DNA from: Pseudomonas sp. BCA17
Lineage (GTDB): Bacteria > Pseudomonadota > Gammaproteobacteria > Pseudomonadales > Pseudomonadaceae
Assembly (NCBI RefSeq): GCF_004519405.1
Contig: NZ_SGWI01000002.1
Location: 124,001-188,000, forward strand
Reading direction: 5' to 3'
Length of the DNA: 64,000 nt
Position numbers and translations under genes: made by a program. The notes under the pieces are model-generated. The model had not been told where the DNA came from and ran no database searches. It saw only the letters and a program-made list of their open reading frames with translations. Positions 1 to 64,000 of the stretch are shown in pieces. How positions within the stretch are numbered: position 1 is the first letter of the stretch; every line of letters starts with the position of its first letter.

Positions 1-223
1 TTTCTGAAATAAACCGACCGAAAATAGTTGCGACCGAAAAACCAGCCACCACGCCTGCGGCAACCTCGCCAAGTGCGCTCCAAGCCAAGGAAGCTTCATT
101 TGCCGAATCAGCAATCTCTTTAGACGATCTTTTTGCTGCTCTTCCGGCCTGATCCATTGGGCCGGTGAAGCCGCCAATCTTGGCAATCAGGTCTAGGGTT
201 AGAGTGCCAAGTGATCCTGCCAT
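1..223 (-). CDS. Phage tail tape measure protein, N-terminal fragment
   Basis: Only the first 74 codons are in the window; the gene runs off the left edge. The N-terminus (MAGSLGTLTLDLIAKIGGF...) followed by an Ala/Lys-rich helix and a hydrophobic stretch near residues 50-70 is typical of tape measure proteins of lambda/HK97-type siphophages, which set tail length and span the tail lumen. It starts at ATG 223 behind a good Shine-Dalgarno (GGAGG, 7 bases upstream). Its position directly after the tail-chaperone genes in the late operon supports the call. Confidence 0.85.
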   Translation of the reverse strand, partial: MAGSLGTLTLDLIAKIGGFTGPMDQAGRAAKRSSKEIADSANEASLAWSALGEVAAGVVAGFSVATIFGRFISE

Positions 224-236
224 ACTTTCCTCCGGC

Positions 237-264
237 AAAAAAAAGACCCACCAGATGGTGGGCC
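237..264 (-). terminator. Rho-independent terminator before the tape measure gene
   Basis: Read on the minus strand, a perfect CCCACC/GGTGGG stem with a 4-base loop is followed by eight T residues. It lies downstream of the secreted-protein gene at 317-682 and upstream of the tape measure gene, so it probably ends the moron transcript and must be read through by late transcription. Confidence 0.75.
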
Positions 265-316
265 TTGTATTAACTGAAAGACTTAACAGTTAAGTACTTT
301 TTATAAACTTCACAAA

Positions 317-682
317 TCAGAAACAGCTACTGCTTGGAACTCCTGAAAACTTAGAGCAGTTCCACAAGATCCTATTTAGCCCAGTGTTTTTATTTTTATT
401 GTATGTCGCAATCTCTACCTCAACCTCGCTATCACTCAGAGGAAAGCCCTTTGGCGCAGCAGTTCCGGTTAGATAAAAATGAGCAATGCAAACAGGCTTG
501 TCTGCGCAAAACCTCTCTGCAGTGTTGAGAATGTAAACTTTGTCTGACGCCCAAGGATTAGACATCGTGAAAAAGAAGTTAACCCCCTGGCTACCAGTAA
601 GCTTTAAGTCAGTCTTTTCAGCGTGCGCGCTCATCGCACCGAGCAAAAAAACTGCTGCCGCAACCAACTTGAAAATTCTCAC
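317..682 (-). CDS. Small secreted protein, probable prophage moron
   Basis: A 121-residue protein starting at GTG 682, which has a purine-rich GGAAGAGGAAG upstream. Residues 1-21 form a signal peptide (VRIFKLVAAAVFLLGAMSAHA, cleavage after AHA), so the product is exported to the periplasm or beyond. The mature part has four Cys residues (59, 64, 109, 120) that could form disulfides. I do not recognise a family. It sits between the tail chaperone genes and the tape measure gene, has a terminator of its own downstream, and is visibly more AT-rich than the phage genes around it. All of this fits a moron: a cargo gene inserted in the late operon and expressed from the lysogen. Longer reading frames upstream in this frame run through the chaperone gene and are not credible. 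Confidence 0.6.
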   Translation of the reverse strand: MRIFKLVAAAVFLLGAMSAHAEKTDLKLTGSQGVNFFFTMSNPWASDKVYILNTAERFCADKPVCIAHFYLTGTAAPKGFPLSDSEVEVEIATYNKNKNTGLNRILWNCSKFSGVPSSSCF

Positions 683-762
683 AATGCATCTTCCTCTTCC
701 ATGGTTAAGCGTGAAAAAATCACACCTAGAGTTAAAAAGAGAAAGACTATCATTGCTCGCCG

Positions 763-1044
763 TCAGGCCCAAACCGCGAGCGCCTCCTCCAGCGACTCGA
801 TACGAGGATCCATGTGAGGTGCGAAGTCCTGCTGATACAGCCTCGGCGCGTCCTTGCCGGTTTTCGAATTCACGTAGAACGCCTGGAACTGCGCCAGAGC
901 CATCTCGACCCGCATGCCCTGGTGCAGCGATCCGCGCTTGGCGCGAAACTTCATCCAGACCACAAACTCGGAATAGGTCATGCGCTCCTGCGCTTCGGCA
1001 ATGGTGCGGCCGCCGATTCCATTCATGACCAGCTCGCACCACAA
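763..1044 (-). CDS. Tail assembly chaperone, downstream (T-like) frame
   Basis: This 93-codon frame (TTG 1044, no clear Shine-Dalgarno) is in the -1 frame relative to the preceding 111-residue gene and is most likely translated only as the C-terminal part of a frameshifted fusion, like lambda gpGT. The fused reading enters at about 1071 (EEALDPSDELWCELVMNG...) and ends at 763, giving a product of about 210 residues. The conserved-looking segment around ERMTYSEFVVWMKFRAKRG resembles the C-terminal part of siphophage tail chaperones. Such proteins bind the tape measure protein before tail tube polymerisation. Separate initiation at TTG is possible but less likely. Confidence 0.7.
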   Translation of the reverse strand: MWCELVMNGIGGRTIAEAQERMTYSEFVVWMKFRAKRGSLHQGMRVEMALAQFQAFYVNSKTGKDAPRLYQQDFAPHMDPRIESLEEALAVWA

Positions 1045-1058
1045 CTCATCCGAAGGGT

Positions 1059-1394
1059 CTAGCGCTTCTTCTTTCCCGAGTTCTGCACCTCGCCGATGGC
1101 GATCAGCAGCAGGTTGGTCAGGTCAGGGTCGAGGGCGCCCTTCTCCGGATCTGCCTCACCGGTGATGTCGGCCACGGTAAACACTGCCTTGCCCTCTGCA
1201 TCACAGATGCTCGAGGCAATGCGGCAGGCCAGCGGGTCAGCGCCACGGTGGGCAGCGATGTCGCCCACGGCAGTCTGGTACGACAGGGGCCGGACGTAGC
1301 AGGTGAACTTGGCGCCTTCCCACTCGATTTCCTTGGCCACAGGCCGGGCGGTGAACGCCTTCGATTTCTTCAGGTTCGCGATGTTCAGTTCCAT
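1059..1394 (-). CDS. Tail assembly chaperone, upstream (G-like) frame
   Basis: A 111-residue protein ([20 protein letters not shown]...) in the position of lambda gpG, directly after the tail tube gene and before the tape measure gene. The start ATG shares a base with the TAA stop of the tube gene, so translation is coupled. Its last sense codons are TCG GGA AAG AAG AAG CGC TAG; the heptamer G GGA AAG is in the correct phase for a -1 slip into the downstream frame. The unshifted product and the fused product are both expected, as in lambda, where they act together in tail assembly. Confidence 0.75.
   Translation of the reverse strand: MELNIANLKKSKAFTARPVAKEIEWEGAKFTCYVRPLSYQTAVGDIAAHRGADPLACRIASSICDAEGKAVFTVADITGEADPEKGALDPDLTNLLLIAIGEVQNSGKKKR
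1071..1077 (-). other. Programmed -1 frameshift slippery site GGGAAAG
   Basis: On the minus strand the heptamer reads G GGA AAG with zero-frame codons GGA and AAG, identical to the slippery sequence known at the end of lambda gene G. Slippage by -1 continues into the open frame ending at 763. The zero-frame stop is only 10-12 bases downstream. Confidence 0.8.
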
Positions 1395-1891
1395 TATGCG
1401 GAGGCCTTACGAATCCAGGCGGAACCGCCCGAGCGCTGGATCGACACTGTCGATGCAACTACGGCGTTCTGCGCGAAAGTGAATGGGAAGTCGGCCACGT
1501 AGCCCTGGAAAGCGAACCAGGTGCGGGTCGGTGGCAGATCGAAGTCGTCGCCTTCAGTGCTGATCGTCGGAACGATGTCTTTGCCGTCCGACCAGCCCAC
1601 TACCCACTTGATGGTCGTATCACCGTTAGCTTCGGAGAGCTGATGCAGGCGAATATGGCTCGCGTTGTTTGGATCAGCGTTGAGGCCGAGCGAAGCCTGG
1701 CCCGGAGTGCGCAAGCCTTTCTTGTAGCTGCGCTCGTCGGCGGACAGGCAGGTGTCCTCGATCTGTTCGGCCGGCGCACCGCCCGGGTCGAAGCTGGTAG
1801 CGCACTCAACTTCCATGACGGTCATAGGCCCGGTGCCGGAAAGCGGCGGGACCAGCGCGTAGATCTGGGTTCCTTGGGAAAGGATCGACAT
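1394..1891 (-). CDS. Major tail tube protein
   Basis: A 165-residue protein in the slot of lambda gpV, between the tail terminator gene and the tail chaperones. ATG 1891 is chosen because GGAG lies 7-8 bases upstream; a TTG four codons earlier lacks this. The sequence ([21 protein letters not shown]...) with a central [15 protein letters not shown] segment and a C-terminal [18 protein letters not shown] is like siphophage tail tube proteins, which stack as rings around the tape measure. Assignment rests mainly on size, order and overall resemblance. Confidence 0.7.
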
Positions 1892-1910
1892 GGCGTTCTC
1901 CAAATGTCGG

Positions 1911-1937
1911 GCATAAAAAAACCCGCACTCGGCGGGG
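1911..1937 (-). terminator. Rho-independent terminator before tail tube gene
   Basis: On the minus strand a GC-rich stem (ACCCCGC/GCGGGT, small loop) is followed by seven T residues. It lies between the tail terminator gene and the tail tube gene. A terminator here would lower read-through unless late transcription is antiterminated, or the tail tube gene has its own promoter. Confidence 0.6.
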
Positions 1938-1955
1938 TTGGTGTGGGTTGAAGCG

Positions 1956-2321
1956 TTATCGAGGAACGAGCCAGCTCACGTCGAAGCTGTACCGGTAATT
2001 CTTTGTCGAAGGGTCGCGGCTTTCTCCGCCCCAGCGGATGATGTAGGCCTTCAGCTCAATTGCGTCCCTGATTGCCCTGGCAACGGCCCGGGCATCCTTT
2101 CCAGTCGTGGCGTACACATCGACCTGCAACGTGTAGCCGTCGGTGTCTGGGCGCCCAGCCAGGTAGTTCTCGGGGTCACCACCGATGGTCTGCCATACCG
2201 CGTAAGGCTTTTGCCCATCTTGTGGTGCGTCGCCGAATGGATAAAGGCGCTGCGGGGTTGAGCCCAGGACTGCGATGACCCCAGCGTCCAGGGCGCACAC
2301 GGCGTTGATTGGTGCGAACAT
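1956..2321 (-). CDS. Tail terminator/completion protein (DUF3168 type)
   Basis: 121 residues ([21 protein letters not shown]...). The pattern [26 protein letters not shown] followed by [26 protein letters not shown] is that of DUF3168 proteins, which correspond to lambda gpU and cap the tail tube. Its stop overlaps no gene, but its start ATG shares a base with the stop codon of the HK97 gp10-like gene, giving coupled translation. Position between the head-tail joining genes and the tube protein agrees. Confidence 0.75.
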
Positions 2322-2803
2322 CAGCTGCTCCTGGCCTTCTCGGCCCGACGTATTGCCCTGTCGAGGCCTTTCTCGAACTGAGTGGCGAACTCATTGGTGA
2401 CTTCGCCGATATGATCTTCCAGGGCTGGGCGGGCCACAGGGTCAGCAGCGATATGCTCGGTACCGAACTCAAGCAGACGCCAATGCGGTGTCGGTGCGCT
2501 TTTCTCGGTGCTGCCGTTTTTGACCAGCACCGCGCCGTGCAGCACGCCAACGCGAAAGCCCAGGTCACCAGTACGGCGAAACAGCCGTCCGTTCCAACGC
2601 AGGACGATGTTGTCCGCAATAGAGCGCCCAGTGTCCGGATCATCCCAACGCCGGGCACCTTCTTTGAAGTTCTTGGCAACCATCTCAGCAGCACGCCGAA
2701 GCGCGGTGCGGCCGGTCTTGCGCTTAACCTCATCGTTCACGGTGGACAGCTTTCCGAGCAGACTGTCGATGCCGATCAAACTGAACTTGACTTCATCGAC
2801 CAT
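2321..2803 (-). CDS. HK97 gp10-like neck/tail component
   Basis: 160 residues. The pattern of an N-terminal FSLIGIDSLLGKLSTVNDEVKRKTGRTALRRAAEMVAKNFKEGA helix and a later HWRLLEFGTEHIAADPVARPALED segment is characteristic of the HK97-gp10/putative tail-component family, involved in joining head and tail. The GTEHIAADPVARPA stretch is the most diagnostic part. It overlaps the head-closure gene upstream by 11 bases. Confidence 0.8.
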   Translation of the reverse strand: MVDEVKFSLIGIDSLLGKLSTVNDEVKRKTGRTALRRAAEMVAKNFKEGARRWDDPDTGRSIADNIVLRWNGRLFRRTGDLGFRVGVLHGAVLVKNGSTEKSAPTPHWRLLEFGTEHIAADPVARPALEDHIGEVTNEFATQFEKGLDRAIRRAEKARSS

Positions 2804-3134
2804 CGTTTACGCCCTTGCTGACCGGCAGCGTCAAATACTCAAGGCCTGAAACGTTGTCCGGCAGTGCGCCGGCGATGTTGTAAACCTCACCGCGATGGAT
2901 GATACGCATCGTGGGGAGCAAGCCCGCGCGGTACCGAACAACAATCTTGGCTGTCACCTCGGACTGAGTAGCCTGGGCCGCCAAGAACTCCCTTGCGCTC
3001 AAGGGCTCAACCGACGCTGGGCAACGCTCCCAGACGGTTTCCCATCTCACGGGAAGTTCTGTGTTGTCTTCTGGGTCGCGCTCCACCACCGGCTTCTGGA
3101 TATCGATGCGGTGCCGCAACCGACCGGCGCGCAT
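2793..3134 (-). CDS. Head closure protein (phage head-tail adaptor)
   Basis: 113 residues beginning MRAGRLRHRIDIQKPV, the hallmark N-terminus of the SPP1 gp16/HK97-type head-tail adaptor family (LRHRIxIQ). The family seals the portal after DNA packaging and connects to the tail. The start ATG shares one base with the stop of the upstream connector gene at 3134, so the two are translationally coupled. Confidence 0.85.
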   Translation of the reverse strand: MRAGRLRHRIDIQKPVVERDPEDNTELPVRWETVWERCPASVEPLSAREFLAAQATQSEVTAKIVVRYRAGLLPTMRIIHRGEVYNIAGALPDNVSGLEYLTLPVSKGVNDGR

Positions 3135-3610
3135 TACACACCCATCCGGATGCGATACGGCATCAGCAGGGACTTGCTGGTCAGTGGCAGCTCGGTGGCG
3201 ATGGTCCCCGTCACCACCTCTTCACGATTCGCGAACAGGTGCCCAAGCTTGAGCAGGCACGCCGCCTGGATACCCTTATTGATCACTATCCCGAATTCGT
3301 CCATGTCGATAGCCTCGAAGGCGTCCGCCAGAGTTTGGCGAGCACGCTCACGCAGCCGGCAACGGTCGTCAGAGTTTTCAGGGGCATCAGCCACAATCAG
3401 CGCGGCGCGGTAAGTGGCGCGCGCCGCCTGGGTCCGCTGAAGAGTGGTGGACTTTGCGAGATCCACAGAGGCCTGATCGGCAAAGAACCGGCGCTGAAGG
3501 AACTGCTGAGCAGCCTCCTCGGCGCCGTCCAATTGCGACTGCACCAGGTCCTGGTCCTCAGGCTCCGCGAGCAGATGCTTCATGGCCAGTTCGATGTCGA
3601 TCACGCTCAT
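3134..3610 (-). CDS. Head-tail connector protein (gp6-like)
   Basis: 158 residues, starting MSVIDIELAMKHLLAEPEDQDLVQSQLDGAEEAAQQFLQRRFF. An N-terminal helical segment of this type, with DIELAMKHLLAEPEDQDLV matching the pattern VxLxxxKxHLRxxxxxED, is typical of the Phage_connect_1/HK97 gp6 family, which forms a ring under the portal. Order (capsid, small basic protein, connector, closure) agrees. It is slightly longer than many family members because of an internal charged insert. Confidence 0.75.
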   Translation of the reverse strand: MSVIDIELAMKHLLAEPEDQDLVQSQLDGAEEAAQQFLQRRFFADQASVDLAKSTTLQRTQAARATYRAALIVADAPENSDDRCRLRERARQTLADAFEAIDMDEFGIVINKGIQAACLLKLGHLFANREEVVTGTIATELPLTSKSLLMPYRIRMGV

Positions 3611-3612
3611 AA

Positions 3613-3873
3613 TTATTTAGCCTTGTTTTTCAGCTCGGGTTTCGGCTTTTGGCTGGCTTCTGGGGCGGTTTTGTTATCCGCTTCCTTAGCCTGTTTGTTT
3701 TCGGGTTCGGGCGCCTGCTTCACGTCGTATTCCTCGATCAGGCCATTACGGCGGAGATCGCGGGCCACCGATTCATCCACGGTGAATTCCGCACCACGCT
3801 TTACATACTTTTCGCCTGAATCCAGGCCGTCGGCATTGAAGCCCTTGATCGCTTTTACAGTGATGTCTGGCAT
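3613..3873 (-). CDS. Small phage structural-region protein, function unknown
   Basis: 86 residues from ATG 3873 (an in-frame GTG lies at 3885; neither has a strong Shine-Dalgarno). The first half (MPDITVKAIKGFNADGLDSGEKYVKRGAEFTVDESVARDLRRNGLIEEY) looks like a small folded domain also seen next to capsid genes in other siphophages. The C-terminal third is a Lys/Glu/Ala/Pro tail likely to be disordered. Located between the major capsid and connector genes. Function is not known to me. Confidence 0.65.
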   Translation of the reverse strand: MPDITVKAIKGFNADGLDSGEKYVKRGAEFTVDESVARDLRRNGLIEEYDVKQAPEPENKQAKEADNKTAPEASQKPKPELKNKAK

Positions 3874-3923
3874 CGGTGTTCGCACCCGGTTTCCCGGGCG
3901 CGCTCCTATGAGGTGTCGAAGCC

Positions 3924-5177
3924 TTACGGCGCGTCGAATTCACCGTGGACGAAGGATTCTTCACGGTACACAGCCATAGCCAGGCGCTCTTCCGCGCGAA
4001 TCGTGACCATGTTGGTACGGAAGTTGTCGCCGTCTTCAGTCGAAACTTCGACGGCCGCCTCTTCGCGGTCGAAAATCTGAGCCGCGATGTTCATGGCGCC
4101 CACCAGGAATTCACCCTCTGGAACAGCGTTGCTATCCACAACAGGCAGTTTCCACAGACGTTGTGCGCCGCCTTCCTGGACGTTGACCCAGATGTAGGAG
4201 CCAGTGCTGTCCTTGGTCAGCTCGATGTCAGCCCAGTCGACGGGGTTGAGTGCGATCGCCGAGGCGCGGTATTCGGCGATCCGTACCTGCAGGATGGCGC
4301 GACGCAGCGTATCGATCTTGGTATCGCCGGCTTTGCGAAGGGCATTGTTGAAAGCGGATGCCTGAGGGATCAGGCCGAGCATGTTCCCACCCACGCCGTT
4401 ACCGGCGAGGATCTGCTCTTCTTCCTTGTACTTCAGGCCGTAGATCGCGCGACCGTTGATGTAGCTCTGCAACAGCGGGATATCGGACAGAACCTGCTTG
4501 GAGGCGCGAAACCAGTGCGCGATGGTCACCACGTTGGTGGTTTTCATAGCGAACGAGATATCCGACTGGGCTTTCGCTGCGCCTTCAGTGGCCTGGATCG
4601 CCGCCATGTTCTGGAAGCCGCTTTCTTGCACGAACTCGACAGCGTTGGAGCCGGTCCGGCCGGGCATGATCAAATCGCGGATGACGAATTGACGCTCCGG
4701 ATCTGCAACGATGCCAGGAACCCGCGTGGGCTGGATGCCAACGCCCACGCCGCCAGTACCGGTGGTTGCGCTGGTGATGTTGGTGACGGCCTTGCGACCA
4801 ATGCGGGCGATGCCACGGCCGCGAGTTTGCAGGGCCTTGAAGTCCTCCGAGTCGGACAGCTCTTCGCCTACCGACTTGGCGTCAGTTGGATCGTTCGCCG
4901 CAAAGCGGCGAGCCAGCTTCTGCTCGATGTCCTGCAGGCGATCCTGCAAGCCCAGGCCATCCTTTACCAGGCCGTCGAGAACGGTCTTGGTATCGGCCAG
5001 AATGGTGCCGTGCTCTTTGATTTCTTTGTTCGCCTTCTCGGCGAACGCTTTGATTTCCTGGTCGCGCTGGTCCAGCAGGTCGGTTACCGCTTTCAGTTGG
5101 ACCTTGTCGTCGGAGTGCTCTTTGCGTTGCATCTGACGGTTTTCGGCGCGAGCCTGGTTGCTCATGGCGTTATGCAT
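3924..5177 (-). CDS. HK97-family major capsid protein
   Basis: 417 residues. The N-terminal ~115 residues are charged and coiled-coil-like (RKEHSDDKVQLKAVTDLLDQRDQEIKAF...), matching the delta domain removed by the prohead protease in HK97. The rest has capsid-fold signatures: VRDLI-type entry to the N-arm (FVIRDLIMPGRTGSNAVEFVQE), the KTTNVVTIAHWFRASKQVLSDIPLLQSYING helix and the C-terminal RAEERLAMAVYREESFVHGEF. ATG 5177 is preceded by GAGGA at good spacing. A maturation cleavage near residue 110-120 is inferred, not shown. Confidence 0.92.
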   Translation of the reverse strand: MHNAMSNQARAENRQMQRKEHSDDKVQLKAVTDLLDQRDQEIKAFAEKANKEIKEHGTILADTKTVLDGLVKDGLGLQDRLQDIEQKLARRFAANDPTDAKSVGEELSDSEDFKALQTRGRGIARIGRKAVTNITSATTGTGGVGVGIQPTRVPGIVADPERQFVIRDLIMPGRTGSNAVEFVQESGFQNMAAIQATEGAAKAQSDISFAMKTTNVVTIAHWFRASKQVLSDIPLLQSYINGRAIYGLKYKEEEQILAGNGVGGNMLGLIPQASAFNNALRKAGDTKIDTLRRAILQVRIAEYRASAIALNPVDWADIELTKDSTGSYIWVNVQEGGAQRLWKLPVVDSNAVPEGEFLVGAMNIAAQIFDREEAAVEVSTEDGDNFRTNMVTIRAEERLAMAVYREESFVHGEFDAP

Positions 5178-5186
5178 GGTGAATCC

Positions 5187-5888
5187 TCAAAACGATGGGA
5201 GAGTCAGTGTCGGGCGCGATTTGATCGCCTCGACGAGTTCAGCTTCAGCCAGGTCGCCCGCGGACTCGCTCCGGAGCAGGTGTTGCAGTCCACGGTTGGC
5301 AATCACCGTTGACTGGTTTTTCGAGAATCCTGCCTCGCGCAAGAGCAACTCGAATTCTTTAAGGGAAGGAAGGCCGCCATGTGCCAGCTTCGACTTGATG
5401 GTGTCGGTGCGCGCCTCATCGTTGGCCGGTACCGTCACAATAGAAATTTCCACCAGGTCAAGCTTGGTGAGCGTGCGGATGCGGGTCTTCTCGTCGAAGC
5501 TCGATTCGCGCACGTAATAGCCGATGGAAAGACCAGTGATGGATCGGGACTTCATGCCGCGCATTGCGATGCGGGCATACGGCGCATCGGCAAGCCAGAG
5601 CTCGCCATCACCGAACAAGCCCTTGGTGTCCTCTTTCAGGGTATCCATGGACCAGGAACCGATTGGCTCGGCGGTGCGGTGCTGCCAGAGGACTGGTAAA
5701 GACCTGCCTTTCGCCTTGAGGTCGGCGATCGAATCAAGAAACGCCCCGGGCGCAACCACCTCGTTGTAACTGTCGACGACACCGAACACCGATCCGTAGC
5801 CAGAAAAAAGGCCGTCATCGCTGACAGCCTTCACGTCGTAATCAAATGAGCGGTACTTCACCGCCAAGGACTGGTCTTTCCGTTTCAT
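5187..5888 (-). CDS. HK97-type prohead maturation protease
   Basis: 233 residues, herpesvirus-assemblin-like serine protease fold (S78-type family). The segment SLPVLWQHRTAEPIG carries the catalytic His (H70), GLSIGYYV the nucleophile Ser (S121), and LDLVEISIVTVPAN the conserved acidic strand (E147). It cleaves the capsid delta domain and itself inside the prohead. It overlaps the portal gene by 4 bases and precedes the capsid gene, the standard HK97 order. Confidence 0.9.
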   Translation of the reverse strand: MKRKDQSLAVKYRSFDYDVKAVSDDGLFSGYGSVFGVVDSYNEVVAPGAFLDSIADLKAKGRSLPVLWQHRTAEPIGSWSMDTLKEDTKGLFGDGELWLADAPYARIAMRGMKSRSITGLSIGYYVRESSFDEKTRIRTLTKLDLVEISIVTVPANDEARTDTIKSKLAHGGLPSLKEFELLLREAGFSKNQSTVIANRGLQHLLRSESAGDLAEAELVEAIKSRPTLTLPSF

Positions 5889-7222
5889 TCCTGGTTCCCC
5901 TTGGGGGTTTCGTTGAGCCAGTCCAACAGCGCGGAACGGGCTTGCTGGGCATCGCCCGAGCCCTCGCCGAGCTTGTCGATCGGCAGCATGTTGGATTGAA
6001 CGGTGAGCTTCGCTGCGTTACCGCCCATGGGTGCAAGGTTTTCCTTGATCCGGCAATCGTCGCGGGTATAGATGCCGTTTTGCGTCATGGAGCTGTAGAA
6101 CGCGGCACGCGCAGCGCTGTCGGCGCGGAGCAGGCCCTCTGGGTTGAACTTCGCGTAAAACCGCCGCCGCTCATCGGGCCGCAGAAGGCGACGATTAATG
6201 CTCTGCTCGATTCGCTTCATCCAGGGAAGCAACGTAAAGCTCAGGAACCCAAGCATCTGCTGTTCCATGCCGGTGCCCCAGCTCGTGCTATTCGACGTGT
6301 GGCCCACCATCCAAGGAGGCACACGAAACCACCGGCAGATCTCTTCGACGTTGAAAGCTCGGGTTTGGAGCATTTGGGCATCTTCGGGCGTCATGGACAC
6401 CTGCTGATATTTCATGCCAGCTTCCAGTACCATCGTCTTGCCGGTGTTCACCGCGCCGGCGAACTTGGCAGCCATGTCCTCTCGGATGTCCTCCCGCTGG
6501 GCTTTGTTGAGAATCTGGTCCGTGGACAGAACGCCGCCGAGTTTCATCCCGTTGGCAAACATCTTGCTGGCCGACTCATCGGCAGCCATAGCAGCCCCGA
6601 ATACATTGCGACCCATGGCAAGCGGGCTCAGGCCGCACATGGGATCGGTCCCGAACCCACGCGTGTGCATCATTTGCTCATCGAGTAGCGTATGAGGCTT
6701 TCCCTCGCTGTCGATGAACCGGTATTCGATCGCGCCGTTGCTAGTGCGCCGAGGCGGAGAAACCGACTGAGGGAGGATAAACTCCAACGAAGACAGGTCG
6801 CGCCCCACCAAATGAGGCTCATTAAAACTGTTGCCGCTGAGCAGCAAGCTGGCAACCACACATTCCCAGAACTCAACAGGGGTTTGGTCGGCGTTCGGCT
6901 GCTGGCTGATCACCCGGTGCACGGGGTGCGAAGTGGCCACCTCTGGCACACCGTTCTTGTCTTCGTAAAGTGCGATCGGGAGGGTGGCCAGGGTTTCGGC
7001 GATGAGGCGTACGCAAGCCCACACCGTCGACAGCTGGAGCGCTGTCTGCTGGCTCACCGTTTTTCCCGACGCGGAATCAGTGCCGTAGTAACCATTCCAG
7101 AATGAAGCGTCACCCAGGCCAATGCGCCGACCTACCCAGCCAGCAAGCGAGGACTTAACAAACCCAGGCTCGGCGGATTTGAATAGGGCCTGGCGCAGGA
7201 CTGACTTGATAGGTTTATTCAC
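5885..7222 (-). CDS. HK97-family portal protein
   Basis: 445 residues, the usual length for this family. Family features include the N-terminal TALQLSTVWACVRLIAETLATLPIALYED, the IEYRFIDSEGKPHTLLDEQMMHTRGFGTD crown/stem region, and the ICRWFRVPPWMVGHTSNSTSWGTGMEQQMLGFLSFTLLPWMKRIEQSINRRLL segment near the C-terminal half, which is highly diagnostic. The portal forms the dodecameric DNA channel and the terminase docking site. The start overlaps the small membrane-protein gene by 8 bases. Confidence 0.93.
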   Translation of the reverse strand: MNKPIKSVLRQALFKSAEPGFVKSSLAGWVGRRIGLGDASFWNGYYGTDSASGKTVSQQTALQLSTVWACVRLIAETLATLPIALYEDKNGVPEVATSHPVHRVISQQPNADQTPVEFWECVVASLLLSGNSFNEPHLVGRDLSSLEFILPQSVSPPRRTSNGAIEYRFIDSEGKPHTLLDEQMMHTRGFGTDPMCGLSPLAMGRNVFGAAMAADESASKMFANGMKLGGVLSTDQILNKAQREDIREDMAAKFAGAVNTGKTMVLEAGMKYQQVSMTPEDAQMLQTRAFNVEEICRWFRVPPWMVGHTSNSTSWGTGMEQQMLGFLSFTLLPWMKRIEQSINRRLLRPDERRRFYAKFNPEGLLRADSAARAAFYSSMTQNGIYTRDDCRIKENLAPMGGNAAKLTVQSNMLPIDKLGEGSGDAQQARSALLDWLNETPKGNQE

Positions 7223-7379
7223 CAGTCAACCCCTTACGGATGAATCCAGCCGCAGCTAAGAAAGAAGCAGCGCAGGCGATGAGTGCCCAGCCTAGCCCTA
7301 CCAAAACAAATACCCCGGCGACAAACAGGCACAGCGCGGCCACGGCCGCCACAATAAATAGAATCAGGCCTGTATCCAT
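7215..7379 (-). CDS. Small membrane protein between terminase and portal genes
   Basis: 54 residues from ATG 7379, nearly all hydrophobic (MDTGLILFIVAAVAALCLFV...), with two predicted transmembrane segments (about 4-22 and 24-46) and a short basic C-terminus (RKGLTGE). It fits exactly between the terminase large subunit stop (7387) and the portal start (7222, 8-base overlap). Longer frames upstream run through the terminase gene and are not credible. A small integral-membrane gene at this place is seen in some HK97-like phages; its role is unknown. A holin-like function is conceivable but unsupported. Confidence 0.6.
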   Translation of the reverse strand: MDTGLILFIVAAVAALCLFVAGVFVLVGLGWALIACAASFLAAAGFIRKGLTGE

Positions 7380-7386
7380 GGTTGTG

Positions 7387-9114
7387 TTATCCAACAATGA
7401 TTGGTTTCGAAAAGAAGTCGCTAATGTTGCCGCTGCTGTCGTTGACCAGAATGAGGACCCTGCCAACTGCCATGATTGATGCCACGGCACCGTCGATCTT
7501 GTTGTCTTCACCCTGCTTGATTGGGCGAACAACGTCGTCGTTTCCTGGCAGGTTTTTGCCAATCACGTTACCGATGCACCAGGTCATGATCGGGTTACCG
7601 TCATGGTGGAACCGGCCGGCGGTGATAGCCGCCTCCAGTTCTTTCATGGGGTCCGACATGTTGGTGTAGTTCTGGGTGGTGGTTATCGGATTGAAACCCT
7701 CGTCATCGAGGTCGTGACTCAGGCCCGTAGCGCCGTGGGGGTCGATTGGTGACTCCCGCAGCGGTGCATGATGATTGGCCTCTTTCGTGTCCTCGAGAAT
7801 CTCGCGATAGTCGATCTCTGCGCCGTCGGTGACCTCCAGATGCCCTGAGTTGATCCACGCCTGGAATCGCTCCGACATCCGCTTGTTATCGGTGTTGTAG
7901 GCGGTGTCGTATGGAACCCAGAACTTCGGGGCCACGCTGTAGTAATGAGTCTTGCCGTCGATGATCCGCCAAAAAATACGCGCGCGGGAGTTCATGTCCA
8001 GCTTGCGCGCTAGGTCGAAGCCTGCAATCCATTCCTGACCTTCGAACTGCTCCAGGGTCAGCGTGGTGTCTTCGCACGCCTTCCAGTCTTCCATGTTGAA
8101 GAAGCCGGCCTTCGCGCTGACCCACAGATTCAGGTGCTTGGTCTTGAACGTGTTGGTGAAGCGTGCCGAGCGAATTGCCCGGGCCTGCTGGCTTTCCAGG
8201 TATTCCTGGAACACCGACACTCCGTGGTTGGGGTTGGCCTTGGCCAACATTTTCGGGTCGGTCCAGTCATCGCCCTCATCCAGCGTCCAGATCCAGCCGA
8301 ATAACTCATCGTCGGGCACCGTGCCCTCAAGCATTTCTATCACCTGGCGGCGCTTGTCGTAGCAAGGGCCTTCGATATCGGCGCCTGCTGTGGTGATGAT
8401 GAACATCAACGGCTGCCGCCGGGCTCCCATACCAGTAAGCATGGTGTCGTACTGCGCCGAGGTCGGATGCTCGTGATATTCATCGACGATCGCGCAGCTT
8501 GGGGAAGCGCCGTCGCCAGGATTGCCGATCAGCGGCTCGAAGCGGCTGAAGTCTGACGGAATGTTCATGTTCGAGGCATTGACCTCAATGCCTGCGGCCT
8601 GAATCAGCATGGGCGACTTGCTCACCATCAGCTTGGCCGGGCGGAAAACCTCCCACGCTTGCTTCTCGGTGGTCGCGCCGGAATAGACCTCTGCACCGAA
8701 CTCACCGTCGGCAACAAACATGCTGATGCCAACGCCGCCAGCCACGACTGACTTGCCATTCTTACGCGGAACTTCCCAGTAGCTTTCGCGGAACCGGCGG
8801 TGGCCACCCTTCTTTTTGACCCAGCCGAAGGTCACCGCCAGGCCGAAAAGTTGCCAAGGTTCCAGCGTGATCAGCTGACGCTTGAAGGCCCACTCACCCT
8901 TGGTGTGCGGCAGCAGCTGGATCAGTTTGAGTTTCTTCTCGGCCTTCGCAGGGTCGAACTTGAAACGGAAGCCGCGCTTGCGGCTTGCTGCCAGATCGTC
9001 GAAGTGGCGCTGCACCGCCAGGTGGATATACCGGCACGCCGGAACCTTGCCGCGCAACAGAGACCTTCCCCACGCCATTGCCTTGTCGACATTGGGGTGG
9101 GCAGATTTGGTCAT
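7387..9114 (-). CDS. Terminase large subunit
   Basis: 575 residues, Terminase_1 family. The ATPase has a Walker A-like [12 protein letters not shown] (around residue 115) and Walker [11 protein letters not shown] (around residue 215), followed by the coupling motif FIITTAGAD. The C-terminal nuclease part includes [14 protein letters not shown] and the acidic DDEGFNP and [15 protein letters not shown] segments. It cuts concatemeric DNA and pumps it through the portal. One-base overlap with the small subunit stop (ATG/TGA) couples the two. Confidence 0.95.
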
Positions 9115-9599
9115 CAGGTTCTCAGCAGATTGGCAAATTCGTTGGTTTCTTTCTCCTTGTTGCCGCCTATAAGTCGTGTGCGGCTGGCAGGGTCCAGGCC
9201 AAGCATCGACCCGAACGTCACCATTTGGCGCATCGTTTCATTGGCCGCCGTCAGCGCGGGGTTCTTCATCGGCCCTCCCATAGCACCAGTGACGACGATG
9301 CCGTGCTCGGCAATGGACTCCTGTGCCATGCGCCAGTTGTCATAGGCCGAGCAGAAGGCTTCAACGTTGTGCAGGTCCGTGATCGCCACCACGTTTTCGC
9401 GCAGCAGCTCCGGGACAATCATGTTCCACATGGTGGCGGCCCGAGGGCTGAACCACTCAGGTGGGTCGATTTGGGTGATCTTGGAAAACTGTGGCTCAGC
9501 TGTATTCAGCGCACGCTTGCCAGGGTTTCCGGCGAGTGCTTTTTTGGCCGTTGGCTTGGGTTTGCGACCACGGCCGGCGACCGTGGCGGTGCCTCCCAT
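9114..9599 (-). CDS. Terminase small subunit (P27 family)
   Basis: 161 residues. The N-terminal [24 protein letters not shown] and the following helices with [35 protein letters not shown] are those of the P27 small terminase family, which recognises the packaging site. The C-terminal [13 protein letters not shown] is also typical. It is the first gene of the packaging block; the probable packaging (cos) site lies just upstream. Confidence 0.88.
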
Positions 9600-9758
9600 C
9601 GCGCAACTCCTGATTTTTTAATTTCGCGGGTGTAAAAAAACGATTGAGGGCGCGGTCTAGAAGCGAAAAGGCCCAAACTTTCGACCCTCCCCCTCCCCTT
9701 CTGCGCGAATCGTTCTCATTTGATCGATTTTCGCTGGTTTTTCTGTGATTTTTTGCTT
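9600..9758 (-). other. Intergenic region likely to contain the cos/packaging site
   Basis: This 159-base stretch between the HNH nuclease and small terminase genes has no credible gene. In HK97-like phages the cohesive-end site lies here. The sequence has a GC-rich purine/pyrimidine run (plus strand GACCCTCCCCCTCCCCTT at about 9683-9700) flanked by AT-rich tracts. Which bases are cut cannot be read from one prophage sequence, so this is an inference from gene order. Confidence 0.4.
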
Positions 9759-10133
9759 TCAGCGCCGGGAATTGCCGAAACCGCCATCCTCGGAGGCTGT
9801 TTTACTGGAGTGGCATGGGCCACACAGGCTCTGCCAGTTGTCCCGATCCCAGAACAGGGTCATGTCACCCTTGTGAGGAATGATGTGGTCAACATCAGTC
9901 GCCGCGACCACCTTGCCTGCCTGCTCGCAGCACCTGCACAACGGGTGCTTGGCCAGCCAACCTGCCCGGGCCTGCTGCCACTTGTAGTTGTAGTGGCGCT
10001 TGGTGCTGCTCTCTCGAGGCTTGGCCCAGGTCGAACTCTTGAGTAGGTGGGCATGTTCATCGCAGTACCGAGAGTTGCGTGTCAGCGTGTTGCAGCCCTG
10101 GGCATTGCATGGCTTCTGCGGCCTCAGCGGCAC
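9759..10133 (-). CDS. HNH endonuclease next to terminase
   Basis: 124 residues with a complete HNH module: DVDHIIPHKGD carries the metal-binding His, and NWQSLCGPCHSSKT carries the Asn/His partner. Paired Cys (CNAQGC near the N-terminus; CRCC near residue 70; CGPC) suggest structural zinc. HNH proteins encoded beside cos work with the terminase in cutting DNA during packaging in HK97-like phages; that role is inferred here from position. It overlaps the upstream small gene by 10 bases. Confidence 0.88.
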   Translation of the reverse strand: MPLRPQKPCNAQGCNTLTRNSRYCDEHAHLLKSSTWAKPRESSTKRHYNYKWQQARAGWLAKHPLCRCCEQAGKVVAATDVDHIIPHKGDMTLFWDRDNWQSLCGPCHSSKTASEDGGFGNSRR

Positions 10134-10306
10134 GGTGAGCCGTCCATGTAAGTCAGCGGCCGGGCATCAGGGTCTTGCTCTGCCTGGTCCTCCGCCAGAG
10201 CCTGGATCAGCATCGCCTGATGCTTCTCCATCCGCTCCAGCAGTGCGGTTTGCTTCTTCAGCTCGGCCAGCATCTCGACCTGTAAGCAGTTCGCTTGCTC
10301 GCTCAT
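10124..10306 (-). CDS. Small phage protein with coiled coil, unknown function
   Basis: 60 residues (MSEQANCLQVEMLAELKKQTALLERMEKHQAML...) forming one amphipathic helix and ending LTYMDGSPCR. It overlaps the HNH gene start by 10 bases. Its first part lies inside, in another frame, the Cys-rich gene starting at 10367, so one of the two readings may be shorter than drawn. Similar small proteins ending in TYMDGS-like tails occur in Pseudomonas prophages as far as I recall. Function unknown. Confidence 0.55.
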   Translation of the reverse strand: MSEQANCLQVEMLAELKKQTALLERMEKHQAMLIQALAEDQAEQDPDARPLTYMDGSPCR

Positions 10307-10367
10307 ATGCCAGCCTCGTCATCTTGTTGATCCATTCGCGCCGGGCGGCGCATCCACTGCAAGCCAT
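10167..10367 (-). CDS. Small Cys-containing phage protein overlapping its neighbour
   Basis: From ATG 10367, 66 residues beginning MACSGCAARREWINKMTRLAYERASELL. The ATG shares bases with the TGA stop of the upstream coiled-coil gene (TGATG arrangement), which argues for coupled translation. The first 30 residues look protein-like with a CxxC pair; the remaining Gly/Ala/Arg-rich part is read out of frame over the 10124-10306 gene and may be only tolerated sequence. Function unknown. Confidence 0.45.
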   Translation of the reverse strand: MACSGCAARREWINKMTRLAYERASELLTGRDAGRAEEANRTAGADGEASGDADPGSGGGPGRARP

Positions 10368-10684
10368 CACTGACCTACTCGGTTGAGGGCTTCATCTGCC
10401 TTGTCGGCTGCCTGGGCTGCGGTAGTCGCCGCCCTCGATGCCTTGTCAGCAGCGGTGCCAGTCTTGCGGGTCAGCTCTTCAAGGCGCTTATCCCGCTCTT
10501 CCATGGCTGTGTCGTAGGCCTTGCGAATGTCTTCGACCTGCTTGCCCTGCTTATCTGCGAGCGACCAGTAGCTGACCTGGTAGCCAAGCACAGCACCACC
10601 ACCAACCAGCAGCACGGCAATGGCCCAGACCTCGGCCCGCCTCCACCACCGGCGGGCAATGAATTCCAGTGCGCATCTGTCCAT
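10367..10684 (-). CDS. Membrane-anchored coiled-coil protein, possible inner-membrane spanin
   Basis: 105 residues: a basic N-terminus (ARRWWRR), one transmembrane helix (about 18-42) and a long charged, Ala-rich coiled coil to the C-terminus. This is the layout of an i-spanin (Rz-like), but I see no overlapping or embedded Rz1-like lipoprotein gene, so lysis function is only a possibility. The start shares one base with the stop of the preceding gene (10684), indicating coupling. Located directly downstream of the Q-like gene and its terminator. Confidence 0.55.
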   Translation of the reverse strand: MDRCALEFIARRWWRRAEVWAIAVLLVGGGAVLGYQVSYWSLADKQGKQVEDIRKAYDTAMEERDKRLEELTRKTGTAADKASRAATTAAQAADKADEALNRVGQ

Positions 10685-11055
10685 CAGGCGATACCTCCAA
10701 GCTTGGTGCGCAGGCGGTGGATCTCTTCGCTCTGCAGCGTGACGCGCTCGGTAAGTTGGCCGACCTGGCTGGTGAGGGCTTCGATCTTCCCTTCCATCCT
10801 GCCAACTGCCGCGGCGAGATCGTTCCGCTCTTTCGCGAACTGATCGGCGCGGGCCTCGGCTTCTTTACGGGCTGAGCGCTCTTGGTTCAGCAGCTCATTG
10901 AGCCGGCGCAGCGTACCGATATCGGCGTTATCCATGGCCCGATCGGTCGCGTCTTTAGATAGGAACTTGCGAAGCCAGAGCAGTCCGCCCAGCACGACAG
11001 TGGCACTACCGCCCAGCCAGGTAGCTGTGCCTGGCCCGAGGTCAGTAGGATCCAT
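10684..11055 (-). CDS. Membrane-anchored coiled-coil phage protein, unknown
   Basis: 123 residues with one N-terminal transmembrane segment (about 12-30, GTATWLGGSATVVLGGLLWL) followed by a long heptad-patterned coiled coil (LRRLNELLNQERSARKEAEAR... to TLQSEEIHRLRTKLG). It is the first gene after the Q-region terminator, where lambdoid phages keep lysis genes, so a holin or spanin partner role is possible; nothing in the sequence proves it. No endolysin is seen in this window. Confidence 0.55.
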   Translation of the reverse strand: MDPTDLGPGTATWLGGSATVVLGGLLWLRKFLSKDATDRAMDNADIGTLRRLNELLNQERSARKEAEARADQFAKERNDLAAAVGRMEGKIEALTSQVGQLTERVTLQSEEIHRLRTKLGGIA

Positions 11056-11071
11056 CCGATACTCCAGAAAC

Positions 11072-11098
11072 GAAAAAGCCCCGCACAGTGGCGGGGCT
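11072..11098 (-). terminator. Terminator downstream of Q-like gene (tR'-like)
   Basis: On the minus strand an 8-base-pair perfect stem AGCCCCGC/GCGGGGCT with a 6-base loop is followed by TTTTT. It lies 76 bases downstream of the Q-like gene stop and before the late genes, the place of lambda tR' behind the late promoter. Confidence 0.8.
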
Positions 11099-11173
11099 CA
11101 GAATTTTTGGTCGTCTCTCATAACGCGCAAGATCGACATGATGGGGTTAATTTACGGCCAGTCGGCCAATGGG

Positions 11174-11737
11174 TCAAGCGGCATCTACAAAGATTTGTTC
11201 GCTGTCGAATATCTCGGTCGCATGGATCACGGCCTGCTCTTCGAGCTTCTCCAAACGTTTGTGGATTCCGCCTCGCCAATTGCGGCGTGTGCGCTCCGGG
11301 GAGCCAGCCAGATCCCAGGTGTTCATGTCGTAGAACTCGGCGGGCAGCACTATCATGTCAGTGGAGCGCTTACCAGCCTGCACGCCCTTCAGCTTCGGTA
11401 TGGCCCATGCCGTCAACGCCTTATAGATGAACAGTTGAGGCGCCGGTGACACCATGCGGGCCACCAGCCTGCCGATGGCGCCGACCTTGTTGGCCTTGTG
11501 TGTTGAGTACTTGGCCACCAGGACATCCCACTGCGCAGCGTCCAACTGACGGTGCAGCAGCGCATACAGGCAGCAGTCATAGTCGAACTTGTCACGCACT
11601 GACAGGGTGCTGCCGGTACCGCCCTGGCGCAGATCGGCGTCGATCAGCTTCTGCCATGACTGCTTGGTGCTGTTGTCGATGTTGTCTGCTGCCAGCACCC
11701 GAACCAGGGTGCCCATCACGTCCTTATACATAGCCAT
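11174..11737 (-). CDS. Q-position protein, probable late antitermination factor
   Basis: 187 residues (MAMYKDVMGTLVRVLAADNID...). I do not recognise a strong motif, but the order nin-region genes / this gene / strong terminator / late genes is exactly that of lambdoid Q. The middle (KFDYDCCLYALLHRQLDAAQWDVLVAKYS) and the RNWRGGIHKRLEKLEEQAV C-terminus are helical and basic, compatible with nucleic-acid binding. ATG 11737 follows GGGG at suitable spacing. Confidence in function is moderate and rests on position. Confidence 0.55.
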   Translation of the reverse strand: MAMYKDVMGTLVRVLAADNIDNSTKQSWQKLIDADLRQGGTGSTLSVRDKFDYDCCLYALLHRQLDAAQWDVLVAKYSTHKANKVGAIGRLVARMVSPAPQLFIYKALTAWAIPKLKGVQAGKRSTDMIVLPAEFYDMNTWDLAGSPERTRRNWRGGIHKRLEKLEEQAVIHATEIFDSEQIFVDAA

Positions 11738-11740
11738 GGC

Positions 11741-12073
11741 TCAATCCCCTGTGAAGTTGGTGGCGCCTGGGCCACGGCGGTTGTTCTGTTCGTAATAGCT
11801 GCTGACATCGGTGGATCGAACCGGTCCTGGCTGGACGCGCATACCGTTGGCCTGCTGACACGCAGCAGTGAGGGCGGTGCCCAATTGAAACACCAGATCC
11901 TGAAGCGCCAAAGCCTGGCCATCATCGAAGCGAACCCAACCGGACGCATTGCACTGAGAGCAGTCAATCTGGTGAAAAACCCCACTGACGAAGGCCTTCC
12001 CTTTGCAGGCTGGACAAGAGGCCAGCGGGACTATTTCCTTCTTGAAGGCGGGGCCATGCTGCTTTTTCATCAT
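11741..12073 (-). CDS. Phage protein with zinc-ribbon-like motif
   Basis: 110 residues. CPACKGKAF and CSQCNASGW form two CxxC knuckles of the DnaJ type (CxxCxGxG-like), so a zinc ribbon at residues 19-47 is likely. The C-terminal half is low in recognisable features (QQANGMRVQPGPVRSTDVSSYYEQNN). It sits 3 bases upstream of the Q-like gene in the nin-type region. Function unknown. Confidence 0.65.
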   Translation of the reverse strand: MMKKQHGPAFKKEIVPLASCPACKGKAFVSGVFHQIDCSQCNASGWVRFDDGQALALQDLVFQLGTALTAACQQANGMRVQPGPVRSTDVSSYYEQNNRRGPGATNFTGD

Positions 12074-12075
12074 TT

Positions 12076-13371
12076 TTAAACCTCGCCTATGGTTGATTCT
12101 TGAACGGCCTTGCAGCCCTTGATTTCCGTGGCTTCCAGCGAATTACCGGAATCTCCGGATCTAACGGCGGTCAACCCGTGAATCAGTGCAAAACCACGCT
12201 GGTCTAGATGCGCGTGCCACTTCTCCAGGGCATCGCGCTTGCGGCCCATCACATTCGACTGGATGTATACCTTCACGTTGTGGCCCATGGCGTGGTTGAT
12301 CAGCAGCTCGCCAATCAGGTGGTCGATGCCGATGTCTGCCCAACCGGTCCTGGCTACCTTGCGCAAGTCGTGACTGGTCCACTCACCTTGGCCCAGGCGC
12401 GTGAAGACGGCGCTGGCCTGGCCTTCGCTCAGTGACTTGCCATTGCGCGCCGGGAACACGTACTGGCCGTCATAGCCATTGGCGTACTGCCAGTCGCGGT
12501 AGCGCTTAAGGATCTCGCACATCTGCTCGGTCAGCGGCAGGTGATGCTCGACGCCCGTCTTGGTGTGGTCGCCAGGAATGAACCATTCGCGCTCGGCCAG
12601 GCTGACGTGCGGCCATTGCGTCAACCGGCTTTCACCGATGCGCGTGCCGTGGCAGAGCATCAAAAGGGCCAACATGGCGTCACGCGGCGTCGATACGAAC
12701 ACGTCCGCCAACTGCTCGAGCAAGTCAGGCAACTGGACGCCGCGCAGTCGAGACGGCTTGATCCCGACCTTGGCCTTGGAGAAGTCGCTGAACTTGATGC
12801 CGGCCATGGGGTTGGAACCGATCAGCTCAAGCTTGAATGCCTGGCGAAAGGCCAGAGCCAGTAGCTGGAACACCAGTCGCACGTAGTCGATAGATAGCGT
12901 CTCCTGCAACGGCCACATCAACTGGCTGTCGAGCGCAGCCTTGTCCACGCTGGTCAACGGCAACTCGCCAAGGCGCGGGATCAGATGGCACTTGATCGCT
13001 GAAGCGCCGGTCTTCTTGCGCTTGCTGGACAGATTACGATCCCTCGACATGCGCTCCGCGTACCAGCCCAGCAACTCACCCACCGTCACCCATTGCGAGA
13101 TGGCGGCTCCATGCTCTGCCCCAACACGCAAGCGTATCGCCGGAAGCTCTGCGATCACCTGCTTGGTGTTCAGTTCGGGGAAGGTGCCGATGCGGTACCA
13201 GTGGCGTTTGTTCACCAAGTACCAGGAGCCTCGGGCACGATTCTTGGCGAACCGAAAGTGCAGCGCCGGGTGACTGGCGTCCCGCAGGTCACGCACATGC
13301 TCAAGCTTGGCATTGCGGTGAATCTCCGCGTCCGAGAGCTTCACCGTCAGGGTTTTGATCTGGGTGTTCAC
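12076..13371 (-). CDS. Tyrosine recombinase in the nin region
   Basis: 431 residues with an apparently intact catalytic set: R244 (CHGTRIGESRL), K271 (HTKTG), H334 and R337 (SHDLRKVARTG), H360 (LLINHAMGH) and Y369 (NVKVYIQS). An N-terminal arm-binding part and a SAM-like core-binding region precede it. It is not the prophage's terminal integrase, which lies at 26407-27510; it is embedded in the replication/late-control operon and overlaps the DUF1364 gene start by 4 bases. Such internal recombinases occur in some Pseudomonas prophages. Its target is unknown; it may be a resolvase or invertase, or a remnant of another element. Confidence 0.88.
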   Translation of the reverse strand: MNTQIKTLTVKLSDAEIHRNAKLEHVRDLRDASHPALHFRFAKNRARGSWYLVNKRHWYRIGTFPELNTKQVIAELPAIRLRVGAEHGAAISQWVTVGELLGWYAERMSRDRNLSSKRKKTGASAIKCHLIPRLGELPLTSVDKAALDSQLMWPLQETLSIDYVRLVFQLLALAFRQAFKLELIGSNPMAGIKFSDFSKAKVGIKPSRLRGVQLPDLLEQLADVFVSTPRDAMLALLMLCHGTRIGESRLTQWPHVSLAEREWFIPGDHTKTGVEHHLPLTEQMCEILKRYRDWQYANGYDGQYVFPARNGKSLSEGQASAVFTRLGQGEWTSHDLRKVARTGWADIGIDHLIGELLINHAMGHNVKVYIQSNVMGRKRDALEKWHAHLDQRGFALIHGLTAVRSGDSGNSLEATEIKGCKAVQESTIGEV

Positions 13372-13670
13372 GCGGACACCCCCTGGACTTTGAGCAAGCC
13401 CTTGCCGATCCAGTGCAGCTGGGTCTCGGCCAATGCGCGCAGCAGGTCAGCCACTTCAAACTCACCACGCTTGCGGCCGTCGATGATCGAATGGCAGCTA
13501 TCGCACGCAAAGCAGGCAATCACGTCAGGTCCTTTCATGCCTATCCCCTTCTGCCCGCAGGGGATGTGTGCCAGAACGATGGTGTCATCATCATAGCCGC
13601 AACCAGCCAAGCGTAATGTGCAGGCCTGGCCACGAGCAGACTCGCGGAGCTTCTTGGACTCGACTCTCAT
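13368..13670 (-). CDS. DUF1364 family putative nuclease
   Basis: 100 residues. The pattern SKKLRESARGQACTLRLAGC, then ETVVLAHIP-like (DTIVLAHIPCG), GMKGPDVIACFACDSCHSIIDGR is diagnostic of DUF1364, a nin-region family with an HNH-like zinc site (conserved Cys and His). Proposed to be a nuclease acting in phage recombination; biochemical role not established to my knowledge. Start overlaps the DUF3310 gene stop by 4 bases (ATGA), so expression is coupled. Confidence 0.85.
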   Translation of the reverse strand: MRVESKKLRESARGQACTLRLAGCGYDDDTIVLAHIPCGQKGIGMKGPDVIACFACDSCHSIIDGRKRGEFEVADLLRALAETQLHWIGKGLLKVQGVSA

Positions 13671-13891
13671 TCCTGCTCCCCGGCGGTTTTCCGCTCCAGC
13701 TCGATCAGCAACTCAAGAAAGTGCTTCGCCTTCTCCAAGTCAGCCAGGCCACCCTTCTCACGCCAGCGGGTCACGTATTTGATGACACTGCCCTCGGCGA
13801 AAGGAATGCTGTTCGCGTGGATGTATTCAATTGGCTGGATTTTTAGCGCCTTGTAATGATCACCAGACACCTGCTTTTCGAGTGCGCTCAT
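13667..13891 (-). CDS. DUF3310 family protein (T7 gp1.7-like nucleotide kinase domain)
   Basis: 74 residues. The motif GDHYKALKIQPIEYIHANSIPFAEGSVIKYVTRWREKGGLADLEKAKHFLELLIELE is the DUF3310 signature, known from phage T7 gp1.7 and many phage replication regions. T7 gp1.7 phosphorylates dTMP/dGMP, but small stand-alone versions such as this one are untested. Start is the A of the DnaB stop overlap region (13891), so it is translated from the replication operon. Confidence 0.85.
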   Translation of the reverse strand: MSALEKQVSGDHYKALKIQPIEYIHANSIPFAEGSVIKYVTRWREKGGLADLEKAKHFLELLIELERKTAGEQE

Positions 13892-15261
13892 CAGTGCTTT
13901 TCCTTTGTTTTGTAGCGATCGGCCATGCTGGTGACCTTCGCGGCTCGGGGTGGCTCAACCCATCCCGCTGCAAGTTGTTCGAACCGGCTGTACTGACCGA
14001 GAAACGCAGCGCGGACAGTGCCACCTGCGATGTCGCGACCTTTGCCGATGATGATCTCGGCAATACCTTTTGCCTCGGAGTGCTCGTGATAAACCTCGTC
14101 GCGGTAGACGAAGAGGATGATGTCGGCGTCCTGCTCAATAGCGCCGGATTCGCGCAGGTCGGAGCACATTGGGCGCTTGTTCGGACGCTCTTCGCACTTA
14201 CGCGAAAGCTGGCTAAGCAGGATCACCGGGATACCCAACTCGCGAGCCATGAGCTTCGCGGTGCGGGTCATATGGCTGACTTCCTGCTCGCGGCTGAACG
14301 TGCGTGAGTCGGAGTCGACCAACTGCAGGTAATCGATCACCATCAGGTCAAGGCCGTAACGGCGCTTGTGACGACGCGCAGCGGCGCGCATCCGGTTCAT
14401 CGACATCGATGCGCGGTCAGACAGGTACAGATTGGAATGCTTGAGCTTTGCAGCGGCGCCCATGAGCTCAGCGCCGTAGTCGTGTGGAGCCTTGCCGTTC
14501 TTGATCAGTTGAAGCGGGATACGGCCTTCGGACGCCATGAATCGATCCATCAGACCGGTGTTATCCATTTCGAGACTGAACGCCATTACGCTCTTGCCTT
14601 CGCGGATAGCTGCGTTGGACGCAATGTTCATCGCCAGGGTGGTTTTACCCATGGCAGGACGCCCGGCTATGATGATCAGCTGGCCAGGCTTCAAACCTTG
14701 GAGCTTTTCGTCCAAATCGGGAATTCCGGTGGATAAGCCGTCAATCTCATCTCCTCGGTCAGCGCGAGCCTGAAGCACCTCGATGTAGTCATCCAGGATG
14801 TCCTCAGCCTTGATCACCTCGGACGTGGCCGACTGACTGTCAACCGCCTGGGCCTCAGCCTGTACTGCGGCGACCTTGTCCGCTGTAGGCTGATCGCCAT
14901 AGGCGATGTCGTTGATCCGGACGCTCAGCTCAATCAGCGATCTGTCTAGGCTTCGCTCACGGACGGTTCCGGCGTAGGAAGCAGCGTTCGCAACGCTGGG
15001 GGTGTTCCGGGCAATCTCGGCGGCATATGCGAAGGATGGAGAACCACACGGTAGGTCACCGACGCGAGCGCCAATAGTGACAATGTCCACAGGCTGGCCA
15101 GCGCCGTGCAAGTCCAAAATGCCGCGGTAGATTGCGGCGTTGTCCGCGTAATAGAAATCTTCGACGGCCAGGTCAGCGCTGAGCAAGTCGATCAGCTCGG
15201 GGCGTAGGAACATTGCGCCCAACACACCGTGTTCGGCTTCGAGGCTGTAGGGGTCACGCAT
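13891..15261 (-). CDS. Replicative DNA helicase, DnaB family
   Basis: 456 residues, full length for phage DnaB. N-terminal domain starts SLEAEHGVLGAMFLRPELID; the RecA-like core has Walker A GRPAMGKTTLA (about residue 199-209), Walker B-type LDLMVIDYLQLV, the arginine-finger region ESGAIEQDADIILFVYRD and the C-terminal GRDIAGGTVRAAFLGQYSRFEQ. It unwinds phage DNA at the fork, probably loaded by the adjacent initiator-like protein. It overlaps that gene by 8 bases. Confidence 0.95.
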   Translation of the reverse strand: MRDPYSLEAEHGVLGAMFLRPELIDLLSADLAVEDFYYADNAAIYRGILDLHGAGQPVDIVTIGARVGDLPCGSPSFAYAAEIARNTPSVANAASYAGTVRERSLDRSLIELSVRINDIAYGDQPTADKVAAVQAEAQAVDSQSATSEVIKAEDILDDYIEVLQARADRGDEIDGLSTGIPDLDEKLQGLKPGQLIIIAGRPAMGKTTLAMNIASNAAIREGKSVMAFSLEMDNTGLMDRFMASEGRIPLQLIKNGKAPHDYGAELMGAAAKLKHSNLYLSDRASMSMNRMRAAARRHKRRYGLDLMVIDYLQLVDSDSRTFSREQEVSHMTRTAKLMARELGIPVILLSQLSRKCEERPNKRPMCSDLRESGAIEQDADIILFVYRDEVYHEHSEAKGIAEIIIGKGRDIAGGTVRAAFLGQYSRFEQLAAGWVEPPRAAKVTSMADRYKTKEKH

Positions 15262-15955
15262 TGTAATTACCCTCCACGACCTTGACGAAACCAGAAGGCG
15301 AAATCAGGAAATCGAACGTTGCACGAAAAGGCGTTGAGCCCGGCTTTGCAGTCGAGCGCCCCATCAGGAAGTCCGATTGAGCGACGATGCCGAAGTAATC
15401 AACCCAGAAATCCAGGCACTGGTGAACATCGCTCTGGTTCCATCGGGCACGAATTTGTTTCTTGCGAGTATCGGATACGAGAACTACCGCTGGCAGCGAT
15501 GGAGTGAGCAGCTTGTTGAACAAATCAACGATGTCCTGAATCGGGCAAGACGGCGACCTAGGAACGCGGTTGCCATCCTGTGACGGTTCACTTGATGGTT
15601 CTATTACGGTTCTGGGTGCGGCTGCTGCGGGGGGGGTGTGCTTCTCCTGCGGGGGTGGTGGTGCATCTGCTGCGGGGCGCACCTCCTGCGGGGGTGCATA
15701 TGCTGCGGGGGTCAGGGTGTACATAGTCGAGCGACCCATACGCTCGCGAAATGACAGAATCCCGGAGACGCCAAGCCACTTGATTGCCGATTGAACCGTG
15801 CGCTCTCCCAAGCAAGTGCGCTCAGCGATTCGAGCAACTGAAGGCCAGCACACACCCTCGTCGTTTGCATTGTCAGCCAGCGATATCAAGACAGCCTTCT
15901 GCGGGCCACTCATGCCTTGCAACGGCCAGCACAGGCTCATGATGATGGTGCTCAT
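15254..15955 (-). CDS. Phage replication initiator-like protein with winged helix
   Basis: 233 residues from ATG 15955 (this ATG overlaps the TGA of the preceding gene as ATGA). Residues about 1-75 form a winged helix-turn-helix (MSGPQKAVLISLADNANDEGVCWPSVARIAERTCLGERTVQSAIKWLGVSGILSF), as in lambda O-type and helix-turn-helix_36 proteins. A Pro/Ala-rich linker (about 80-130) follows, and the C-terminal part (FRATFDFLISPSGFVKVVEGNY) resembles DnaA/DnaT-like C-termini used for helicase recruitment. In lambdoid phages the origin often lies inside this gene. Confidence 0.8.
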   Translation of the reverse strand: MSTIIMSLCWPLQGMSGPQKAVLISLADNANDEGVCWPSVARIAERTCLGERTVQSAIKWLGVSGILSFRERMGRSTMYTLTPAAYAPPQEVRPAADAPPPPQEKHTPPAAAAPRTVIEPSSEPSQDGNRVPRSPSCPIQDIVDLFNKLLTPSLPAVVLVSDTRKKQIRARWNQSDVHQCLDFWVDYFGIVAQSDFLMGRSTAKPGSTPFRATFDFLISPSGFVKVVEGNYNA

Positions 15956-16176
15956 GCGGAAACATCCTGGGCATGTGCCAGAGATGCCTTCAAGTGATTG
16001 AGGCATGCCCGGCGGAATTGAGATTTGGATACCTGCGAGTATTGGCCGCCAATCAGAAGGGCGGCATTCATCGCGGCAGACTGGTTCACGTCGTGGTGTC
16101 GCGACACCTTTTCAGGCTCTACGGAAAGTGTCGCGACACCCCCATAACTATTGACTGCGGTGGCGTTATTGGTCAT
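15952..16176 (-). CDS. Phage regulatory-position (cII locus) protein, unknown
   Basis: 74 residues (MTNNATAVNSYGGVATLSVEPEKVSRHHDVNQSAAMNAALLIGGQYSQVSKSQFRRACLNHLKASLAHAQDVSA). It lies between cro and the replication initiator, the cII/cI-accessory slot. GAGGTG stands upstream of ATG 16176, and its stop overlaps the next start (ATGA). I see no clear helix-turn-helix; it could be a short DNA-binding or unrelated early protein. Confidence 0.6.
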   Translation of the reverse strand: MTNNATAVNSYGGVATLSVEPEKVSRHHDVNQSAAMNAALLIGGQYSQVSKSQFRRACLNHLKASLAHAQDVSA

Positions 16177-16202
16177 TATTCACCTCGAAATGAAGCTGTA
16201 CT

Positions 16203-16229
16203 GAACCGCCCTGCCAGGCGGTTTTTTTA
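16203..16229 (+). terminator. Plus-strand terminator opposite the early right operon
   Basis: AACCGCC/GGCGGTT stem with a 6-base loop followed by seven T residues on the plus strand, between cro and the cII-position gene (both minus strand). Read on the minus strand there is no T tract, so it works only for plus-strand transcripts, i.e. an RNA antisense to 15952-16176. This recalls lambda OOP RNA. Confidence 0.7.
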
Positions 16230-16332
16230 TGTCTGCGATTTGGGCACTGTATGAATTAACAGCTGCCCTAATTCACTATCGGTTTATGCTGTGCGGTCGG
16301 ATAATTGCCGCCACTGCCAATTTCTGGGCACC

Positions 16333-16524
16333 TCAAGCAGCCTTGCGCTTTGCCTTTGCTACTTTTTTGTGGAGGGCCACGATGGCAGTCCCAACCTCGT
16401 AGCTAACAGTGCTGCCCTTGGTGATTCTGAAAATCGTGGGCTGAGTCGTGCCGCACTGCTTAGCGATGCGCTCCTGGCTCCAGCCTTGCTCAGTCAAATA
16501 GCCGAGCATCTCTGTAATGGTCAT
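16333..16524 (-). CDS. Cro-like repressor
   Basis: 63 residues with a helix-turn-helix MLGYLTEQGWSQERIAKQCGTTQPTIFRITKGSTVSYEVGTAIVALHKK (turn at about residues 17-36). It is transcribed divergently from the CI gene across a 99-base region with promoter and operator sequences, the standard lambdoid switch. It should repress the CI promoter and early transcription after induction. The basic tail (KKVAKAKRKAA) fits DNA binding. Confidence 0.85.
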   Translation of the reverse strand: MTITEMLGYLTEQGWSQERIAKQCGTTQPTIFRITKGSTVSYEVGTAIVALHKKVAKAKRKAA

Positions 16525-16545
16525 AAGGGCCTACTAATGCGATTT

Positions 16546-16564
16546 GTAATATCTGCGATAATAC
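16546..16564. promoter_or_regulatory. CI/Cro operator overlapping PR -10
   Basis: An inverted repeat GTAATATC-TGC-GATAATAC, arms of 8 with one mismatch and a 3-base spacer. It overlaps the -10 box of the divergent cro promoter. A half-related sequence (GAATTACATC) follows at 16571-16580, suggesting a second site. Confidence 0.65.
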
Positions 16565-16586
16565 GCAACCGAATTACATCAAGCAA
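16558..16586 (-). promoter_or_regulatory. PR-like promoter for cro and the replication/late operon
   Basis: On the minus strand TTGCTT (16586-16581) and TATTAT (16563-16558) are separated by exactly 17 bases. The -10 lies inside the inverted-repeat operator, so CI or Cro bound there would block it. Confidence 0.65.
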
Positions 16587-16623
16587 TACACTTCGACCTC
16601 CTTTAATACGCCGGGTCGAAACG

Positions 16624-17265
16624 ATGACGATCGCAGTGCGTCTGCGCACGAAAATGATGGAAAAGGATTTATCGGAAAACGAGCTGGGCCGCAGATCGGG
16701 AGTGCCTCAGCCAACAATTCATAGAATCTTGAACGGCGATAGCACCACTCCACGAAAGGCAACTCTTGAAAAACTCGCCAGGGCTTTGGGGGTTACGCCT
16801 GAATGGCTGTTGTTTGGCCCTGCCCACGGGAATGTGTTATCTGTTGCGCAACCCTACAAGGAAGCCAAGGAGTATCCTTTGATAAGCTGGGTAGCTGCAG
16901 GTGCGTGGGCAGAGTCTTGTGATAACGGGCATCCTCATGAAAGGATCGCAAGCGACGTAAATGCTGGTCCAAACGGCTATTGGCTTGAGGTCCAGGGGGA
17001 TTCAATGACGCCTGTCCAGGGGAATGGCTTCACTCCAGGAATGCGGGTGCTTATCAAGCCGGAAGACTTCGATCTGGTGAGCGGCAAGTTCTACATCGCC
17101 CGCCTACGGCGCGACGGCGAGAAAACGCTCAAGCAATATGTGAGAGACGCCGGTGTCGGATATCTGAAGCCGCTTAATCCCGACTACCAAATGCTCGTAA
17201 TGGATGACTCTGTGGAGATTATCGGTCGTGTAGTGGATGTGAAGTACCCAAATTCCTTCCTGTAG
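16624..17265 (+). CDS. CI-like prophage repressor, LexA/S24 family
   Basis: 213 residues from ATG 16624; upstream codons in frame lie in the operator region and overlap cro, so a longer start is unlikely. N-terminal XRE helix-turn-helix (LSENELGRRSGVPQPTIHRILNGDS, about 17-40), then linker, then an S24 autoprotease: cleavage pair A92-G93 (VAAGAW), nucleophile S127 (GDSM) and catalytic Lys (K167 or K170 in GEKTLKQY). RecA* stimulated self-cleavage during the SOS response should induce the prophage. It maintains lysogeny by repressing PR and PL. Confidence 0.95.
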   Translation: MTIAVRLRTKMMEKDLSENELGRRSGVPQPTIHRILNGDSTTPRKATLEKLARALGVTPEWLLFGPAHGNVLSVAQPYKEAKEYPLISWVAAGAWAESCDNGHPHERIASDVNAGPNGYWLEVQGDSMTPVQGNGFTPGMRVLIKPEDFDLVSGKFYIARLRRDGEKTLKQYVRDAGVGYLKPLNPDYQMLVMDDSVEIIGRVVDVKYPNSFL

Positions 17266-17286
17266 CTGCTTACCCTCCTCAATGCG

Positions 17287-17314
17287 AAATCCCGCCAAGC
17301 TGCGGGATTTTTTT
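17287..17314 (+). terminator. Terminator after the CI gene
   Basis: Perfect 9-base-pair stem AAATCCCGC/GCGGGATTT with a 6-base loop and a run of eight or more T residues, 21 bases after the repressor stop. It separates CI transcription from the PL-like promoter downstream. Confidence 0.88.
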
Positions 17315-17355
17315 TGGTTCGATCAAAAATCTATTCGCTTTTGCATTAATACAGC

Positions 17356-17384
17356 TTGACCCTTTTAATTCGCTTCCGTATTGT
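17356..17384 (+). promoter_or_regulatory. PL-like early promoter
   Basis: TTGACC at 17356-17361 and TATTGT at 17379-17384 with a 17-base spacer match the sigma-70 consensus well. It faces the plus-strand early operon that ends with xis and int. Confidence 0.7.
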
Positions 17385-17681
17385 TCGCTCCATCGCCGGA
17401 TAACAACCGGCCAGGTGGAAGGCAGCGATGAACCGGCCTCAACGGTTCAGAGGGTTGGCAACTGACCCGGGCGTGCAGCGTAAAGCGCCAAGACAGTTAT
17501 CCAGCGGGGTAAGCCGCGGCTGGAGGAACAATTTGATGGGGCCGGCGACCACGCCAGCAGCGGGAAACTGGCCAACATCGCTGACGCAACAAACCCGACC
17601 TGTCGCCAGTAGCGAGGTCGGGGTTTCACCGACTGGCCTTGGCGACAGGACCAGACGGGAAACCAACCGGGAGTCACAACG
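17385..17681 (+). other. Untranslated leader of the early plus-strand operon
   Basis: No credible gene in about 300 bases. It contains several hairpins: an imperfect CCAGC...GCTGG at 17501-17523 and a longer AACCCGACCT/AGGTCGGGGTT stem at about 17590-17625 without a T tract. In lambdoid phages this part of the early transcript carries antitermination (nut-like) and attenuating elements; which of these are functional here is unknown. Confidence 0.45.
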
Positions 17682-18062
17682 ATGGACGAAATCATCAGCG
17701 GCGCATGGAAGGGTCATCTCGGACGCGGCCTTGCGCCAAAAGAAGTTCAGTACCTACTCGGCACTGCCCAGGGCATGACGGCCAAGGAGATTGCCCGCCA
17801 GTTCGACGTGGCGGCCTGCACCGTGGCCAAGCGCCTTTCTTGCGCAATGTTCAAGCTTGGCGTGACCCGCCAGACCGCCGCTGTTGCCGAGGCCATGCGC
17901 CGACAAATCATCTCACCAGTGTGCTTTGTTCTGGCCAGTCTGATCGCCATGCACTCAATGATCGGTGACGACGCTATGCGCCGTGATCGCCGAACGCCAG
18001 AGCGCCGTACCGCCCAGGTACGAATGGTGCGCCAGGCTGAACGACCAACGCTCACCGCCTAA
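17682..18062 (+). CDS. LuxR-type helix-turn-helix phage regulator
   Basis: 126 residues, first gene of the early plus-strand operon, starting at ATG 17682 after GGGAG. Residues about 15-70 form a GerE/LuxR C-terminal DNA-binding domain (LAPKEVQYLLGTAQGMTAKEIARQFDVAACTVAKRLSCAMFKLGVTRQTAAVAEAMRR). There is no receiver or ligand-binding domain. A hydrophobic stretch (VCFVLASLIAMHSM) and an Arg-rich tail follow. It probably modulates early or host gene expression; target unknown. Confidence 0.7.
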   Translation: MDEIISGAWKGHLGRGLAPKEVQYLLGTAQGMTAKEIARQFDVAACTVAKRLSCAMFKLGVTRQTAAVAEAMRRQIISPVCFVLASLIAMHSMIGDDAMRRDRRTPERRTAQVRMVRQAERPTLTA

Positions 18063-18283
18063 ACGAAAGCATCACCTCTGCCCATTCGTTGAGTGGGCTT
18101 TGGGATGCGGACGCCAACCCAGCAGACGCTGGACACCTGCATGCAACAAACCTTTAGAGCGGTGGCCACTGCCAACCCAGTGAGCGAACAACGGAGGATT
18201 GGCAGCCATGTAAAAGCACAGATTCCGGCGCTGCCCAGATGGCACTGCTGGCTTGTCACGTACGGCGGCGTTCGTGACAGAAC

Positions 18284-18315
18284 GAAAAAGCCCGGTTCCG
18301 ACCGGGCTTTTTTTC
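18284..18315 (+). terminator. Terminator in the early operon
   Basis: AAAAAGCCCGG/CCGGGCTTTTTTT with a 6-base loop. Because A residues precede and T residues follow the stem it could work in both directions. It lies between the LuxR-type gene and the next gene at 18416. The surrounding 18063-18415 has no convincing gene; a GGAGG followed by ATG TAA (start-stop) occurs at 18195-18213. Confidence 0.75.
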
Positions 18316-18415
18316 GCCTCGCCTTTATCCGTCAGCACCCTCCCCTGCGCCCAACAGCAACCGGCAGGTGGTCAGGGTGCTGACGAATAAACGCAACCCA
18401 CCATAAGGAGTCGTG

Positions 18416-18778
18416 ATGAACCAAGTCATTCGCCAAAAACAAGCGGTCCGGCAGGCGTTGCGGGATCGGTTTGCACTGTCCACCTCGGAGATGTACGTGA
18501 TAATCGGTCGCGAAGAACCTGTGAAGGTGCCCCGCTTCAACGTGGTGCCGCTCGTCAAGAACCTATTCGACGTGGTCGAGCGCTCCACCGGCGTTTCTCG
18601 TGGCGCCCGCACCGGCCATGACGGCGCCTGCCAGTATGCCGACCAGCTTGAGGGCAACGCGGACTTCTTCGAGGCGGCCAAGGCCACGTCAAAGCGTTTC
18701 GGGTGGCGCATGGTGCGCTGGACAGCCGGTTTCGCGGCCATGTTGGTGTTGTTCGCCTACTTCGGTGCACAGCCATGA
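18416..18778 (+). CDS. Phage early protein with C-terminal membrane anchor
   Basis: 120 residues from ATG 18416, with AAGGAG 7 bases upstream. Mostly soluble and basic (MNQVIRQKQAVRQALRDRFALSTSEMYVIIGREEPVKVPRF...), ending with one transmembrane helix (about 100-117, FGWRMVRWTAGFAAMLVLFAYFG). A tail-anchored topology is suggested. I do not recognise the family. Its TGA overlaps the next ATG (ATGA). Confidence 0.65.
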   Translation: MNQVIRQKQAVRQALRDRFALSTSEMYVIIGREEPVKVPRFNVVPLVKNLFDVVERSTGVSRGARTGHDGACQYADQLEGNADFFEAAKATSKRFGWRMVRWTAGFAAMLVLFAYFGAQP

Positions 18779-19089
18779 TCGGCGAACCGATGCCCAACCC
18801 GAAGGACGCAGTGATCGCGGATCTCAATCGTCAAATGGATGCCTTCTTCGGCGCCGGGCGAAGCGTGCAGGAAGTCGCCCAGGGCGTAAGTGGCGTGAAG
18901 GATGGCACCTACGGCGGTGGTCACAGCAGCAAGCTGCGCGCCGAGCGTGATCGTCTTGCGCCTGGGCTCAAGCAGTTGGCTGAGATCGGCACCTCGATCA
19001 ACAAGGCCGCAGCAGCAATTGGTATCGACCACAAGCGCGCCAGGCTTATCGCCCGTGAGAACGGCTTCAAGTTCAGCGACAACCCATGA
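18775..19089 (+). CDS. Phage early protein with helix-turn-helix-like C-terminus
   Basis: 104 residues from ATG 18775, overlapping the previous stop (ATGA); an in-frame ATG at 18790 is an alternative. The C-terminal half LAEIGTSINKAAAAIGIDHKRARLIARENGFKF has the spacing of a helix-turn-helix. The N-terminal half has PKDAVIADLNRQMDAFFGAGRSVQEVAQGVSGVKDGTYGGG. Possibly a DNA-binding early protein. Confidence 0.6.
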   Translation: MIGEPMPNPKDAVIADLNRQMDAFFGAGRSVQEVAQGVSGVKDGTYGGGHSSKLRAERDRLAPGLKQLAEIGTSINKAAAAIGIDHKRARLIARENGFKFSDNP

Positions 19090-19271
19090 AGCGAATCAGT
19101 AACCAGGTGCGCCAGCGCCTTCGTCAATCGCAATTCAACCTCCCCCCAAGCGGCCTGTCGGCCATCCCGGAGAAACAGCCATGTCCACAGCAACCAATAC
19201 CGCCGAGTTCCTCGAAGAGCTTAACGGCGGCGCTTTCGCCAGCCAAATCGGCCACGCCATCTCTGAAGTAG
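19086..19271 (+). CDS. Doubtful small coupled reading frame
   Basis: 61 codons; ATG overlaps the preceding stop (ATGA), and the first 30 codons (MKRISNQVRQRLRQSQFNLPPSGLS) fill the gap before the next gene. The second half lies out of frame over the well-supported gene at 19181 and reads as Pro/Ser/Ala low-complexity. It may be a short basic peptide or chance. Confidence 0.3.
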   Translation: MKRISNQVRQRLRQSQFNLPPSGLSAIPEKQPCPQQPIPPSSSKSLTAALSPAKSATPSLK

Positions 19272-19528
19272 CCGGCGGCGTTGTTGACCACGGCAAGGCC
19301 GGCAAGCTGGTCATCACCCTCGACTTCAGCCAGATCGGCGAATCCCATCAGGTAAAGATCAAGCACAAGCTCGACTACAAGGTGCCGACCAAGCGCGGTA
19401 CCCGAAGCGAAAACACCAGCCTCGACACGCCCATGCACGTGGGCACCGGTGGCCGCGTGACGCTGTTCGCCGAGAAGCATGACCAGCTCTTCACCCGCGA
19501 AGACGCGCCAATCCCAAAGCGCACCTGA
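19181..19528 (+). CDS. Conserved phage early protein next to DUF2303 gene
   Basis: 115 residues (MSTATNTAEFLEELNGGAFASQIGHAISEVAGGVVDHGKAGKLVITLDFSQIGESHQVKIKHKLDYKVP...). GGAG lies upstream of ATG 19181. The beta-rich middle and pairing with a YfdQ-like gene downstream are common in Pseudomonas and Burkholderia prophages. Function unknown. Confidence 0.7.
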   Translation: MSTATNTAEFLEELNGGAFASQIGHAISEVAGGVVDHGKAGKLVITLDFSQIGESHQVKIKHKLDYKVPTKRGTRSENTSLDTPMHVGTGGRVTLFAEKHDQLFTREDAPIPKRT

Positions 19529-19570
19529 ACTACAGACCACCCTCCCCTCCGCAATCCAAGGAAATAACCG

Positions 19571-20386
19571 ATGTCACTTACCAAAGATGCACTTCAGCTC
19601 ATCAACGCGAATGCCCTGGACGCCGCCGGCAAGACTCTGGCGACGCTGATCCCGACTGTGGTGCTGTCGGAAGATGCGAAAATAGTCGATCTGGAACGCT
19701 TCCAGGACGGGCGCAGCCGCTTCCGTGGCACCTACAGCACCCACTCGCTGGCAGACTTCAGCGCCTACGTGGTTGAGCGTGCAGCGCTTGGCGCGCGGGG
19801 CTTTATTGACCAAGACGCAATGAGCTGTGTCCTGCTGTTCAACCTGGGCACCACCGGCGAACCCGGCCACGCCGATGACCGCGCCGTGCTCAAGCTGAAG
19901 CCAACCGCCGGCTACACCGCCGCCCAGCAAATCGGCGGGCGCGGCATCAGCCAGAAAGACCTCAGCGATTGGATCGAAGACTGGCATCAGTACCTCACCC
20001 CAGTTGATGAGGCAGGCGACCCAATCCCGGTGGCCAAGGCAATCGCCGCCGTGCGCACCATCACCATCAAGGCTTCCAGCGAATCGGAAACCACAGTTGG
20101 CGAGACCGGCGCCAGCCGCAGCGCGATGGACCAAATCGAGGCCCGCAGCAAAGAAACCCTGCCGGTCTCCCTGCAGTTCAGCACCATCCCGTTCGAGGGT
20201 CTGACCGAACAAGTCATCACGCTGCGCCTGTCGGTCATCACCAGCGGCTCGCAACCAGTGCTGAAACTGCGCTGGGTTGGTGAAGAGGTTCAACGCGAAG
20301 ACATCGCGCAGGAGTTCAAGGCGGTTCTTCAGGAAAAAATCGGCGAGGCTGCCGTCCTGTCGCTGGGCGCGTTCGATCCGAAGTAA
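19571..20386 (+). CDS. DUF2303 (YfdQ) family protein
   Basis: 271 residues, full length for the family. Signature features are the N-terminal half with KIVDLERFQDGRSRFRGTYSTHSLADFSAYVV, the NLGTTGEPGHADDRAVLKLKPTAGY segment, DLSDWIEDW, and the C-terminal LPVSLQFSTIPFEGLTEQVITLRLSVIT. E. coli YfdQ is a cryptic-prophage protein without an assigned role. It lies in the early operon 42 bases after the previous gene. Confidence 0.85.
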   Translation: MSLTKDALQLINANALDAAGKTLATLIPTVVLSEDAKIVDLERFQDGRSRFRGTYSTHSLADFSAYVVERAALGARGFIDQDAMSCVLLFNLGTTGEPGHADDRAVLKLKPTAGYTAAQQIGGRGISQKDLSDWIEDWHQYLTPVDEAGDPIPVAKAIAAVRTITIKASSESETTVGETGASRSAMDQIEARSKETLPVSLQFSTIPFEGLTEQVITLRLSVITSGSQPVLKLRWVGEEVQREDIAQEFKAVLQEKIGEAAVLSLGAFDPK

Positions 20387-20390
20387 CAAT

Positions 20391-20410
20391 CAGGCCGGGA
20401 GACCGGCCTG
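20391..20410. terminator. Perfect hairpin between convergent genes
   Basis: CAGGCCGG-GAGA-CCGGCCTG, an 8-base-pair perfect stem, lies 4 bases after the DUF2303 stop and 44 bases from the end of the convergent secreted-protein gene. It lacks a T tract, so it may protect 3' ends or pause transcription more than terminate it. Confidence 0.45.
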
Positions 20411-20453
20411 CCTCCCACCCTACTCGCTGCATCCGGTCACCGGAGGGCGGCGC

Positions 20454-20942
20454 CTACTTCATGAGAACGTGAATTTCATACCCTTTACCATTCGGCCAAT
20501 CATCGCGAAGAACATTAATTACTCCCGAGCCAGCTTCGGACGTCGCCGGCTGCCCCGACATAATAGCCTTCGTGATGACGACAGGAAGTTTCGCTCCCAA
20601 TGCCTTTTGAGAAAGGACGCTTGATGCCGAAACCAGTGCTTTCGTTGCAGCATCCTTTGATTTTGGTTTGAAGTAGTTCAGCACGAGATAAACCTGGGTA
20701 GGCGAGACGACGCTTCCCTCCACGTAATACGCAAGGTTGTTCGGTAATGGATTTCCAGAGCCGATATCCAGGTAATCACTTGAGCACCCCCAAGTCCCAT
20801 CTTCTAGATCGCGCCACGTTCCGCCAGACAGTGAAGATCCAGACAGCAACGAACATGCTTGAGACGGGCTGCTCACTTTCAGGTCTGCAAAACAGTTGAC
20901 TGACGCCAGCAGCAATAACGGCGCGATTATCAGCTTCTGCAT
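20454..20942 (-). CDS. Secreted protein, second probable moron
   Basis: 162 residues from ATG 20942, preceded by AGGAGA. A signal peptide (MQKLIIAPLLLLASVNCFA) directs export; the Cys at position 16 is inside the signal, not at a lipobox. The mature protein has Cys at about 29 and 50 and an overall mixed composition; I do not recognise a domain with certainty. It is oriented against the surrounding plus-strand early operon and is more AT-rich than its neighbours, so it is probably expressed from its own promoter in the lysogen. Confidence 0.65.
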   Translation of the reverse strand: MQKLIIAPLLLLASVNCFADLKVSSPSQACSLLSGSSLSGGTWRDLEDGTWGCSSDYLDIGSGNPLPNNLAYYVEGSVVSPTQVYLVLNYFKPKSKDAATKALVSASSVLSQKALGAKLPVVITKAIMSGQPATSEAGSGVINVLRDDWPNGKGYEIHVLMK

Positions 20943-21025
20943 GAACCTTCTCCTTGATCCGGCTCCATGCCGGTCACCCGTAATACCCCATATCAACGAA
21001 TCACGCCAGCCGGCGAGGATCCCCT

Positions 21026-21883
21026 ATGCCTCCCTACAAATTGTCCGGGACGACGGTCGTCAGCTTTTCCGGCGGACGCACCAGCGCCTACATGCTGCGC
21101 CAGGTGCTGGACAACAACGAAGACCTGAGCGATCTGGTCGTCACCTTCGCCAATACCGGAAAGGAACACCCGGCCACTCTGGAGTTCGTTCGGGAATGCG
21201 CCGAGCGCTGGGCCGTGCCGATTGTCTGGCTGGAGTTTCGCGACGATGACGCAGGATATTCGGTAGTGGATTACGTCACTGCCAGCCGCCAGGGCGAACC
21301 GTTCGAAGCCCTGATCCGCAAACGCAAGTACCTGCCCAACCCTGTGACCAGGTTCTGCACCATCGACCTCAAGATCCGCATCATCCACAAGTATCTCCGC
21401 AGCCTGGGCCTTTCGACCGAGGAAGCGCCGGTGGACATGATGACCGGCATTCGCGCCGACGAGCCGCGCCGGGTGGTGAAGATCAGGCACCGAAAAAGTA
21501 CCAGCGAAAGCAAGTGGGCCACGATGGTGATGCCGCTGGCTGACGCTGGTGTCGGCGTCCAGGACGTGACCGACTTCTGGGCCGGCCAACCCTTCGACCT
21601 GATGCTACCCACCATCAACGGCAGAACGCTGGAAGGCAACTGCGACCTTTGCTTCCTCAAAGGCGCCAAGCAGGTCTATTCGATCATCGCCAGCGACCGG
21701 CCCAAGGCCGAGTGGTGGGCGCGCATGGAGAGCTCAGTGGTGTCCGGCGGCAAGTTCACCGGTGACGGGGCCAGATTCCGCACTGACCGCCCGAGCTACC
21801 AGCAGATGCTCGACTACTCCGATACCCAATTCGACATGTTCGCCGATCACGACGAGGCAATCGACTGCTTCTGCGGCGACTGA
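21026..21883 (+). CDS. PP-loop (PAPS-reductase-like) phage protein
   Basis: 285 residues. N-terminal PP-loop SFSGGRTS (13-20) binds the phosphates of ATP or PAPS, followed by VTFANTGKEHPATLEFVREC, typical of the phosphoadenylyl-sulfate reductase/DndC-like superfamily. Cysteines at 111 (RFCTIDLK), 206 and 209 (NCDLC), 281 and 283 (CFC) could hold an Fe-S cluster. It does not look like an assimilatory CysH. The start (ATG 21026) shares an identical 16-base ribosome-binding module with the next gene, a cytosine-C5 methyltransferase, 9 bases downstream. A role in DNA or tRNA modification is possible. Confidence 0.8.
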   Translation: MPPYKLSGTTVVSFSGGRTSAYMLRQVLDNNEDLSDLVVTFANTGKEHPATLEFVRECAERWAVPIVWLEFRDDDAGYSVVDYVTASRQGEPFEALIRKRKYLPNPVTRFCTIDLKIRIIHKYLRSLGLSTEEAPVDMMTGIRADEPRRVVKIRHRKSTSESKWATMVMPLADAGVGVQDVTDFWAGQPFDLMLPTINGRTLEGNCDLCFLKGAKQVYSIIASDRPKAEWWARMESSVVSGGKFTGDGARFRTDRPSYQQMLDYSDTQFDMFADHDEAIDCFCGD

Positions 21884-21892
21884 GGATCCCCT

Positions 21893-23578
21893 ATGCCCGA
21901 TATCACCTACGGCTCTGTGTGCAGCGGCATCGAAGCCGCGACACAGGCCTGGCACCCGCTGGGCATGCGCGCCGCCTGGTTCGCCGAGATCGAACCGTTC
22001 CCCTCGGCGGTCCTGGCCCACCACTACCCCGACGTGCCGAACCACGGCGACATGACCAAGCTGGCCGCCCTGGTGCGGGCCGGAAAGATCCCGGCGCCGG
22101 ACGTGCTGGTCGGCGGCACCCCGTGCCAGGCCTTCAGCGTTGCCGGTATGCGGGAAGGCCTCACCGACCCACGCGGCGCCCTCACCATCAAATACGTGGA
22201 GCTTGCAGATGCAGTTGACTATGTTCGCGCCGGCCAGCGAAAGCCCGCCAGCGTCATCGTCTGGGAAAACGTCCCCGGCGTCCTCAGCGACAAAGGGAAC
22301 GCCTTCGGATGCTTTCTTGGCGCGCTTGCTGGGGAAGACTGCGAGCTGCAGCCTCCAGGGAAGAAATGGCAGGACGCTGGTTGTGTGTATGGACCCAAAA
22401 GAACAATCGCGTGGCGGGTCCTGGACGCCCAATATTTCGGCCTGGCCCAACGACGCCGTCGTGTGTTCGTTGTCGCAAGTGCTCGAGACGGGTTCGATCC
22501 CACCGAGGTACTTTTTGAGCGCGAAGGCGTGCGCCGGGATACTGCGCCGCGCCGAGGCGAGGGGCAAGACGTTACCGGAACAGCTCCTTTCGGCCCTGCA
22601 CTCCAGTGCGGATGTGGATCCGTCTTCGCTGAATCCCTAGGCCAATACGGCTGCCCGAACTGCGAAGGCGATGAAGGGCCGGCGGTGTCAATGTTCGGCG
22701 GGATACCGGCGTTCGGCGGTCACGGCCTGGAAGGATCAGTTGAGCGATCCGCCACGCTTACCGCGAAGGACACCCGCCTGGACGTGGAAAGCGAAACGTT
22801 CTTCGTGGCGCCGACACTCGCTGGCGGCGGACGCAAGTCCGGAGGGTACTCGCTCGACGACATTCCAATCACTGCCCCGACACTTCGCGCCCAAGCACAA
22901 AGCAGCCACCGAGCCGACTCTGAAGCATTCATCGTGGCTGGCACACTGCAGGCCAGTGGCAAGGCGGCCGGAAGCGCCACTCAGCAGGATGCCGAATCGG
23001 GCCTGCTGGTCGTGCACGGCACGCAAGACCCTGGCATCAGCGACAAGCTCGCCTTTGCCCTGGGCCGAAACAACGGCCAGGAAAACGCTGTGCTGGCCTT
23101 CTCCTGCAAGGATCACGGCGCCGACGCTGGGGAGATCGCCCCCACCCTGCGCGCCATGAATCACTCGGGTAGCCACGCCAACGCAGGCGGCCAGATCGCC
23201 GTCTGCATCACCGGCGACATCACCCATACGCTGAAAGCTGAAGGGTTCGATGGGAGTGAGGACGGAACAGGCCGCGGGCAGCCGATAGTCGCATGCCGCG
23301 ACGTAGCCCAGACCTTGACCAGCAACTACGGCAAGCAAGTCGACAACACAGACTCATCCCTGGGCCCCAACGTTGTGTCTTCCACCAGTTCTGTCCGTCG
23401 ACTCACTCCCCGCGAGTGCGAACGCCTTCAGGGCATGGCCGACGATTACACCCAGATCCCCTGGCGCGGCAAGCCAGCCAGTGAGTGCCCGGACGGACCC
23501 CGCTACAAGGCGATCGGCAACAGCAAGGCCGTCACCGTGGTTCGCTGGATCGGCCGGCGCCTTCTGCAACAACTCTGA
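21893..23578 (+). CDS. Cytosine-C5 DNA methyltransferase with large inserted target domain
   Basis: 561 residues. Motif I SGIEAATQAW, motif IV GTPCQAFSVAG with catalytic C78, motif VI ENV (125-127), motif VIII QRRRRVFVVAS, and a C-terminal RLTPRECERLQGM plus motif X GNSKAVTVVRWIGRRL. Between VIII and IX lies an insertion of roughly 290 residues holding a zinc-ribbon-like CGC...CPNC (C239, C241, C254, C257) and a run of diverged repeats with a T-L core (SATLTAK, APTLAGG, APTLRAQ, AGTLQAS, APTLRAM, THTLKAE, AQTLTSN). No restriction gene is nearby, so it is probably a solitary anti-restriction methyltransferase. Confidence 0.92.
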   Translation: MPDITYGSVCSGIEAATQAWHPLGMRAAWFAEIEPFPSAVLAHHYPDVPNHGDMTKLAALVRAGKIPAPDVLVGGTPCQAFSVAGMREGLTDPRGALTIKYVELADAVDYVRAGQRKPASVIVWENVPGVLSDKGNAFGCFLGALAGEDCELQPPGKKWQDAGCVYGPKRTIAWRVLDAQYFGLAQRRRRVFVVASARDGFDPTEVLFEREGVRRDTAPRRGEGQDVTGTAPFGPALQCGCGSVFAESLGQYGCPNCEGDEGPAVSMFGGIPAFGGHGLEGSVERSATLTAKDTRLDVESETFFVAPTLAGGGRKSGGYSLDDIPITAPTLRAQAQSSHRADSEAFIVAGTLQASGKAAGSATQQDAESGLLVVHGTQDPGISDKLAFALGRNNGQENAVLAFSCKDHGADAGEIAPTLRAMNHSGSHANAGGQIAVCITGDITHTLKAEGFDGSEDGTGRGQPIVACRDVAQTLTSNYGKQVDNTDSSLGPNVVSSTSSVRRLTPRECERLQGMADDYTQIPWRGKPASECPDGPRYKAIGNSKAVTVVRWIGRRLLQQL

Positions 23579-23622
23579 ACTCCCCCACTCCACCGCCCGG
23601 CATGGCCCGGCAAGGACTCCCC

Positions 23623-23934
23623 GTGAAACGGATTTACCTAAGCGGCCCCATGACCGGCCTGCCCGGCCTCAACTTCGCCGCCTTCCACGCGATGACCACC
23701 AACCTGCGCGCCGGCGGCCACACAGTCACCAACCCTGCCGAGATCAACCCCGACGGCGGCACCTGGAACGACTGCATGCGCCGCGACATTGCCGCCCTGA
23801 TGGACTGCGACACCGTGGCCACCCTGCCCGGCTGGGAGCATTCAAAGGGCGCCCGTCTGGAAGTCCTGATCGCCGAACGCCTCGGCATGACGGTTGTGAA
23901 TGCCCATGACCTGGTAACGAGGGAGGCTATATGA
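23623..23934 (+). CDS. DUF4406 protein (nucleoside deoxyribosyltransferase-like)
   Basis: 103 residues from GTG 23623, which is preceded by AAGGA. The start VKRIYLSGPMTGLPGLNFAAFHAMTTNLRAGGHTVTNPAEI and later LMDCDTVATLPGWEHSKGARLEVLIAERLGM are diagnostic of DUF4406, related to nucleoside 2-deoxyribosyltransferases (the GPMTG and GWExSxGA segments line the nucleoside pocket). It may act on deoxynucleosides during phage growth. Stop overlaps the next start (ATGA). Confidence 0.88.
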   Translation: MKRIYLSGPMTGLPGLNFAAFHAMTTNLRAGGHTVTNPAEINPDGGTWNDCMRRDIAALMDCDTVATLPGWEHSKGARLEVLIAERLGMTVVNAHDLVTREAI

Positions 23935-24392
23935 CCGCCAACCAAACGATTGACGGCGTGCCGCGTGAGCTGCTGGACAAGGCTTTTCTCGATGCTCAGC
24001 GAGTGCGATTCGACACAGATAAGCAGGTGATCGAGTTGCGCGACCCGCTGGATAAGCCTGGACCCTGCTCGCAAGAATGGACTGACGACGGCGAGTTCAC
24101 TCTGACATGTACCAAGTGCGGAAAGACAGAAAACCATGAGCCGTACGGCTGGGTGCAGACGCGCGGGAACGCGATCAATCACTTCACGCAGGAATGGGAT
24201 GTGGTCGAATCCTGGGAAGATCAAGGCTTTGAATACAAGGCGATGTTCGACCACGCCGAGCATCCCGCGCCGGTATCGGTGGTTCTGCCTGAGCGCCAGC
24301 CGGGCGACGATGGTGTATGCACCGAATCGCATTACGCATCGGGCTGGAATTCCTGCATCGACGAGCTGAAACGCCTCAACCCCTCTCTGTAA
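23931..24392 (+). CDS. Phage early protein with CxxC motif, unknown
   Basis: 153 residues, ATG overlapping the DUF4406 stop (ATGA). FTLTCTKCGKTENH is a small zinc-knuckle-like element around residue 60; a C-terminal CTESHYASGWNSCIDELKRLN helix resembles the GWNxCI motif frequent in phage hypothetical proteins. No function assigned. Confidence 0.7.
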   Translation: MTANQTIDGVPRELLDKAFLDAQRVRFDTDKQVIELRDPLDKPGPCSQEWTDDGEFTLTCTKCGKTENHEPYGWVQTRGNAINHFTQEWDVVESWEDQGFEYKAMFDHAEHPAPVSVVLPERQPGDDGVCTESHYASGWNSCIDELKRLNPSL

Positions 24393-24438
24393 TTCCTCCC
24401 CCTTCAAAGTCAGCCGCTATAGCGGCAAGGACGAAGTC

Positions 24439-24828
24439 ATGCCTGAAGAAAACAAACAAGACCTGGCTGCAGCTGATCGCAAGCTACTCATTCAGGCCGC
24501 GCACTCCGCCCGCATCGATATCGAACCGTGCACTTGCAGCGATCCTAAGTGGCCTTTCCGGCTGGCTGGCAAGTCGGGCGTCCGTGGACACTGGAACCCG
24601 CTCATCAATGACGGGGATGCGCTGCGCTTGGCGGTGGTCATGGGCCGCATGGAGCGCCTGGGCGTAGCCATCCACATAGTCGAGCCATTCGACGGCGACA
24701 CCGGGCCGTATACCTACGTGGATGCTGAGCGCTTCGGCGAACACACCATGTACCACCACGCCGATCCGTTCGGGGCAACTCGCCGCGCAATCGTCGAAGC
24801 CGCAGCTGAAATCGGGAGAGGGTCATGA
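24439..24828 (+). CDS. DUF2591-like phage protein
   Basis: 129 residues from ATG 24439. WNPLINDGDALRLAVVMGRM and the C-terminal FGATRRAIVEAAAEIG resemble the DUF2591 (phage protein NinX-like) pattern WNPLxxDGDALRLAV...TRRAIVxAAAEIG. Preceded by a GCCGC/GCGGC hairpin and AAGGA. Function unknown; it belongs to the run of small accessory early genes. Confidence 0.7.
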   Translation: MPEENKQDLAAADRKLLIQAAHSARIDIEPCTCSDPKWPFRLAGKSGVRGHWNPLINDGDALRLAVVMGRMERLGVAIHIVEPFDGDTGPYTYVDAERFGEHTMYHHADPFGATRRAIVEAAAEIGRGS

Positions 24829-25226
24829 GCCGGAGCGGATACAGCGACGATTGTGGTGGGTGGGATCTGATCTGCTGGCGGGGCGCTGTGAATTCGGCGC
24901 TCAGGGGAAAGCGCGGACAGGCTTTCCTGGTCGAGTTGCGCGATGCTCTGGACGCCATGCCTGAAAAGCGCCTGGTGGCAGACACGCTCGAAGCAGACGG
25001 CCAGTTCTGCACCCTCGGCGTTCTCGGTGCAAAGCGCGGTGTGGACATGAGCACCATCGATGCGCATTGCCGAGAGACGGTGTCGGAAGCTTTCGGAATT
25101 GCGCCAGCCATGGCCGCCGAAGTCGTGTTCGAGAACGACGAATGTGGGTGGAACGAAACTCCAGAGCAGCGCTGGCAGCGGATGCGGAAATGGATCGACA
25201 GCCATATCAAGCCGGTGACGCCATGA
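24825..25226 (+). CDS. Conserved Pseudomonas phage protein, unknown
   Basis: 133 residues, ATG overlapping the previous stop (ATGA). The start MSRSGYSDDCGGWDLICWRGAVNSALRGKRGQAFLVELRDALDAMPEKRLVADTLE is a recurrent sequence in phages of many Proteobacteria. The C-terminus (ETPEQRWQRMRKWIDSHI) is also conserved. Function unknown. Confidence 0.75.
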   Translation: MSRSGYSDDCGGWDLICWRGAVNSALRGKRGQAFLVELRDALDAMPEKRLVADTLEADGQFCTLGVLGAKRGVDMSTIDAHCRETVSEAFGIAPAMAAEVVFENDECGWNETPEQRWQRMRKWIDSHIKPVTP

Positions 25227-25279
25227 TCGCCACCCTCTGGTTCGCCTACGCCTTCATCTACAAGGGGCCAAGGCCATGA
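25223..25279 (+). CDS. 18-residue coupled micropeptide
   Basis: ATG 25223 overlaps the stop of the preceding gene (ATGA) and its own TGA at 25277-25279 overlaps the next start (ATGA at 25276). The peptide MIATLWFAYAFIYKGPRP is hydrophobic with a basic C-terminus, so it could insert in the membrane. Tight coupling at both ends is the main evidence that it is translated. Confidence 0.5.
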   Translation: MIATLWFAYAFIYKGPRP

Positions 25280-25611
25280 CCGAACAAAATACCAAAGAAT
25301 TTTACTCTGCCGAGCAAGCCTCTCAGCAGGCCGTCGACTGGTGCAAGCGCCATCCCGCCTGGCGCCGGATCTGTGATATCCCGGATCACTCTGTGTTCGT
25401 GAAAACCTACGACGAGATCCCCAAACGCGAACGCGCCTACTGGGACGAGAACGGTGGCGAGGAATGCTGGCGAGAATTCGGGATCGCAGGAAACAAGGTG
25501 CCTACCGGATTCATCTCTGGAAAAGGCGAGTTCTTCGACCACGTTCTCAAAGTCCCCCTCCATCACAACCTCATGATGGTTTTTCGCGTCGGCAAAAGCT
25601 GGAAACCGTAA
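25276..25611 (+). CDS. Phage early protein, unknown
   Basis: 111 residues (MTEQNTKEFYSAEQASQQAVDWCKRHPAWRRICDIPDHSVFVKTYDEIPKRERAYWDENGG...). Start overlaps the micropeptide stop. Rich in Trp, Tyr and charged residues; no family recognised. Confidence 0.65.
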   Translation: MTEQNTKEFYSAEQASQQAVDWCKRHPAWRRICDIPDHSVFVKTYDEIPKRERAYWDENGGEECWREFGIAGNKVPTGFISGKGEFFDHVLKVPLHHNLMMVFRVGKSWKP

Positions 25612-25674
25612 GCCTTTAGCCCTAACCCCAATCCCCCTACATGCCTGCCGGTGAGCGGCGGGCGAGGTATTCCT

Positions 25675-25923
25675 ATGCCCGAATTAACGTACGAACAAAA
25701 ACTGGTCGATTACGCGACAGCGCCGAAAGCCACCGCTGGAATCATCAGCCAGATCGAAAACGGCAACTTCGTCAATCACTGGTGCGGAAAGCTACGCGGG
25801 AAGTTTGTGCAAATCGGTCCGACCTGGAAGGCATCCACGAAGCAGCAGGCCACGGAGTCCGCTCGGCAGTTCCGAGCGCAGTGCCTGGCAGAAGCGAAGG
25901 CCAAAGGCCTGCTCCCCTCCTAA
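25675..25923 (+). CDS. Small phage early protein, unknown
   Basis: 82 residues from ATG 25675, with CGAGG upstream. MPELTYEQKLVDYATAPKATAGIISQIENGNFVNHWCGKLRGKFVQIGPTWKASTKQQATESARQF; a compact alpha/beta look without a recognised motif. A CCTGCCG/CGGCGGG hairpin lies just before its Shine-Dalgarno. Confidence 0.65.
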   Translation: MPELTYEQKLVDYATAPKATAGIISQIENGNFVNHWCGKLRGKFVQIGPTWKASTKQQATESARQFRAQCLAEAKAKGLLPS

Positions 25924-25959
25924 CCCACCTTCTGCCGCCCAGCGCGGCAAGGACACCCC

Positions 25960-26187
25960 ATGTTCGCAACGAAACTCACCCTGATCCTGCTGGGCGCTTT
26001 GCTGTACCTGGTAGGAACACTCGGCTGGTTCTTTTGGGCCGGCCCAGACCTTGTGGGCACGGGAACCACCGAGGCACTGCTCTACGCCTTCGCTGGCACC
26101 TGTGCCTGGCTGCTGATCAGCTTCGCCCTGGCAATTCAAATCATCAAGACAGCGCGGCCCACGGCGGCCGGCGGGAGCAACCCATGA
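25960..26187 (+). CDS. Small two-helix membrane protein
   Basis: 75 residues with two hydrophobic helices (about 7-29, and 38-62) and a short polar C-terminus. Preceded by a GCCGC/GCGGC hairpin and AAGGA; stop overlaps the excisionase start (ATGA). Possibly involved in superinfection exclusion or another membrane effect, but nothing specific supports that. Confidence 0.6.
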   Translation: MFATKLTLILLGALLYLVGTLGWFFWAGPDLVGTGTTEALLYAFAGTCAWLLISFALAIQIIKTARPTAAGGSNP

Positions 26188-26426
26188 GCAAAGTCACCCT
26201 GGATGAATGGGCGGCGGCCGAGTTCAAGACGCCGCCAAGCCCCAACACCCTGCGCAAATGGGCTCGAGAGGGCCGAATCGCGCCGGTACCGGTCAAGCAC
26301 GGGCGCAACTACTATGTAGAGTCCGACGCCCACTACCAAGAACCTGATCAGCAGCCCGTACGTATCGTCGGCGGGAGCCTGATCAGCAGAATAGAGAGAG
26401 CACGCAATGGCGCCCAGGCCGCGTAA
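26184..26426 (+). CDS. Excisionase (Xis-like)
   Basis: 80 residues. The winged-helix MerR-like motif SPNTLRKWAREGRIAPVPVKHGRNYYVESDAHYQ is typical of lambda-type excisionases, which bend attR and direct excision. ATG 26184 overlaps the previous stop, and the gene overlaps the integrase start by 20 bases, a usual xis-int arrangement. Confidence 0.85.
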   Translation: MSKVTLDEWAAAEFKTPPSPNTLRKWAREGRIAPVPVKHGRNYYVESDAHYQEPDQQPVRIVGGSLISRIERARNGAQAA

Positions 26427-27510
26427 CACCGGGTCAAAGGATCTTCCGCCCAATCTCTACCGCAAGACTGACGCCCGCAACGGCGTCACTTATTACACCT
26501 ACCGCGATCCGGTCAGTGGTCGCGTATTCGGCCTGGGCAAGGACAAGGAGGCGGCGATCCGTGAGGCCGTCGCCGCCAACCACGCAGACGCGATCAAGCC
26601 AACGCTTGCAGAACGCATCAGTACGCCGGCGCCAGCGCCTGGAAAATTGTTCTCGGAATGGCTGGACGAGTACCGCGAGCTGTTCGCTGAGCGGAAGTTG
26701 TCAGCCAGCAGCAATAAAAACGTAGGCATGCGGATAAACCGACTGACGGCGGTATTCGGCTCCAAGGGGATTAAGGACATCACAACGATGGATGTGGCTG
26801 ATTACCTGACTGGTATGGCCAAAGAGGGAAAGGCGCAGATGGCCAGGGCAATGCGTTCGCTGTTGCGAGACGTGTTCGCCGAGGCTCAGGCGCGGGGGTG
26901 GGCAGACGCCAACCCGGTCGAAGTGACCAAGGCCGCGCGGGTGAGCATCAAGCGCGAACGGCTGACGCTGGAACTGTGGAAGGCAATCTATGAGGAAGCC
27001 AAGAAACCATGGCTTCGCAGGGCAATGGAGCTGGCGGTGCTGACTGGCCAGCGCCGGGACGATATAGCCTCGATGCTTTTCAAGGACGTGCACGACGGCT
27101 TCCTTCATGTCGTTCAGTCCAAGACCGGGGCCAGGCTGCGTATCAGCACCGCGCTTCGCCTCGAGTCGGTCGGCCTGGATCTGTCCACCGTAATTAAGCA
27201 ATGCCGCGACCGCGTTCTGTCACAACACCTGGTGCACCATGCACAAGCTTCGGGCCGCGCAAAGGCTGGCCAGCCATTGGTGCTGGACACGCTGAGCTCT
27301 GCATTTGCCGAAGCGCGCGACAAGGCCGGCGCGAAGCTGGGTATAAGTTTTGGGCGCCAGCCACCGTCCTTTCACGAACAACGCTCGCTGGCTGCACGCC
27401 TTCATGAGCTTGAAGGCCGTGACGCCCAGAAACTACTCGGTCACCGTTCGGCCACAATGACCGATCTGTACCGCGACAGCCGAGGCGCTGAGTGGATCGA
27501 CGTGGCATAA
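26407..27510 (+). CDS. int: Phage integrase, lambda-type tyrosine recombinase
   Basis: 367 residues. N-terminal AP2-like arm-binding domain (YRKTDARNGVTYYTYRDPVSGRVFGLG), core-binding domain (FSEWLDEYRELFAERKLSASS...), catalytic domain with R216 (TGQRRDDI), K239 (QSKTGA), H323 and R326 (HEQRS), H346 (LLGHRS) and nucleophile Y355 (DLYRD). It sits at the right end of the prophage, next to chromosomal genes, as expected for the enzyme that made the insertion. Confidence 0.95.
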   Translation: MAPRPRNTGSKDLPPNLYRKTDARNGVTYYTYRDPVSGRVFGLGKDKEAAIREAVAANHADAIKPTLAERISTPAPAPGKLFSEWLDEYRELFAERKLSASSNKNVGMRINRLTAVFGSKGIKDITTMDVADYLTGMAKEGKAQMARAMRSLLRDVFAEAQARGWADANPVEVTKAARVSIKRERLTLELWKAIYEEAKKPWLRRAMELAVLTGQRRDDIASMLFKDVHDGFLHVVQSKTGARLRISTALRLESVGLDLSTVIKQCRDRVLSQHLVHHAQASGRAKAGQPLVLDTLSSAFAEARDKAGAKLGISFGRQPPSFHEQRSLAARLHELEGRDAQKLLGHRSATMTDLYRDSRGAEWIDVA

Positions 27511-27560
27511 TCGACGGCTGAATTTTTGGGCGATATTGGGGAAGTTTTGGGGAGGATTTT
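27511..27560. other. Probable prophage right attachment junction
   Basis: The 50 bases between int and the ArsC-like host gene contain the direct repeat TTGGGGAAGTTTTGGGGAGG and should hold or border attR. No tRNA gene is visible. The core sequence cannot be fixed because the other junction is outside the window. Confidence 0.4.
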
Positions 27561-27923
27561 ATGCCCAAGGAAATCAAGCAGTTACAGCTTTACGGCATCA
27601 AAGCCTGCGACACCATGAAAAAAGCCCGCACCTGGCTCGACGAGCACGGGGTGAGCTATGAGTTCCACGATTACAAAACGGCCGGTATCGACCGCGAACA
27701 CTTGACCCAATGGTGCAACGAGCACGGTTGGCAGGTGGTTTTGAACCGTGCGGGCACCACCTTTCGCAAACTCGAAGACGAACGCAAAGCCGATCTCGAT
27801 CAGTCGAAAGCCATTGAATTGATGCTCGCACAACCCTCGATGATCAAGCGCCCGGTGCTGGATCTCGGAGACAGAACCCTGATTGGCTTCAAGCCAGATA
27901 GTTATTCGGCGGCCCTGAAGTAG
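27561..27923 (+). CDS. ArsC/Spx/YffB-family reductase-like protein
   Basis: 120 residues of the ArsC-related thioredoxin-fold family: N-terminal LYGIKACDTMKKARTWLDEHGVSYEFHDYKTAGI with a single Cys, then NRAGTTFRKL and PSMIKRPVLDL (cis-Pro loop). The single-Cys YffB/Spx type is usually glutathione-linked rather than a true arsenate reductase. In Pseudomonas it lies just before dapD, as here. It appears complete; prophage insertion left its coding sequence intact. Confidence 0.88.
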   Translation: MPKEIKQLQLYGIKACDTMKKARTWLDEHGVSYEFHDYKTAGIDREHLTQWCNEHGWQVVLNRAGTTFRKLEDERKADLDQSKAIELMLAQPSMIKRPVLDLGDRTLIGFKPDSYSAALK

Positions 27924-27955
27924 GCCAGCCCTTCCATTTTTGTAGAGGTAACAGC

Positions 27956-28990
27956 ATGTCCAATTCCCTGTTCAGCCTGGGCTTCGGCGTCGGCACCCAG
28001 AACCGTCAAGGCGCCTGGCTGGAAGTGTTTTACGCACAGCCGCTGCTCAACCCATCGGCCGAAATCGTCGCCGCCATCGCGCCGATCCTGGGTTACACCG
28101 AAGGCAACCAGGCCATCCCCTTTACCATCAACCAGGCGCTGCAGCTGGCTGATGCACTCAAGAATGTCGACGCTGCCCAAGCCGCGCTGCTCAACCGCCT
28201 GGCGGAAAGCCACACCCCGCTGGTCGCCACCCTGCTGGCCGAAGACGCTGCGCTGACATCGACGCCTGAGGCTTACCTCAAGCTGCACCTGCTGTCCCAC
28301 CGCCTGGTCAAGCCCCATGGTCTGAACCTGGCGGGCGTGTTCCCACAGTTGCCGAACGTGGCCTGGACCAGCCAGGGCGCCATCGACATCAACGAACTGG
28401 CCGAACGCCAACTGGAAGCGCGCCTGCGTGGCGAGCTGCTGGAAGTATTCTCGGTGGACAAGTTCCCGAAAATGACCGACTACGTGGTGCCGAGCGGCGT
28501 GCGTATCGCTGATGCGGCACGTCTGCGCCTGGGCGCCTACGTGGGCGAAGGCACCACCGTGATGCACGAAGGTTTCGTCAACTTCAACGCCGGCACCGAA
28601 GGCCCGGGCATGATCGAAGGCCGTGTCTCGGCAGGCGTATTCGTCGGCAAAGGCTCGGACCTGGGCGGCGGTTGCTCGACCATGGGTACCCTGTCGGGTG
28701 GCGGCAACATCGTGATCAAGGTCGGCGAAGGTTGCTTGATCGGCGCCAACGCCGGTATCGGCATCCCGTTGGGTGACCGCAACACCGTGGAATCGGGCCT
28801 GTACGTGACCGCCGGTACCAAGGTTGCCCTGTTGGACGAGCAGAACCAACTGGTCAAGGTGGTCAAGGCACGCGAACTGGCCGGCCAGTCGGACCTGCTG
28901 TTCCGCCGCAATTCCGAGACCGGTGCCGTGGAGTGCAAAACCCACAAGTCGGCCGTCGAACTGAACGAAGCGCTGCACGCTCACAACTAA
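27956..28990 (+). CDS. dapD: 2,3,4,5-tetrahydropyridine-2,6-dicarboxylate N-succinyltransferase
   Basis: 344 residues, the long form of DapD typical of Pseudomonas. An N-terminal alpha/beta region precedes a left-handed beta-helix of hexapeptide repeats (GAYVGEGTTVMHEGFVNFNAGTEG, VGKGSDLGGGCSTMGTLSGGG, IGANAGIGIPLGDRNTVESG). It succinylates tetrahydrodipicolinate with succinyl-CoA in the meso-diaminopimelate/lysine pathway, a cytosolic trimer. dapE, acting two steps later, lies 5.5 kb downstream. Confidence 0.95.
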   Translation: MSNSLFSLGFGVGTQNRQGAWLEVFYAQPLLNPSAEIVAAIAPILGYTEGNQAIPFTINQALQLADALKNVDAAQAALLNRLAESHTPLVATLLAEDAALTSTPEAYLKLHLLSHRLVKPHGLNLAGVFPQLPNVAWTSQGAIDINELAERQLEARLRGELLEVFSVDKFPKMTDYVVPSGVRIADAARLRLGAYVGEGTTVMHEGFVNFNAGTEGPGMIEGRVSAGVFVGKGSDLGGGCSTMGTLSGGGNIVIKVGEGCLIGANAGIGIPLGDRNTVESGLYVTAGTKVALLDEQNQLVKVVKARELAGQSDLLFRRNSETGAVECKTHKSAVELNEALHAHN

Positions 28991-29009
28991 GCAGCCACTC
29001 GATGCCCCT

Positions 29010-29040
29010 AGCGGGCCGCACCTGCGGGTTGCGGCTCGCT
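29010..29040 (+). terminator. Hairpin after dapD
   Basis: AGCGGGCCGCA/TGCGGCTCGCT, an 11-base-pair stem with one G-U pair, 20 bases after the dapD stop. Only a weak T tract follows, so termination may be partial. Confidence 0.5.
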
Positions 29041-29059
29041 TATACGAGTCTTGAACACC

Positions 29060-30265
29060 ATGCTTGTGCCCTCTCCCTGGCGCGCCGATTTCCCGGCCAT
29101 CGCCGCCCTGCAACGGCAAGACCAGACCTATCTGGACAACGCCGCCACGACACAAAAACCCCAGGCCTTACTGGATGCCATCAGCCATTACTACGCCAAC
29201 GGCGCAGCCAATGTGCACCGCGCCCAGCATTTGCCGGGCGCCCATGCGACCCAGGCTTTCGAAGACAGTCGCAGCAAAGTCGCGCAGTGGCTGAACGCAG
29301 GTGACAGCGGGCAAATCGTATTTACCCACGGCGCGACGTCTGCGCTGAACCTCCTGGCCTATGGCCTTGAGCATTTATTCACTGCCGGCGATGAGATTGT
29401 CATCAGCGCCCTGGAACACCACGCCAACCTGCTGCCCTGGCAGCAACTGGCCAAACGCCGTGCACTCACGCTGGTGGTGTTGCCGCTGGGCGATGAGGGC
29501 GTCATCGACCTGCAAGCCGCCGCCGAACTGATCGGCCCACGTACGCGGCTGCTGGCGGTAAGCCAACTGTCCAACGTGCTCGGCGTCTGGCAGCCGCTGC
29601 AAGCCTTGCTGGCACTCGCCAACACGCACGGTGCGTTGACCGTGGTGGATGGTGCCCAAGGTATCGTCCATGGCCGCCATGACGTGCAGGCGCTGGGCTG
29701 CGACTTTTACGTATTCTCCAGCCACAAGCTGTACGGTCCGGACGGTGTCGGCGTGTTGTTTGGCCGCAACGAAGCCCTCCATCACCTGCGTCACTGGCAG
29801 TTCGGTGGCGAGATGGTGCAACAGGCGGACTACCACAGCGCCAGCTTTCGCAGCGCGCCGCTGGGCTTTGAAGCGGGCACGCCACCGATTGCCGGCGTGA
29901 TCGGCCTGGGCGCCAGCCTGGATTACCTGAGTTCGTTGGATCAACAGGCAGTGCTCGCCCATGAAGCCGCGTTGCATGACTACCTGTTGCGCGGGTTGAA
30001 AGCGCGAAACGGCGTGCGAGTGCTCGGTTCGCCGCAGGTGGCGCTGGTGAGCTTTGTGGTGGACGGCGTCCATAACGCCGATCTGGCTCACCTGCTGACC
30101 GAGCAAGGTATTGCCGTGCGCGCCGGGCATCATTGCGCGATGCCGCTGCTCAAGGCGATGCACTTATCCGGGGCGATCCGTGTGTCCCTGGCGCTGTACA
30201 ACGACTCTGATGATCTGGAGCGCTTTTTTGATGCGTTGGACCAGGCACTGGATATGTTGCGATGA
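29060..30265 (+). CDS. csdA: Cysteine desulfurase, CsdA/SufS group
   Basis: 401 residues from ATG 29060 (an in-frame TTG precedes it). PLP-binding Lys in FSSHKLYGPDGVGVLFG, substrate-binding YLDNAATTQKPQALLDA at the N-terminus, and the catalytic Cys in AGHHCAMPLL of the group II type. It abstracts sulfur from cysteine and hands it to the SufE-like partner encoded next (4-base overlap). Together with TcdA downstream this matches the E. coli csdA-csdE-tcdA set, linked to the ct6A modification of tRNA. Confidence 0.92.
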   Translation: MLVPSPWRADFPAIAALQRQDQTYLDNAATTQKPQALLDAISHYYANGAANVHRAQHLPGAHATQAFEDSRSKVAQWLNAGDSGQIVFTHGATSALNLLAYGLEHLFTAGDEIVISALEHHANLLPWQQLAKRRALTLVVLPLGDEGVIDLQAAAELIGPRTRLLAVSQLSNVLGVWQPLQALLALANTHGALTVVDGAQGIVHGRHDVQALGCDFYVFSSHKLYGPDGVGVLFGRNEALHHLRHWQFGGEMVQQADYHSASFRSAPLGFEAGTPPIAGVIGLGASLDYLSSLDQQAVLAHEAALHDYLLRGLKARNGVRVLGSPQVALVSFVVDGVHNADLAHLLTEQGIAVRAGHHCAMPLLKAMHLSGAIRVSLALYNDSDDLERFFDALDQALDMLR

Positions 30266-30675
30266 GCATGCCGACCGATGCGCTTGCAGCGCTGCAAGCC
30301 TTTCAGTCAGTAGGCAGCTGGGAACAGCGCGCCCGCATGCTGATGCAATGGGGCGAGCGGCTGCCCGCATTGGCAGATGAGGATAAGGTCGACGCCAACC
30401 TGGTGCAGGGCTGTGAAAGCCTGGTGTGGTTGGTGGGCCGTTTGGAGGACGGCCATTGGCAGTTTGCCGCGAGCAGCGACGCGCGGATGATTCGTGGCTT
30501 GGTGGCATTGCTGCTGGTGCGGGTCAATGGGCTGCCGGCTGCTCAATTGCAGACGGTCGACTTGCCTGACTGGTTCAATCAGCTCGGGCTTTCCCGACAG
30601 TTGTCGCCGTCTCGTAGCAACGGCCTCAATGCCGTCTTACAGCGCATGCGCGAATTGAGCCGAACACAAAACTGA
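30262..30675 (+). CDS. csdE: Sulfur acceptor protein, SufE/CsdE family
   Basis: 137 residues. WEQRARMLMQWGERLPALADEDKVDANLVQGCESLVWLV includes the acceptor Cys (QGCES), and SDARMIRGLVALLLVRVNG is the conserved second half. It takes persulfide sulfur from the desulfurase encoded upstream; the starts and stops overlap by 4 bases (ATGA). Length and motifs are normal for the family. Confidence 0.9.
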   Translation: MSMPTDALAALQAFQSVGSWEQRARMLMQWGERLPALADEDKVDANLVQGCESLVWLVGRLEDGHWQFAASSDARMIRGLVALLLVRVNGLPAAQLQTVDLPDWFNQLGLSRQLSPSRSNGLNAVLQRMRELSRTQN

Positions 30676-30727
30676 ATGTGGGAGTGGGCTTGCCCTAATA
30701 CTCTTCAATTAAGCGTAAGCCACCGCC

Positions 30728-30755
30728 TGTAGGAGCAAGCTTGCTCGCTCCTACA
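30728..30755. repeat. Pseudomonas REP palindrome
   Basis: TGTAGGAGC-AAGCTTGCTC-GCTCCTACA: a near-perfect palindrome of the Pseudomonas REP type. A partial copy (TGTGGGAGTGGGCTTGCC) lies at 30678-30695. Together they fill the gap between csdE and the convergent tcdA gene and may end transcripts from both. Confidence 0.85.
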
Positions 30756-30768
30756 AACGTTCTGAGAT

Positions 30769-31578
30769 TCAGGTGGGCTTGACCCGCTCGGAAGGCCGGC
30801 GCACCCCGGCCACGATCTTATCCACCGCCTTGGTCGCCGCCACCATGCCGAACGTGGCGGTGACCATCATCACCGCGCCAAACCCACCGGCGCAGTCCAG
30901 CTTTACCCCATCCCCCACGAAACTCTTCTGCAGACAGATGCTCCCATCCGGCTTGGGATAGCGCAGTTGCTCGGTGGAAAACACGCAGGGCACGCTGTAA
31001 TGGCGAGTCACGGTACGCGAGAAACCATAGTCGCGACGCAAGGTGGAGCGTACTTTCGAGGCCAGCGGATCGTTGAATGTACGGTTCAAATCGCACACCT
31101 GGATCAACGTCGGGTCGATCTGTCCGCCGGCGCCACCGGTGGTGATGATCTGGATCTTGCGACGCTTGCACCAGGCAATCAGCGCTGCCTTGGCGTTGAC
31201 GGCGTCGATGCAGTCGATCACGCAATCGATATCCACTGTGATGTATTCGGCCATGGTGTCGCGAGTCACGAAGTCGGCCACCGCATGCACCCTGCAGTCG
31301 GGGTTGATACCGCGCAGGCGCTCGGCCATCACTTCGACCTTGGGCTTGCCCACAGTGCTGTCCAAGGCATGCAACTGGCGGTTGCTGTTACTCACGCAGA
31401 CATCGTCCAGGTCAAACAGCGATATTTCGCCCACCCCGCAGCGGGCCATGGCTTCCGCCGCCCAGGAGCCCACGCCGCCGACGCCGACGATTGCCACATG
31501 GGCCGCCTTCAAGCGCTCCAGGCCCTCAATGCCATACAAGCGGGCGACGCCTGCAAACCGCGGATCTTCTGTACTCAT
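30769..31578 (-). CDS. tcdA: tRNA threonylcarbamoyladenosine dehydratase
   Basis: 269 residues from ATG 31578 (GGGG 8 bases upstream; ATG 31584 is too close to it). E1-like adenylating fold: GVGGVGSWAAEAMARCGVGEISLFDLD nucleotide motif, then DVCVSNSNRQLHAL and the conserved IDCIDAVNAKAALIAWC. A C-terminal hydrophobic/GFGAVMMVTATFGMVAATKAVDKI segment suggests membrane association as in E. coli TcdA (CsdL). It cyclises t6A at tRNA position 37 to ct6A. It is convergent to csdA-csdE, whose products support this reaction in E. coli. Confidence 0.93.
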   Translation of the reverse strand: MSTEDPRFAGVARLYGIEGLERLKAAHVAIVGVGGVGSWAAEAMARCGVGEISLFDLDDVCVSNSNRQLHALDSTVGKPKVEVMAERLRGINPDCRVHAVADFVTRDTMAEYITVDIDCVIDCIDAVNAKAALIAWCKRRKIQIITTGGAGGQIDPTLIQVCDLNRTFNDPLASKVRSTLRRDYGFSRTVTRHYSVPCVFSTEQLRYPKPDGSICLQKSFVGDGVKLDCAGGFGAVMMVTATFGMVAATKAVDKIVAGVRRPSERVKPT

Positions 31579-31795
31579 GACCATTACCCCAAAAACCGGC
31601 GCGCATTATGGACTACGAAGCGACAAGTTCGAAGCGACAAGCTACAAGTAAAGAACTTAGAGGGTCTTTCGCTGACTAATGTCCGGCTTTTCTCTGTCTG
31701 CTATACGCTCAGGGAAGTGCCAGTGTAGGATGCGCGCCGTTCGGCGTTGGCCGACACCTCTTTTCGTTCCACACCCTTTGGAACCCGAAACCGCC

Positions 31796-34387
31796 ATGTC
31801 ATCGCGTAAATTTGGACTCAACCTGGTGGTAGTGCTGGCAATTGCCGCGCTGTTCACCGGCTTCTGGGCGCTGATCAACCGCCCGGTCACTACCCCCAAC
31901 TGGCCTGAACAGATCTCAGGGTTCTCTTACTCGCCGTTCCAGCAAGGCCAGTTCCCACAGAAAGACCAGTATCCGACCGACGACCAGATGCGTCAGGACC
32001 TGGCGATCATGAGCAAGCTGACGGACAACATCCGTACTTACTCGGTCGATGGCACCCTGGGGGACATCCCCAAGCTGGCCGAAGAGTTCGGCCTGCGCGT
32101 GACACTGGGGATCTGGATCAGCCCGGACCTGGAGCGTAACGAACGCGAAATCCAGCGCGCCATCGAGATCGCCAATAGCTCACGCAGTGTCGTGCGCGTA
32201 GTGGTCGGTAACGAGGCATTGTTCCGCGAAGAGATCACCCCGCAAGCACTGATTGCGTTGCTGGACCGGGTACGCGCCGCCGTGAAAGTGCCGGTGACGA
32301 CCTCCGAGCAATGGCACATCTGGGAAAAGAACCCGCAACTGGCCAAGCACGTCGACCTGATCGCCGCGCACATCCTGCCTTTCTGGGAATTTATTCCGAT
32401 GGACAAGGCCGGCCAGTACGTACTCGACCGTGCCCGGGACCTGAAGAAACTGTTCCCGAAAAAACCGCTGCTGCTGTCGGAGGTTGGCTGGCCGAGTAAC
32501 GGACGCATGCGCGGCGGTAACGAAACGTCCCCGGCAGACCAGGCCATCTACCTGCGCACACTGGTGAACAAGCTGAACCGCCAAGGCTACAACTACTTCG
32601 TGATCGAGGCATTCGATCAGCCGTGGAAAGTCAGCGACGAAGGTTCGGCGGGCGCCTATTGGGGCGTTTATAACGCCGCACGCCAGCAAAAATTCAACTT
32701 TGAAGGCCCCGTCGTCGCAATCCCGCAATGGCGCGTACTGGCTATCGGCTCGGTGGTGCTTGCGCTGCTGTCCCTCACCCTGCTGATGATCGATGGCTCG
32801 GCCTTGCGCCAGCGCGGCCGTACCTTCCTGACCTTTATCGCGTTCCTGTGCGGTTCGGTGCTGGTATGGATCGGCTACGACTACAGCCAGCAATACAGCA
32901 CCTGGTTCAGCGTGACCGTCGGTATCTTGCTGGCACTCGGCGCCCTCGGCGTGTTTATCGTGTTGCTGACCGAGGCCCACGAACTGGCGGAAGCGGTATG
33001 GACCCACAAGCGTCGGCGTGAATTTCTGCCGGTGGAGGGGGATTCGGACTACCGCCCGAAAGTATCGATCCATGTGCCTTGCTACAACGAGCCACCGGAG
33101 ATGGTCAAACAGACCCTCGACGCCCTGGCCGCCCTCGATTACCCGGACTACGAAGTCCTGATCATCGACAACAACACCAAAGACCCGGCCGTGTGGGAAC
33201 CGGTGCGCGATTACTGCGAAACCCTCGGCCCGCGCTTCAAGTTCTTCCATGTCTCGCCCCTGGCCGGTTTCAAGGGCGGTGCACTGAACTACCTGATCCC
33301 GCACACCGCCAAGGACGCCGAAGTGATCGCGGTGATCGACTCGGACTACTGCGTGTCGCCGAACTGGCTCAAGCACATGGTGCCGCACTTCGCCGACCCG
33401 AAAATCGCCGTGGTGCAATCGCCACAGGATTACCGCGACCAGAACGAAAGCACCTTCAAGAAGCTCTGCTATGCGGAATACAAGGGCTTCTTCCATATCG
33501 GCATGGTTACCCGTAACGACCGTGACGCGATCATCCAGCACGGCACCATGACCATGACCCGCCGCTCGGTGCTCGAAGAGCTGGGCTGGGCCGACTGGTG
33601 CATCTGTGAAGACGCGGAACTGGGCTTGCGCGTGTTCGAGAAAGGGCTGTCGGCGGCGTATTACCACGACAGCTACGGCAAGGGCCTGATGCCGGACACC
33701 TTCATCGACTTCAAGAAACAGCGTTTCCGCTGGGCCTATGGCGCGATCCAGATCATCAAGCGCCACACCGCCAGTCTCTTGCGCGGCAAGGACACCGAGC
33801 TGACCCGTGGCCAGCGCTACCACTTCCTCGCGGGCTGGTTGCCGTGGGTGGCGGACGGCATGAACATCTTCTTCACCGTCGGCGCGCTGCTGTGGTCCGC
33901 AGCGATGATCATCGTACCAACGCGGGTCGACCCACCGTTGCTGATTTTCGCGATCCCGCCGTTGGCGTTGTTCGTGTTCAAGGTCGGCAAGATCATCTTC
34001 CTCTACCGCCGTGCGGTGGGTGTGAACCTCAAGGACGCGTTCTGCGCCGCCCTCGCTGGCCTGGCGCTGTCCCACACCATCGCCAAGGCGGTGCTGTATG
34101 GTTTCTTCACCACCAGTATTCCGTTCTTTCGCACACCGAAAAACGCGGATAACCACGGCTTCTGGGTCGCAATCTCGGAAGCACGCGAAGAGATGTTCAT
34201 CATGCTGCTCTTGTGGGGCGCGGCGCTGGGGATCTACCTGGTGCAGGGCCTGCCGAGCAATGACATGCGCTTCTGGGTGGTGATGCTGCTGGTGCAGTCG
34301 CTGCCGTATGTGGCGGCCTTGATCATGGCTTTCCTGTCTTCGTTGCCAAAACCTGCGCCGGAACCGGAACCCGCGCCTGCCGCGTAA
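31796..34387 (+). CDS. ndvB: Beta-glucan synthase-like glycosyltransferase with GH17 domain
   Basis: 863 residues from ATG 31796. After an N-terminal membrane anchor (about 8-28) comes a periplasmic GH17-like domain (FSYSPFQQGQ..., VVGNEALFREE, LLLSEVGWPSNGRMRGG, FDQPWKVSDEGSAGAYWGVY), then transmembrane helices, a cytosolic GT2 domain (SIHVPCYNEPPEMV; DSDYCVS; CEDAELGLRVFEKG; QRFRWAYG) and C-terminal membrane helices. The gene order ndvB-dapE-rlmA is that of P. aeruginosa, where NdvB makes cyclic beta-1,3 glucans linked to biofilm antibiotic tolerance. The GH17 part may cyclise or trim the glucan. Confidence 0.88.
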   Translation: MSSRKFGLNLVVVLAIAALFTGFWALINRPVTTPNWPEQISGFSYSPFQQGQFPQKDQYPTDDQMRQDLAIMSKLTDNIRTYSVDGTLGDIPKLAEEFGLRVTLGIWISPDLERNEREIQRAIEIANSSRSVVRVVVGNEALFREEITPQALIALLDRVRAAVKVPVTTSEQWHIWEKNPQLAKHVDLIAAHILPFWEFIPMDKAGQYVLDRARDLKKLFPKKPLLLSEVGWPSNGRMRGGNETSPADQAIYLRTLVNKLNRQGYNYFVIEAFDQPWKVSDEGSAGAYWGVYNAARQQKFNFEGPVVAIPQWRVLAIGSVVLALLSLTLLMIDGSALRQRGRTFLTFIAFLCGSVLVWIGYDYSQQYSTWFSVTVGILLALGALGVFIVLLTEAHELAEAVWTHKRRREFLPVEGDSDYRPKVSIHVPCYNEPPEMVKQTLDALAALDYPDYEVLIIDNNTKDPAVWEPVRDYCETLGPRFKFFHVSPLAGFKGGALNYLIPHTAKDAEVIAVIDSDYCVSPNWLKHMVPHFADPKIAVVQSPQDYRDQNESTFKKLCYAEYKGFFHIGMVTRNDRDAIIQHGTMTMTRRSVLEELGWADWCICEDAELGLRVFEKGLSAAYYHDSYGKGLMPDTFIDFKKQRFRWAYGAIQIIKRHTASLLRGKDTELTRGQRYHFLAGWLPWVADGMNIFFTVGALLWSAAMIIVPTRVDPPLLIFAIPPLALFVFKVGKIIFLYRRAVGVNLKDAFCAALAGLALSHTIAKAVLYGFFTTSIPFFRTPKNADNHGFWVAISEAREEMFIMLLLWGAALGIYLVQGLPSNDMRFWVVMLLVQSLPYVAALIMAFLSSLPKPAPEPEPAPAA

Positions 34388-34405
34388 AAACTTGCGCAAA
34401 GCACT

Positions 34406-34432
34406 AAACGGCGGCCTCTGGCCGCCGTTTTG
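34406..34432 (+). terminator. Terminator after ndvB
   Basis: AAACGGCGGCC-TCT-GGCCGCCGTTTT, an 11-base-pair perfect stem with a short T run. Confidence 0.85.
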
Positions 34433-34554
34433 CTATAAGATAACGGCCATTTTGTTGGACCAGGCAAGCTCGCCGCCAGATTGGATCTGCGCCGTTTCAA
34501 GATTTGTATTCCACATTCGCCCAGCACCCATTACATGCTTTCCGGAGTTTTCCC

Positions 34555-35706
34555 ATGACGGCCCATGCCGACCTTTCGCCGACCCTTCAACTCGCTATCG
34601 ACCTGATCCGTCGCCCCTCGGTCACGCCGGTCGATGCCGACTGTCAGAAGCTGATGATGCAGCGCCTGGGCGACGCCGGTTTCAAGCTTGAGCCGATGCG
34701 CATTGAAGACGTGGATAACTTCTGGGCCACCCATGGCAAGCACGACGGCCCGGTGCTGTGTTTTGCCGGCCACACCGATGTGGTGCCGACCGGTCCGGTG
34801 CAGGCCTGGCAGAATGATCCGTTCGATGCACTGATCGACGAAAACGGCATGCTGTGCGGCCGTGGCGCGGCGGACATGAAAGGCAGCCTGGCGGCCATGC
34901 TGGTGGCATCAGAGCGTTTCGTCGCCGACTACCCGGACCACAAGGGCTCGGTGGCCTTCCTGATCACCAGTGACGAAGAAGGCCCGGCGCACCACGGCAC
35001 CAAAGCCGTGATCGAACGCCTGGCGGCACGCAAGGAGCGCCTGGACTGGTGCATCGTCGGCGAGCCGTCGAGCACCACGCTGGTGGGCGATGTGGTCAAG
35101 AACGGTCGTCGTGGCTCCCTCGGCGCAACCCTCACCGTACGCGGTGTGCAAGGTCACGTGGCGTACCCGCACCTGGCGAAGAACCCGATTCACCTGGCGG
35201 CTCCGGCCCTGGCCGAATTGGCCGCCGAGCATTGGGATGACGGCAACGCATTTTTCCCACCGACCAGCTTCCAGATTTCCAACCTCAATTCCGGCACCGG
35301 TGCCACCAACGTGATCCCAGGTGAGCTGACGGCAGTGTTCAACTTCCGCTTCTCCACCGAGTCCACCGTCGAAGGCTTGCAACAGCGCGTTGCGGCAATC
35401 CTCGACAAGCACGCTCTGGACTGGCATGTGGACTGGGCCTTGTCGGGCCTGCCGTTCCTGACCGAACCGGGTGCACTGCTGGATGCGGTGTCCGCCAGCA
35501 TCAAGGCGATTACCGGGCGCGAAACCAAGGCGTCCACCAGTGGTGGCACTTCGGACGGTCGCTTCATTGCGACGCTCGGCACACAAGTCGTCGAACTGGG
35601 TCCGGTCAACGCCACCATTCACCAGGTCAACGAGCGCATCCTGGCCAGTGACCTCGATGTGCTGACCGAAATCTATTACCAGACCCTGATCAAGTTGCTC
35701 GCCTGA
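34555..35706 (+). CDS. dapE: Succinyl-diaminopimelate desuccinylase
   Basis: 383 residues from ATG 34555 (GGAG upstream). Zn-dependent M20-type hydrolase: [13 protein letters not shown] supplies a metal His and Asp, [14 protein letters not shown] the bridging Asp, [12 protein letters not shown] the catalytic Glu pair, and the lid domain includes [25 protein letters not shown]. It removes succinate from N-succinyl-LL-diaminopimelate in lysine and peptidoglycan synthesis. Its TGA overlaps the rlmA start. Confidence 0.97.
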
Positions 35707-36515
35707 TGCTCGCCTGCCCCATTTGCAGCGCACCGCTCAACGCGGTGGACAATGGCGTGGTATGCCCGGCCGGGCACCGCTTCGACCGCGCGCGCCAGGG
35801 TTACCTGAACCTGCTGCCTGTGCAGCACAAGAACAGCCGCGACCCCGGCGACAACCTGGCGATGGTCGAGGCGCGCCGCGACTTCCTCAATGCCGGGCAC
35901 TACGCGCCGGTGGCCAGGCGCCTGGCCGAGCTGGCCGCCGAACGTGCTCCACAGCGCTGGGTGGACATCGGTTGCGGCGAGGGTTACTACACCGCGCAAA
36001 TGGCTGAGGCCCTGCCCCATGCCGACGGTTATGCGCTGGATATCTCCAAGGAAGCGGTCAAGCGTGCCTGCAAGCGCAACCCGGCACTGACCTGGTTGAT
36101 CGCCAGCATGGCCCGCGTGCCGCTGGCCGACGCCAGTTGCCAGTTCCTCGCCAGCGTGTTCAGCCCGTTGGACTGGCAGGAAGCCAAACGCTTGCTCAGC
36201 CCTGGCGGCGGCCTGATGAAAGTCGGCCCGACCAGCGGCCACTTGATGGAGCTGCGCGAGCGCCTGTACGACGAAGTGCGCGAGTACACCGACGACAAGC
36301 ATCTGGCCCTGGTGCCGGCGGGCATGAGCCTGGCACACAGCGAAACCCTGACGTACAGCCTGAGCCTGGCCGAGCCCAGGGACCGCGCCAATCTGCTGGC
36401 CATGACGCCCCACGGCTGGCGCGCCAGCGCCGAGCGCCGCGCACAGGTGATCGAGGCGGCCGAGCCGCTGCTGGTAACCGTGTCGATGCGCTACGATTAT
36501 TTCGTGCTTCAATAA
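35706..36515 (+). CDS. rlmA: 23S rRNA (guanine-745 N1) methyltransferase
   Basis: 269 residues. An N-terminal zinc finger (C4, C7, C20, H24: CPIC...CPAGH) followed by FDRARQGYLNLLPVQHKNSRDPGDN, the hallmark of RlmA, and an AdoMet-binding WVDIGCGEGYYTAQMAEALP. It methylates G745 of 23S rRNA. Translation is coupled to dapE by a one-base stop/start overlap. The dapE-rlmA pairing is conserved in Pseudomonas. Confidence 0.93.
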   Translation: MLACPICSAPLNAVDNGVVCPAGHRFDRARQGYLNLLPVQHKNSRDPGDNLAMVEARRDFLNAGHYAPVARRLAELAAERAPQRWVDIGCGEGYYTAQMAEALPHADGYALDISKEAVKRACKRNPALTWLIASMARVPLADASCQFLASVFSPLDWQEAKRLLSPGGGLMKVGPTSGHLMELRERLYDEVREYTDDKHLALVPAGMSLAHSETLTYSLSLAEPRDRANLLAMTPHGWRASAERRAQVIEAAEPLLVTVSMRYDYFVLQ

Positions 36516-36569
36516 CCGACTTTTAAGTATCCGCGAATGGATTTTCGAATCCCGCAACGAGGAATATCC

Positions 36570-36947
36570 ATGCGCCAACCTGATATCGAGATTTACCTGA
36601 AGGACGCCGACGTCGACCACAAGGCCATCGCCGCCTGGCTGGGCGCCGCCCTGGGCCCGTGCACCGACTGGGTCCAGAAAGGCCAGACCTACAAGTGCAA
36701 AGCCGGCAATGTACCAGTTACCTGGCTGCCCAAGGCCGTGGGCAAGTGGAACAGCCTGTACCTGGAGAGCGACCAGACGCCATGGGACGACGACATCGCC
36801 TGCGCCCGCGCAGCCTTTGCCGCGCTGAACGTGGAAGTGCGCTGTGCACCGGGTACCTGGGTCGAAGAGGAAGGTGAAGAAAGCGCCGACACCTGGATTC
36901 GCATCAGCGCGGACGGTGAAGAGCAGATCACCTGGAGGACGGCTTAA
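36570..36947 (+). CDS. Conserved Pseudomonas protein, unknown
   Basis: 125 residues from ATG 36570 (GAGGA 7 bases upstream; an ATG at 36537 has none). MRQPDIEIYLKDADVDHKAIAAWLGAALGPCTDW... acidic, soluble, with several Trp. It follows rlmA as in other pseudomonads. No function assigned. Confidence 0.75.
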   Translation: MRQPDIEIYLKDADVDHKAIAAWLGAALGPCTDWVQKGQTYKCKAGNVPVTWLPKAVGKWNSLYLESDQTPWDDDIACARAAFAALNVEVRCAPGTWVEEEGEESADTWIRISADGEEQITWRTA

Positions 36948-36951
36948 AGAC

Positions 36952-37019
36952 AGCTGCAAGCTTCGAACGGCAAGCGGCAAGTCAAAGCACTTGCAGCTTG
37001 CCGCTCCAAACTTGCAGCT
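36952..37019. repeat. Large inverted repeat between convergent genes
   Basis: The arms AGCTGCAAG...AGCGGCAAG and CTTGCCGCT...CTTGCAGCT form a long two-part hairpin. It resembles the AGCTGCAAGC-rich intergenic repeats of fluorescent pseudomonads and lies between the convergent unknown gene and the cold-shock gene. A related fragment is at 31617-31650. Confidence 0.65.
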
Positions 37020-37023
37020 CGGC

Positions 37024-37233
37024 CTACAGGCCGACCACATCCTCCGCCTGCAAACCTTTCTCGCCGCTCACCACCGCATATTCCACCTGCTGGCCTTCAG
37101 CCAGGGAGCGGTGGCCTTCACCACGAATAGCGCGGTAGTGCACAAACACATCCTTGCCATCTTCGCGTTGGATAAAACCATAGCCCTTTGCATCGTTGAA
37201 CCACTTCACATTGCCGGTTTCGCGCGTTGTCAT
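37024..37233 (-). CDS. Cold-shock domain protein (CspA family)
   Basis: 69 residues from ATG 37233, with GGGAG upstream. RNP1 KGYGFIQRE and RNP2 DVFVHY are intact on the beta-barrel. It binds single-stranded RNA/DNA as an RNA chaperone. The family has several paralogues in Pseudomonas, so I do not assign a symbol. Its 5' region (37234-37413) is AT-rich and shared with the divergent plsB promoter. Confidence 0.93.
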
Positions 37234-37413
37234 CTGTTTTTCTCCCACATGCTTTTTATTGTTGAGTCAGCCGCATGGAACTGCCGAGTATATGGCAGGT
37301 TCAAAAAGCTTCAACTCAAGTTTATTTAGCCGCTTTTTGCCGATTTTCGGCGAATACGGCACACTACCCGCCCGAGCAACTGCTCGGTTTTTTCCACTTG
37401 AAGCAGCACGCCT

Positions 37414-39918
37414 ATGACCCGCTCCCCGTTCCGCCGTCTGGTGTTTGGCACCTTGCGCCGACTGTTGTACCTCTGGGTTCGCTCGGAGACGATCAACCAG
37501 TCGTCCCTAACCCTCAACCTCGACCGCAGCCGGCCGGTGTTCTACGTCCTGCAATCGCCTTCCCTCACCGAATTGGCCGTGGTTGACGCCGAGTGCACCA
37601 AAGCCGGTCTGCCGCGTCCGGTGCTGCCGGTATCGGTAGGCCCACTGATGGAACCTGCCGCGTTCTTCTACCTGACGCCGGACCCCGACTGGCTTGGCCG
37701 CCAGGACAAGCGCGGCGCGCCGCCGACCCTGACCCGCCTGGTCAATACCCTGAGCGAACACGCCGAAGAGAATGCACAAATCATTCCGGTCAGCGTGTTC
37801 TGGGGCCAATCGCCCGAGAGCGAGTCCAGCCCGTGGAAACTGCTGTTTGCCGACAGTTGGGCAGTCACCGGGCGTCTGCGCCGGTTGTTGAGCATCCTGA
37901 TCCTCGGTCGCAAGACCCGTGTGCAATTCTCTGCGCCAATCAACCTGCGTGAATTGATCGAGCACAATAAAGGCCACGAACGTACCGTGCGCATGGCTCA
38001 ACGCATCCTGCGTGTGCACTTTCGTAACCTGAAGACCGCCGTGATCGGCCCCGACCTGTCCCACCGCCGCAACCTGGTGAAGGGCCTGGTCAATATGCCC
38101 TTGGTACGCCAAGCCATTGCCGAAGAAGCCGAACGGGAAAAAATCTCCCCGGAAAAAGCCAAGGCGCAAGCCCTGCGCTACGGCAACGAAATCGCCTCGG
38201 ACTACACCTACACCGCGATCCGCTTCCTCGAAGTGGTGCTCAGCTGGTTCTGGAACAAGATCTACGACGGCATCAAGGTCAACAACATCGAGGGCGTGCA
38301 AAAGGTTGCCCAGGGCTACGAGGTCATCTACGTACCTTGCCACCGCAGCCATATCGACTACCTGCTGCTGTCGTACCTGCTGTTCAAGAACGGCCTGACC
38401 CCGCCGCACATCGCCGCCGGTATCAACCTGAACATGCCGGTGATCGGCAGCCTGTTGCGCCGTGGCGGTGCGTTTTTCATGCGCCGCACCTTCAAGGGCA
38501 ACCCGCTGTACACCTCGGTGTTCAACGAATACCTGCACACCTTGTTCACCAAAGGCTTCCCGGTGGAGTACTTCGTTGAAGGCGGACGCTCGCGCACCGG
38601 ACGCATGCTGCAACCGAAGACCGGGATGCTGGCGATCACCCTGCGCAGCTTCTTGCGCTCTTCACGCATGCCGATCGTGTTCGTGCCGGTGTACATCGGC
38701 TATGAGCGCGTGCTCGAAGGCCGCACCTACCTCGGTGAATTGCGCGGTGCAAGCAAGAAGAAAGAATCGATCTTCGATATTTTCAAAGTGGTCGGCGCGC
38801 TCAAGCAGCGCTTTGGCCAGGTCGCCGTCAACTTCGGCGAGCCGATCAAGCTGGCCGAGTTTCTCGACGCCGAGCAACCGGACTGGCGCGCCCAGGAATT
38901 GGGCCCGAACTACAAACCGGCGTGGCTCAATGAGACCACCAACCGCCTCGGCGAACAGGTGGCGCGCCACTTGAACGAAGCCGCGGCGGTGAATCCGGTA
39001 AACCTGGTAGCCCTGGCACTGCTGTCCACCACGCGCCTGGCCCTGGACGAACAAGCCATGGCACGCCAGTTGGACCTGTACCTGGCGCTGCTGCGCCGCG
39101 TGCCCTACTCGCCTCATACCACCTTGCCCGAAGGCGACGGACTGGCGCTGATCAAGCACGTCAAGGACATGGACCTGCTGTCGGAACAAAGCGACGCTCT
39201 GGGTAAGATCCTGTACCTGGATGAGCAGAACGCCGTCCTGATGACCTACTACCGCAACAACGTGCTGCACATTTTTGCCCTGCCGGCGCTGCTGGCGAGT
39301 TTCTTCCAGAGCAGCTCGCGGATGAACCGCGAGCAGATCCTGCGCTACACCCGCGCGCTCTACCCCTACCTGCAATCGGAGCTGTTTATCCGCTGGTCGC
39401 TGGAAGAGCTGGACACGGTCGTCGACCAATGGCTGCAAGCATTTGTGGAACAGGGCCTGCTGCGCTTCGAGAACGATGTGTACCTGCGCCCGGCCCCGAG
39501 TTCACGGCACTTTGTATTGCTTACGCTGCTGTCCAAGAGCATTGCCCAGACCCTGCAGCGTTTCTACATGGCCATCTCGCTGCTGCTCAACAGCGGCCAG
39601 AACAGCATCAGCGCCGAAGAACTGGAAGACCTGTGCACGATCATGGCCCAGCGCCTGTCGATCCTGCATGGCCTGAACGCTCCGGAATTCTTCGACAAGA
39701 GCCTTTTCCGACATTTTATCCAGACATTGCTGGAGCAAGATGTGCTGCGCCGTGACGAGGCCGGTAAATTGAGTTACCACGACCTGCTTGGCGAGTTGGC
39801 CGAAGGCGCAGCGAAACGCGTGCTACCGGCAGAGATTCGCTTGTCGATCCGGCAAGTGGCGCTGCATCGGGTTGATGGCGCGGCCGAGGCAGCGGTCGAA
39901 CCTCAAGAAACCCGCTAG
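37414..39918 (+). CDS. plsB: Glycerol-3-phosphate 1-O-acyltransferase
   Basis: 834 residues, typical length. Acyltransferase motifs: block [14 protein letters not shown] (HX4D), block [14 protein letters not shown], block [23 protein letters not shown], block [14 protein letters not shown]. It transfers acyl groups from acyl-CoA/ACP to glycerol-3-phosphate at the inner membrane, the first step of phospholipid synthesis. The start ATG 37414 is followed by basic residues; longer starts are not supported. Confidence 0.97.
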
Positions 39919-39970
39919 ATTGAATCAGGCGCCGGGAGGGTTTCCGGCGCCGTTGAAAAGGAGCTGCACC

Positions 39971-40372
39971 GTGAAAAAAATCATCCTCCTGGGCCTGACC
40001 GCCCTGCTCGGAGCTTGCCAGTCCATGACCCCAGCCCCCAAGGCCAGCCTCGACGGCGAAGTGTTCTACCTGCAACGCATTGCCCTGCCGCCTGCGGCCA
40101 CTTTGAGCGTGAGCCTGCAAGACGTGTCCCTGATGGACGCCCCGGCCGTGACGCTCGCCGAACAGAAAGGCCCGGTCAAAGGCCAGGTACCGCTGCCCTT
40201 TCACCTGAGCTACGACCCTGCGCAAGTCAAGCCGGGTCACAGTTACTCGGTCAGCGCTCGCATCGAACTGGATGGCAAGCTACTGTTTGTCACCACCGAA
40301 CGGCACTCCGTACAGCTCAACGGCCAGGCTCAACCACCGCTGCGCCTGCGTGTTGATGCGGTCGCCCACTGA
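39971..40372 (+). CDS. YbaY/YscW-type lipoprotein
   Basis: 133 residues from GTG 39971 (AAGGAG 7 bases upstream). Lipobox LLGAC with Cys at about position 17, then PAPKASLDGEVFYLQRIALPPAATLSVSLQDVSLMDAPAVTLAEQKGP, the family's beta-sandwich pattern, and HSYSVSARIELDGKLLFVTTERHSV. Such proteins (type III secretion pilotin-like, YbaY) are outer-membrane or periplasm-facing lipoproteins; the precise role is not known. Confidence 0.8.
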   Translation: MKKIILLGLTALLGACQSMTPAPKASLDGEVFYLQRIALPPAATLSVSLQDVSLMDAPAVTLAEQKGPVKGQVPLPFHLSYDPAQVKPGHSYSVSARIELDGKLLFVTTERHSVQLNGQAQPPLRLRVDAVAH

Positions 40373-40395
40373 TTCACGAACTCAAGGAAGCGTCC

Positions 40396-41085
40396 ATGCT
40401 CCGTAACTCCCTTCGCCTTACCGCCCTGTGTGCCGGCCTCCTGCTCGGTGCCAACGCCATGGCGCTCGACCTTGGCAGCCTGTCTCAGGGTGACGCCAAC
40501 GGCGGCCTCAAGGACGCACTGACCCAAGGCGCACAGATCGCCGTGAAACAGCTGGGCGTGCCCGGCGGTTTCAGCAACAACCCCGAAGTGAAGATCGGCC
40601 TGCCGGGCAAACTCGGCAAAGTCGCCGACAAGCTGAAAATGTTCGGCATGGGTGACCAGGTCACCCAACTGGAAGACAGCATGAACAAAGCGGCTGAAAC
40701 GGCCGTGACCCAGGCGCAACCGATCCTGGTCAATGCGGTGAAGAACATGAGCGTGACCGACGCCAAAGGCATCCTCACCGGCGGCCAGGATTCGGCGACT
40801 CAATACCTGAACAAAAGCAGCCGTGACCAGATCCGCGCCAAGTTCCTGCCGATCGTCAAGGCCGCTACCGACAAGGTGGGCGTAGCCCAGCAGTACAACG
40901 CCCTGGCCGGCAAGGCCGCAGCCTTCGGCGCGCTCGATGCCAAAAGTGCCAACGTTGAAAGCTATGTGACCGAACAGGCGCTGGACGGGCTGTTCAAGAT
41001 GATCGCGCAGCAGGAAGAAACCATCCGCAAGAACCCGGCGGCGGCGGCCACCAGTTTGGCGAAGAAGGTCTTCGGCGCACTGTAA
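40396..41085 (+). CDS. DUF4197 periplasmic protein
   Basis: 229 residues with a signal peptide (LRLTALCAGLLLGANAMA). The mature part (GGLKDALTQGAQIAVKQLGVPGGFSNNPEVKIGLPGKLGKVADKLKMFGMG) and SVTDAKGILTGGQDSATQYLNKSSRDQIRAKFLPIVKAATDKVGV are diagnostic of DUF4197. Function unknown. Spaced 23 bases after the lipoprotein gene, probably co-transcribed. Confidence 0.88.
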   Translation: MLRNSLRLTALCAGLLLGANAMALDLGSLSQGDANGGLKDALTQGAQIAVKQLGVPGGFSNNPEVKIGLPGKLGKVADKLKMFGMGDQVTQLEDSMNKAAETAVTQAQPILVNAVKNMSVTDAKGILTGGQDSATQYLNKSSRDQIRAKFLPIVKAATDKVGVAQQYNALAGKAAAFGALDAKSANVESYVTEQALDGLFKMIAQQEETIRKNPAAAATSLAKKVFGAL

Positions 41086-41095
41086 AGCCTGGACG

Positions 41096-41122
41096 GATCG
41101 CTCCCTGCAATGGGGAGCGATC
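41096..41122. terminator. Perfect palindromic terminator between convergent operons
   Basis: GATCGCTCCC and GGGAGCGATC (10 base pairs, 7-base loop) lie between the DUF4197 gene and the 3' end of the halogenase operon and reach the latter's stop codon. It could terminate both directions although T tracts are weak. Confidence 0.6.
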
Positions 41123-41715
41123 TAATGAATGACCGAATCAGCCAGGCGGCCCAACATCAGCGTGGAAAAGCAGCCAACGGCGATCGAAGTAACACGGTTG
41201 ATCCTCAGCGGCGTCATCCAGGTCTTGTTTACCCCGGTAATCCGGCTACCGAACAGAATCCACGCCGACCCCACCGGAATGATGACCAACGCCAGCGTAC
41301 TCATGAAGGCCGCATACCCCTGCAAGGTAACGAAGGCATCCATCGGCGCGATAAATGAAACGATCAACAAGCCCTTGGGGTTCATCACTGTCAGCAAAAA
41401 GAAAGACCGTCCCGAAAAACGGTCGGGGCTTGGGCCGACCACGCTGTTCTTGCGCTGCCACAAGGTGCAGGAAAGAAACAACAGGTAGCAGGCAGCAGCC
41501 AGTTGCGTCGCTTTAATCGCCCACGGCGACCAGGTTGACAGGTAAAGCAGCGCACCGCCCCACACCGATACCTGAAGCAGATAAGCCACGCATTCGATAT
41601 ACGCCAGGCGCCAGGAAGCGGCAAAGCCAAACAACACTCCGGCGCGCAACAACAGGGTGTTGGTCGGGCCAGGCACTACCAGCAACAACACCAATGCAGA
41701 AACGGTCCCAAACAT
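41122..41715 (-). CDS. LysE/RhtB family amino-acid exporter (distal)
   Basis: 197 residues with about six transmembrane helices. The N-terminal VVPGPTNTLLLRAGVLFGF is the PGP motif of LysE/RhtB exporters, and FFLLTVMNPKGLLIVSF the conserved NPK loop. ATG 41715 follows GGGGA. The protein begins slightly nearer the PGP motif than most family members. It is the last gene of the halogenase operon, so it may export the chlorinated product or its metabolites. Substrate cannot be read from sequence. Confidence 0.85.
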   Translation of the reverse strand: MFGTVSALVLLLVVPGPTNTLLLRAGVLFGFAASWRLAYIECVAYLLQVSVWGGALLYLSTWSPWAIKATQLAAACYLLFLSCTLWQRKNSVVGPSPDRFSGRSFFLLTVMNPKGLLIVSFIAPMDAFVTLQGYAAFMSTLALVIIPVGSAWILFGSRITGVNKTWMTPLRINRVTSIAVGCFSTLMLGRLADSVIH

Positions 41716-41763
41716 GAGTTTATCCCCGGTCGGAAATGATCAAACGCCTTTCCACCGATAGCC

Positions 41764-42381
41764 CTACTGCGTCAGCGTGAATGACCAGGCGACCGTCGCT
41801 ATCATCAAAATCGCAAAGCTTACGTTAAGTACCCGGCTCCAAGTGGGATGGATGAACAAGCGGCGCAATTTGCTGCCCGCAAACAACCACAGGAAGTCGA
41901 ACACCACGCAGACCAACAGACAGATCAGCGCCTTCGTCGCTTGTTCCCAGGCTGGCGACGTACCCAGGGTGAAACTGCCCAGTAGCGCGGCAAACGCGGC
42001 ATACGCCTTGATGTTCGCGGCGCCCAGCACGAACCCTGCGCTCCAGCCGGGAGTGACGATTGGCTGCTCATCCTTGATCGGCGGCGCAGTGCCGATGCGA
42101 TAAGCCAACGACAAAATATAAAGGATGGAAATGACCGCCAGCACCGTCGCCACTATCGGAAAGCTGTGCAGCACTACATACAGCCCCGAGGCTACCAATG
42201 TCATGGCAATCACCAGGCCCAACGTAATGCCGATGAAAAACTCAACTGAACGTTTCAGGCCATAAGCGGCGCCGCTCGCCGCCAGTGCCAGGGTCGCCGG
42301 ACCGGGACTGGCAAGCAACGCGATGGCGGCGACGGCAAACGTCAGTGTCGCCTGGTAAACGGAAACGACGGTATCGGGCAT
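41764..42381 (-). CDS. LysE/RhtB family amino-acid exporter (proximal)
   Basis: 205 residues from ATG 42381 (AAAGGAGA upstream). Six hydrophobic helices; ALLASPGPATLALAASGAAYGLKRSVEFFIGITLG carries the PGP motif. GAANIKAYAAFAALLGSF is in the place of the usual NPK loop. It is divergent from the second exporter of the same operon, so the two are not recent duplicates and may form a pair with different specificities. Gap to the SHMT-like gene is 22 bases. Confidence 0.85.
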   Translation of the reverse strand: MPDTVVSVYQATLTFAVAAIALLASPGPATLALAASGAAYGLKRSVEFFIGITLGLVIAMTLVASGLYVVLHSFPIVATVLAVISILYILSLAYRIGTAPPIKDEQPIVTPGWSAGFVLGAANIKAYAAFAALLGSFTLGTSPAWEQATKALICLLVCVVFDFLWLFAGSKLRRLFIHPTWSRVLNVSFAILMIATVAWSFTLTQ

Positions 42382-42403
42382 AGGGGTCTCCTTTGAGAAT
42401 GAC

Positions 42404-43720
42404 TTAGCGAGGCAGCCCGTTTTCATGGCAGTAATAGACCGTTCTGTAGTTCTTCATGAAATCGATCACACCGTTGGCGATCGCCATTGGGTCCTCTTTA
42501 TGCAGCAGCACCTTGGCAATCTGATCGGCTATCCACGCCATTTCCCGCTCTTTCATGCCCAACCGGGTGACTTCGACCGTCCCCAGTCGAATGCCCGATT
42601 CCTTGTAGGGGTCCGTATCCCACGGCAGCGGCATTTCGTTGGCGATGATGTTGGCCGCTTCCAGGCGCTGAGCCGCCTCACGGCCGCTGGCAAAGGGTTT
42701 TGAATCGATGACAATCTGATGGGTGCGGGTGTAGCCCTGCTCCCTGTAAAAGGCGGTCACGCCCCTGCGATCCAGATGCATGGCCAGCGTCTGCGCGTTA
42801 CTCACGACCTGCTTCATGTAGGCCTGCCCGTACTCCAGCATCTCGGTGGCGGCCACTGCGAGTGCCGCCACCCGGTTGATTTGGTGGCTACCGGTCAGGG
42901 TAGGGAAAATCGCTTCATGCACAGGTGCAGTCAACGCAGCGTCGTTCCACAGGATCACACCGCCCTGGGGACCGCTGAACGTCTTTCCGGAAGAGCCGGT
43001 CATCAGGTCCGCCCCCTCCGCCAGCGGGTCCTGGAACAGCCCCGCACTGATCAGGCCCAATTGGTGGGCGGCGTCGAAGTAGACCTTTCCACCCCAGGGT
43101 GAAACGATGCCTTTGATATCCGCCACCGGCAGAGGAAACAGGGTCAGTGTCATGCCCAGGCCAATCACGGCAGGCTTCAGGGTTTGGGCAACTTCGCCAA
43201 AGCGCGTGAGATCGATGTCCGCCGTCTTATGCACGAAGGGAATGTCCCAGACCTTGAGCCCACGCACACCGGGCGGGCCATTGGTTCGATTGCTGGTGTC
43301 GCCTCCCCTGATCACCGGTACGGTCATGACATTATCCTGGGGGCGGGTCAGCGCCGTGTACGCCGCCAGTACGGCTGCCATGCCGCCCATCAGGCGATGA
43401 TCGGCTTGCTGGGCGCGCAAGGTGATTTTCAATAATTCCACGCAGAGCGATTCCAGCTCGTCGATATTCTTCATGCCGGAGAAAAACCGGTTGTCGCGCC
43501 CGATATGCCCACCCGAAGCACGCATGCCGACCTCGCTGGACAGCAGAGCGCGCACGGACGGGCTGGTGGGTGACTCGGCGGCCACAAGGTTGATGCACTG
43601 CTGCCCGCGCCACTGTTCGTTACGAACCACCGCCGCCCGAACCAGATCAGCCATGGCAGCGTGCGATTGCGCCTGTTTGAGTAATGTATTGGCGTGCTGC
43701 AAGCAGTGAATATCGTGCAT
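42404..43720 (-). CDS. SHMT-like PLP enzyme of the halogenase operon
   Basis: 438 residues from ATG 43720 (GGGA upstream). Fold-type I PLP enzyme related to serine hydroxymethyltransferase: LVAAESPTSPSV (cf. SHMT IASENYTSPAV), FDAAHQLGLISAGLF with D216 and H219, and the internal aldimine Lys K246 in TGSSGKTFSGPQGG (cf. TTTTHKTLRGPRGG). The canonical Tyr after SEN and the His before the PLP Lys are replaced (Pro and Gly), so it is unlikely to be the housekeeping, folate-dependent SHMT. Retro-aldol, transaldol or elimination chemistry on the halogenated amino acid is inferred from its neighbours. Confidence 0.8.
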   Translation of the reverse strand: MHDIHCLQHANTLLKQAQSHAAMADLVRAAVVRNEQWRGQQCINLVAAESPTSPSVRALLSSEVGMRASGGHIGRDNRFFSGMKNIDELESLCVELLKITLRAQQADHRLMGGMAAVLAAYTALTRPQDNVMTVPVIRGGDTSNRTNGPPGVRGLKVWDIPFVHKTADIDLTRFGEVAQTLKPAVIGLGMTLTLFPLPVADIKGIVSPWGGKVYFDAAHQLGLISAGLFQDPLAEGADLMTGSSGKTFSGPQGGVILWNDAALTAPVHEAIFPTLTGSHQINRVAALAVAATEMLEYGQAYMKQVVSNAQTLAMHLDRRGVTAFYREQGYTRTHQIVIDSKPFASGREAAQRLEAANIIANEMPLPWDTDPYKESGIRLGTVEVTRLGMKEREMAWIADQIAKVLLHKEDPMAIANGVIDFMKNYRTVYYCHENGLPR

Positions 43721-43752
43721 AGCTATCATCCCGTGGGTGCATTTGCGGTGTT

Positions 43753-44517
43753 CTATGCCAGGTTTTTTGCGGCCTCTGCGTGCTGGTCTTCCCACCAACG
43801 GTCATTGCCGTGCAGGTTTCTGGACAGATCTTTTTCAGCCGCCCACGTCATGTTGAGGATGATGCGCGTGGCGTCTTCATTCAGTGGGATCGTGCGGTGC
43901 AGGGTGGTGTCCGTGCGCAGGAAATAGATATCTCCTGTCTTGAAGCCATAGGTGGCAATCGGATTACTGCACAGCAATTCATGAATCCTGGGGTTGGATT
44001 TATCCCATGAGGTATGCGGCACACATTGCAACATGCGGCCCTTGGCGATAGGAGGCGTCTCGATAATCCAGATCAACGCGAAACTGTAGTCACCCCAATG
44101 CCAACCATGGGTATCGCCTTTGCGTTCCTGCCTGGTAATCAGGTATTCCTCGTCCTGGGACACGGACGCGACGATCTGCGTGTCGGCGATCAACGACAAG
44201 GTGCCGAGCAGCACTTCGGATTTGGACAGCGCACCGATCAATGGGCTGTTCTCAGCAATAAACTCACTGCGCACCACACTCATATAGCGCGGTGTGTTGT
44301 CGGTCGTCGCCAGGTGCAGATCGCGGCGTTCGAGTTGACGGTCGATCAAGCTGTGGACATCTGCGGTGATTACTTCGCGCAATGAATCATCGACAATATC
44401 GCGCAACTTTATAAAACCATTACGCGAAAACTCATTACGCAGCGCGAACACTCTTTTTTCAGAAAAGTTATCAGCATGGTGTTGTTGCAGGCGTGCTTCA
44501 TCAAGTACGTAGTTCAT
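43753..44517 (-). CDS. Fe(II)/2-oxoglutarate amino-acid halogenase, BesD/Hal family
   Basis: 254 residues from ATG 44517 (GAGGGA upstream). The iron site is H140-W141-G142 with distal H207 (TTLHRTIPL): Gly stands where hydroxylases have Asp/Glu, leaving room for chloride, as in the radical halogenases BesD and HalA-E that chlorinate free amino acids. Residues I recall as important in BesD (R74, E120, H137, G139, D140, H204, N219, T221, W238, W239) all recur here at a constant offset of +3: R77, E123, H140, G142, D143, H207, N222, T224, W241, W242. Substrate is likely Lys, ornithine or a related amino acid, but this is inference. First gene of a four-gene operon. Confidence 0.88.
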   Translation of the reverse strand: MNYVLDEARLQQHHADNFSEKRVFALRNEFSRNGFIKLRDIVDDSLREVITADVHSLIDRQLERRDLHLATTDNTPRYMSVVRSEFIAENSPLIGALSKSEVLLGTLSLIADTQIVASVSQDEEYLITRQERKGDTHGWHWGDYSFALIWIIETPPIAKGRMLQCVPHTSWDKSNPRIHELLCSNPIATYGFKTGDIYFLRTDTTLHRTIPLNEDATRIILNMTWAAEKDLSRNLHGNDRWWEDQHAEAAKNLA

Positions 44518-44682
44518 TTCAATCCCTCGACAATAGAACAATTTAAAACAACAGCACAGTACTGCGCATGACTGCACGCAAAAACCACAGACAAGATATT
44601 TTAAAAAAACCATTCTTTTCTTAAGGATCTATGGTATGTAAGATTCTTCACGCTATTCTTCACTATTCGTAAGGTCAAACTA
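44518..44682. promoter_or_regulatory. Divergent control region of the halogenase operon
   Basis: 165 AT-rich bases between the halogenase and Lrp-family genes, which are divergently transcribed. It includes the direct repeat ATTCTTCAC at 44643-44651 and 44655-44663 (12-base period) just upstream of the regulator gene, and A/T tracts. These are plausible Lrp-type binding sites; no single promoter stands out. Confidence 0.55.
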
Positions 44683-45138
44683 ATGAAAAAGCTTACAAAG
44701 AGCGGCCAGACGTTAGACCCTATTGATAGCGCTCTGATTGTTGCTCTTCATCAGAACGCACGTACGTCCATACGCGCGCTGGCCCGCCAGGTAGGCCTGT
44801 CCGCACCGGGTTGCAGCGAGCGCATGAAGCGCCTGGAGCAGGCAGGCATCATTGTCGGGTTCAGTGTAGAGCTCGGCGCCGAGGCATTGGGGTATGCGTT
44901 GCAGGCGTTAGTCAGAGTTAAACCATTGCCGGGGAAGTTTCAGGAAGTGGAACAGCTACTCGCAGACATGACTGAATGCGTGGTGTGCTACAAAATAACC
45001 GGAGAAGACAGTTTTGTTTGCCATCTTTATACCGATTCGGTAGGCCATTTGGACCTGACATTGCAGAAAGTCACACCACTGGCCGACACAAACACATCAA
45101 TTATTAAAACTGTCGTCAGGAAGCTGCCCACTCTCTAA
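44683..45138 (+). CDS. Lrp/AsnC family regulator of the halogenase operon
   Basis: 151 residues. N-terminal winged helix-turn-helix (LDPIDSALIVALHQNARTSIRALARQVGLSAPGCSERMKRLEQAGIIVGFSVEL) and a C-terminal RAM ligand-binding domain (LQALVRVKPLPGKFQEVEQLLADMTECVVCYKITGEDSFVCHLY). It is divergent from the halogenase operon and probably controls it in response to an amino acid. Confidence 0.9.
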   Translation: MKKLTKSGQTLDPIDSALIVALHQNARTSIRALARQVGLSAPGCSERMKRLEQAGIIVGFSVELGAEALGYALQALVRVKPLPGKFQEVEQLLADMTECVVCYKITGEDSFVCHLYTDSVGHLDLTLQKVTPLADTNTSIIKTVVRKLPTL

Positions 45139-45257
45139 ATAAATTGGGTGACATTCAGGCTTTGCAGGCAACTAGCGAATTTCAGATATCCCCCACTTTT
45201 CCCAACCGTCATCAGGCGCATGTTTATTACATACGCCCAATAACCGCCGCCCTCGCG

Positions 45258-48200
45258 TTATTGCCGGGCTTCGTTCTTGATACGAAACCATGCCGCATAC
45301 AGTGCTGGCAGAAACAATAAGGTCAACGCCGTCGCCACAATCAACCCGCCCATGATCGCCACCGCCATCGGCCCGAAGAACACGCTGCGCGACAGCGGGA
45401 TCATCGCCAGTACCGCCGCGAGTGCCGTAAGGACAATCGGGCGGAAGCGTCGGACGGTGGCTTCGATAATCGCTTGCCACGGTGCCAGGCCGGCCTTGAT
45501 GTCTTGTTCGATCTGGTCCACCAGGATCACCGAGTTACGCATGATCATGCCCGACAAGGCGATAGTGCCGAGCATGGCCACAAAGCCGAAGGGCTGGCGG
45601 AACACCAGCAGGAACAGCGTCACACCGATCAATCCCAGCGGAGCCGTCAGAAACACCATGGCAGTGCGTGAGAAGCTGCGCAGTTGCAACATCAGTAAGG
45701 TCAGCACCACCACGATGAACAATGGCACACCGGCCTTCACCGAGTTCTGGCCACGGGCGGAGTCTTCGACGGTGCCGCCCACTTCGAGCAGGTAGCCATC
45801 CGGCAGTTCGGCGCGTACTCCTTCAAGGGTCGGCAGGATTTGCTGGACCAGGGTCGCCGGTTGTTCCTTGCCATAGATGTCGGCGCGAATGGTCACGGTC
45901 GGCAGGCGGTTACGGTGCCAGATAACGCCCTCTTCAAAGCCGTATTCAAGGGTGGCGATCTGTGACAACGCGACACTTTTGCCGTTGTCGGTCGGTACCG
46001 CCAGGCTTGGCAACAGCGACAGCTCGGTGCGCTCATGCACGGTGCCGCGCAGGAGGATTTCGATCAACTCGTTGTCCTCGCGGTACTGGCTGACGGTGGA
46101 GCCGGTCAGTGAGCTCTGCAGGAACTTCGACAGGTTGGCGGTGCTTACGCCGAGCGCTCGGGCGCGGTCCTGGTCGATGTTGAGGTAGACGATCTTGCTC
46201 GGTTCTTCCCAGTCCAGGTGCACGTTGACCACGTGGGTATTTTCACGAACCTTGGCGGCGACTTTGCGCGCCAGCGCACGCACTTCCTCGATGTGCTCGC
46301 CCGTCACGCGAAACTGTACCGGGTACCCCACGGGCGGGCCGTTCTCCAGGCGCGTGACCCGCGAGCGCAGCTCGGGGAATTGTTCGTTGAGGGTTTCGAT
46401 CAGCCACGTGCGCAGGCTTTCGCGCTCTTCAATGGTGTTGGCCAGCACCACAAATTGCGCAAAGCTGGCCGCAGGCAATTGCTGGTCCAGCGGCAGGTAG
46501 AAACGCGGCGAGCCGGTGCCGATATAGGCCACATAGTTGTCGATACCCGCGTGGTCCTTGAGCAAGGCTTCCAAGCGTTTGACCTGGTCGGCGGTGTTAC
46601 TCAGGGACGCGCCTTCGGCCAGTTTCAAGTCAACCATCAACTCCAGGCGACCCGAAGCCGGAAAGAACTGCTGCGGCACAAAGCGGAACAGCGCGACCGA
46701 GCCGATGAACAACAGCAACGTCAGCACGATCACGGTTTTGCGCCGACGCACACACCATTCGACCAAACCTCTTACACGCTGGTAGAAGGGCGTGCCGTAG
46801 GGATCCGGACCATCGGCGCCGTGTTTGGCTGCATGAATCTTCGCCAGGTCCGGCAGGAGCTTTTCCCCCAGGTACGGCACAAACACCACGGCGGCCACCC
46901 ATGAGGCCAACAGTGCGATGGTCACCACCTGGAAGATCGAGCGGGTGTATTCCCCTGTGCTCGACTGCGCCGTGGCAATCGGCAGGAAGCCGGCCGCCGT
47001 GATCAGCGTGCCGGTAAGCATCGGAAACGCAGTGCTGGTCCAGGCGAAGCTCGCCGCCTTGAGCCGGTCGTAGCCCTGCTCCATTTTGATCGCCATCATT
47101 TCCACGGCGATGATCGCGTCGTCAACCAGCAAGCCCAGGGCCAGTACCAAAGCGCCAAGGGAAATCTTGTGCAGGCCGATACCCAGGTAGTACATGGTGG
47201 CAAACGTCATCGCGAGCACCAGCGGAATCGCCAGGGCCACCACCATGCCGGTACGCACACCCAGGGAGAAGAAGCTCACCAACAAGACGATGGCCAATGC
47301 CTCAGCCAGCACCTGGACGAATTCGCCGACGCTGGTCTTCACCGCCGCCGGTTGATCCGACACTTTGCGCAGTTCCATGCCCGCCGGAAGGTTCTTCTGC
47401 AGACGTGCGAACTCCCCTTCAAGGGCCTTACCCAATACCAGAATGTCGCCGCCGTCACGCATGGCCACGGCCAGGCCGATAGCATCGGCGCCCATGTAAC
47501 GCATGCGCGGCGCCGGTGGATCGTTGAAGCCGCGGTGGATGTCGGCTACATCACCGATGCGCAAAGTCCGGTCACCGACGCGAATCGGGAAGTTGCGGAT
47601 CTCCTCCACGGTTTTGAAGTTACCCGACACCCGCAGTTGCACGCGCTCGGTCGGGGTTTCAAAGAAGCCTGCGGTGGAAACGGCGTTCTGCTCCTGCAAG
47701 GCTTGCTGCACGGCCGCCAAGGGCACGCCGAGGGTGGCCAGCTTGAGGTTGGACAGCTCGATCCAGACTTTCTCGTCCTGCAGGCCCAGCAGCTCGACTT
47801 TGCCCACGTCCGGCACGCGCTGCAGTTGAATCTGGATACGGTCGGCGTAGTCCTTGAGCACGGCATAGTCAAAGCCGTCGCCGGTGAGGGCGTAGATGTT
47901 GCCGAAGGTGGTGCCGAATTCGTCGTTGAAAAACGGCCCCTGGATATCCGGCGGCAAGGTCTGGCGAATGTCGCTGATCTTCTTGCGCACCTGGTACCAC
48001 AAGTCAGGAATTTGCGCAGAGTGCATCGAGTCGCGGGCCATGAAGGTGACCTGGGATTCGCCGGGGCGCGAGAACGAGACAATGCGCTCGTAGTCGCCGG
48101 TCTCCATCAGTTTTTTCTCGATGCGCTCGGTCACTTGCCGCGAAACTTCCTGGGCCGTGGCCCCAGGCCAATTGGTCTTGATCACCATGGCCTTGAAGGT

Positions 48201-48326
48201 AAACGGCGGGTCTTCGCTTTGCCCCAGTTTGGTGTAAGACAAAGTGCCGACCACTGCCAGCAGGATCATCAGGAACAGTACGATCTGGCGATTACGCAAC
48301 GCCCATTCGGAAAGATTGAAACGCAT
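45258..48326 (-). CDS. RND efflux pump inner-membrane transporter
   Basis: 1022 residues with the RND layout: N-terminal LSEWALRNRQIVLFLMILLAVVGTLSY, two large periplasmic loops, twelve transmembrane helices, and the proton-relay segment GLLVDDAIIAVEMMAIKMEQG (paired Asp). The N-terminal LGQSEDPPFTFKAMVIKTNWPGATAQEVSRQVTERIEKKL is like TriC-type pumps. It works with the adaptor gene upstream (6-base gap) and an outer-membrane channel encoded elsewhere. Confidence 0.93.
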   Translation of the reverse strand: MRFNLSEWALRNRQIVLFLMILLAVVGTLSYTKLGQSEDPPFTFKAMVIKTNWPGATAQEVSRQVTERIEKKLMETGDYERIVSFSRPGESQVTFMARDSMHSAQIPDLWYQVRKKISDIRQTLPPDIQGPFFNDEFGTTFGNIYALTGDGFDYAVLKDYADRIQIQLQRVPDVGKVELLGLQDEKVWIELSNLKLATLGVPLAAVQQALQEQNAVSTAGFFETPTERVQLRVSGNFKTVEEIRNFPIRVGDRTLRIGDVADIHRGFNDPPAPRMRYMGADAIGLAVAMRDGGDILVLGKALEGEFARLQKNLPAGMELRKVSDQPAAVKTSVGEFVQVLAEALAIVLLVSFFSLGVRTGMVVALAIPLVLAMTFATMYYLGIGLHKISLGALVLALGLLVDDAIIAVEMMAIKMEQGYDRLKAASFAWTSTAFPMLTGTLITAAGFLPIATAQSSTGEYTRSIFQVVTIALLASWVAAVVFVPYLGEKLLPDLAKIHAAKHGADGPDPYGTPFYQRVRGLVEWCVRRRKTVIVLTLLLFIGSVALFRFVPQQFFPASGRLELMVDLKLAEGASLSNTADQVKRLEALLKDHAGIDNYVAYIGTGSPRFYLPLDQQLPAASFAQFVVLANTIEERESLRTWLIETLNEQFPELRSRVTRLENGPPVGYPVQFRVTGEHIEEVRALARKVAAKVRENTHVVNVHLDWEEPSKIVYLNIDQDRARALGVSTANLSKFLQSSLTGSTVSQYREDNELIEILLRGTVHERTELSLLPSLAVPTDNGKSVALSQIATLEYGFEEGVIWHRNRLPTVTIRADIYGKEQPATLVQQILPTLEGVRAELPDGYLLEVGGTVEDSARGQNSVKAGVPLFIVVVLTLLMLQLRSFSRTAMVFLTAPLGLIGVTLFLLVFRQPFGFVAMLGTIALSGMIMRNSVILVDQIEQDIKAGLAPWQAIIEATVRRFRPIVLTALAAVLAMIPLSRSVFFGPMAVAIMGGLIVATALTLLFLPALYAAWFRIKNEARQ

Positions 48327-48332
48327 CGGGGA

Positions 48333-49433
48333 CTACTCCTTGGCCGCCAGATTCACAACGCGGTTGGAGCGGTCCACCGGGCGCACTTGCTGGCCCTCAT
48401 GGAGGACATGCACACCCGCTGCAATTACCCAATCGGTAGGGGCCAAGCCTTCCAGCACGGGCACGGTTTTTTCGCCGAAGGCGCCGATACGCACCGGGGT
48501 ACGCTTAAGGGTGTTATCGGATTGCACGCGCCAGACGTAGGCGGCGCCGTTCTCCGCACTGAGGGCCGACAGCGGCACCGACAGCGCAATCGCACCTTCG
48601 GTCTGTATGAAAACGCGGGCGCTCTGGCCCAGCTCAGCCGGGACTTTGCCGCCGGTGAAGGCAACGCGGGCGGCGAAGGTACGCGACTTGGGGTCTGCTG
48701 CGGGGGACAGTTCGCGGATGTGCCCGGTAAAGCGTTGGTCCGGCTGGCTCCACAATTCGACCGACACCGGTTGGCCGACCTTGAACCGACCGAAGCCCTG
48801 CTCAGGCAGGCTGATCAACACTTCCCGCTCGCCGTCGGCGGCCAGGGTGAACACGGTTTGCCCGGCTGCCACCACTTGTCCGACTTCCACCGCACGCTTG
48901 GCGACCACACCGTCTTGGGGCGCGCGCAACACGGCATAACCGGCCTGGTTACTGGACACATCGAACTCGGCCTTAATCTGCTTGAGGCGCGCTTCACCGG
49001 ATCGGTAGAGGTTTTCGGAATTGTCGTACTGCGAACGGCTGACCATCTGACGATCCATCAGGGTCTTGTAGCGATCACGCTCGGCGCGCACCAGGTTCAG
49101 GTTCGCCTCGGCGGCGGCCACTTGGGCGCGGGTGGCTTCCAGTTGCAGGCGCACGTCCTGAGGGTCGAGTTCGGCCAGGGGTTGATTGGCCTTGACTCGA
49201 TCGCCCTCCTCCACCAGACGCTTACTGACTTTACCGCCGATGCGAAAGGCCAGGTCCGGCTCATAACGGGCGCGCACTTCGCCAGGATAACTGTCCATCG
49301 CCTGCGCCGACGGTTGTGGTTGCACCACCATGGCCGGGCGGATGGTGGTTTGGGCCGCTTCCTCATGGCCGCAGGCGGCCAGTAGGAAGACCAGGCTGGC
49401 AGGCAACGCAAGGGGCAGGAAAGTGCTGCGCAT
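48333..49433 (-). CDS. RND efflux periplasmic adaptor lipoprotein
   Basis: 366 residues. Lipobox FLLAAC near residue 21, then barrel-sandwich and alpha-hairpin (GGKVSKRLVEEGDRVKANQPLAELDPQDVRLQLEATRAQVAAAEANLNLVRAERDRYKTLMDRQMVSRSQYDNSE) and beta-barrel (VLRAPQDGVVAKRAVEVGQVV). First gene of the pump operon. Unlike TriAB-C, only one adaptor gene is present here. Controlled from the intergenic region shared with tetR. Confidence 0.92.
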   Translation of the reverse strand: MRSTFLPLALPASLVFLLAACGHEEAAQTTIRPAMVVQPQPSAQAMDSYPGEVRARYEPDLAFRIGGKVSKRLVEEGDRVKANQPLAELDPQDVRLQLEATRAQVAAAEANLNLVRAERDRYKTLMDRQMVSRSQYDNSENLYRSGEARLKQIKAEFDVSSNQAGYAVLRAPQDGVVAKRAVEVGQVVAAGQTVFTLAADGEREVLISLPEQGFGRFKVGQPVSVELWSQPDQRFTGHIRELSPAADPKSRTFAARVAFTGGKVPAELGQSARVFIQTEGAIALSVPLSALSAENGAAYVWRVQSDNTLKRTPVRIGAFGEKTVPVLEGLAPTDWVIAAGVHVLHEGQQVRPVDRSNRVVNLAAKE

Positions 49434-49467
49434 GCTGAAGGACCTTTCGCAAATGGAGCTAGGAATA

Positions 49468-49484
49468 ATTATACTGGCCAGTAT
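49468..49484. promoter_or_regulatory. TetR operator and pump promoter -10
   Basis: Perfect 14-base palindrome ATACTGGCCAGTAT at 49471-49484 between the divergent pump and tetR genes; the minus-strand -10 TATAAT (49473-49468) overlaps it. A related ACCAGTCCAGTATTA lies at 49502-49516, a likely second site. Confidence 0.7.
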
Positions 49485-49526
49485 GTTATTAATACCAAAC
49501 TCACCAGTCCAGTATTAAAGGTGAAA

Positions 49527-50162
49527 ATGTCCGACAATCTTGTGAACACCAATAGCCCCGGGCGTCCCAAGGACATGGCAAAACGCCAGGCAATCCTCGA
49601 AGCAGCGAAAACCCTGTTTTTGAGCAATGGCTACGCCAGCACCAGCATGGATGCCGTGGCCCTTGAGGCAGGGGTGTCGAAACTGACCGTGTACAGCCAC
49701 TTCACCGACAAAGAGACCCTGTTCACCGCTGCCGTGGTGGCCAAGTGCGAAGAACAGTTGCCGGTGATGTATTTCGAGCTGCCTGAAGGTGTGCCCGTGG
49801 AAACCGTACTGCTGAATATCGCACGGGGCTTTCATCGGCTTATCAACAGCACGGAATCGGTGAACCTGCACCGCCTGATGATGACCACCGGCAATCAGGA
49901 CGTGAAACTCTCACAGATCTTCTTCGAAGCCGGCCCCATGCGCATGCTTCAGGGGATGGAGCGCCTGCTCGGCAAGATCGATCAGAGCGGCGCCCTGAGC
50001 ATCGACAAACCGTTTACGGCAGCCGAACATTTCTTCTGTCTGCTCAAGGGCACGGCAAACTTCTGTTTGCTCTATGGCTGCGGTGGGCAACTGAGCGAGG
50101 AAGACGCCGAAGCCCACGTGCAGGAGGTGGTGGGGTTGTTTATGCGGGCTTATCGGCCTTGA
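49527..50162 (+). CDS. TetR-family repressor of the RND pump
   Basis: 211 residues from ATG 49527. N-terminal helix-turn-helix [47 protein letters not shown] is TetR type; the C-terminal part is a ligand-binding dimer domain. Divergent from the adaptor gene, with a palindromic operator between them, so it most likely represses the pump and itself. Its last 23 bases overlap the convergent rsmJ gene. Confidence 0.92.
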
Positions 50163-50934
50163 GCGCTTTCTTGGGATAGATGTCATACCGGCTGGACTTG
50201 CCATCCAACGCGTGGCTCGGCTTTGGCCCTTCGATGCACGGCGCCTTGCGCGGGCGCTTCACCACCACGCGGTGGCTGGCCAGGGCCAGGGCCGCTGCGA
50301 GCAACGCCGGGGCGTCCGGATCGTCACCCACCAATGGACGGAACAGGCGCATTTCCTTCTTTACCAGGGCGGTTTTCTCACGATGAGGAAACATCGGGTC
50401 CAGGTAGATCACCTGGGGCGGCTCACCTTCCCAGTTGAGCATCACGTCGATGGAGTTGCCCTTGAGCAACTTCATGCGCGCCACAATCGGCGCCACCTCG
50501 AAATCATCCGCACCGCGTGCCAGGCCGTCTTCGAGCAACGCGCCGATCAGCGGTTGGCGCTCGATCAGGCTCATCTCGCAGCCCAGGCTGGCCAGTACGA
50601 ACGCGTCCTTGCCCAGGCCTGCCGTGGCATCCAGCACACGTGGGCGCACGCCCTGGGCAATGCCCACGGCCTTGGCAATCATCTGCCCGCTGCCACCGCC
50701 GTATAAGCGCCGGTGCGCCGCGCCGCCTTCGACAAAATCCACGCGCACCGGCCCCGGTGCGTCAGGCCCAAGCTGTTGCAGTTGTAGCCCTTGTTCCCCG
50801 ACTTGCAGTGAAAAATCCGCCGCCTCCAGCTGTAACGGCAGCCCAAGCTGTTCAGCCCATTGCTCGGCACGCGCCTGGAAACCTTCGGCCAAGGCCTCGA
50901 CCCGAATGCGGCTGGCCGCTGGTTGTTCGCTCAT
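50140..50934 (-). CDS. rsmJ: 16S rRNA (guanine-1516 N2) methyltransferase
   Basis: 264 residues from ATG 50934. RsmJ family signature: [27 protein letters not shown], AdoMet-binding [31 protein letters not shown], catalytic-type [19 protein letters not shown] and [32 protein letters not shown]. Methylates G1516 of 16S rRNA. It overlaps the tetR 3' end by 23 bases. Confidence 0.95.
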
Positions 50935-51030
50935 CAATTGCTACGCTCAAAAATATTAAGGATCGGCCAACAGTGGCCGATAAAAACAACAGTCAGGTAT
51001 TTTGCCAGAGCTGAGCGTCGACCGAGAAAA

Positions 51031-51651
51031 ATGTCAGACATTCTTCCCCTAACCATCGGTGTACTGCCGACCCACAACCATTACGGCCTGCGCAATACTC
51101 AAGCGCTGGCCGGGGTGAGTCATGTGTGGCAGGACTTCTTCGCCCGTGCGTTGGCCGAACAGCTCGGCGATTCGCCGGACGCGCTCGCAGCCAAGGCGCC
51201 TGCACTGCTGGACCCAGCGGTAGAACCCAGTGAAGGATCCGACCTGCTGTCGCAGATCCTCACCCAGCGTGAATGCGACGTGAAAGACACCGAGATCGCC
51301 CCGCCTGAACCGCTGTTCCTGCCCATTGCCGAATTCGAACCGGACCTGCTGCCACCACCGGCCACGCCGTTCCCGCCTGAAGAAATTGTCGCCCAACAGC
51401 GCCAGCAGAATTTCGAAAGCGGCTGGGTTCGCCCGATCGTGTTGAACGCCGGCCAGCCGCTGCCCGAACCCGGCCCTGCACCGCAACCCTACCCGCTGCA
51501 CCTGCCTATCGCCGAGTTCGAACTGGACCTGCTGCCACCGCCTGCCACGCCGTACCCAGCTGAAGAGCTGGTGGCCCAACAGAAGGCATTGGACTTCGAC
51601 TATCACTGGGCGCGCCCGCTGATCCTCAACAACCTGCGCCTGGCCGCCTGA
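51031..51651 (+). CDS. Pseudomonas protein with internal tandem duplication, unknown
   Basis: 206 residues from ATG 51031 (weak Shine-Dalgarno). After an alpha-helical N-terminus (GVLPTHNHYGLRNTQALAGVSHVWQDFFARALAEQLG), two copies of a segment of about 50 residues follow: LPIAEFEPDLLPPPATPFPPEEIVAQQ...WVRPIVLNAGQP and LPIAEFELDLLPPPATPYPAEELVAQQ...WARPLILNNLRL. No signal peptide or membrane helix. Proline-rich and likely extended. Function unknown. Confidence 0.75.
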   Translation: MSDILPLTIGVLPTHNHYGLRNTQALAGVSHVWQDFFARALAEQLGDSPDALAAKAPALLDPAVEPSEGSDLLSQILTQRECDVKDTEIAPPEPLFLPIAEFEPDLLPPPATPFPPEEIVAQQRQQNFESGWVRPIVLNAGQPLPEPGPAPQPYPLHLPIAEFELDLLPPPATPYPAEELVAQQKALDFDYHWARPLILNNLRLAA

Positions 51652-51652
51652 C

Positions 51653-52480
51653 TCACCGCTTGAAAAACCCATTGGCCTGGCTGAACGGCATCTTGCGTTC
51701 GGTGAAGTCGAACGTGCCCGACTCATACACTTCCTGCGCCGCCCGGTAGAATTCGCCATACGCCGCCAGGGCGAAAGCCGAGCCGACGCTGATGCGCCGC
51801 ACCCCGATCTCGCCCAACTGCGCCACGCTCAAGTTCAAGCCACCGGACATCAACACGTTCACAGGCTTGGGCGCGACCGCCTTGACCACGGCCACCACTT
51901 CTTCGGCATTGCGCAAAGCCGGCGCATACAACACGTCTGCACCCGCTTCGGCGTAGGCTTGCAGGCGGCGAATGGTGTCGGACAGATCCAGGCGGCCATG
52001 CAGGAGGTTTTCTGCGCGGGCTGTCAGCGTGAAGGCAAAAGGCAAACTACGCGCAGCCGCGACAGCGGCTTCAACGCGCTCAACCGATAAGTCAAACGGA
52101 TAGATCGGGTCAGCCGCGATGCCTGTGGCGTCTTCGATGGAACCACCGACAATGCCGGTGGCCGCCGCCCGCAAAAGGGTGTGGGCGCAGCCTTCGGGGG
52201 TGTCGCTGAAGCCGTTTTCCAGGTCGGCCGCCACCGGCAGCGAGGTCGCCCGGACGATCGTTGAGGCATTGCCCAACGTCTCCTCCAGCGATAGCGCGCC
52301 TTCAGCATCCGGCCGCCCCAGGCTGAACGCAAACCCGGCGCTGGTAGTGGCCAAGGCTTCAAAACCAAGACTGGCAAGCATGATGGCGGAACCGGCATCC
52401 CACGGATTGGGCATGACGAACGCGCGATCACGTTCATGCAGGGCCTTGAAGGTTTCGCCGCGCAGGGTTTGTGCATCCAT
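51653..52480 (-). CDS. PEP mutase/isocitrate lyase superfamily protein
   Basis: 275 residues, ICL/PEPM fold. N-terminal FVMPNPWDAGSAIMLASLGFEALATTSAGFAFSLGRPDAEG, VAADLENGFSDTPEGCAHTLLRAAATGIVGGSIEDATG (metal and substrate loop), LTARAENLLHGRLD and VNVLMSGGLNLSVAQLGEIGVRRISVGSAFA. The loop lacks the KKCGH motif of true isocitrate lyases, so it is one of the oxaloacetate decarboxylase/phosphonomutase-like proteins of unknown substrate. Single gene. Confidence 0.88.
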   Translation of the reverse strand: MDAQTLRGETFKALHERDRAFVMPNPWDAGSAIMLASLGFEALATTSAGFAFSLGRPDAEGALSLEETLGNASTIVRATSLPVAADLENGFSDTPEGCAHTLLRAAATGIVGGSIEDATGIAADPIYPFDLSVERVEAAVAAARSLPFAFTLTARAENLLHGRLDLSDTIRRLQAYAEAGADVLYAPALRNAEEVVAVVKAVAPKPVNVLMSGGLNLSVAQLGEIGVRRISVGSAFALAAYGEFYRAAQEVYESGTFDFTERKMPFSQANGFFKR

Positions 52481-52506
52481 GACTCACTCCTGTCAGAAAG
52501 GGAGCC

Positions 52507-53367
52507 TTAGAGTAAACCCAATTGCTCCGCTACAGGTTCTCGATGCAACGTCGGCAAGGGTGGTAAACCTGGCAGGCGTGCCATCAGTTTGTCGTGAAAC
52601 CGCAGCGCCAGTTGCGCGGCCAAGCGATTATCCGAGGTGTGCAAGAACACGTAGGGCGTGCGCCCTTCCTCGATCCAGCCGGCGATCTTTTCCACCCAAG
52701 GGAGCAGGAACGGATCATTGGCTTCCAGTTCCGGGTGGCCAATAAACCGCACTTGAGGAAATTGGGTGAGCGCCGCGGGGCGTGGCGGTACCTTTGGCTT
52801 TTTCGATTGGGCATGCAGCACCGCGGCCGAGGTGGACGTACAGCTGAACAGGGCGCGGGGATCGAGACAGATACGCTCGACCCCCCGGTCACGCAGCAAG
52901 CGGTTGAGCATCCGTTCGGCATCGCCCTTGGCGAAGAATTCCGAATGACGAACCTCAACCGCCAGCGGGCGCTCCAGGCCATCAATGAAACCGGCCAGCT
53001 CACCCAGGCGCGGTGGCGAAAACGTCGCCGGCAATTGCAGCCACAACGGCGAAATACGCTCGCCCAGCGGGCTCATCAAACCGATAAAACTTTCCGCCGC
53101 CGGCAGTTGCTCGCGCAAGTCACCGCCGTGACTGATGTCGCCGGGGAACTTGGCGGTGAACCGAAAATCCGCAGGCATGATTTCAGCCCAGCGCTGCACG
53201 GTGGCGGCCGAGGGGCGGGCATAAAATGTGGTGTTGCCTTCAACGGCGTTGAAAACCTGGGAATACAGTGCAAGGTAATCGCCGGAACGGGCGTCGGCCG
53301 GGTACAGGTATTCGCGCCAGGCGTTTTCGCTCCAGGAGGGACAACCGATGAAGTAAGGCAGGCGCAT
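52507..53367 (-). CDS. DUF72 family protein
   Basis: 286 residues from ATG 53367, which overlaps the TAA of the preceding gene. DUF72 signature: FIGCPSWSENAWREYLYP, LALYSQVFNAVEGNTTFYARPSAATVQRWAEIMPADFRFTAKFPGDISH, and LAVEVRHSEFF and YVFLHTSDNRLAAQLALRFHDKL. TIM-barrel related; function unknown. Confidence 0.88.
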   Translation of the reverse strand: MRLPYFIGCPSWSENAWREYLYPADARSGDYLALYSQVFNAVEGNTTFYARPSAATVQRWAEIMPADFRFTAKFPGDISHGGDLREQLPAAESFIGLMSPLGERISPLWLQLPATFSPPRLGELAGFIDGLERPLAVEVRHSEFFAKGDAERMLNRLLRDRGVERICLDPRALFSCTSTSAAVLHAQSKKPKVPPRPAALTQFPQVRFIGHPELEANDPFLLPWVEKIAGWIEEGRTPYVFLHTSDNRLAAQLALRFHDKLMARLPGLPPLPTLHREPVAEQLGLL

Positions 53368-53669
53368 TAGATGTGGATATCGAGACCCAGCACTTCCATA
53401 TCCCATTCGACAAAGCCGGCGGTGGTCAGGTAGCTGGCCAGGGCGGTGGCGACGCTTTTGCTCATGGAACGCGGGAAGACCATGTCTTGCTGGCGGGCGG
53501 GAAGACCGCCGATACGCGCGCCTGCCGAAGCCTGGGCGTTGGATGGCGAGTCGGACTGCACCTCGATGAAGTCCGGCGAATCTTCGACGGACTCGTCTAC
53601 CGTGACGCTCGCCTTACGCGGCTTGCGCTTGATGGGGTAGGACTGTGAGGAAAAACCGTCTATACGCAT
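53367..53669 (-). CDS. Small conserved Pseudomonas protein, unknown
   Basis: 100 residues, mostly polar and likely disordered N-terminally (YPIKRKPRKASVTVDESVEDSPDFIEVQSDSPSNAQ), ending with a short ordered segment (SKSVATALASYLTTAGFVEWDMEVLGLDIHI). Coupled to the DUF72 gene by a one-base overlap. No family recognised. Confidence 0.7.
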   Translation of the reverse strand: MRIDGFSSQSYPIKRKPRKASVTVDESVEDSPDFIEVQSDSPSNAQASAGARIGGLPARQQDMVFPRSMSKSVATALASYLTTAGFVEWDMEVLGLDIHI

Positions 53670-53829
53670 ACATGCAGACTCGGTATCAATGATGGCAATT
53701 TAGCGGCACTTTCCATGGCGCGCAAATGCTCTGGTGATAACTAGAACACATAATTTGTAAAAGGTTTAGAAACCTGGGCAAATTCTGACGGTTGGCGAAA
53801 TTTGTCGCCAAATTCCCGCATTTTTGGCG

Positions 53830-54516
53830 TCAAATAATCCCGCGTTCGGCCTTGGTCTGCGCCACTTTATCGCGCAAGTAAACCGGTGCCGCCTGATCGG
53901 CCGGAATCGCTTCGCCGCGTCCGTAAGCGAAGCGCGCCAGGTTCAGCAAGTCTTGTGCGTGGGGCAACATATCGGCCGCCTGGCCGACGGTTTTCACGCC
54001 GATGCGCTCACCATAACCCCAGCCGGTGCCGGCACCGAACCAATCGCCCGTGGCATCGTCGGGCAATACGGACGCCTCTGGCGCCTGAACCGCCTCGGCC
54101 CCCACCAGACGCATTTCCCCGGCGGTTTCGCGGTAGCACCCCCAGTAGACTTCATCCATCCGTGCATCAATGGCTGCCGCGACCTGAGTGGCACCCTGCT
54201 CACGCAACGCACGCTGGGCCAGCACCGCCAGGTTGGAAACCGGCAACACCGGGCACTCCAGCGCAAACGCGAGGCCCTGTACTACGCCGATGGCGATGCG
54301 CACGCCGGTGAACGCGCCGGGGCCACGGCCAAACGCGATGGCATCCACAGCAGAAAGCGTGGTGCCCGCCTCCTCAAGCAACTGCTTGATCATCGGCAAC
54401 AGCTTCTGCGCATGCAGGCGCGGGATCACCTCGTAGTGGCTCGTTACCTTGCCATCGTGCAGCAGGGCAACGGAGCAAGCTTCAGTCGCGGTATCCAGGG
54501 CCAGCAGGGTGCTCAT
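53830..54516 (-). CDS. tsaB: tRNA N6-threonylcarbamoyladenosine biosynthesis protein TsaB
   Basis: 228 residues from ATG 54516 (a longer frame upstream runs into the adk terminator). ASKHA-type fold: LLALDTATEACSVALLHDG, then IPRLHAQKLLPMIKQLLEEAGTTLSAVDAIAFGRGPGAFTGVRIAIGVVQGLAFA, the TsaB signature. Partner of TsaD/TsaE for t6A37 synthesis in tRNA. The same window also has tcdA, which acts on t6A afterwards. Lies downstream of adk on the same strand. Confidence 0.95.
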   Translation of the reverse strand: MSTLLALDTATEACSVALLHDGKVTSHYEVIPRLHAQKLLPMIKQLLEEAGTTLSAVDAIAFGRGPGAFTGVRIAIGVVQGLAFALECPVLPVSNLAVLAQRALREQGATQVAAAIDARMDEVYWGCYRETAGEMRLVGAEAVQAPEASVLPDDATGDWFGAGTGWGYGERIGVKTVGQAADMLPHAQDLLNLARFAYGRGEAIPADQAAPVYLRDKVAQTKAERGII

Positions 54517-54560
54517 GGGTGTGGGTGTCCAAGTCGAAAAAAAGTGCGCCAGTATAAACA

Positions 54561-54586
54561 ACAACGGCCCGCAAGCGGGCCGTTGT
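54561..54586 (-). terminator. Terminator after adk
   Basis: Perfect 12-base-pair stem ACAACGGCCCGC-AA-GCGGGCCGTTGT followed on the minus strand by a T-rich tract (TTGTTT). Confidence 0.88.
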
Positions 54587-54606
54587 ACGTGAAGCTGATC
54601 GCTGAA

Positions 54607-55374
<768 letters not shown>

Positions 55375-55551
55375 TCAAGATACACAGCGGGCCGTCACCA
55401 TACAAGCCGCCAAAAGTCGCAGGAACCCGCGCCGGGTATGCGTCATAGGTAGGGTATGCCTGAGTGCAACCCGTCGGCACAAACGCCGACCGCCCGTTTC
55501 CGAGCGGCCGTCGAGGTTTATCCGCAAGCCGTTGAGAACACTTGGAAAACT

Positions 55552-58179
55552 TCAGCCGGTGTTGCGCAAGCCGGCGGCAATACCCGCCACGGACACCAGC
55601 AGCGCCTGTTCCAGAGGGCTGTCTTGCGCGGCCTCCTGTTGACGCGAGCGTGCCAGCAACTCGGCCTGCAGCAGGTGCAGAGGGTCCAAGTAGGTATTAC
55701 GCAGACGGATGAACTCCAAGGTGTCCGGGCTATGGGCCAGCAGTTGCGACTGCCCGGTCAGGCCAAGCACCACGCTGCACGCCTGCGACAATAGGTCGCG
55801 TAAGTGCGCACCCAATGGCAGCAGGTCAGGCTGCACCAGACGCTCGTCATATAGACGGGCAATGTCGGCATCGGCCTTGGCCAGCACCATTTCCAGCATG
55901 TCGATGCGCGTACGGAAGAACGGCCACTGTTCGCGCATCTGCCCCAGCAACTCACCTTCGCCGCGTTCCAGCGCCTTGCTCAATGCCGCTTCCCAGCCGA
56001 GCCAGGCCGGCAACATCAGGCGGGTCTGGGTCCAGCCGAAGATCCATGGGATAGCACGCAGGCTTTCAATGCCACCCGCACGCCGTTTGGCCGGGCGACT
56101 GCCCAGTGGCAGACGCCCCAGCTCCTGCTCCGGCGTGGATTGGCGGAAATACTCGACGAACTGTGGGTTTTCCCGCACTACGGCGCGGTAGGCGCTGACA
56201 CCGTCTGCTGCCAGTTCATCCATCAAATGGCGCCAGGCCGGCTCGGGTGGTGGCGGCGGCAACAGTGTGGCCTCCAGTACGGCCGCCAGGTAGAGGTTGA
56301 GGTTTTGTTCGGCGATGTCCGGCAAACCGAATTTGAAGCGGATCATCTCCCCTTGCTCGGTCGTGCGAAAACGCCCCGCCACCGAACCGGGTGGCTGCGA
56401 CAGAATCGCCTCGTGAGCCGGGCCGCCGCCACGGCCGACGGTGCCGCCCCGACCATGGAACAACAGCAGTTCCACCTGTTGCTCACGGCAGATATCCACC
56501 AGCCGCTCCTGCGCCCGATACTGCGCCCAGGCAGCGGCGGTGGTGCCCGCGTCCTTGGCCGAGTCCGAGTAACCAATCATCACTTCCTGCGGGCCTTGCA
56601 GGCGTGCCCTGTACCCCGGCAACTGCAACAGTTGCTCCATCACCGGCCCGGCGTTATCCAGGTCAGCCAGGGTCTCGAACAGCGGCACCACACGCATCGG
56701 GCGTTGGACGCCTGACTCCTTGAGCAGCAATTGCACCGCCAATACATCCGACGCAGCGCCGGCCATGGAAATGACATAGGAGCCCAGCGACGCGGCCGGG
56801 GCAGCAGCGATTTCCTTGCAGGTGTTCAACACTTCAGCGGTATCCGCCGACGGCTTGAAGTAACCCGGCAGCAAGGGCCGGCGATTGGCCAATTCCTTCA
56901 TCAGGAAGGCAATACGCGCCTCTTCGTCCCAGTCTTCATAACGGCCAAGGCCAAGGTAATCGGTGATTTCGGTCATGGCCGCCGAATGACGACTGGAATC
57001 CTGGCGAACATCGAGGCGCACCAGGAACAAGCCGAATGTCACCGCGCGTCGCAGGCAGTCGAGCAACGGTCCATCGGCGATCACGCCCATGCCGCACTCG
57101 TGCAGCGACTGGTAGCACAGCTCCAGCGGCTCCAGCAGGTCACGGTTGTTTTGCAACACCTCGGCGCTGGCCGGCGTAGCAGCCGTCAGCGAGGTGTGCG
57201 CCCATTGGCGCGTGGCGCGCAGACGCTCGCGCAGTTGCTTGAGCAAGGCGCGATAGGGTTCGACGCTGTCACCGACCTTGGCTTGCAATGCCGGGCTGGC
57301 TTGCTGCATCGACAGCTCCGAGGCCAGATGATCGACATCGCGCAAATACAGATCGGCCGCCATCCAGCGTGCCAACAGCAGCACTTCACGGGTGACCGGT
57401 GCCGTGACGTTGGGGTTACCGTCGCGGTCTCCGCCCATCCACGAGGCAAAGCGAATCGGTGCCGCCTCCAGAGGCAGGTGCAATCCGGTAGCGGCGAACA
57501 ACGCCTTGTCGGCCTTACGCAGGTAATTGGGAATGGCGTGCCATAACGAATGCTCGATCACCGCAAAGCCCCATTTGGCTTCATCCACCGGGGTCGGCCG
57601 CACGCGACGGATTTCTTCGGTGTGCCAGGCTTCGGCGATCAGCCGCTGCAAGCGCTCGCGGATCTGCTCACGCTCGGCCGTGGTCAGGTCACGGTGATCC
57701 TGCAGGGCCAGTTGCGCGGCAATCGCGTCGTATTTCTGGATCAGGGTGCGGCGGGCCACTTCGGTGGGGTGGGCCGTGAGCACCAGTTCGATCTCCAACC
57801 GCGCCAACTGGCGCGCCAGGGACTCGTTGCTGTGGCCTTCGCGTTGCAGCCGGGCCAGCAATTGCGGGAGTACCCGGGCCTCGAAGGGCGCCGGCTGCGA
57901 CTCATCGCGCCGATGGATCAACTGGTACTGCTCGGCGATGTTGGCCAGGTTAAGGAACTGGTTGAAGGCTCGCGCCACTGGCAGCAGTTCATTTTCCTGC
58001 AACTGGTTCAGGCTGGTGCTCAATTCATCGCCAGCCCCTCGCCGGTCGGCCTTGGCGCCTTTACGGATCTGCTCGATCTTGTCGAGAAAATCATCACCGT
58101 ACTGCTCTCGAATGGTGTTGCCCAACAGCTCACCCAGCAGGTGAACATCCTCACGCAAGCGTGCATCGATATCACTCAT
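55552..58179 (-). CDS. ppc: Phosphoenolpyruvate carboxylase
   Basis: 875 residues. Catalytic His in VLTAHPTE (H137), [50 protein letters not shown], and the C-terminal [21 protein letters not shown]...[10 protein letters not shown]. Makes oxaloacetate from PEP and bicarbonate, replenishing the TCA cycle. Runs to an intergenic of 297 bases (55255-55551) before adk that holds the adk promoter and no gene I can support. Confidence 0.98.
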
Positions 58180-58363
58180 CAGCCAATCTCCAGCCAGAAA
58201 TCCGGGACGCGCAGGGGTTCCAGAGTGCCGCCGACGTCGGTTTCTGACAAGGCTTTAAACCTTGTGAGTTGCAGCTAGTCTCAACTATTGAGTCGCGGCG
58301 TTATCCACGCCAGCGACCGGTCACTCATCAGCGCCTGCAACCAGCGGGCATATTGAGGTTGCC

Positions 58364-58708
58364 ATGAAAATCCGAGAATTGGCCCAGCATTGGGAAGAAA
58401 CCGCCAAGGGTCGCATGACCAAAACCGAATACGCGATCCATTTGGACGTGGAATCCGCCGCGAGGCTGGCGGCCATTGCCGAGATGTACCCAAAGCGTAA
58501 TACCGAAGAATTGCTCGGTGAACTGATCGGCGCCGCCCTTGAAGAGCTGGAAGCCAGCTTTCCATACATCAAGGGCCAACAGGTGATTGCCACCGATGAA
58601 GAGGGCGATCCGTTATACGAGGACGTTGGCCCTACCCCACGTTTCCTCACATTGTCCCGACGCTATCTGCATGATTTATCGGCCAGTGCCGATGAACAGA
58701 AGCACTGA
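58364..58708 (+). CDS. Conserved Pseudomonas protein upstream of ppc, unknown
   Basis: 114 residues, divergent from ppc (183-base gap). MKIRELAQHWEETAKGRMTKTEYAIHLDVESAARLAAIAEMYPKRNTEELLGELIGAALEELEASF; the ribbon-helix-helix-like arrangement (YAIHLDVESAARLAAIAEMYPKRNTEELLGELI) suggests possible DNA binding or a small regulatory role. A homologue next to ppc is common in Pseudomonas. Confidence 0.75.
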   Translation: MKIRELAQHWEETAKGRMTKTEYAIHLDVESAARLAAIAEMYPKRNTEELLGELIGAALEELEASFPYIKGQQVIATDEEGDPLYEDVGPTPRFLTLSRRYLHDLSASADEQKH

Positions 58709-58991
58709 TAACTACTTATAAATTCCTTCAATGTCCCGGTATTCCGGGCCCCTCAGGGGCTCGGGGTACCGCTGTGCGCGACGAAAGTTCCACCTCAAAG
58801 GCGCTGACCAATCAGTCAGATATTTTTTTAGGCAAATCGCCATCTTCTCTGAACTTTTGAAAAAAGCCTCGGGTCACAGCCAGTAAGCCATCAACTTGGA
58901 ACGGCCGTTTGAAAGGGCATCTGGTGCTTTACCGCCGGGCCCCAACCGCTGACCAACGAAGTGGATTTTGATGTTTTTCAGGAGCTATCCA
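58709..58991. other. Intergenic region with hairpins
   Basis: 283 bases with no gene I can support. A CGGGCCCCTCAGGGGCTCGG hairpin at about 58746-58766 may terminate the upstream gene; the AT-rich stretch at 58820-58870 probably holds the promoter of the following lipoprotein gene. Confidence 0.4.
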
Positions 58992-59417
58992 ATGGAGTTG
59001 AAGACGATGAAAACCAGCACTGCCAAATCCTCGTTTAACCACCTGCGCGGGCTCAAATTGGCCGCGCTGGCAATCGGCACCAGCTTCGTACTGGCGGGTT
59101 GCGCAGGTAACCCTCCGACCGAGCAATACGCGGTGACTCAATCGGCTGTTAACAGTGCAGTCAGCGCCGGCGGTACCGAGTTCGCTGCCGTGGAAATGAA
59201 ATCGGCCCAAGACAAGCTCAAAGAAGCCGAAATCGCCATGCACGACAAGAACTACGACAAAGCTCGTCAGTTGGCCGAACAAGCCGAATGGGACGCTCGC
59301 GTTGCAGAGCGCAAGGCCCAGGCTGCCAAAGCCCAACAGGCCGTGAAGGACTCCCAGAAAGCTGTTCAGGAGCTGCGTCAGGAAGGCATGCGCCCGGCTG
59401 TTATCCAACAGCAATAA
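58992..59417 (+). CDS. DUF4398 lipoprotein
   Basis: 141 residues from ATG 58992 (AGGAG 7 bases upstream; ATG 59007 is an alternative). Lipobox VLAGC, then PPTEQYAVTQSAVNSAVSAGGTEFAAVEMKSAQDKLKEAEIAMHDKNYDKARQLAEQAEWDARVAERKAQAAKAQQAV, the DUF4398 coiled-coil, an Ala/Gln-rich tail. Periplasmic or outer-membrane. It is paired with an OmpA-domain gene 56 bases downstream that has the same type of N-terminal region, suggesting joint function in envelope integrity. Confidence 0.85.
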   Translation: MELKTMKTSTAKSSFNHLRGLKLAALAIGTSFVLAGCAGNPPTEQYAVTQSAVNSAVSAGGTEFAAVEMKSAQDKLKEAEIAMHDKNYDKARQLAEQAEWDARVAERKAQAAKAQQAVKDSQKAVQELRQEGMRPAVIQQQ

Positions 59418-59473
59418 GCCGCTGCCACCTGATTGCATTGCACCCGAAATCGAATTGAAAGGACGACACGATT

Positions 59474-60259
59474 ATGCGTAAACAAATGATGATCCCTGCC
59501 CTGTTGGCAATGAGCGTTGCTCTGGCGGCCTGCTCCACCCCGCCCAACCAGAACCTGGAAAACGCCAAGACCAACTTCTCGGCTTTGCAGGCGAACCCGC
59601 AAGCCACCAAGGTAGCGGCCCTGGAAACCAAGGACGCCAGCGAATGGCTGGACAAGGCTGAAAAAGCCTACCGTGACAAAGAAGACGAGAAAAAAGTCGA
59701 CCAGTTGGCCTACCTGACCAACCAGCGCGTTGAAGTCGCCAAAGACACCATCGTGTTGCGCGAATCCGAAGCCAAGCTGAAAAACGCCGGTGACGAACGT
59801 GCCCGCGCCCTGCTGCAAGCCCGTGATGCACAGATCAAGCAACTGCAAGACAGCCTGAATGCCAAGCAGACCGACCGTGGCACCCTGGTGACTTTCGGTG
59901 ACGTGCTGTTCGCCACCAACAAGTCCGACCTGAAATCCAGCGGCCTGGTCAACATCACCAAGCTGGCGCAGTTCCTGCGCGATAACCCGGACCGTAAAGT
60001 GATCGTCGAAGGCTACACCGACAGCACTGGTTCGGACTCGTACAACCAGTCCCTGTCCGAGCGTCGTGCCGCTTCGGTACAACGTGCACTGGCGCAACAA
60101 GGCGTGGATATCTCGCGCATCGTGACCCAGGGTTACGGCAAGGAATACCCGGTTGCCGACAACGGCAGCGTATCGGGCCGTGCCATGAACCGTCGCGTTG
60201 AAGTGACTATCTCCAACGACAACCAGCCAGTCAAGCCTCGCTCCAGCATGGCTAACTGA
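59474..60259 (+). CDS. OmpA-family peptidoglycan-associated lipoprotein with DUF4398
   Basis: 261 residues. Lipobox ALAAC, a DUF4398-like coiled coil (about 25-130), and a C-terminal OmpA domain (about 135-245) with LVTFGDVLFATNKSDLKSSGLVNITKLAQFLRDNPDRKVIVEGYTDSTGSDSYNQSLSERRAASVQRALAQQGVDISRIVTQGYGKEYPVADN and NRRVEVTI, which binds peptidoglycan diaminopimelate. It tethers the outer membrane to the wall. Confidence 0.93.
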   Translation: MRKQMMIPALLAMSVALAACSTPPNQNLENAKTNFSALQANPQATKVAALETKDASEWLDKAEKAYRDKEDEKKVDQLAYLTNQRVEVAKDTIVLRESEAKLKNAGDERARALLQARDAQIKQLQDSLNAKQTDRGTLVTFGDVLFATNKSDLKSSGLVNITKLAQFLRDNPDRKVIVEGYTDSTGSDSYNQSLSERRAASVQRALAQQGVDISRIVTQGYGKEYPVADNGSVSGRAMNRRVEVTISNDNQPVKPRSSMAN

Positions 60260-60280
60260 TTGATTGAAGCTGGATAAAAA

Positions 60281-60306
60281 AACCCACCGGAGACGGTGGG
60301 TTTTTT
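60281..60306 (+). terminator. Terminator after the OmpA-type gene
   Basis: AACCCACCG-GAGA-CGGTGGGTT stem with a TTTTTT tail, 21 bases after the stop. It also lies just beyond the 3' end of the small gene on the opposite strand. Confidence 0.9.
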
Positions 60307-60309
60307 CGT

Positions 60310-60483
60310 TCAGTACTGGATCTGGCGTTTATTGTCGTCGGCGCCGACAGCATCAAACTCCGACTGGCGCTTCAATTCGTCTCGCGTCCCTTGGGACGGC
60401 TCAGCGTCGCACTCGCTGCACTCATCCAGAATCTGCTGCGCCCGGGCCATGTCCAACATCCTATTGATCGCACCGATATTCAC
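60310..60483 (-). CDS. Small acidic protein, unknown
   Basis: 57 residues from GTG 60483 (GGGGGA 7 bases upstream) or 49 from ATG 60459: MLDMARAQQILDECSECDAEPSQGTRDELKRQSEFDAVGADDNKRQIQY. The codons are strongly GC-ending, as in neighbouring genes, and the composition is protein-like with a CSEC motif. It ends 4 bases beyond the OmpA-gene terminator on the opposite strand. No family recognised. Confidence 0.55.
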   Translation of the reverse strand: MNIGAINRMLDMARAQQILDECSECDAEPSQGTRDELKRQSEFDAVGADDNKRQIQY

Positions 60484-60602
60484 CGTGACTTCCCCCCTGG
60501 CTGACTATTCGTAAGTTACCCATCAGCACCGCTGACTGGGCACTGAGTGGTTTCTTACGTAATTCGGTTCCAGATATTTCAGAAACGCTGATTTGAAGCG
60601 AT

Positions 60603-60929
60603 TTACTGCTGAAGTTGCGGTGTTTCCTGGCCCAGGCAACGCACAGCCTGTTTCTTGTTGTTCACCAGCACACCGCTGAGGCCCTTCTGTTCGGTGTCGA
60701 ACATCACCAATACACCATCAATGCACTGCGCCACTTGCGCGGCCGGGGTCAGGGATATCTTGTAATCCTCACCGGGTACGGTCTTGAGCAGGGTGAAGTC
60801 GCTCAGAAGCAATGCATCCTCCGGCTTGGCAAAATGCAGGTAGCCGTAGAACCACAGGCAACCGACGGTACCGATGATGGTGCCGATGCCGGTGAGAATC
60901 AGCGGGATCATGTTGCGTTCTTCACTCAT
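60603..60929 (-). CDS. Small membrane protein, unknown
   Basis: 108 residues with one N-terminal transmembrane helix (about 8-30, PLILTGIGTIIGTVGCLWFYGYL) and a soluble C-terminal domain (PEDALLLSDFTLLKTVPGEDYKISLTPAAQVAQCIDGVLVMFDTEQKGLSGVLVNNKKQAVRCLGQ). Start shares a base with the stop of the hydrolase gene, so the two are coupled. Confidence 0.7.
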   Translation of the reverse strand: MSEERNMIPLILTGIGTIIGTVGCLWFYGYLHFAKPEDALLLSDFTLLKTVPGEDYKISLTPAAQVAQCIDGVLVMFDTEQKGLSGVLVNNKKQAVRCLGQETPQLQQ

Positions 60930-61831
60930 TAAGGGCTCTCTGATGAATCAACTTTAGGAATCGGATAATTCGGAATCTCGCCCAGGCGGCGCAGACCGTT
61001 GAAGTGCTGCGGGTCGTCCAGATAGCGCAGCATCACGGTTTGCCAGTTCTTGTCGGCAAAGGTCTGCACATGATCGCCACGGGTCAGTTGCAACACCCGC
61101 GGCGGCGGCGCGGCCTGATACAAGCGGATGCCGTTGGCCAACGGCACTATCGGGTCATCCAGGCTATGGAACAGCAACTTGGGCACACCCGTGAGCGCTG
61201 GCATGGCGTTGATCGCACTGTCGGCGTCGGGCACCAGCCAGGACAGCGGCACCTGGAACGGCCATGTTAACCAGGAGGTGCTCAAGGCGAATTGCCCTAC
61301 GTCACGATAACTGGCGGGCACGCCATCCAGTACCAAGGCCTTGAGCCGGGCCTGGCGCTCCGGGTGTGCGGCCAGGTAATGCACCGCCAGCGCACCGCCC
61401 AGGCTTTGCCCAAGGACAACCAGCGGTTGGCCCTGGGTTTCAGGCGCTTGATCGAGCCAATGCAAGGCCGCGTCGATATCCTGGTAAATCGCCGGCAACG
61501 ACGGTTTACCCTCGGATAGCCCGTAGCCACGGTAATCCAGCATCAACACTTGATAGCCCTGTTCCGGCAACCACCAACTGCCACCGAGGTGCCAGGCCAG
61601 ATTGCCGCCATTACCGTGCAGGTGAAGCACAGTACCCTTGAGCGGCACACCAGGCTTGGCGGGCAACCACCAGGCGTGGAGTTTTACACCGTCAGCGGCA
61701 GTGAGCGTGACGTCCCGGTATTGCAGGTGTGCTTTTTCCGGCGTGAACGGCAGGCCGGGTTCGGGATAGAACAACAGCGAGCTGCAGCCGTTCAATGTCA
61801 GTAACAGGCATAAAATACCGAGGACTCTCAT
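60929..61831 (-). CDS. Lipoprotein alpha/beta hydrolase
   Basis: 300 residues. Lipobox LTLNGC at the N-terminus, oxyanion HLHGNGGNL, nucleophile elbow GQSLGGAL, acidic residue in HSLDDPIVP and catalytic His in RGDHVQTF, so the triad is intact. BEM46/ABHD13-like serine hydrolase, probably anchored to a membrane and facing the periplasm. Substrate unknown. Confidence 0.88.
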   Translation of the reverse strand: MRVLGILCLLLTLNGCSSLLFYPEPGLPFTPEKAHLQYRDVTLTAADGVKLHAWWLPAKPGVPLKGTVLHLHGNGGNLAWHLGGSWWLPEQGYQVLMLDYRGYGLSEGKPSLPAIYQDIDAALHWLDQAPETQGQPLVVLGQSLGGALAVHYLAAHPERQARLKALVLDGVPASYRDVGQFALSTSWLTWPFQVPLSWLVPDADSAINAMPALTGVPKLLFHSLDDPIVPLANGIRLYQAAPPPRVLQLTRGDHVQTFADKNWQTVMLRYLDDPQHFNGLRRLGEIPNYPIPKVDSSESP

Positions 61832-61858
61832 CCGTTAAAGCCTCCACATGCCAATACC

Positions 61859-63136
61859 CTAGAGGATATTGGAGTAATCGGCCTCGATCCGGTCCAGGCT
61901 CAGGTGGTTGAGGAAGTTGGAGAAGCACATCCACGCCGCCAACGCGTTCATATCGCGAAACTGCTCAGGCAGGTATTTGGGTGGCACCACCAGACCTTCG
62001 TCGACCAGTTGGCGCAAGGTGCGCATATCTTCCAGGGTGGTCTTGCCGCAGAACAGCAGCGGGACCTGTTCCAACTTGCCCTTGCGCACGGCGAGCTGGA
62101 TGTAGTTGTAGACCATGATAAAGCCCTTGAGGTAGGACAAATCCTTGGTAAACGGCAAACCGGTCGGCACTGAACCTCGGAACACCCGGCTGGCGTTGCC
62201 ATAGCTTTCGGCCATCTCAAAGCCCTGCTCGCGGAAGAACTCGAACACCTGCAGGAAGTCGGCGCCCTCCTCTACCATATGGATGGCGCGGGTGCGGTTG
62301 GTCAATTTACGCAGGCGGCTCGGGTAAGACGCGAAGGTGATGATCTCCATCAAAATCGCCAGGCCTTCCTGAGTCACGGTGGATGACGGTGGGCCTTTGG
62401 ACAGGAACGTGCAGATGGGCTGGTTCAGACCGTTAAGGGTGGTGCCGACATGGACCAGACCTTCATGCACCTCAAGGGCGCGCACGTCACGCTCGTTGAA
62501 CATCGCGTCGGCGCGGATCTTGATGTAGTCGGCACCCGCCGCAGCGTCCGCGACGATGCCGTCTGACTCGAATACACGGATGGTTTCCTCCGCCTCGCCA
62601 AACACTTTGTTCAAGCGGGTTTGCAGCAAGGCGACGGCATCCTTGGCCGTCAGGGTCTTGGCTTCGTCCTTGAGGTCGCCACGGCCGTCGATATTGTTCA
62701 GATAATCGGAAAGCATCAGGCCGAGGTCCGCCAGAGTCGGGTCGCCGGCATGAAACGCATCGGAGGCGGCGCCGTACAGCTCCTGGGAAATCAGGCCGAA
62801 ATCCTCGGTGCCGCGGGCCTCGAGCATGCGCACTACCATGCGGTACTCACGGCACATGCGGCGCATGATCTGCCCTACCGGGCTGAACTGGCCGAGGCGG
62901 CGGGTGATGTCGCGCTCAATGTTCTGGAATTCAAGCTTCACGGCGCTGGAATCGAACGACAGCGGTCGGTTGAGGTAGTAATCACGGTCCACGGCAGGCA
63001 TGGCCTTGCCCTTGGCCTTGAGAAACCCCTGGCGAATGTTGTCGTCCCACTTCACGGCGTCGAGGACGCGAATCGGTGTTTGCGCCAGCACAATGCGATC
63101 AGACAAGGTGCGTATCGTCTGCTGGTAATCGTCCAC
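61859..63136 (-). CDS. DUF1704 (QEGLA motif) putative zinc metallopeptidase
   Basis: 425 residues from GTG 63136. Core motifs: VHEGLVH (H224, E225, H229; HExxH) and TVTQEGLAIL (E257), which together match the HExxH + TQEGLA signature of the DUF1704 family, called in bacteria 'flavohemoglobin expression-modulating QEGLA motif protein'. The eukaryotic relatives (KIAA0895/MATCAP) are zinc tyrosine carboxypeptidases acting on tubulin. Bacterial substrate unknown. No signal peptide. Confidence 0.85.
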   Translation of the reverse strand: MDDYQQTIRTLSDRIVLAQTPIRVLDAVKWDDNIRQGFLKAKGKAMPAVDRDYYLNRPLSFDSSAVKLEFQNIERDITRRLGQFSPVGQIMRRMCREYRMVVRMLEARGTEDFGLISQELYGAASDAFHAGDPTLADLGLMLSDYLNNIDGRGDLKDEAKTLTAKDAVALLQTRLNKVFGEAEETIRVFESDGIVADAAAGADYIKIRADAMFNERDVRALEVHEGLVHVGTTLNGLNQPICTFLSKGPPSSTVTQEGLAILMEIITFASYPSRLRKLTNRTRAIHMVEEGADFLQVFEFFREQGFEMAESYGNASRVFRGSVPTGLPFTKDLSYLKGFIMVYNYIQLAVRKGKLEQVPLLFCGKTTLEDMRTLRQLVDEGLVVPPKYLPEQFRDMNALAAWMCFSNFLNHLSLDRIEADYSNIL

Positions 63137-63212
63137 CTGGTGCTTCCTCTTTGAACGTTATCGGCCCGCGCGCTGCAAGCGCACGGTGAGCCTCACCTGT
63201 AGGAGCGTAGTG

Positions 63213-63929
63213 TCAGACCGAGGCCAACACCAAATGCATGTAGCGCTTGAGTATCTCAAGCATCTCTTCACCGGTCAGCGGGTCCAGACCGCCAAGCAGG
63301 CCCTGATACTCCATCCGACCGATAATCGCCGTCAACACTTTGGCATCCTGTTGCGGCTCGCGGGAGCCCAATACCTGGAAAAACTGCCCGGTGCCCTGCA
63401 ACAGAATCTGCTGATGGGAACGCACCAGTTCGGCCAGGCGCGGGTTGAGCAAGGCTTCCTGACGAAACGCCTGCTCCGCCATCAGGTACTCGCGACGATT
63501 GGTCAGCTGACGCATGACGTAATCGGCGGTCAGCCGCGCAATATCGTCGGCCAGTTGCGAACGTGACTCAGGGCTGCCATCACCGTAAGCGACCATCTCG
63601 CGCAGCAGGCCCTCATTGCGCACCCACAGCTTGCCCATGAACGCCGCGCTGCGCTCCACGTATTGGGCGAAGGTGTCGGTGAGCAGGTCATCGATATCCT
63701 TGAAGTAATAGGTGGTGGCCGACAACGGCACGCCCGCCTCCGCCGCCACTGCGCGATGGCGCACCGCACGCACGCCGTCACGCACGACGATGCGCATCGC
63801 CGCATCGAGAATGTCTTGCCGGCGTTGCTCGCTGCCCCGGCGACTGGCCTTGCGGCCCTGGTACTGGACACTTTCAGCCACGGCAGCAGCAATGCCGGCG
63901 GCGCCTTCTTGAGCCATTACGCGGTTCAC
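63213..63929 (-). CDS. TetR-family transcriptional regulator
   Basis: 238 residues from GTG 63929 (AAGGA 8 bases upstream; ATG 63917 and 63938 are alternatives). N-terminal helix-turn-helix RRQDILDAAMRIVVRDGVRAVRHRAVAAEAGVPLSATTYYFKDIDDLL is TetR type; a long, variable C-terminal ligand domain follows. Its target is not evident; the QEGLA gene downstream on the same strand is a candidate. Confidence 0.9.
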   Translation of the reverse strand: MNRVMAQEGAAGIAAAVAESVQYQGRKASRRGSEQRRQDILDAAMRIVVRDGVRAVRHRAVAAEAGVPLSATTYYFKDIDDLLTDTFAQYVERSAAFMGKLWVRNEGLLREMVAYGDGSPESRSQLADDIARLTADYVMRQLTNRREYLMAEQAFRQEALLNPRLAELVRSHQQILLQGTGQFFQVLGSREPQQDAKVLTAIIGRMEYQGLLGGLDPLTGEEMLEILKRYMHLVLASV

Positions 63930-64000
63930 CACACACATCCTTGAATAGATCAAAATCTGGCGCTGTTCGCTTGACGCTTATTTACGCCCCATAAAAAAGC

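Follow-up and report, generated by a model that had tools for sequence, protein, structure and literature searches.

The window, meaning the whole stretch of 64,000 nucleotides from Pseudomonas sp. BCA17 that was analysed, has a predicted halogenase gene that is followed by an SHMT-like gene and two LysE-type genes and is faced by a divergent regulator gene. The genes and features of this locus are listed below.

41122..41715, minus strand: LysE-type exporter 2; weaker Pfam match (19.9 bits against a cut-off of 25.6)
41764..42426, minus strand: LysE-type amino acid exporter 1, with a likely start at 42381 after a Shine-Dalgarno-like AAGGAG; Pfam
42404..43729, minus strand: SHMT-fold PLP enzyme, 441 aa (438 aa from the ATG at 43720), likely PazB-like and ring-closing; Pfam, alignment, and model
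43753..44517, minus strand: BesD/HalA-clade Fe(II)/2-oxoglutarate halogenase, 254 aa, likely PazA-like; Pfam, NCBIfam, alignment, tree, and AlphaFold model
44518..44682, no strand: divergent intergenic region between halogenase and regulator, 165 bases, AT-rich (35% GC)
44683..45138, plus strand: Lrp/AsnC-type regulator, divergent from the halogenase; Pfam and NCBIfam

The SHMT-like protein scored 139.5 bits against PF00464 (SHMT family), and its closest homologs are most often listed at 438 aa. The distance from the halogenase stop to the SHMT-like start is 23 bases (start at 43729) or 32 bases (start at 43720). The intergenic region is presumed to hold the promoters of both the halogenase and the regulator.

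The regulator, halogenase, SHMT-like gene, and first LysE gene are present in all eight of the loci L003-L008, L024, and L025, which have an intact halogenase; the Lrp frame of L003 is short. The second LysE gene was found in only part of the related loci (four of the eight named Pseudomonas/Paraburkholderia loci). All six Legionella loci exhibit a divergent LysR-type gene, halogenase, SHMT-like gene, and LysE-type gene in that order, where the LysR and LysE assignments come from Pfam in L016 and from clustering or tblastn in the other five.

Halogenase assignment and predicted substrate

The initial annotation had described the minus-strand open reading frame at 43753-44517 as a BesD/Hal-type free-amino-acid halogenase. 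This position and identity are supported by the Pfam match, residues, tree, and model, with catalysis being predicted. PF23169 (Pfam HalD) scored 301 bits against a cut-off of 26, and positions 2-227 of the 228 in the profile were covered. The NCBIfam BesD equivalog NF042920 scored 319.4 bits, which is under the model cut-off of 450; judged by this model, the halogenase is a member of BesD's clade and a different enzyme. The phmmer search against PDB gave the highest scores to HalA (9oer) and BesD (6nie), followed by lysine hydroxylase, HalB, and HalD. The AlphaFold model (pLDDT of 86.9) has BesD 6nie and HalA as its top PDB matches with TM of about 0.9, and the identity to HalA (9oer and variants) is 53-56%.

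The HWG iron motif that had been claimed is present, with the iron site H140-x-G142...H207 in which Gly replaces Asp/Glu and H207 is the distal histidine. The halogenase has 445 protein relatives at E <= 0.001, and the loci also belong to cyanobacteria, Legionella, Paraburkholderia, and others, so that the family is larger than the few Pseudomonas and Streptomyces named at first. Among the best 120 of these 445 homologs, the position of G142 is Gly in 120/120; the Asp/Glu that the initial annotation had named as contrary evidence is absent. H140, H207, I149, N222, T224, E123, H137, D143, D239, W241, and R218 are unchanged in all of the same best 120 of 445, and R77 is kept in 119 of them.

A hydroxylase reading is rejected, as the window has the halogenase-type residue at each of G142, I149, and N222. 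The lysine hydroxylase 9oet has Asp at the column of G142, and Gly142, Ile149, and Asn222 of the window fall in the columns of hydroxylase residues D142, N149, and V223. According to the available part of PMC13244439, substitution of Gly, Ile, and Asn for Asp142, Asn149, and Val223 turned a hydroxylase homologue into an enzyme that mainly chlorinates. At both positions that are altered in the HalA variants I151N and N224V, the window also has the wild-type halogenase residue (I149 and N222).

Several observations were made on other PF23169-like proteins. The homologs P0002, P0016, P0019, and P0035 (66-88% identity) have been deposited as 'ArpA protein', a name with no evident link to halogenation. 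The genome of the window has a weak second PF23169 match (L002, C25:54352-55008, 36.8 bits) in a 329-aa open frame. Weak matches of this kind are common across Pseudomonas genomes and may belong to another Fe/2OG family.

The alignment with BesD that had been proposed as a check was gapless to 6nie over residues 25-251, where 126 of the 227 residues are identical. From 23 positions that were compared with BesD, 22 are identical and K120 differs (Ser in the window). Ten active-site residues had been described as lying at a constant offset of +3 from BesD. This offset holds only where the iron histidine is 137, and we take a BesD numbering of that kind to be its source. In the numbering of PMC13244439, in the part available, the offset is 0. 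The same part of that paper gives D239, D143, E123, R77, H137, and W241 as the lysine contacts of BesD in simulations, and all six have the identical residue and number in the window. The iron site and lysine contacts are the same as those of BesD (6nie), the L-lysine 4-chlorinase of the beta-ethynylserine pathway.

The halogenase tree (55 rows) came from a rapid maximum-likelihood search, in which SH-aLRT was the only support measure and long branches were flagged. The partial halogenase matches (L048, L050, L056, and L057), L049, L055, and the genome-search loci L058-L079 were omitted from this tree. The BesC-like labels on 24 of the 55 rows were set by hand, and a later tblastn census agreed with them. 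The window falls within a set of 28 rows with a support of 99 that contains BesD, HalA, the hydroxylase, and sequences from cyanobacteria and Legionella, but neither HalB nor HalD. Only the window's clade groups with BesD and HalA among the named Pseudomonas loci in the tree. HalA groups with two Actinomycetota sequences on a branch that neighbours the window's branch. The SHMT-type pair needs two changes on this tree, where one origin and two origins are both possible.

The substrate of the halogenase is probably L-lysine with chlorination at C4, where C4 over C5 is read from the clade and residues. The amino acid had been left open by the initial annotation. It is less open than earlier thought because the alignment with BesD is gapless and the six checked lysine contacts are kept, and L-lysine can be predicted from these contacts together with the grouping with BesD and HalA.

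The accessible text of PMC8407142 reports that chlorolysine is produced by SwHalB and PfHalA, that PkHalD uses ornithine, that PrHalE uses Leu, Ile, and Nle, and that kinetics were measured for the lysine halogenase PfHalA. PfHalA, which by its prefix is presumably from P. fluorescens, is perhaps an ortholog of the window gene. The activity of these family members on ornithine or hydrophobic amino acids (PMC8407142, same part) would allow the halogenase to use another amino acid (ornithine or leucine) next to unrelated neighbours. However, the six lysine contacts are kept, the tree separates the window from HalD, and an SHMT-like partner is present in all 21 intact-halogenase loci of the two branches concerned (15 from the Pseudomonas/Paraburkholderia branch and six from the Legionella branch), and we regard this alternative as very improbable. 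The specific readings of an ornithine (HalD) or HalB-like enzyme are rejected on the tree and residues.

A separate Pseudomonas branch of halogenase relatives consists of L051, L054, and L075-L077 with 34-36% identity. L051 and L054 keep HWG and have other substrate residues altered (for example, N222 and T224 are both Ser). Neither an SHMT-like nor a BesC-like partner was seen at these five loci.

The SHMT-fold neighbour

The model of the SHMT-like enzyme (pLDDT of 88.0) exhibits the SHMT fold, and the nearest structure is the M. jannaschii SHMT (4bhd/4uqv) with TM of 0.80-0.93 to these chains. The enzyme keeps the PLP lysine as K249, while the catalytic Glu is replaced by Gly73 and the PLP-stacking His is replaced by Asp144. 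Among the best 120 of 2772 homologs, residues 73/144 are Gly/Asp in 39 and Glu/His in 79; of the other two, one has Asp/His and one has a gap at 73 with Asp144. In a wider alignment, K249, D219, H222, and R381 are invariant in 53/53 Gly/Asp sequences and 79/79 Glu/His sequences; the host SHMT paralogs L087 and L088 were left out of the wider alignments. The catalytic Glu is replaced in all 15 halogenase-linked copies that were aligned, by Gly in 14 and by Ser in one Legionella copy. All six Legionella copies have Asp144, with Glu replaced by Gly in five and by Ser in L020.

In T. thermophilus SHMT, as described in the available part of PMC10397204, Glu53 is the proposed general base for the beta-hydroxyl chemistry, His122 stacks on PLP, Tyr51 lies at the phosphate, Tyr61 and Ser31 lie at the substrate site, and Arg358 lies at the carboxylate. 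Glu53, His122, Tyr51, Tyr61, Ser31, and Arg358 map to Gly73, Asp144, Ala71, Phe83, Ala51, and R381, respectively, in a mapping that was made through the host GlyA (L089) and not by direct alignment. The window enzyme is like GlyA/SHMT in the fold, PLP lysine, pyridine Asp, and carboxylate Arg, but unlike it in the replaced equivalents of Glu53, His122, Tyr51, Tyr61, and Ser31.

A canonical SHMT is rejected for the neighbour on the loss of the catalytic Glu and stacking His. The host genome has five further SHMT-family genes, and therefore the neighbour is not needed as the host SHMT. The change from His to Asp alone is not diagnostic because an Asp likewise occupies this position in L091, another SHMT paralog of the host. 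The PLP core is kept, the beta-hydroxyl machinery is lost, and a lysine-type halogenase adjoins in the loci of these branches, and for these reasons the substrate of the enzyme should be one without a beta-hydroxyl, with 4-chloro-lysine as the candidate.

A large SHMT-like group (mostly P0160-P0241) was also observed among the homologs, in which Glu/His are kept and the Tyr and Ser substrate residues are changed. Those members that carry a source name (P0207, P0234, and P0238) are labelled as Chloroflexota-type bacteria.

Proposed pathway and relation to the paz locus

We propose that the halogenase chlorinates free L-lysine at C4 and that the SHMT-fold enzyme then expels the chloride and closes a cyclopropane. 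We consider this proposal to have a good probability. From Fe(II), 2-oxoglutarate, O2, and chloride, a chloroferryl species would arise at H140/H207, with G142 leaving room for the chloride. R77, E123, H137, D143, D239, and W241 would hold the lysine, which would be converted to 4-chloro-L-lysine, by analogy with BesD and HalA. In the PLP enzyme, an aldimine would form through K249, R381 would bind the carboxylate, and the alpha proton would be removed. The alpha carbanion would then displace the C4 chloride to give 1-amino-2-(2-aminoethyl)cyclopropane-1-carboxylic acid. The lost SHMT general base and stacking His would fit a substrate that lacks the beta-hydroxyl, and Asp144 might, speculatively, hold the side-chain ammonium. 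The bond labilised by SHMT corresponds in L-amino acids to the one between C-alpha and C-beta, and removal of the alpha proton from an L-amino acid would therefore need a changed geometry. Judging by family and position, the LysE-type proteins may export the product and the Lrp-type regulator may control the operon.

The chloride is taken to be the leaving group for the PLP enzyme because the pairing of the partners and the lost Glu/His point to this. The SHMT-like neighbour had been missed when the halogenase gene was taken alone, and its presence suggests a cryptic role for chlorination, as a step of activation.

The proposed ring closure resembles a described system. In Pseudomonas azotoformans, lysine is reportedly chlorinated at C4 by PazA, and the PLP enzyme PazB is said to close a cyclopropane, giving pazamine. 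We take a paz locus to be a lysine halogenase and a PLP enzyme side by side, and both are present in this arrangement in the window. The locus in the window is most probably of the paz kind and a copy of the described pathway, with PazA presumed to belong to this halogenase clade and PazB presumed to be SHMT-like. PazA/PazB and the window are alike, judged by gene content, in having a lysine radical halogenase and a PLP enzyme in fluorescent Pseudomonas. They are unlike in that the Paraburkholderia and Legionella copies are not known from the paz work. The reference list of PMC13185094, in the part available, cites Sosa et al. 2024 (10.1002/anie.202319344) on PazA/PazB.

The PLP enzyme might instead carry out a gamma-elimination of the chloride without ring formation, which would give 3,4-dehydrolysine, a vinylglycine-type inhibitor of other PLP enzymes. 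Sequence alone does not separate the two outcomes; the residues and context fit both, and the loss of the beta-hydroxyl machinery suits any chemistry with a gamma-leaving group. BesB is a PLP enzyme as well. The available part of PMC10187165 describes chloride as the leaving group in the elimination by BesB, which is a precedent. Against this stands the product of PazB. That product is reportedly a cyclopropane, and we consider the elimination unlikely.

The chlorine might also be kept, with the SHMT-like enzyme acting as an aldolase/transaldolase on another substrate and the chlorinated amino acid being exported. The SHMT fold includes threonine transaldolases, and the fluorothreonine transaldolase model TIGR04506 scored 217 bits, far below its cut-off of 650. 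However, the Glu that is the proposed general base (PMC10397204, available part) is lost in 15/15 halogenase-linked copies (14 Gly and one Ser), and no aldehyde-making enzyme was found among the eight window proteins scanned, which leaves this alternative quite improbable.

Partner genes, distribution, and history

The tblastn census of 77 loci (L003-L079) identified an SHMT-like partner in 21, a BesC-like oxidase in 34, neither in 22, and both in none. These 77 loci are not independent, as many are near relatives; L049/L078 and L055/L079 have the same scores and are apparently the same loci in two collections, and the 22 loci from the genome search (L058-L079) are only 3.3-3.7 kb long. The BesC-like partner is a haem-oxygenase-fold diiron oxidase, and PF14518 was confirmed by Pfam on four oxidase loci (L011, L023, L030, and L046). 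The partnerless loci include four decayed copies of the window cassette (L049, L055, L078, and L079) and the Actinomycetota loci L021 and L022, which neighbour HalA in the tree. The SHMT-like and BesC-like partners do not cover the whole halogenase family. At loci with a visible partner, either a BesC-like or an SHMT-like enzyme seems to carry out the step that follows chlorination. In the protein tables, 11 halogenase/SHMT-like pairs (such as P0016/P0131) have longest contigs of equal length, which is no more than suggestive of linkage, as the Glu/His-type protein P0230 has such a length as well.

No BesC-like gene was found by tblastn in the 21 SHMT-type loci (3.7 kb examined for seven of them), and no BesC-like diiron oxidase was found among the eight window proteins scanned. 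According to the available part of PMC10187165, BesC and BesB are the pathway partners of BesD, whereas the window has an SHMT-like PLP enzyme and no diiron oxidase was found in that scan. The Bes-type alkyne (beta-ethynylserine) pathway is rejected, as no BesC-like gene was found in the DNA searched at the SHMT-type loci. Downstream of the halogenase in the Rhodobacterales loci L038, L041, and L042 lie two genes that resemble methyltransferases, an assignment made by eye on the L038 sequences, and these loci are possibly a third kind of pathway.

The available main text of PMC8407142, PMC10187165, and PMC13244439 has no mention of hydroxymethyltransferase, SHMT, Legionella, Burkholderia, or azotoformans. 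In the literature searched, no report of the halogenase/SHMT-like pair was found beyond the Sosa reference, and we do not claim that the pair is absent from print. Three points may be new: that the pair recurs in Paraburkholderia and Legionella, that it excludes the BesC-like partner, and that its PLP enzyme has the two-residue Gly/Asp signature.

The intact window clade is carried by eight of 398 Pseudomonas genomes with 83-100% identity, the genome of the window included. In the phylum sample, four of 398 genomes had a match of any kind at E <= 0.001, as did four of 369 genomes in the class sample; each of these counts includes the window's own genome, and the others have 19-35% identity. 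The G+C content is 52.5% for the halogenase, 52.2% for the Lrp gene, 35% for the intergenic region, and 60.0% for the SHMT-like gene, against 59.6% for the window. The cassette lies between RND and plsB neighbours in L003-L006 and L025, as in the window, and the surroundings of L007, L008, and L024 differ from those of the window.

Decayed cassettes were observed in L055, L079, L049, and L078, where the halogenase is truncated, the SHMT-like gene is missing, and the LysE genes are wholly or partly kept. Two of these remnants also lie between RND and plsB: L055 has a truncated halogenase and has lost the SHMT-like gene, and L049 has a halogenase fragment, a piece of the first LysE gene, and the second LysE gene. 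The whole cassette has likely been gained and lost.

A broader reading is that a lysine halogenase and an SHMT-fold cyclopropanase form a mobile two-enzyme module for ACC-like amino acids beyond Pseudomonas (Burkholderiales and Legionella), with LysE-type export and Lrp/LysR regulators, where the coupled Glu loss and His to Asp change mark the turn from SHMT to ring closer. We give this broader reading an even chance. If it is true, the Glu loss together with the His to Asp change would let the module be found in any genome. With the pair also in Legionella and Paraburkholderia, one would ask what role such an amino acid has in these bacteria. If the proposed pathway is right, the residue signature would separate probable ring closers among PLP enzymes from the many genes that carry a serine hydroxymethyltransferase annotation. 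The window would then also supply a further enzyme pair with which plain lysine could be turned into chlorinated and cyclopropane amino acids.
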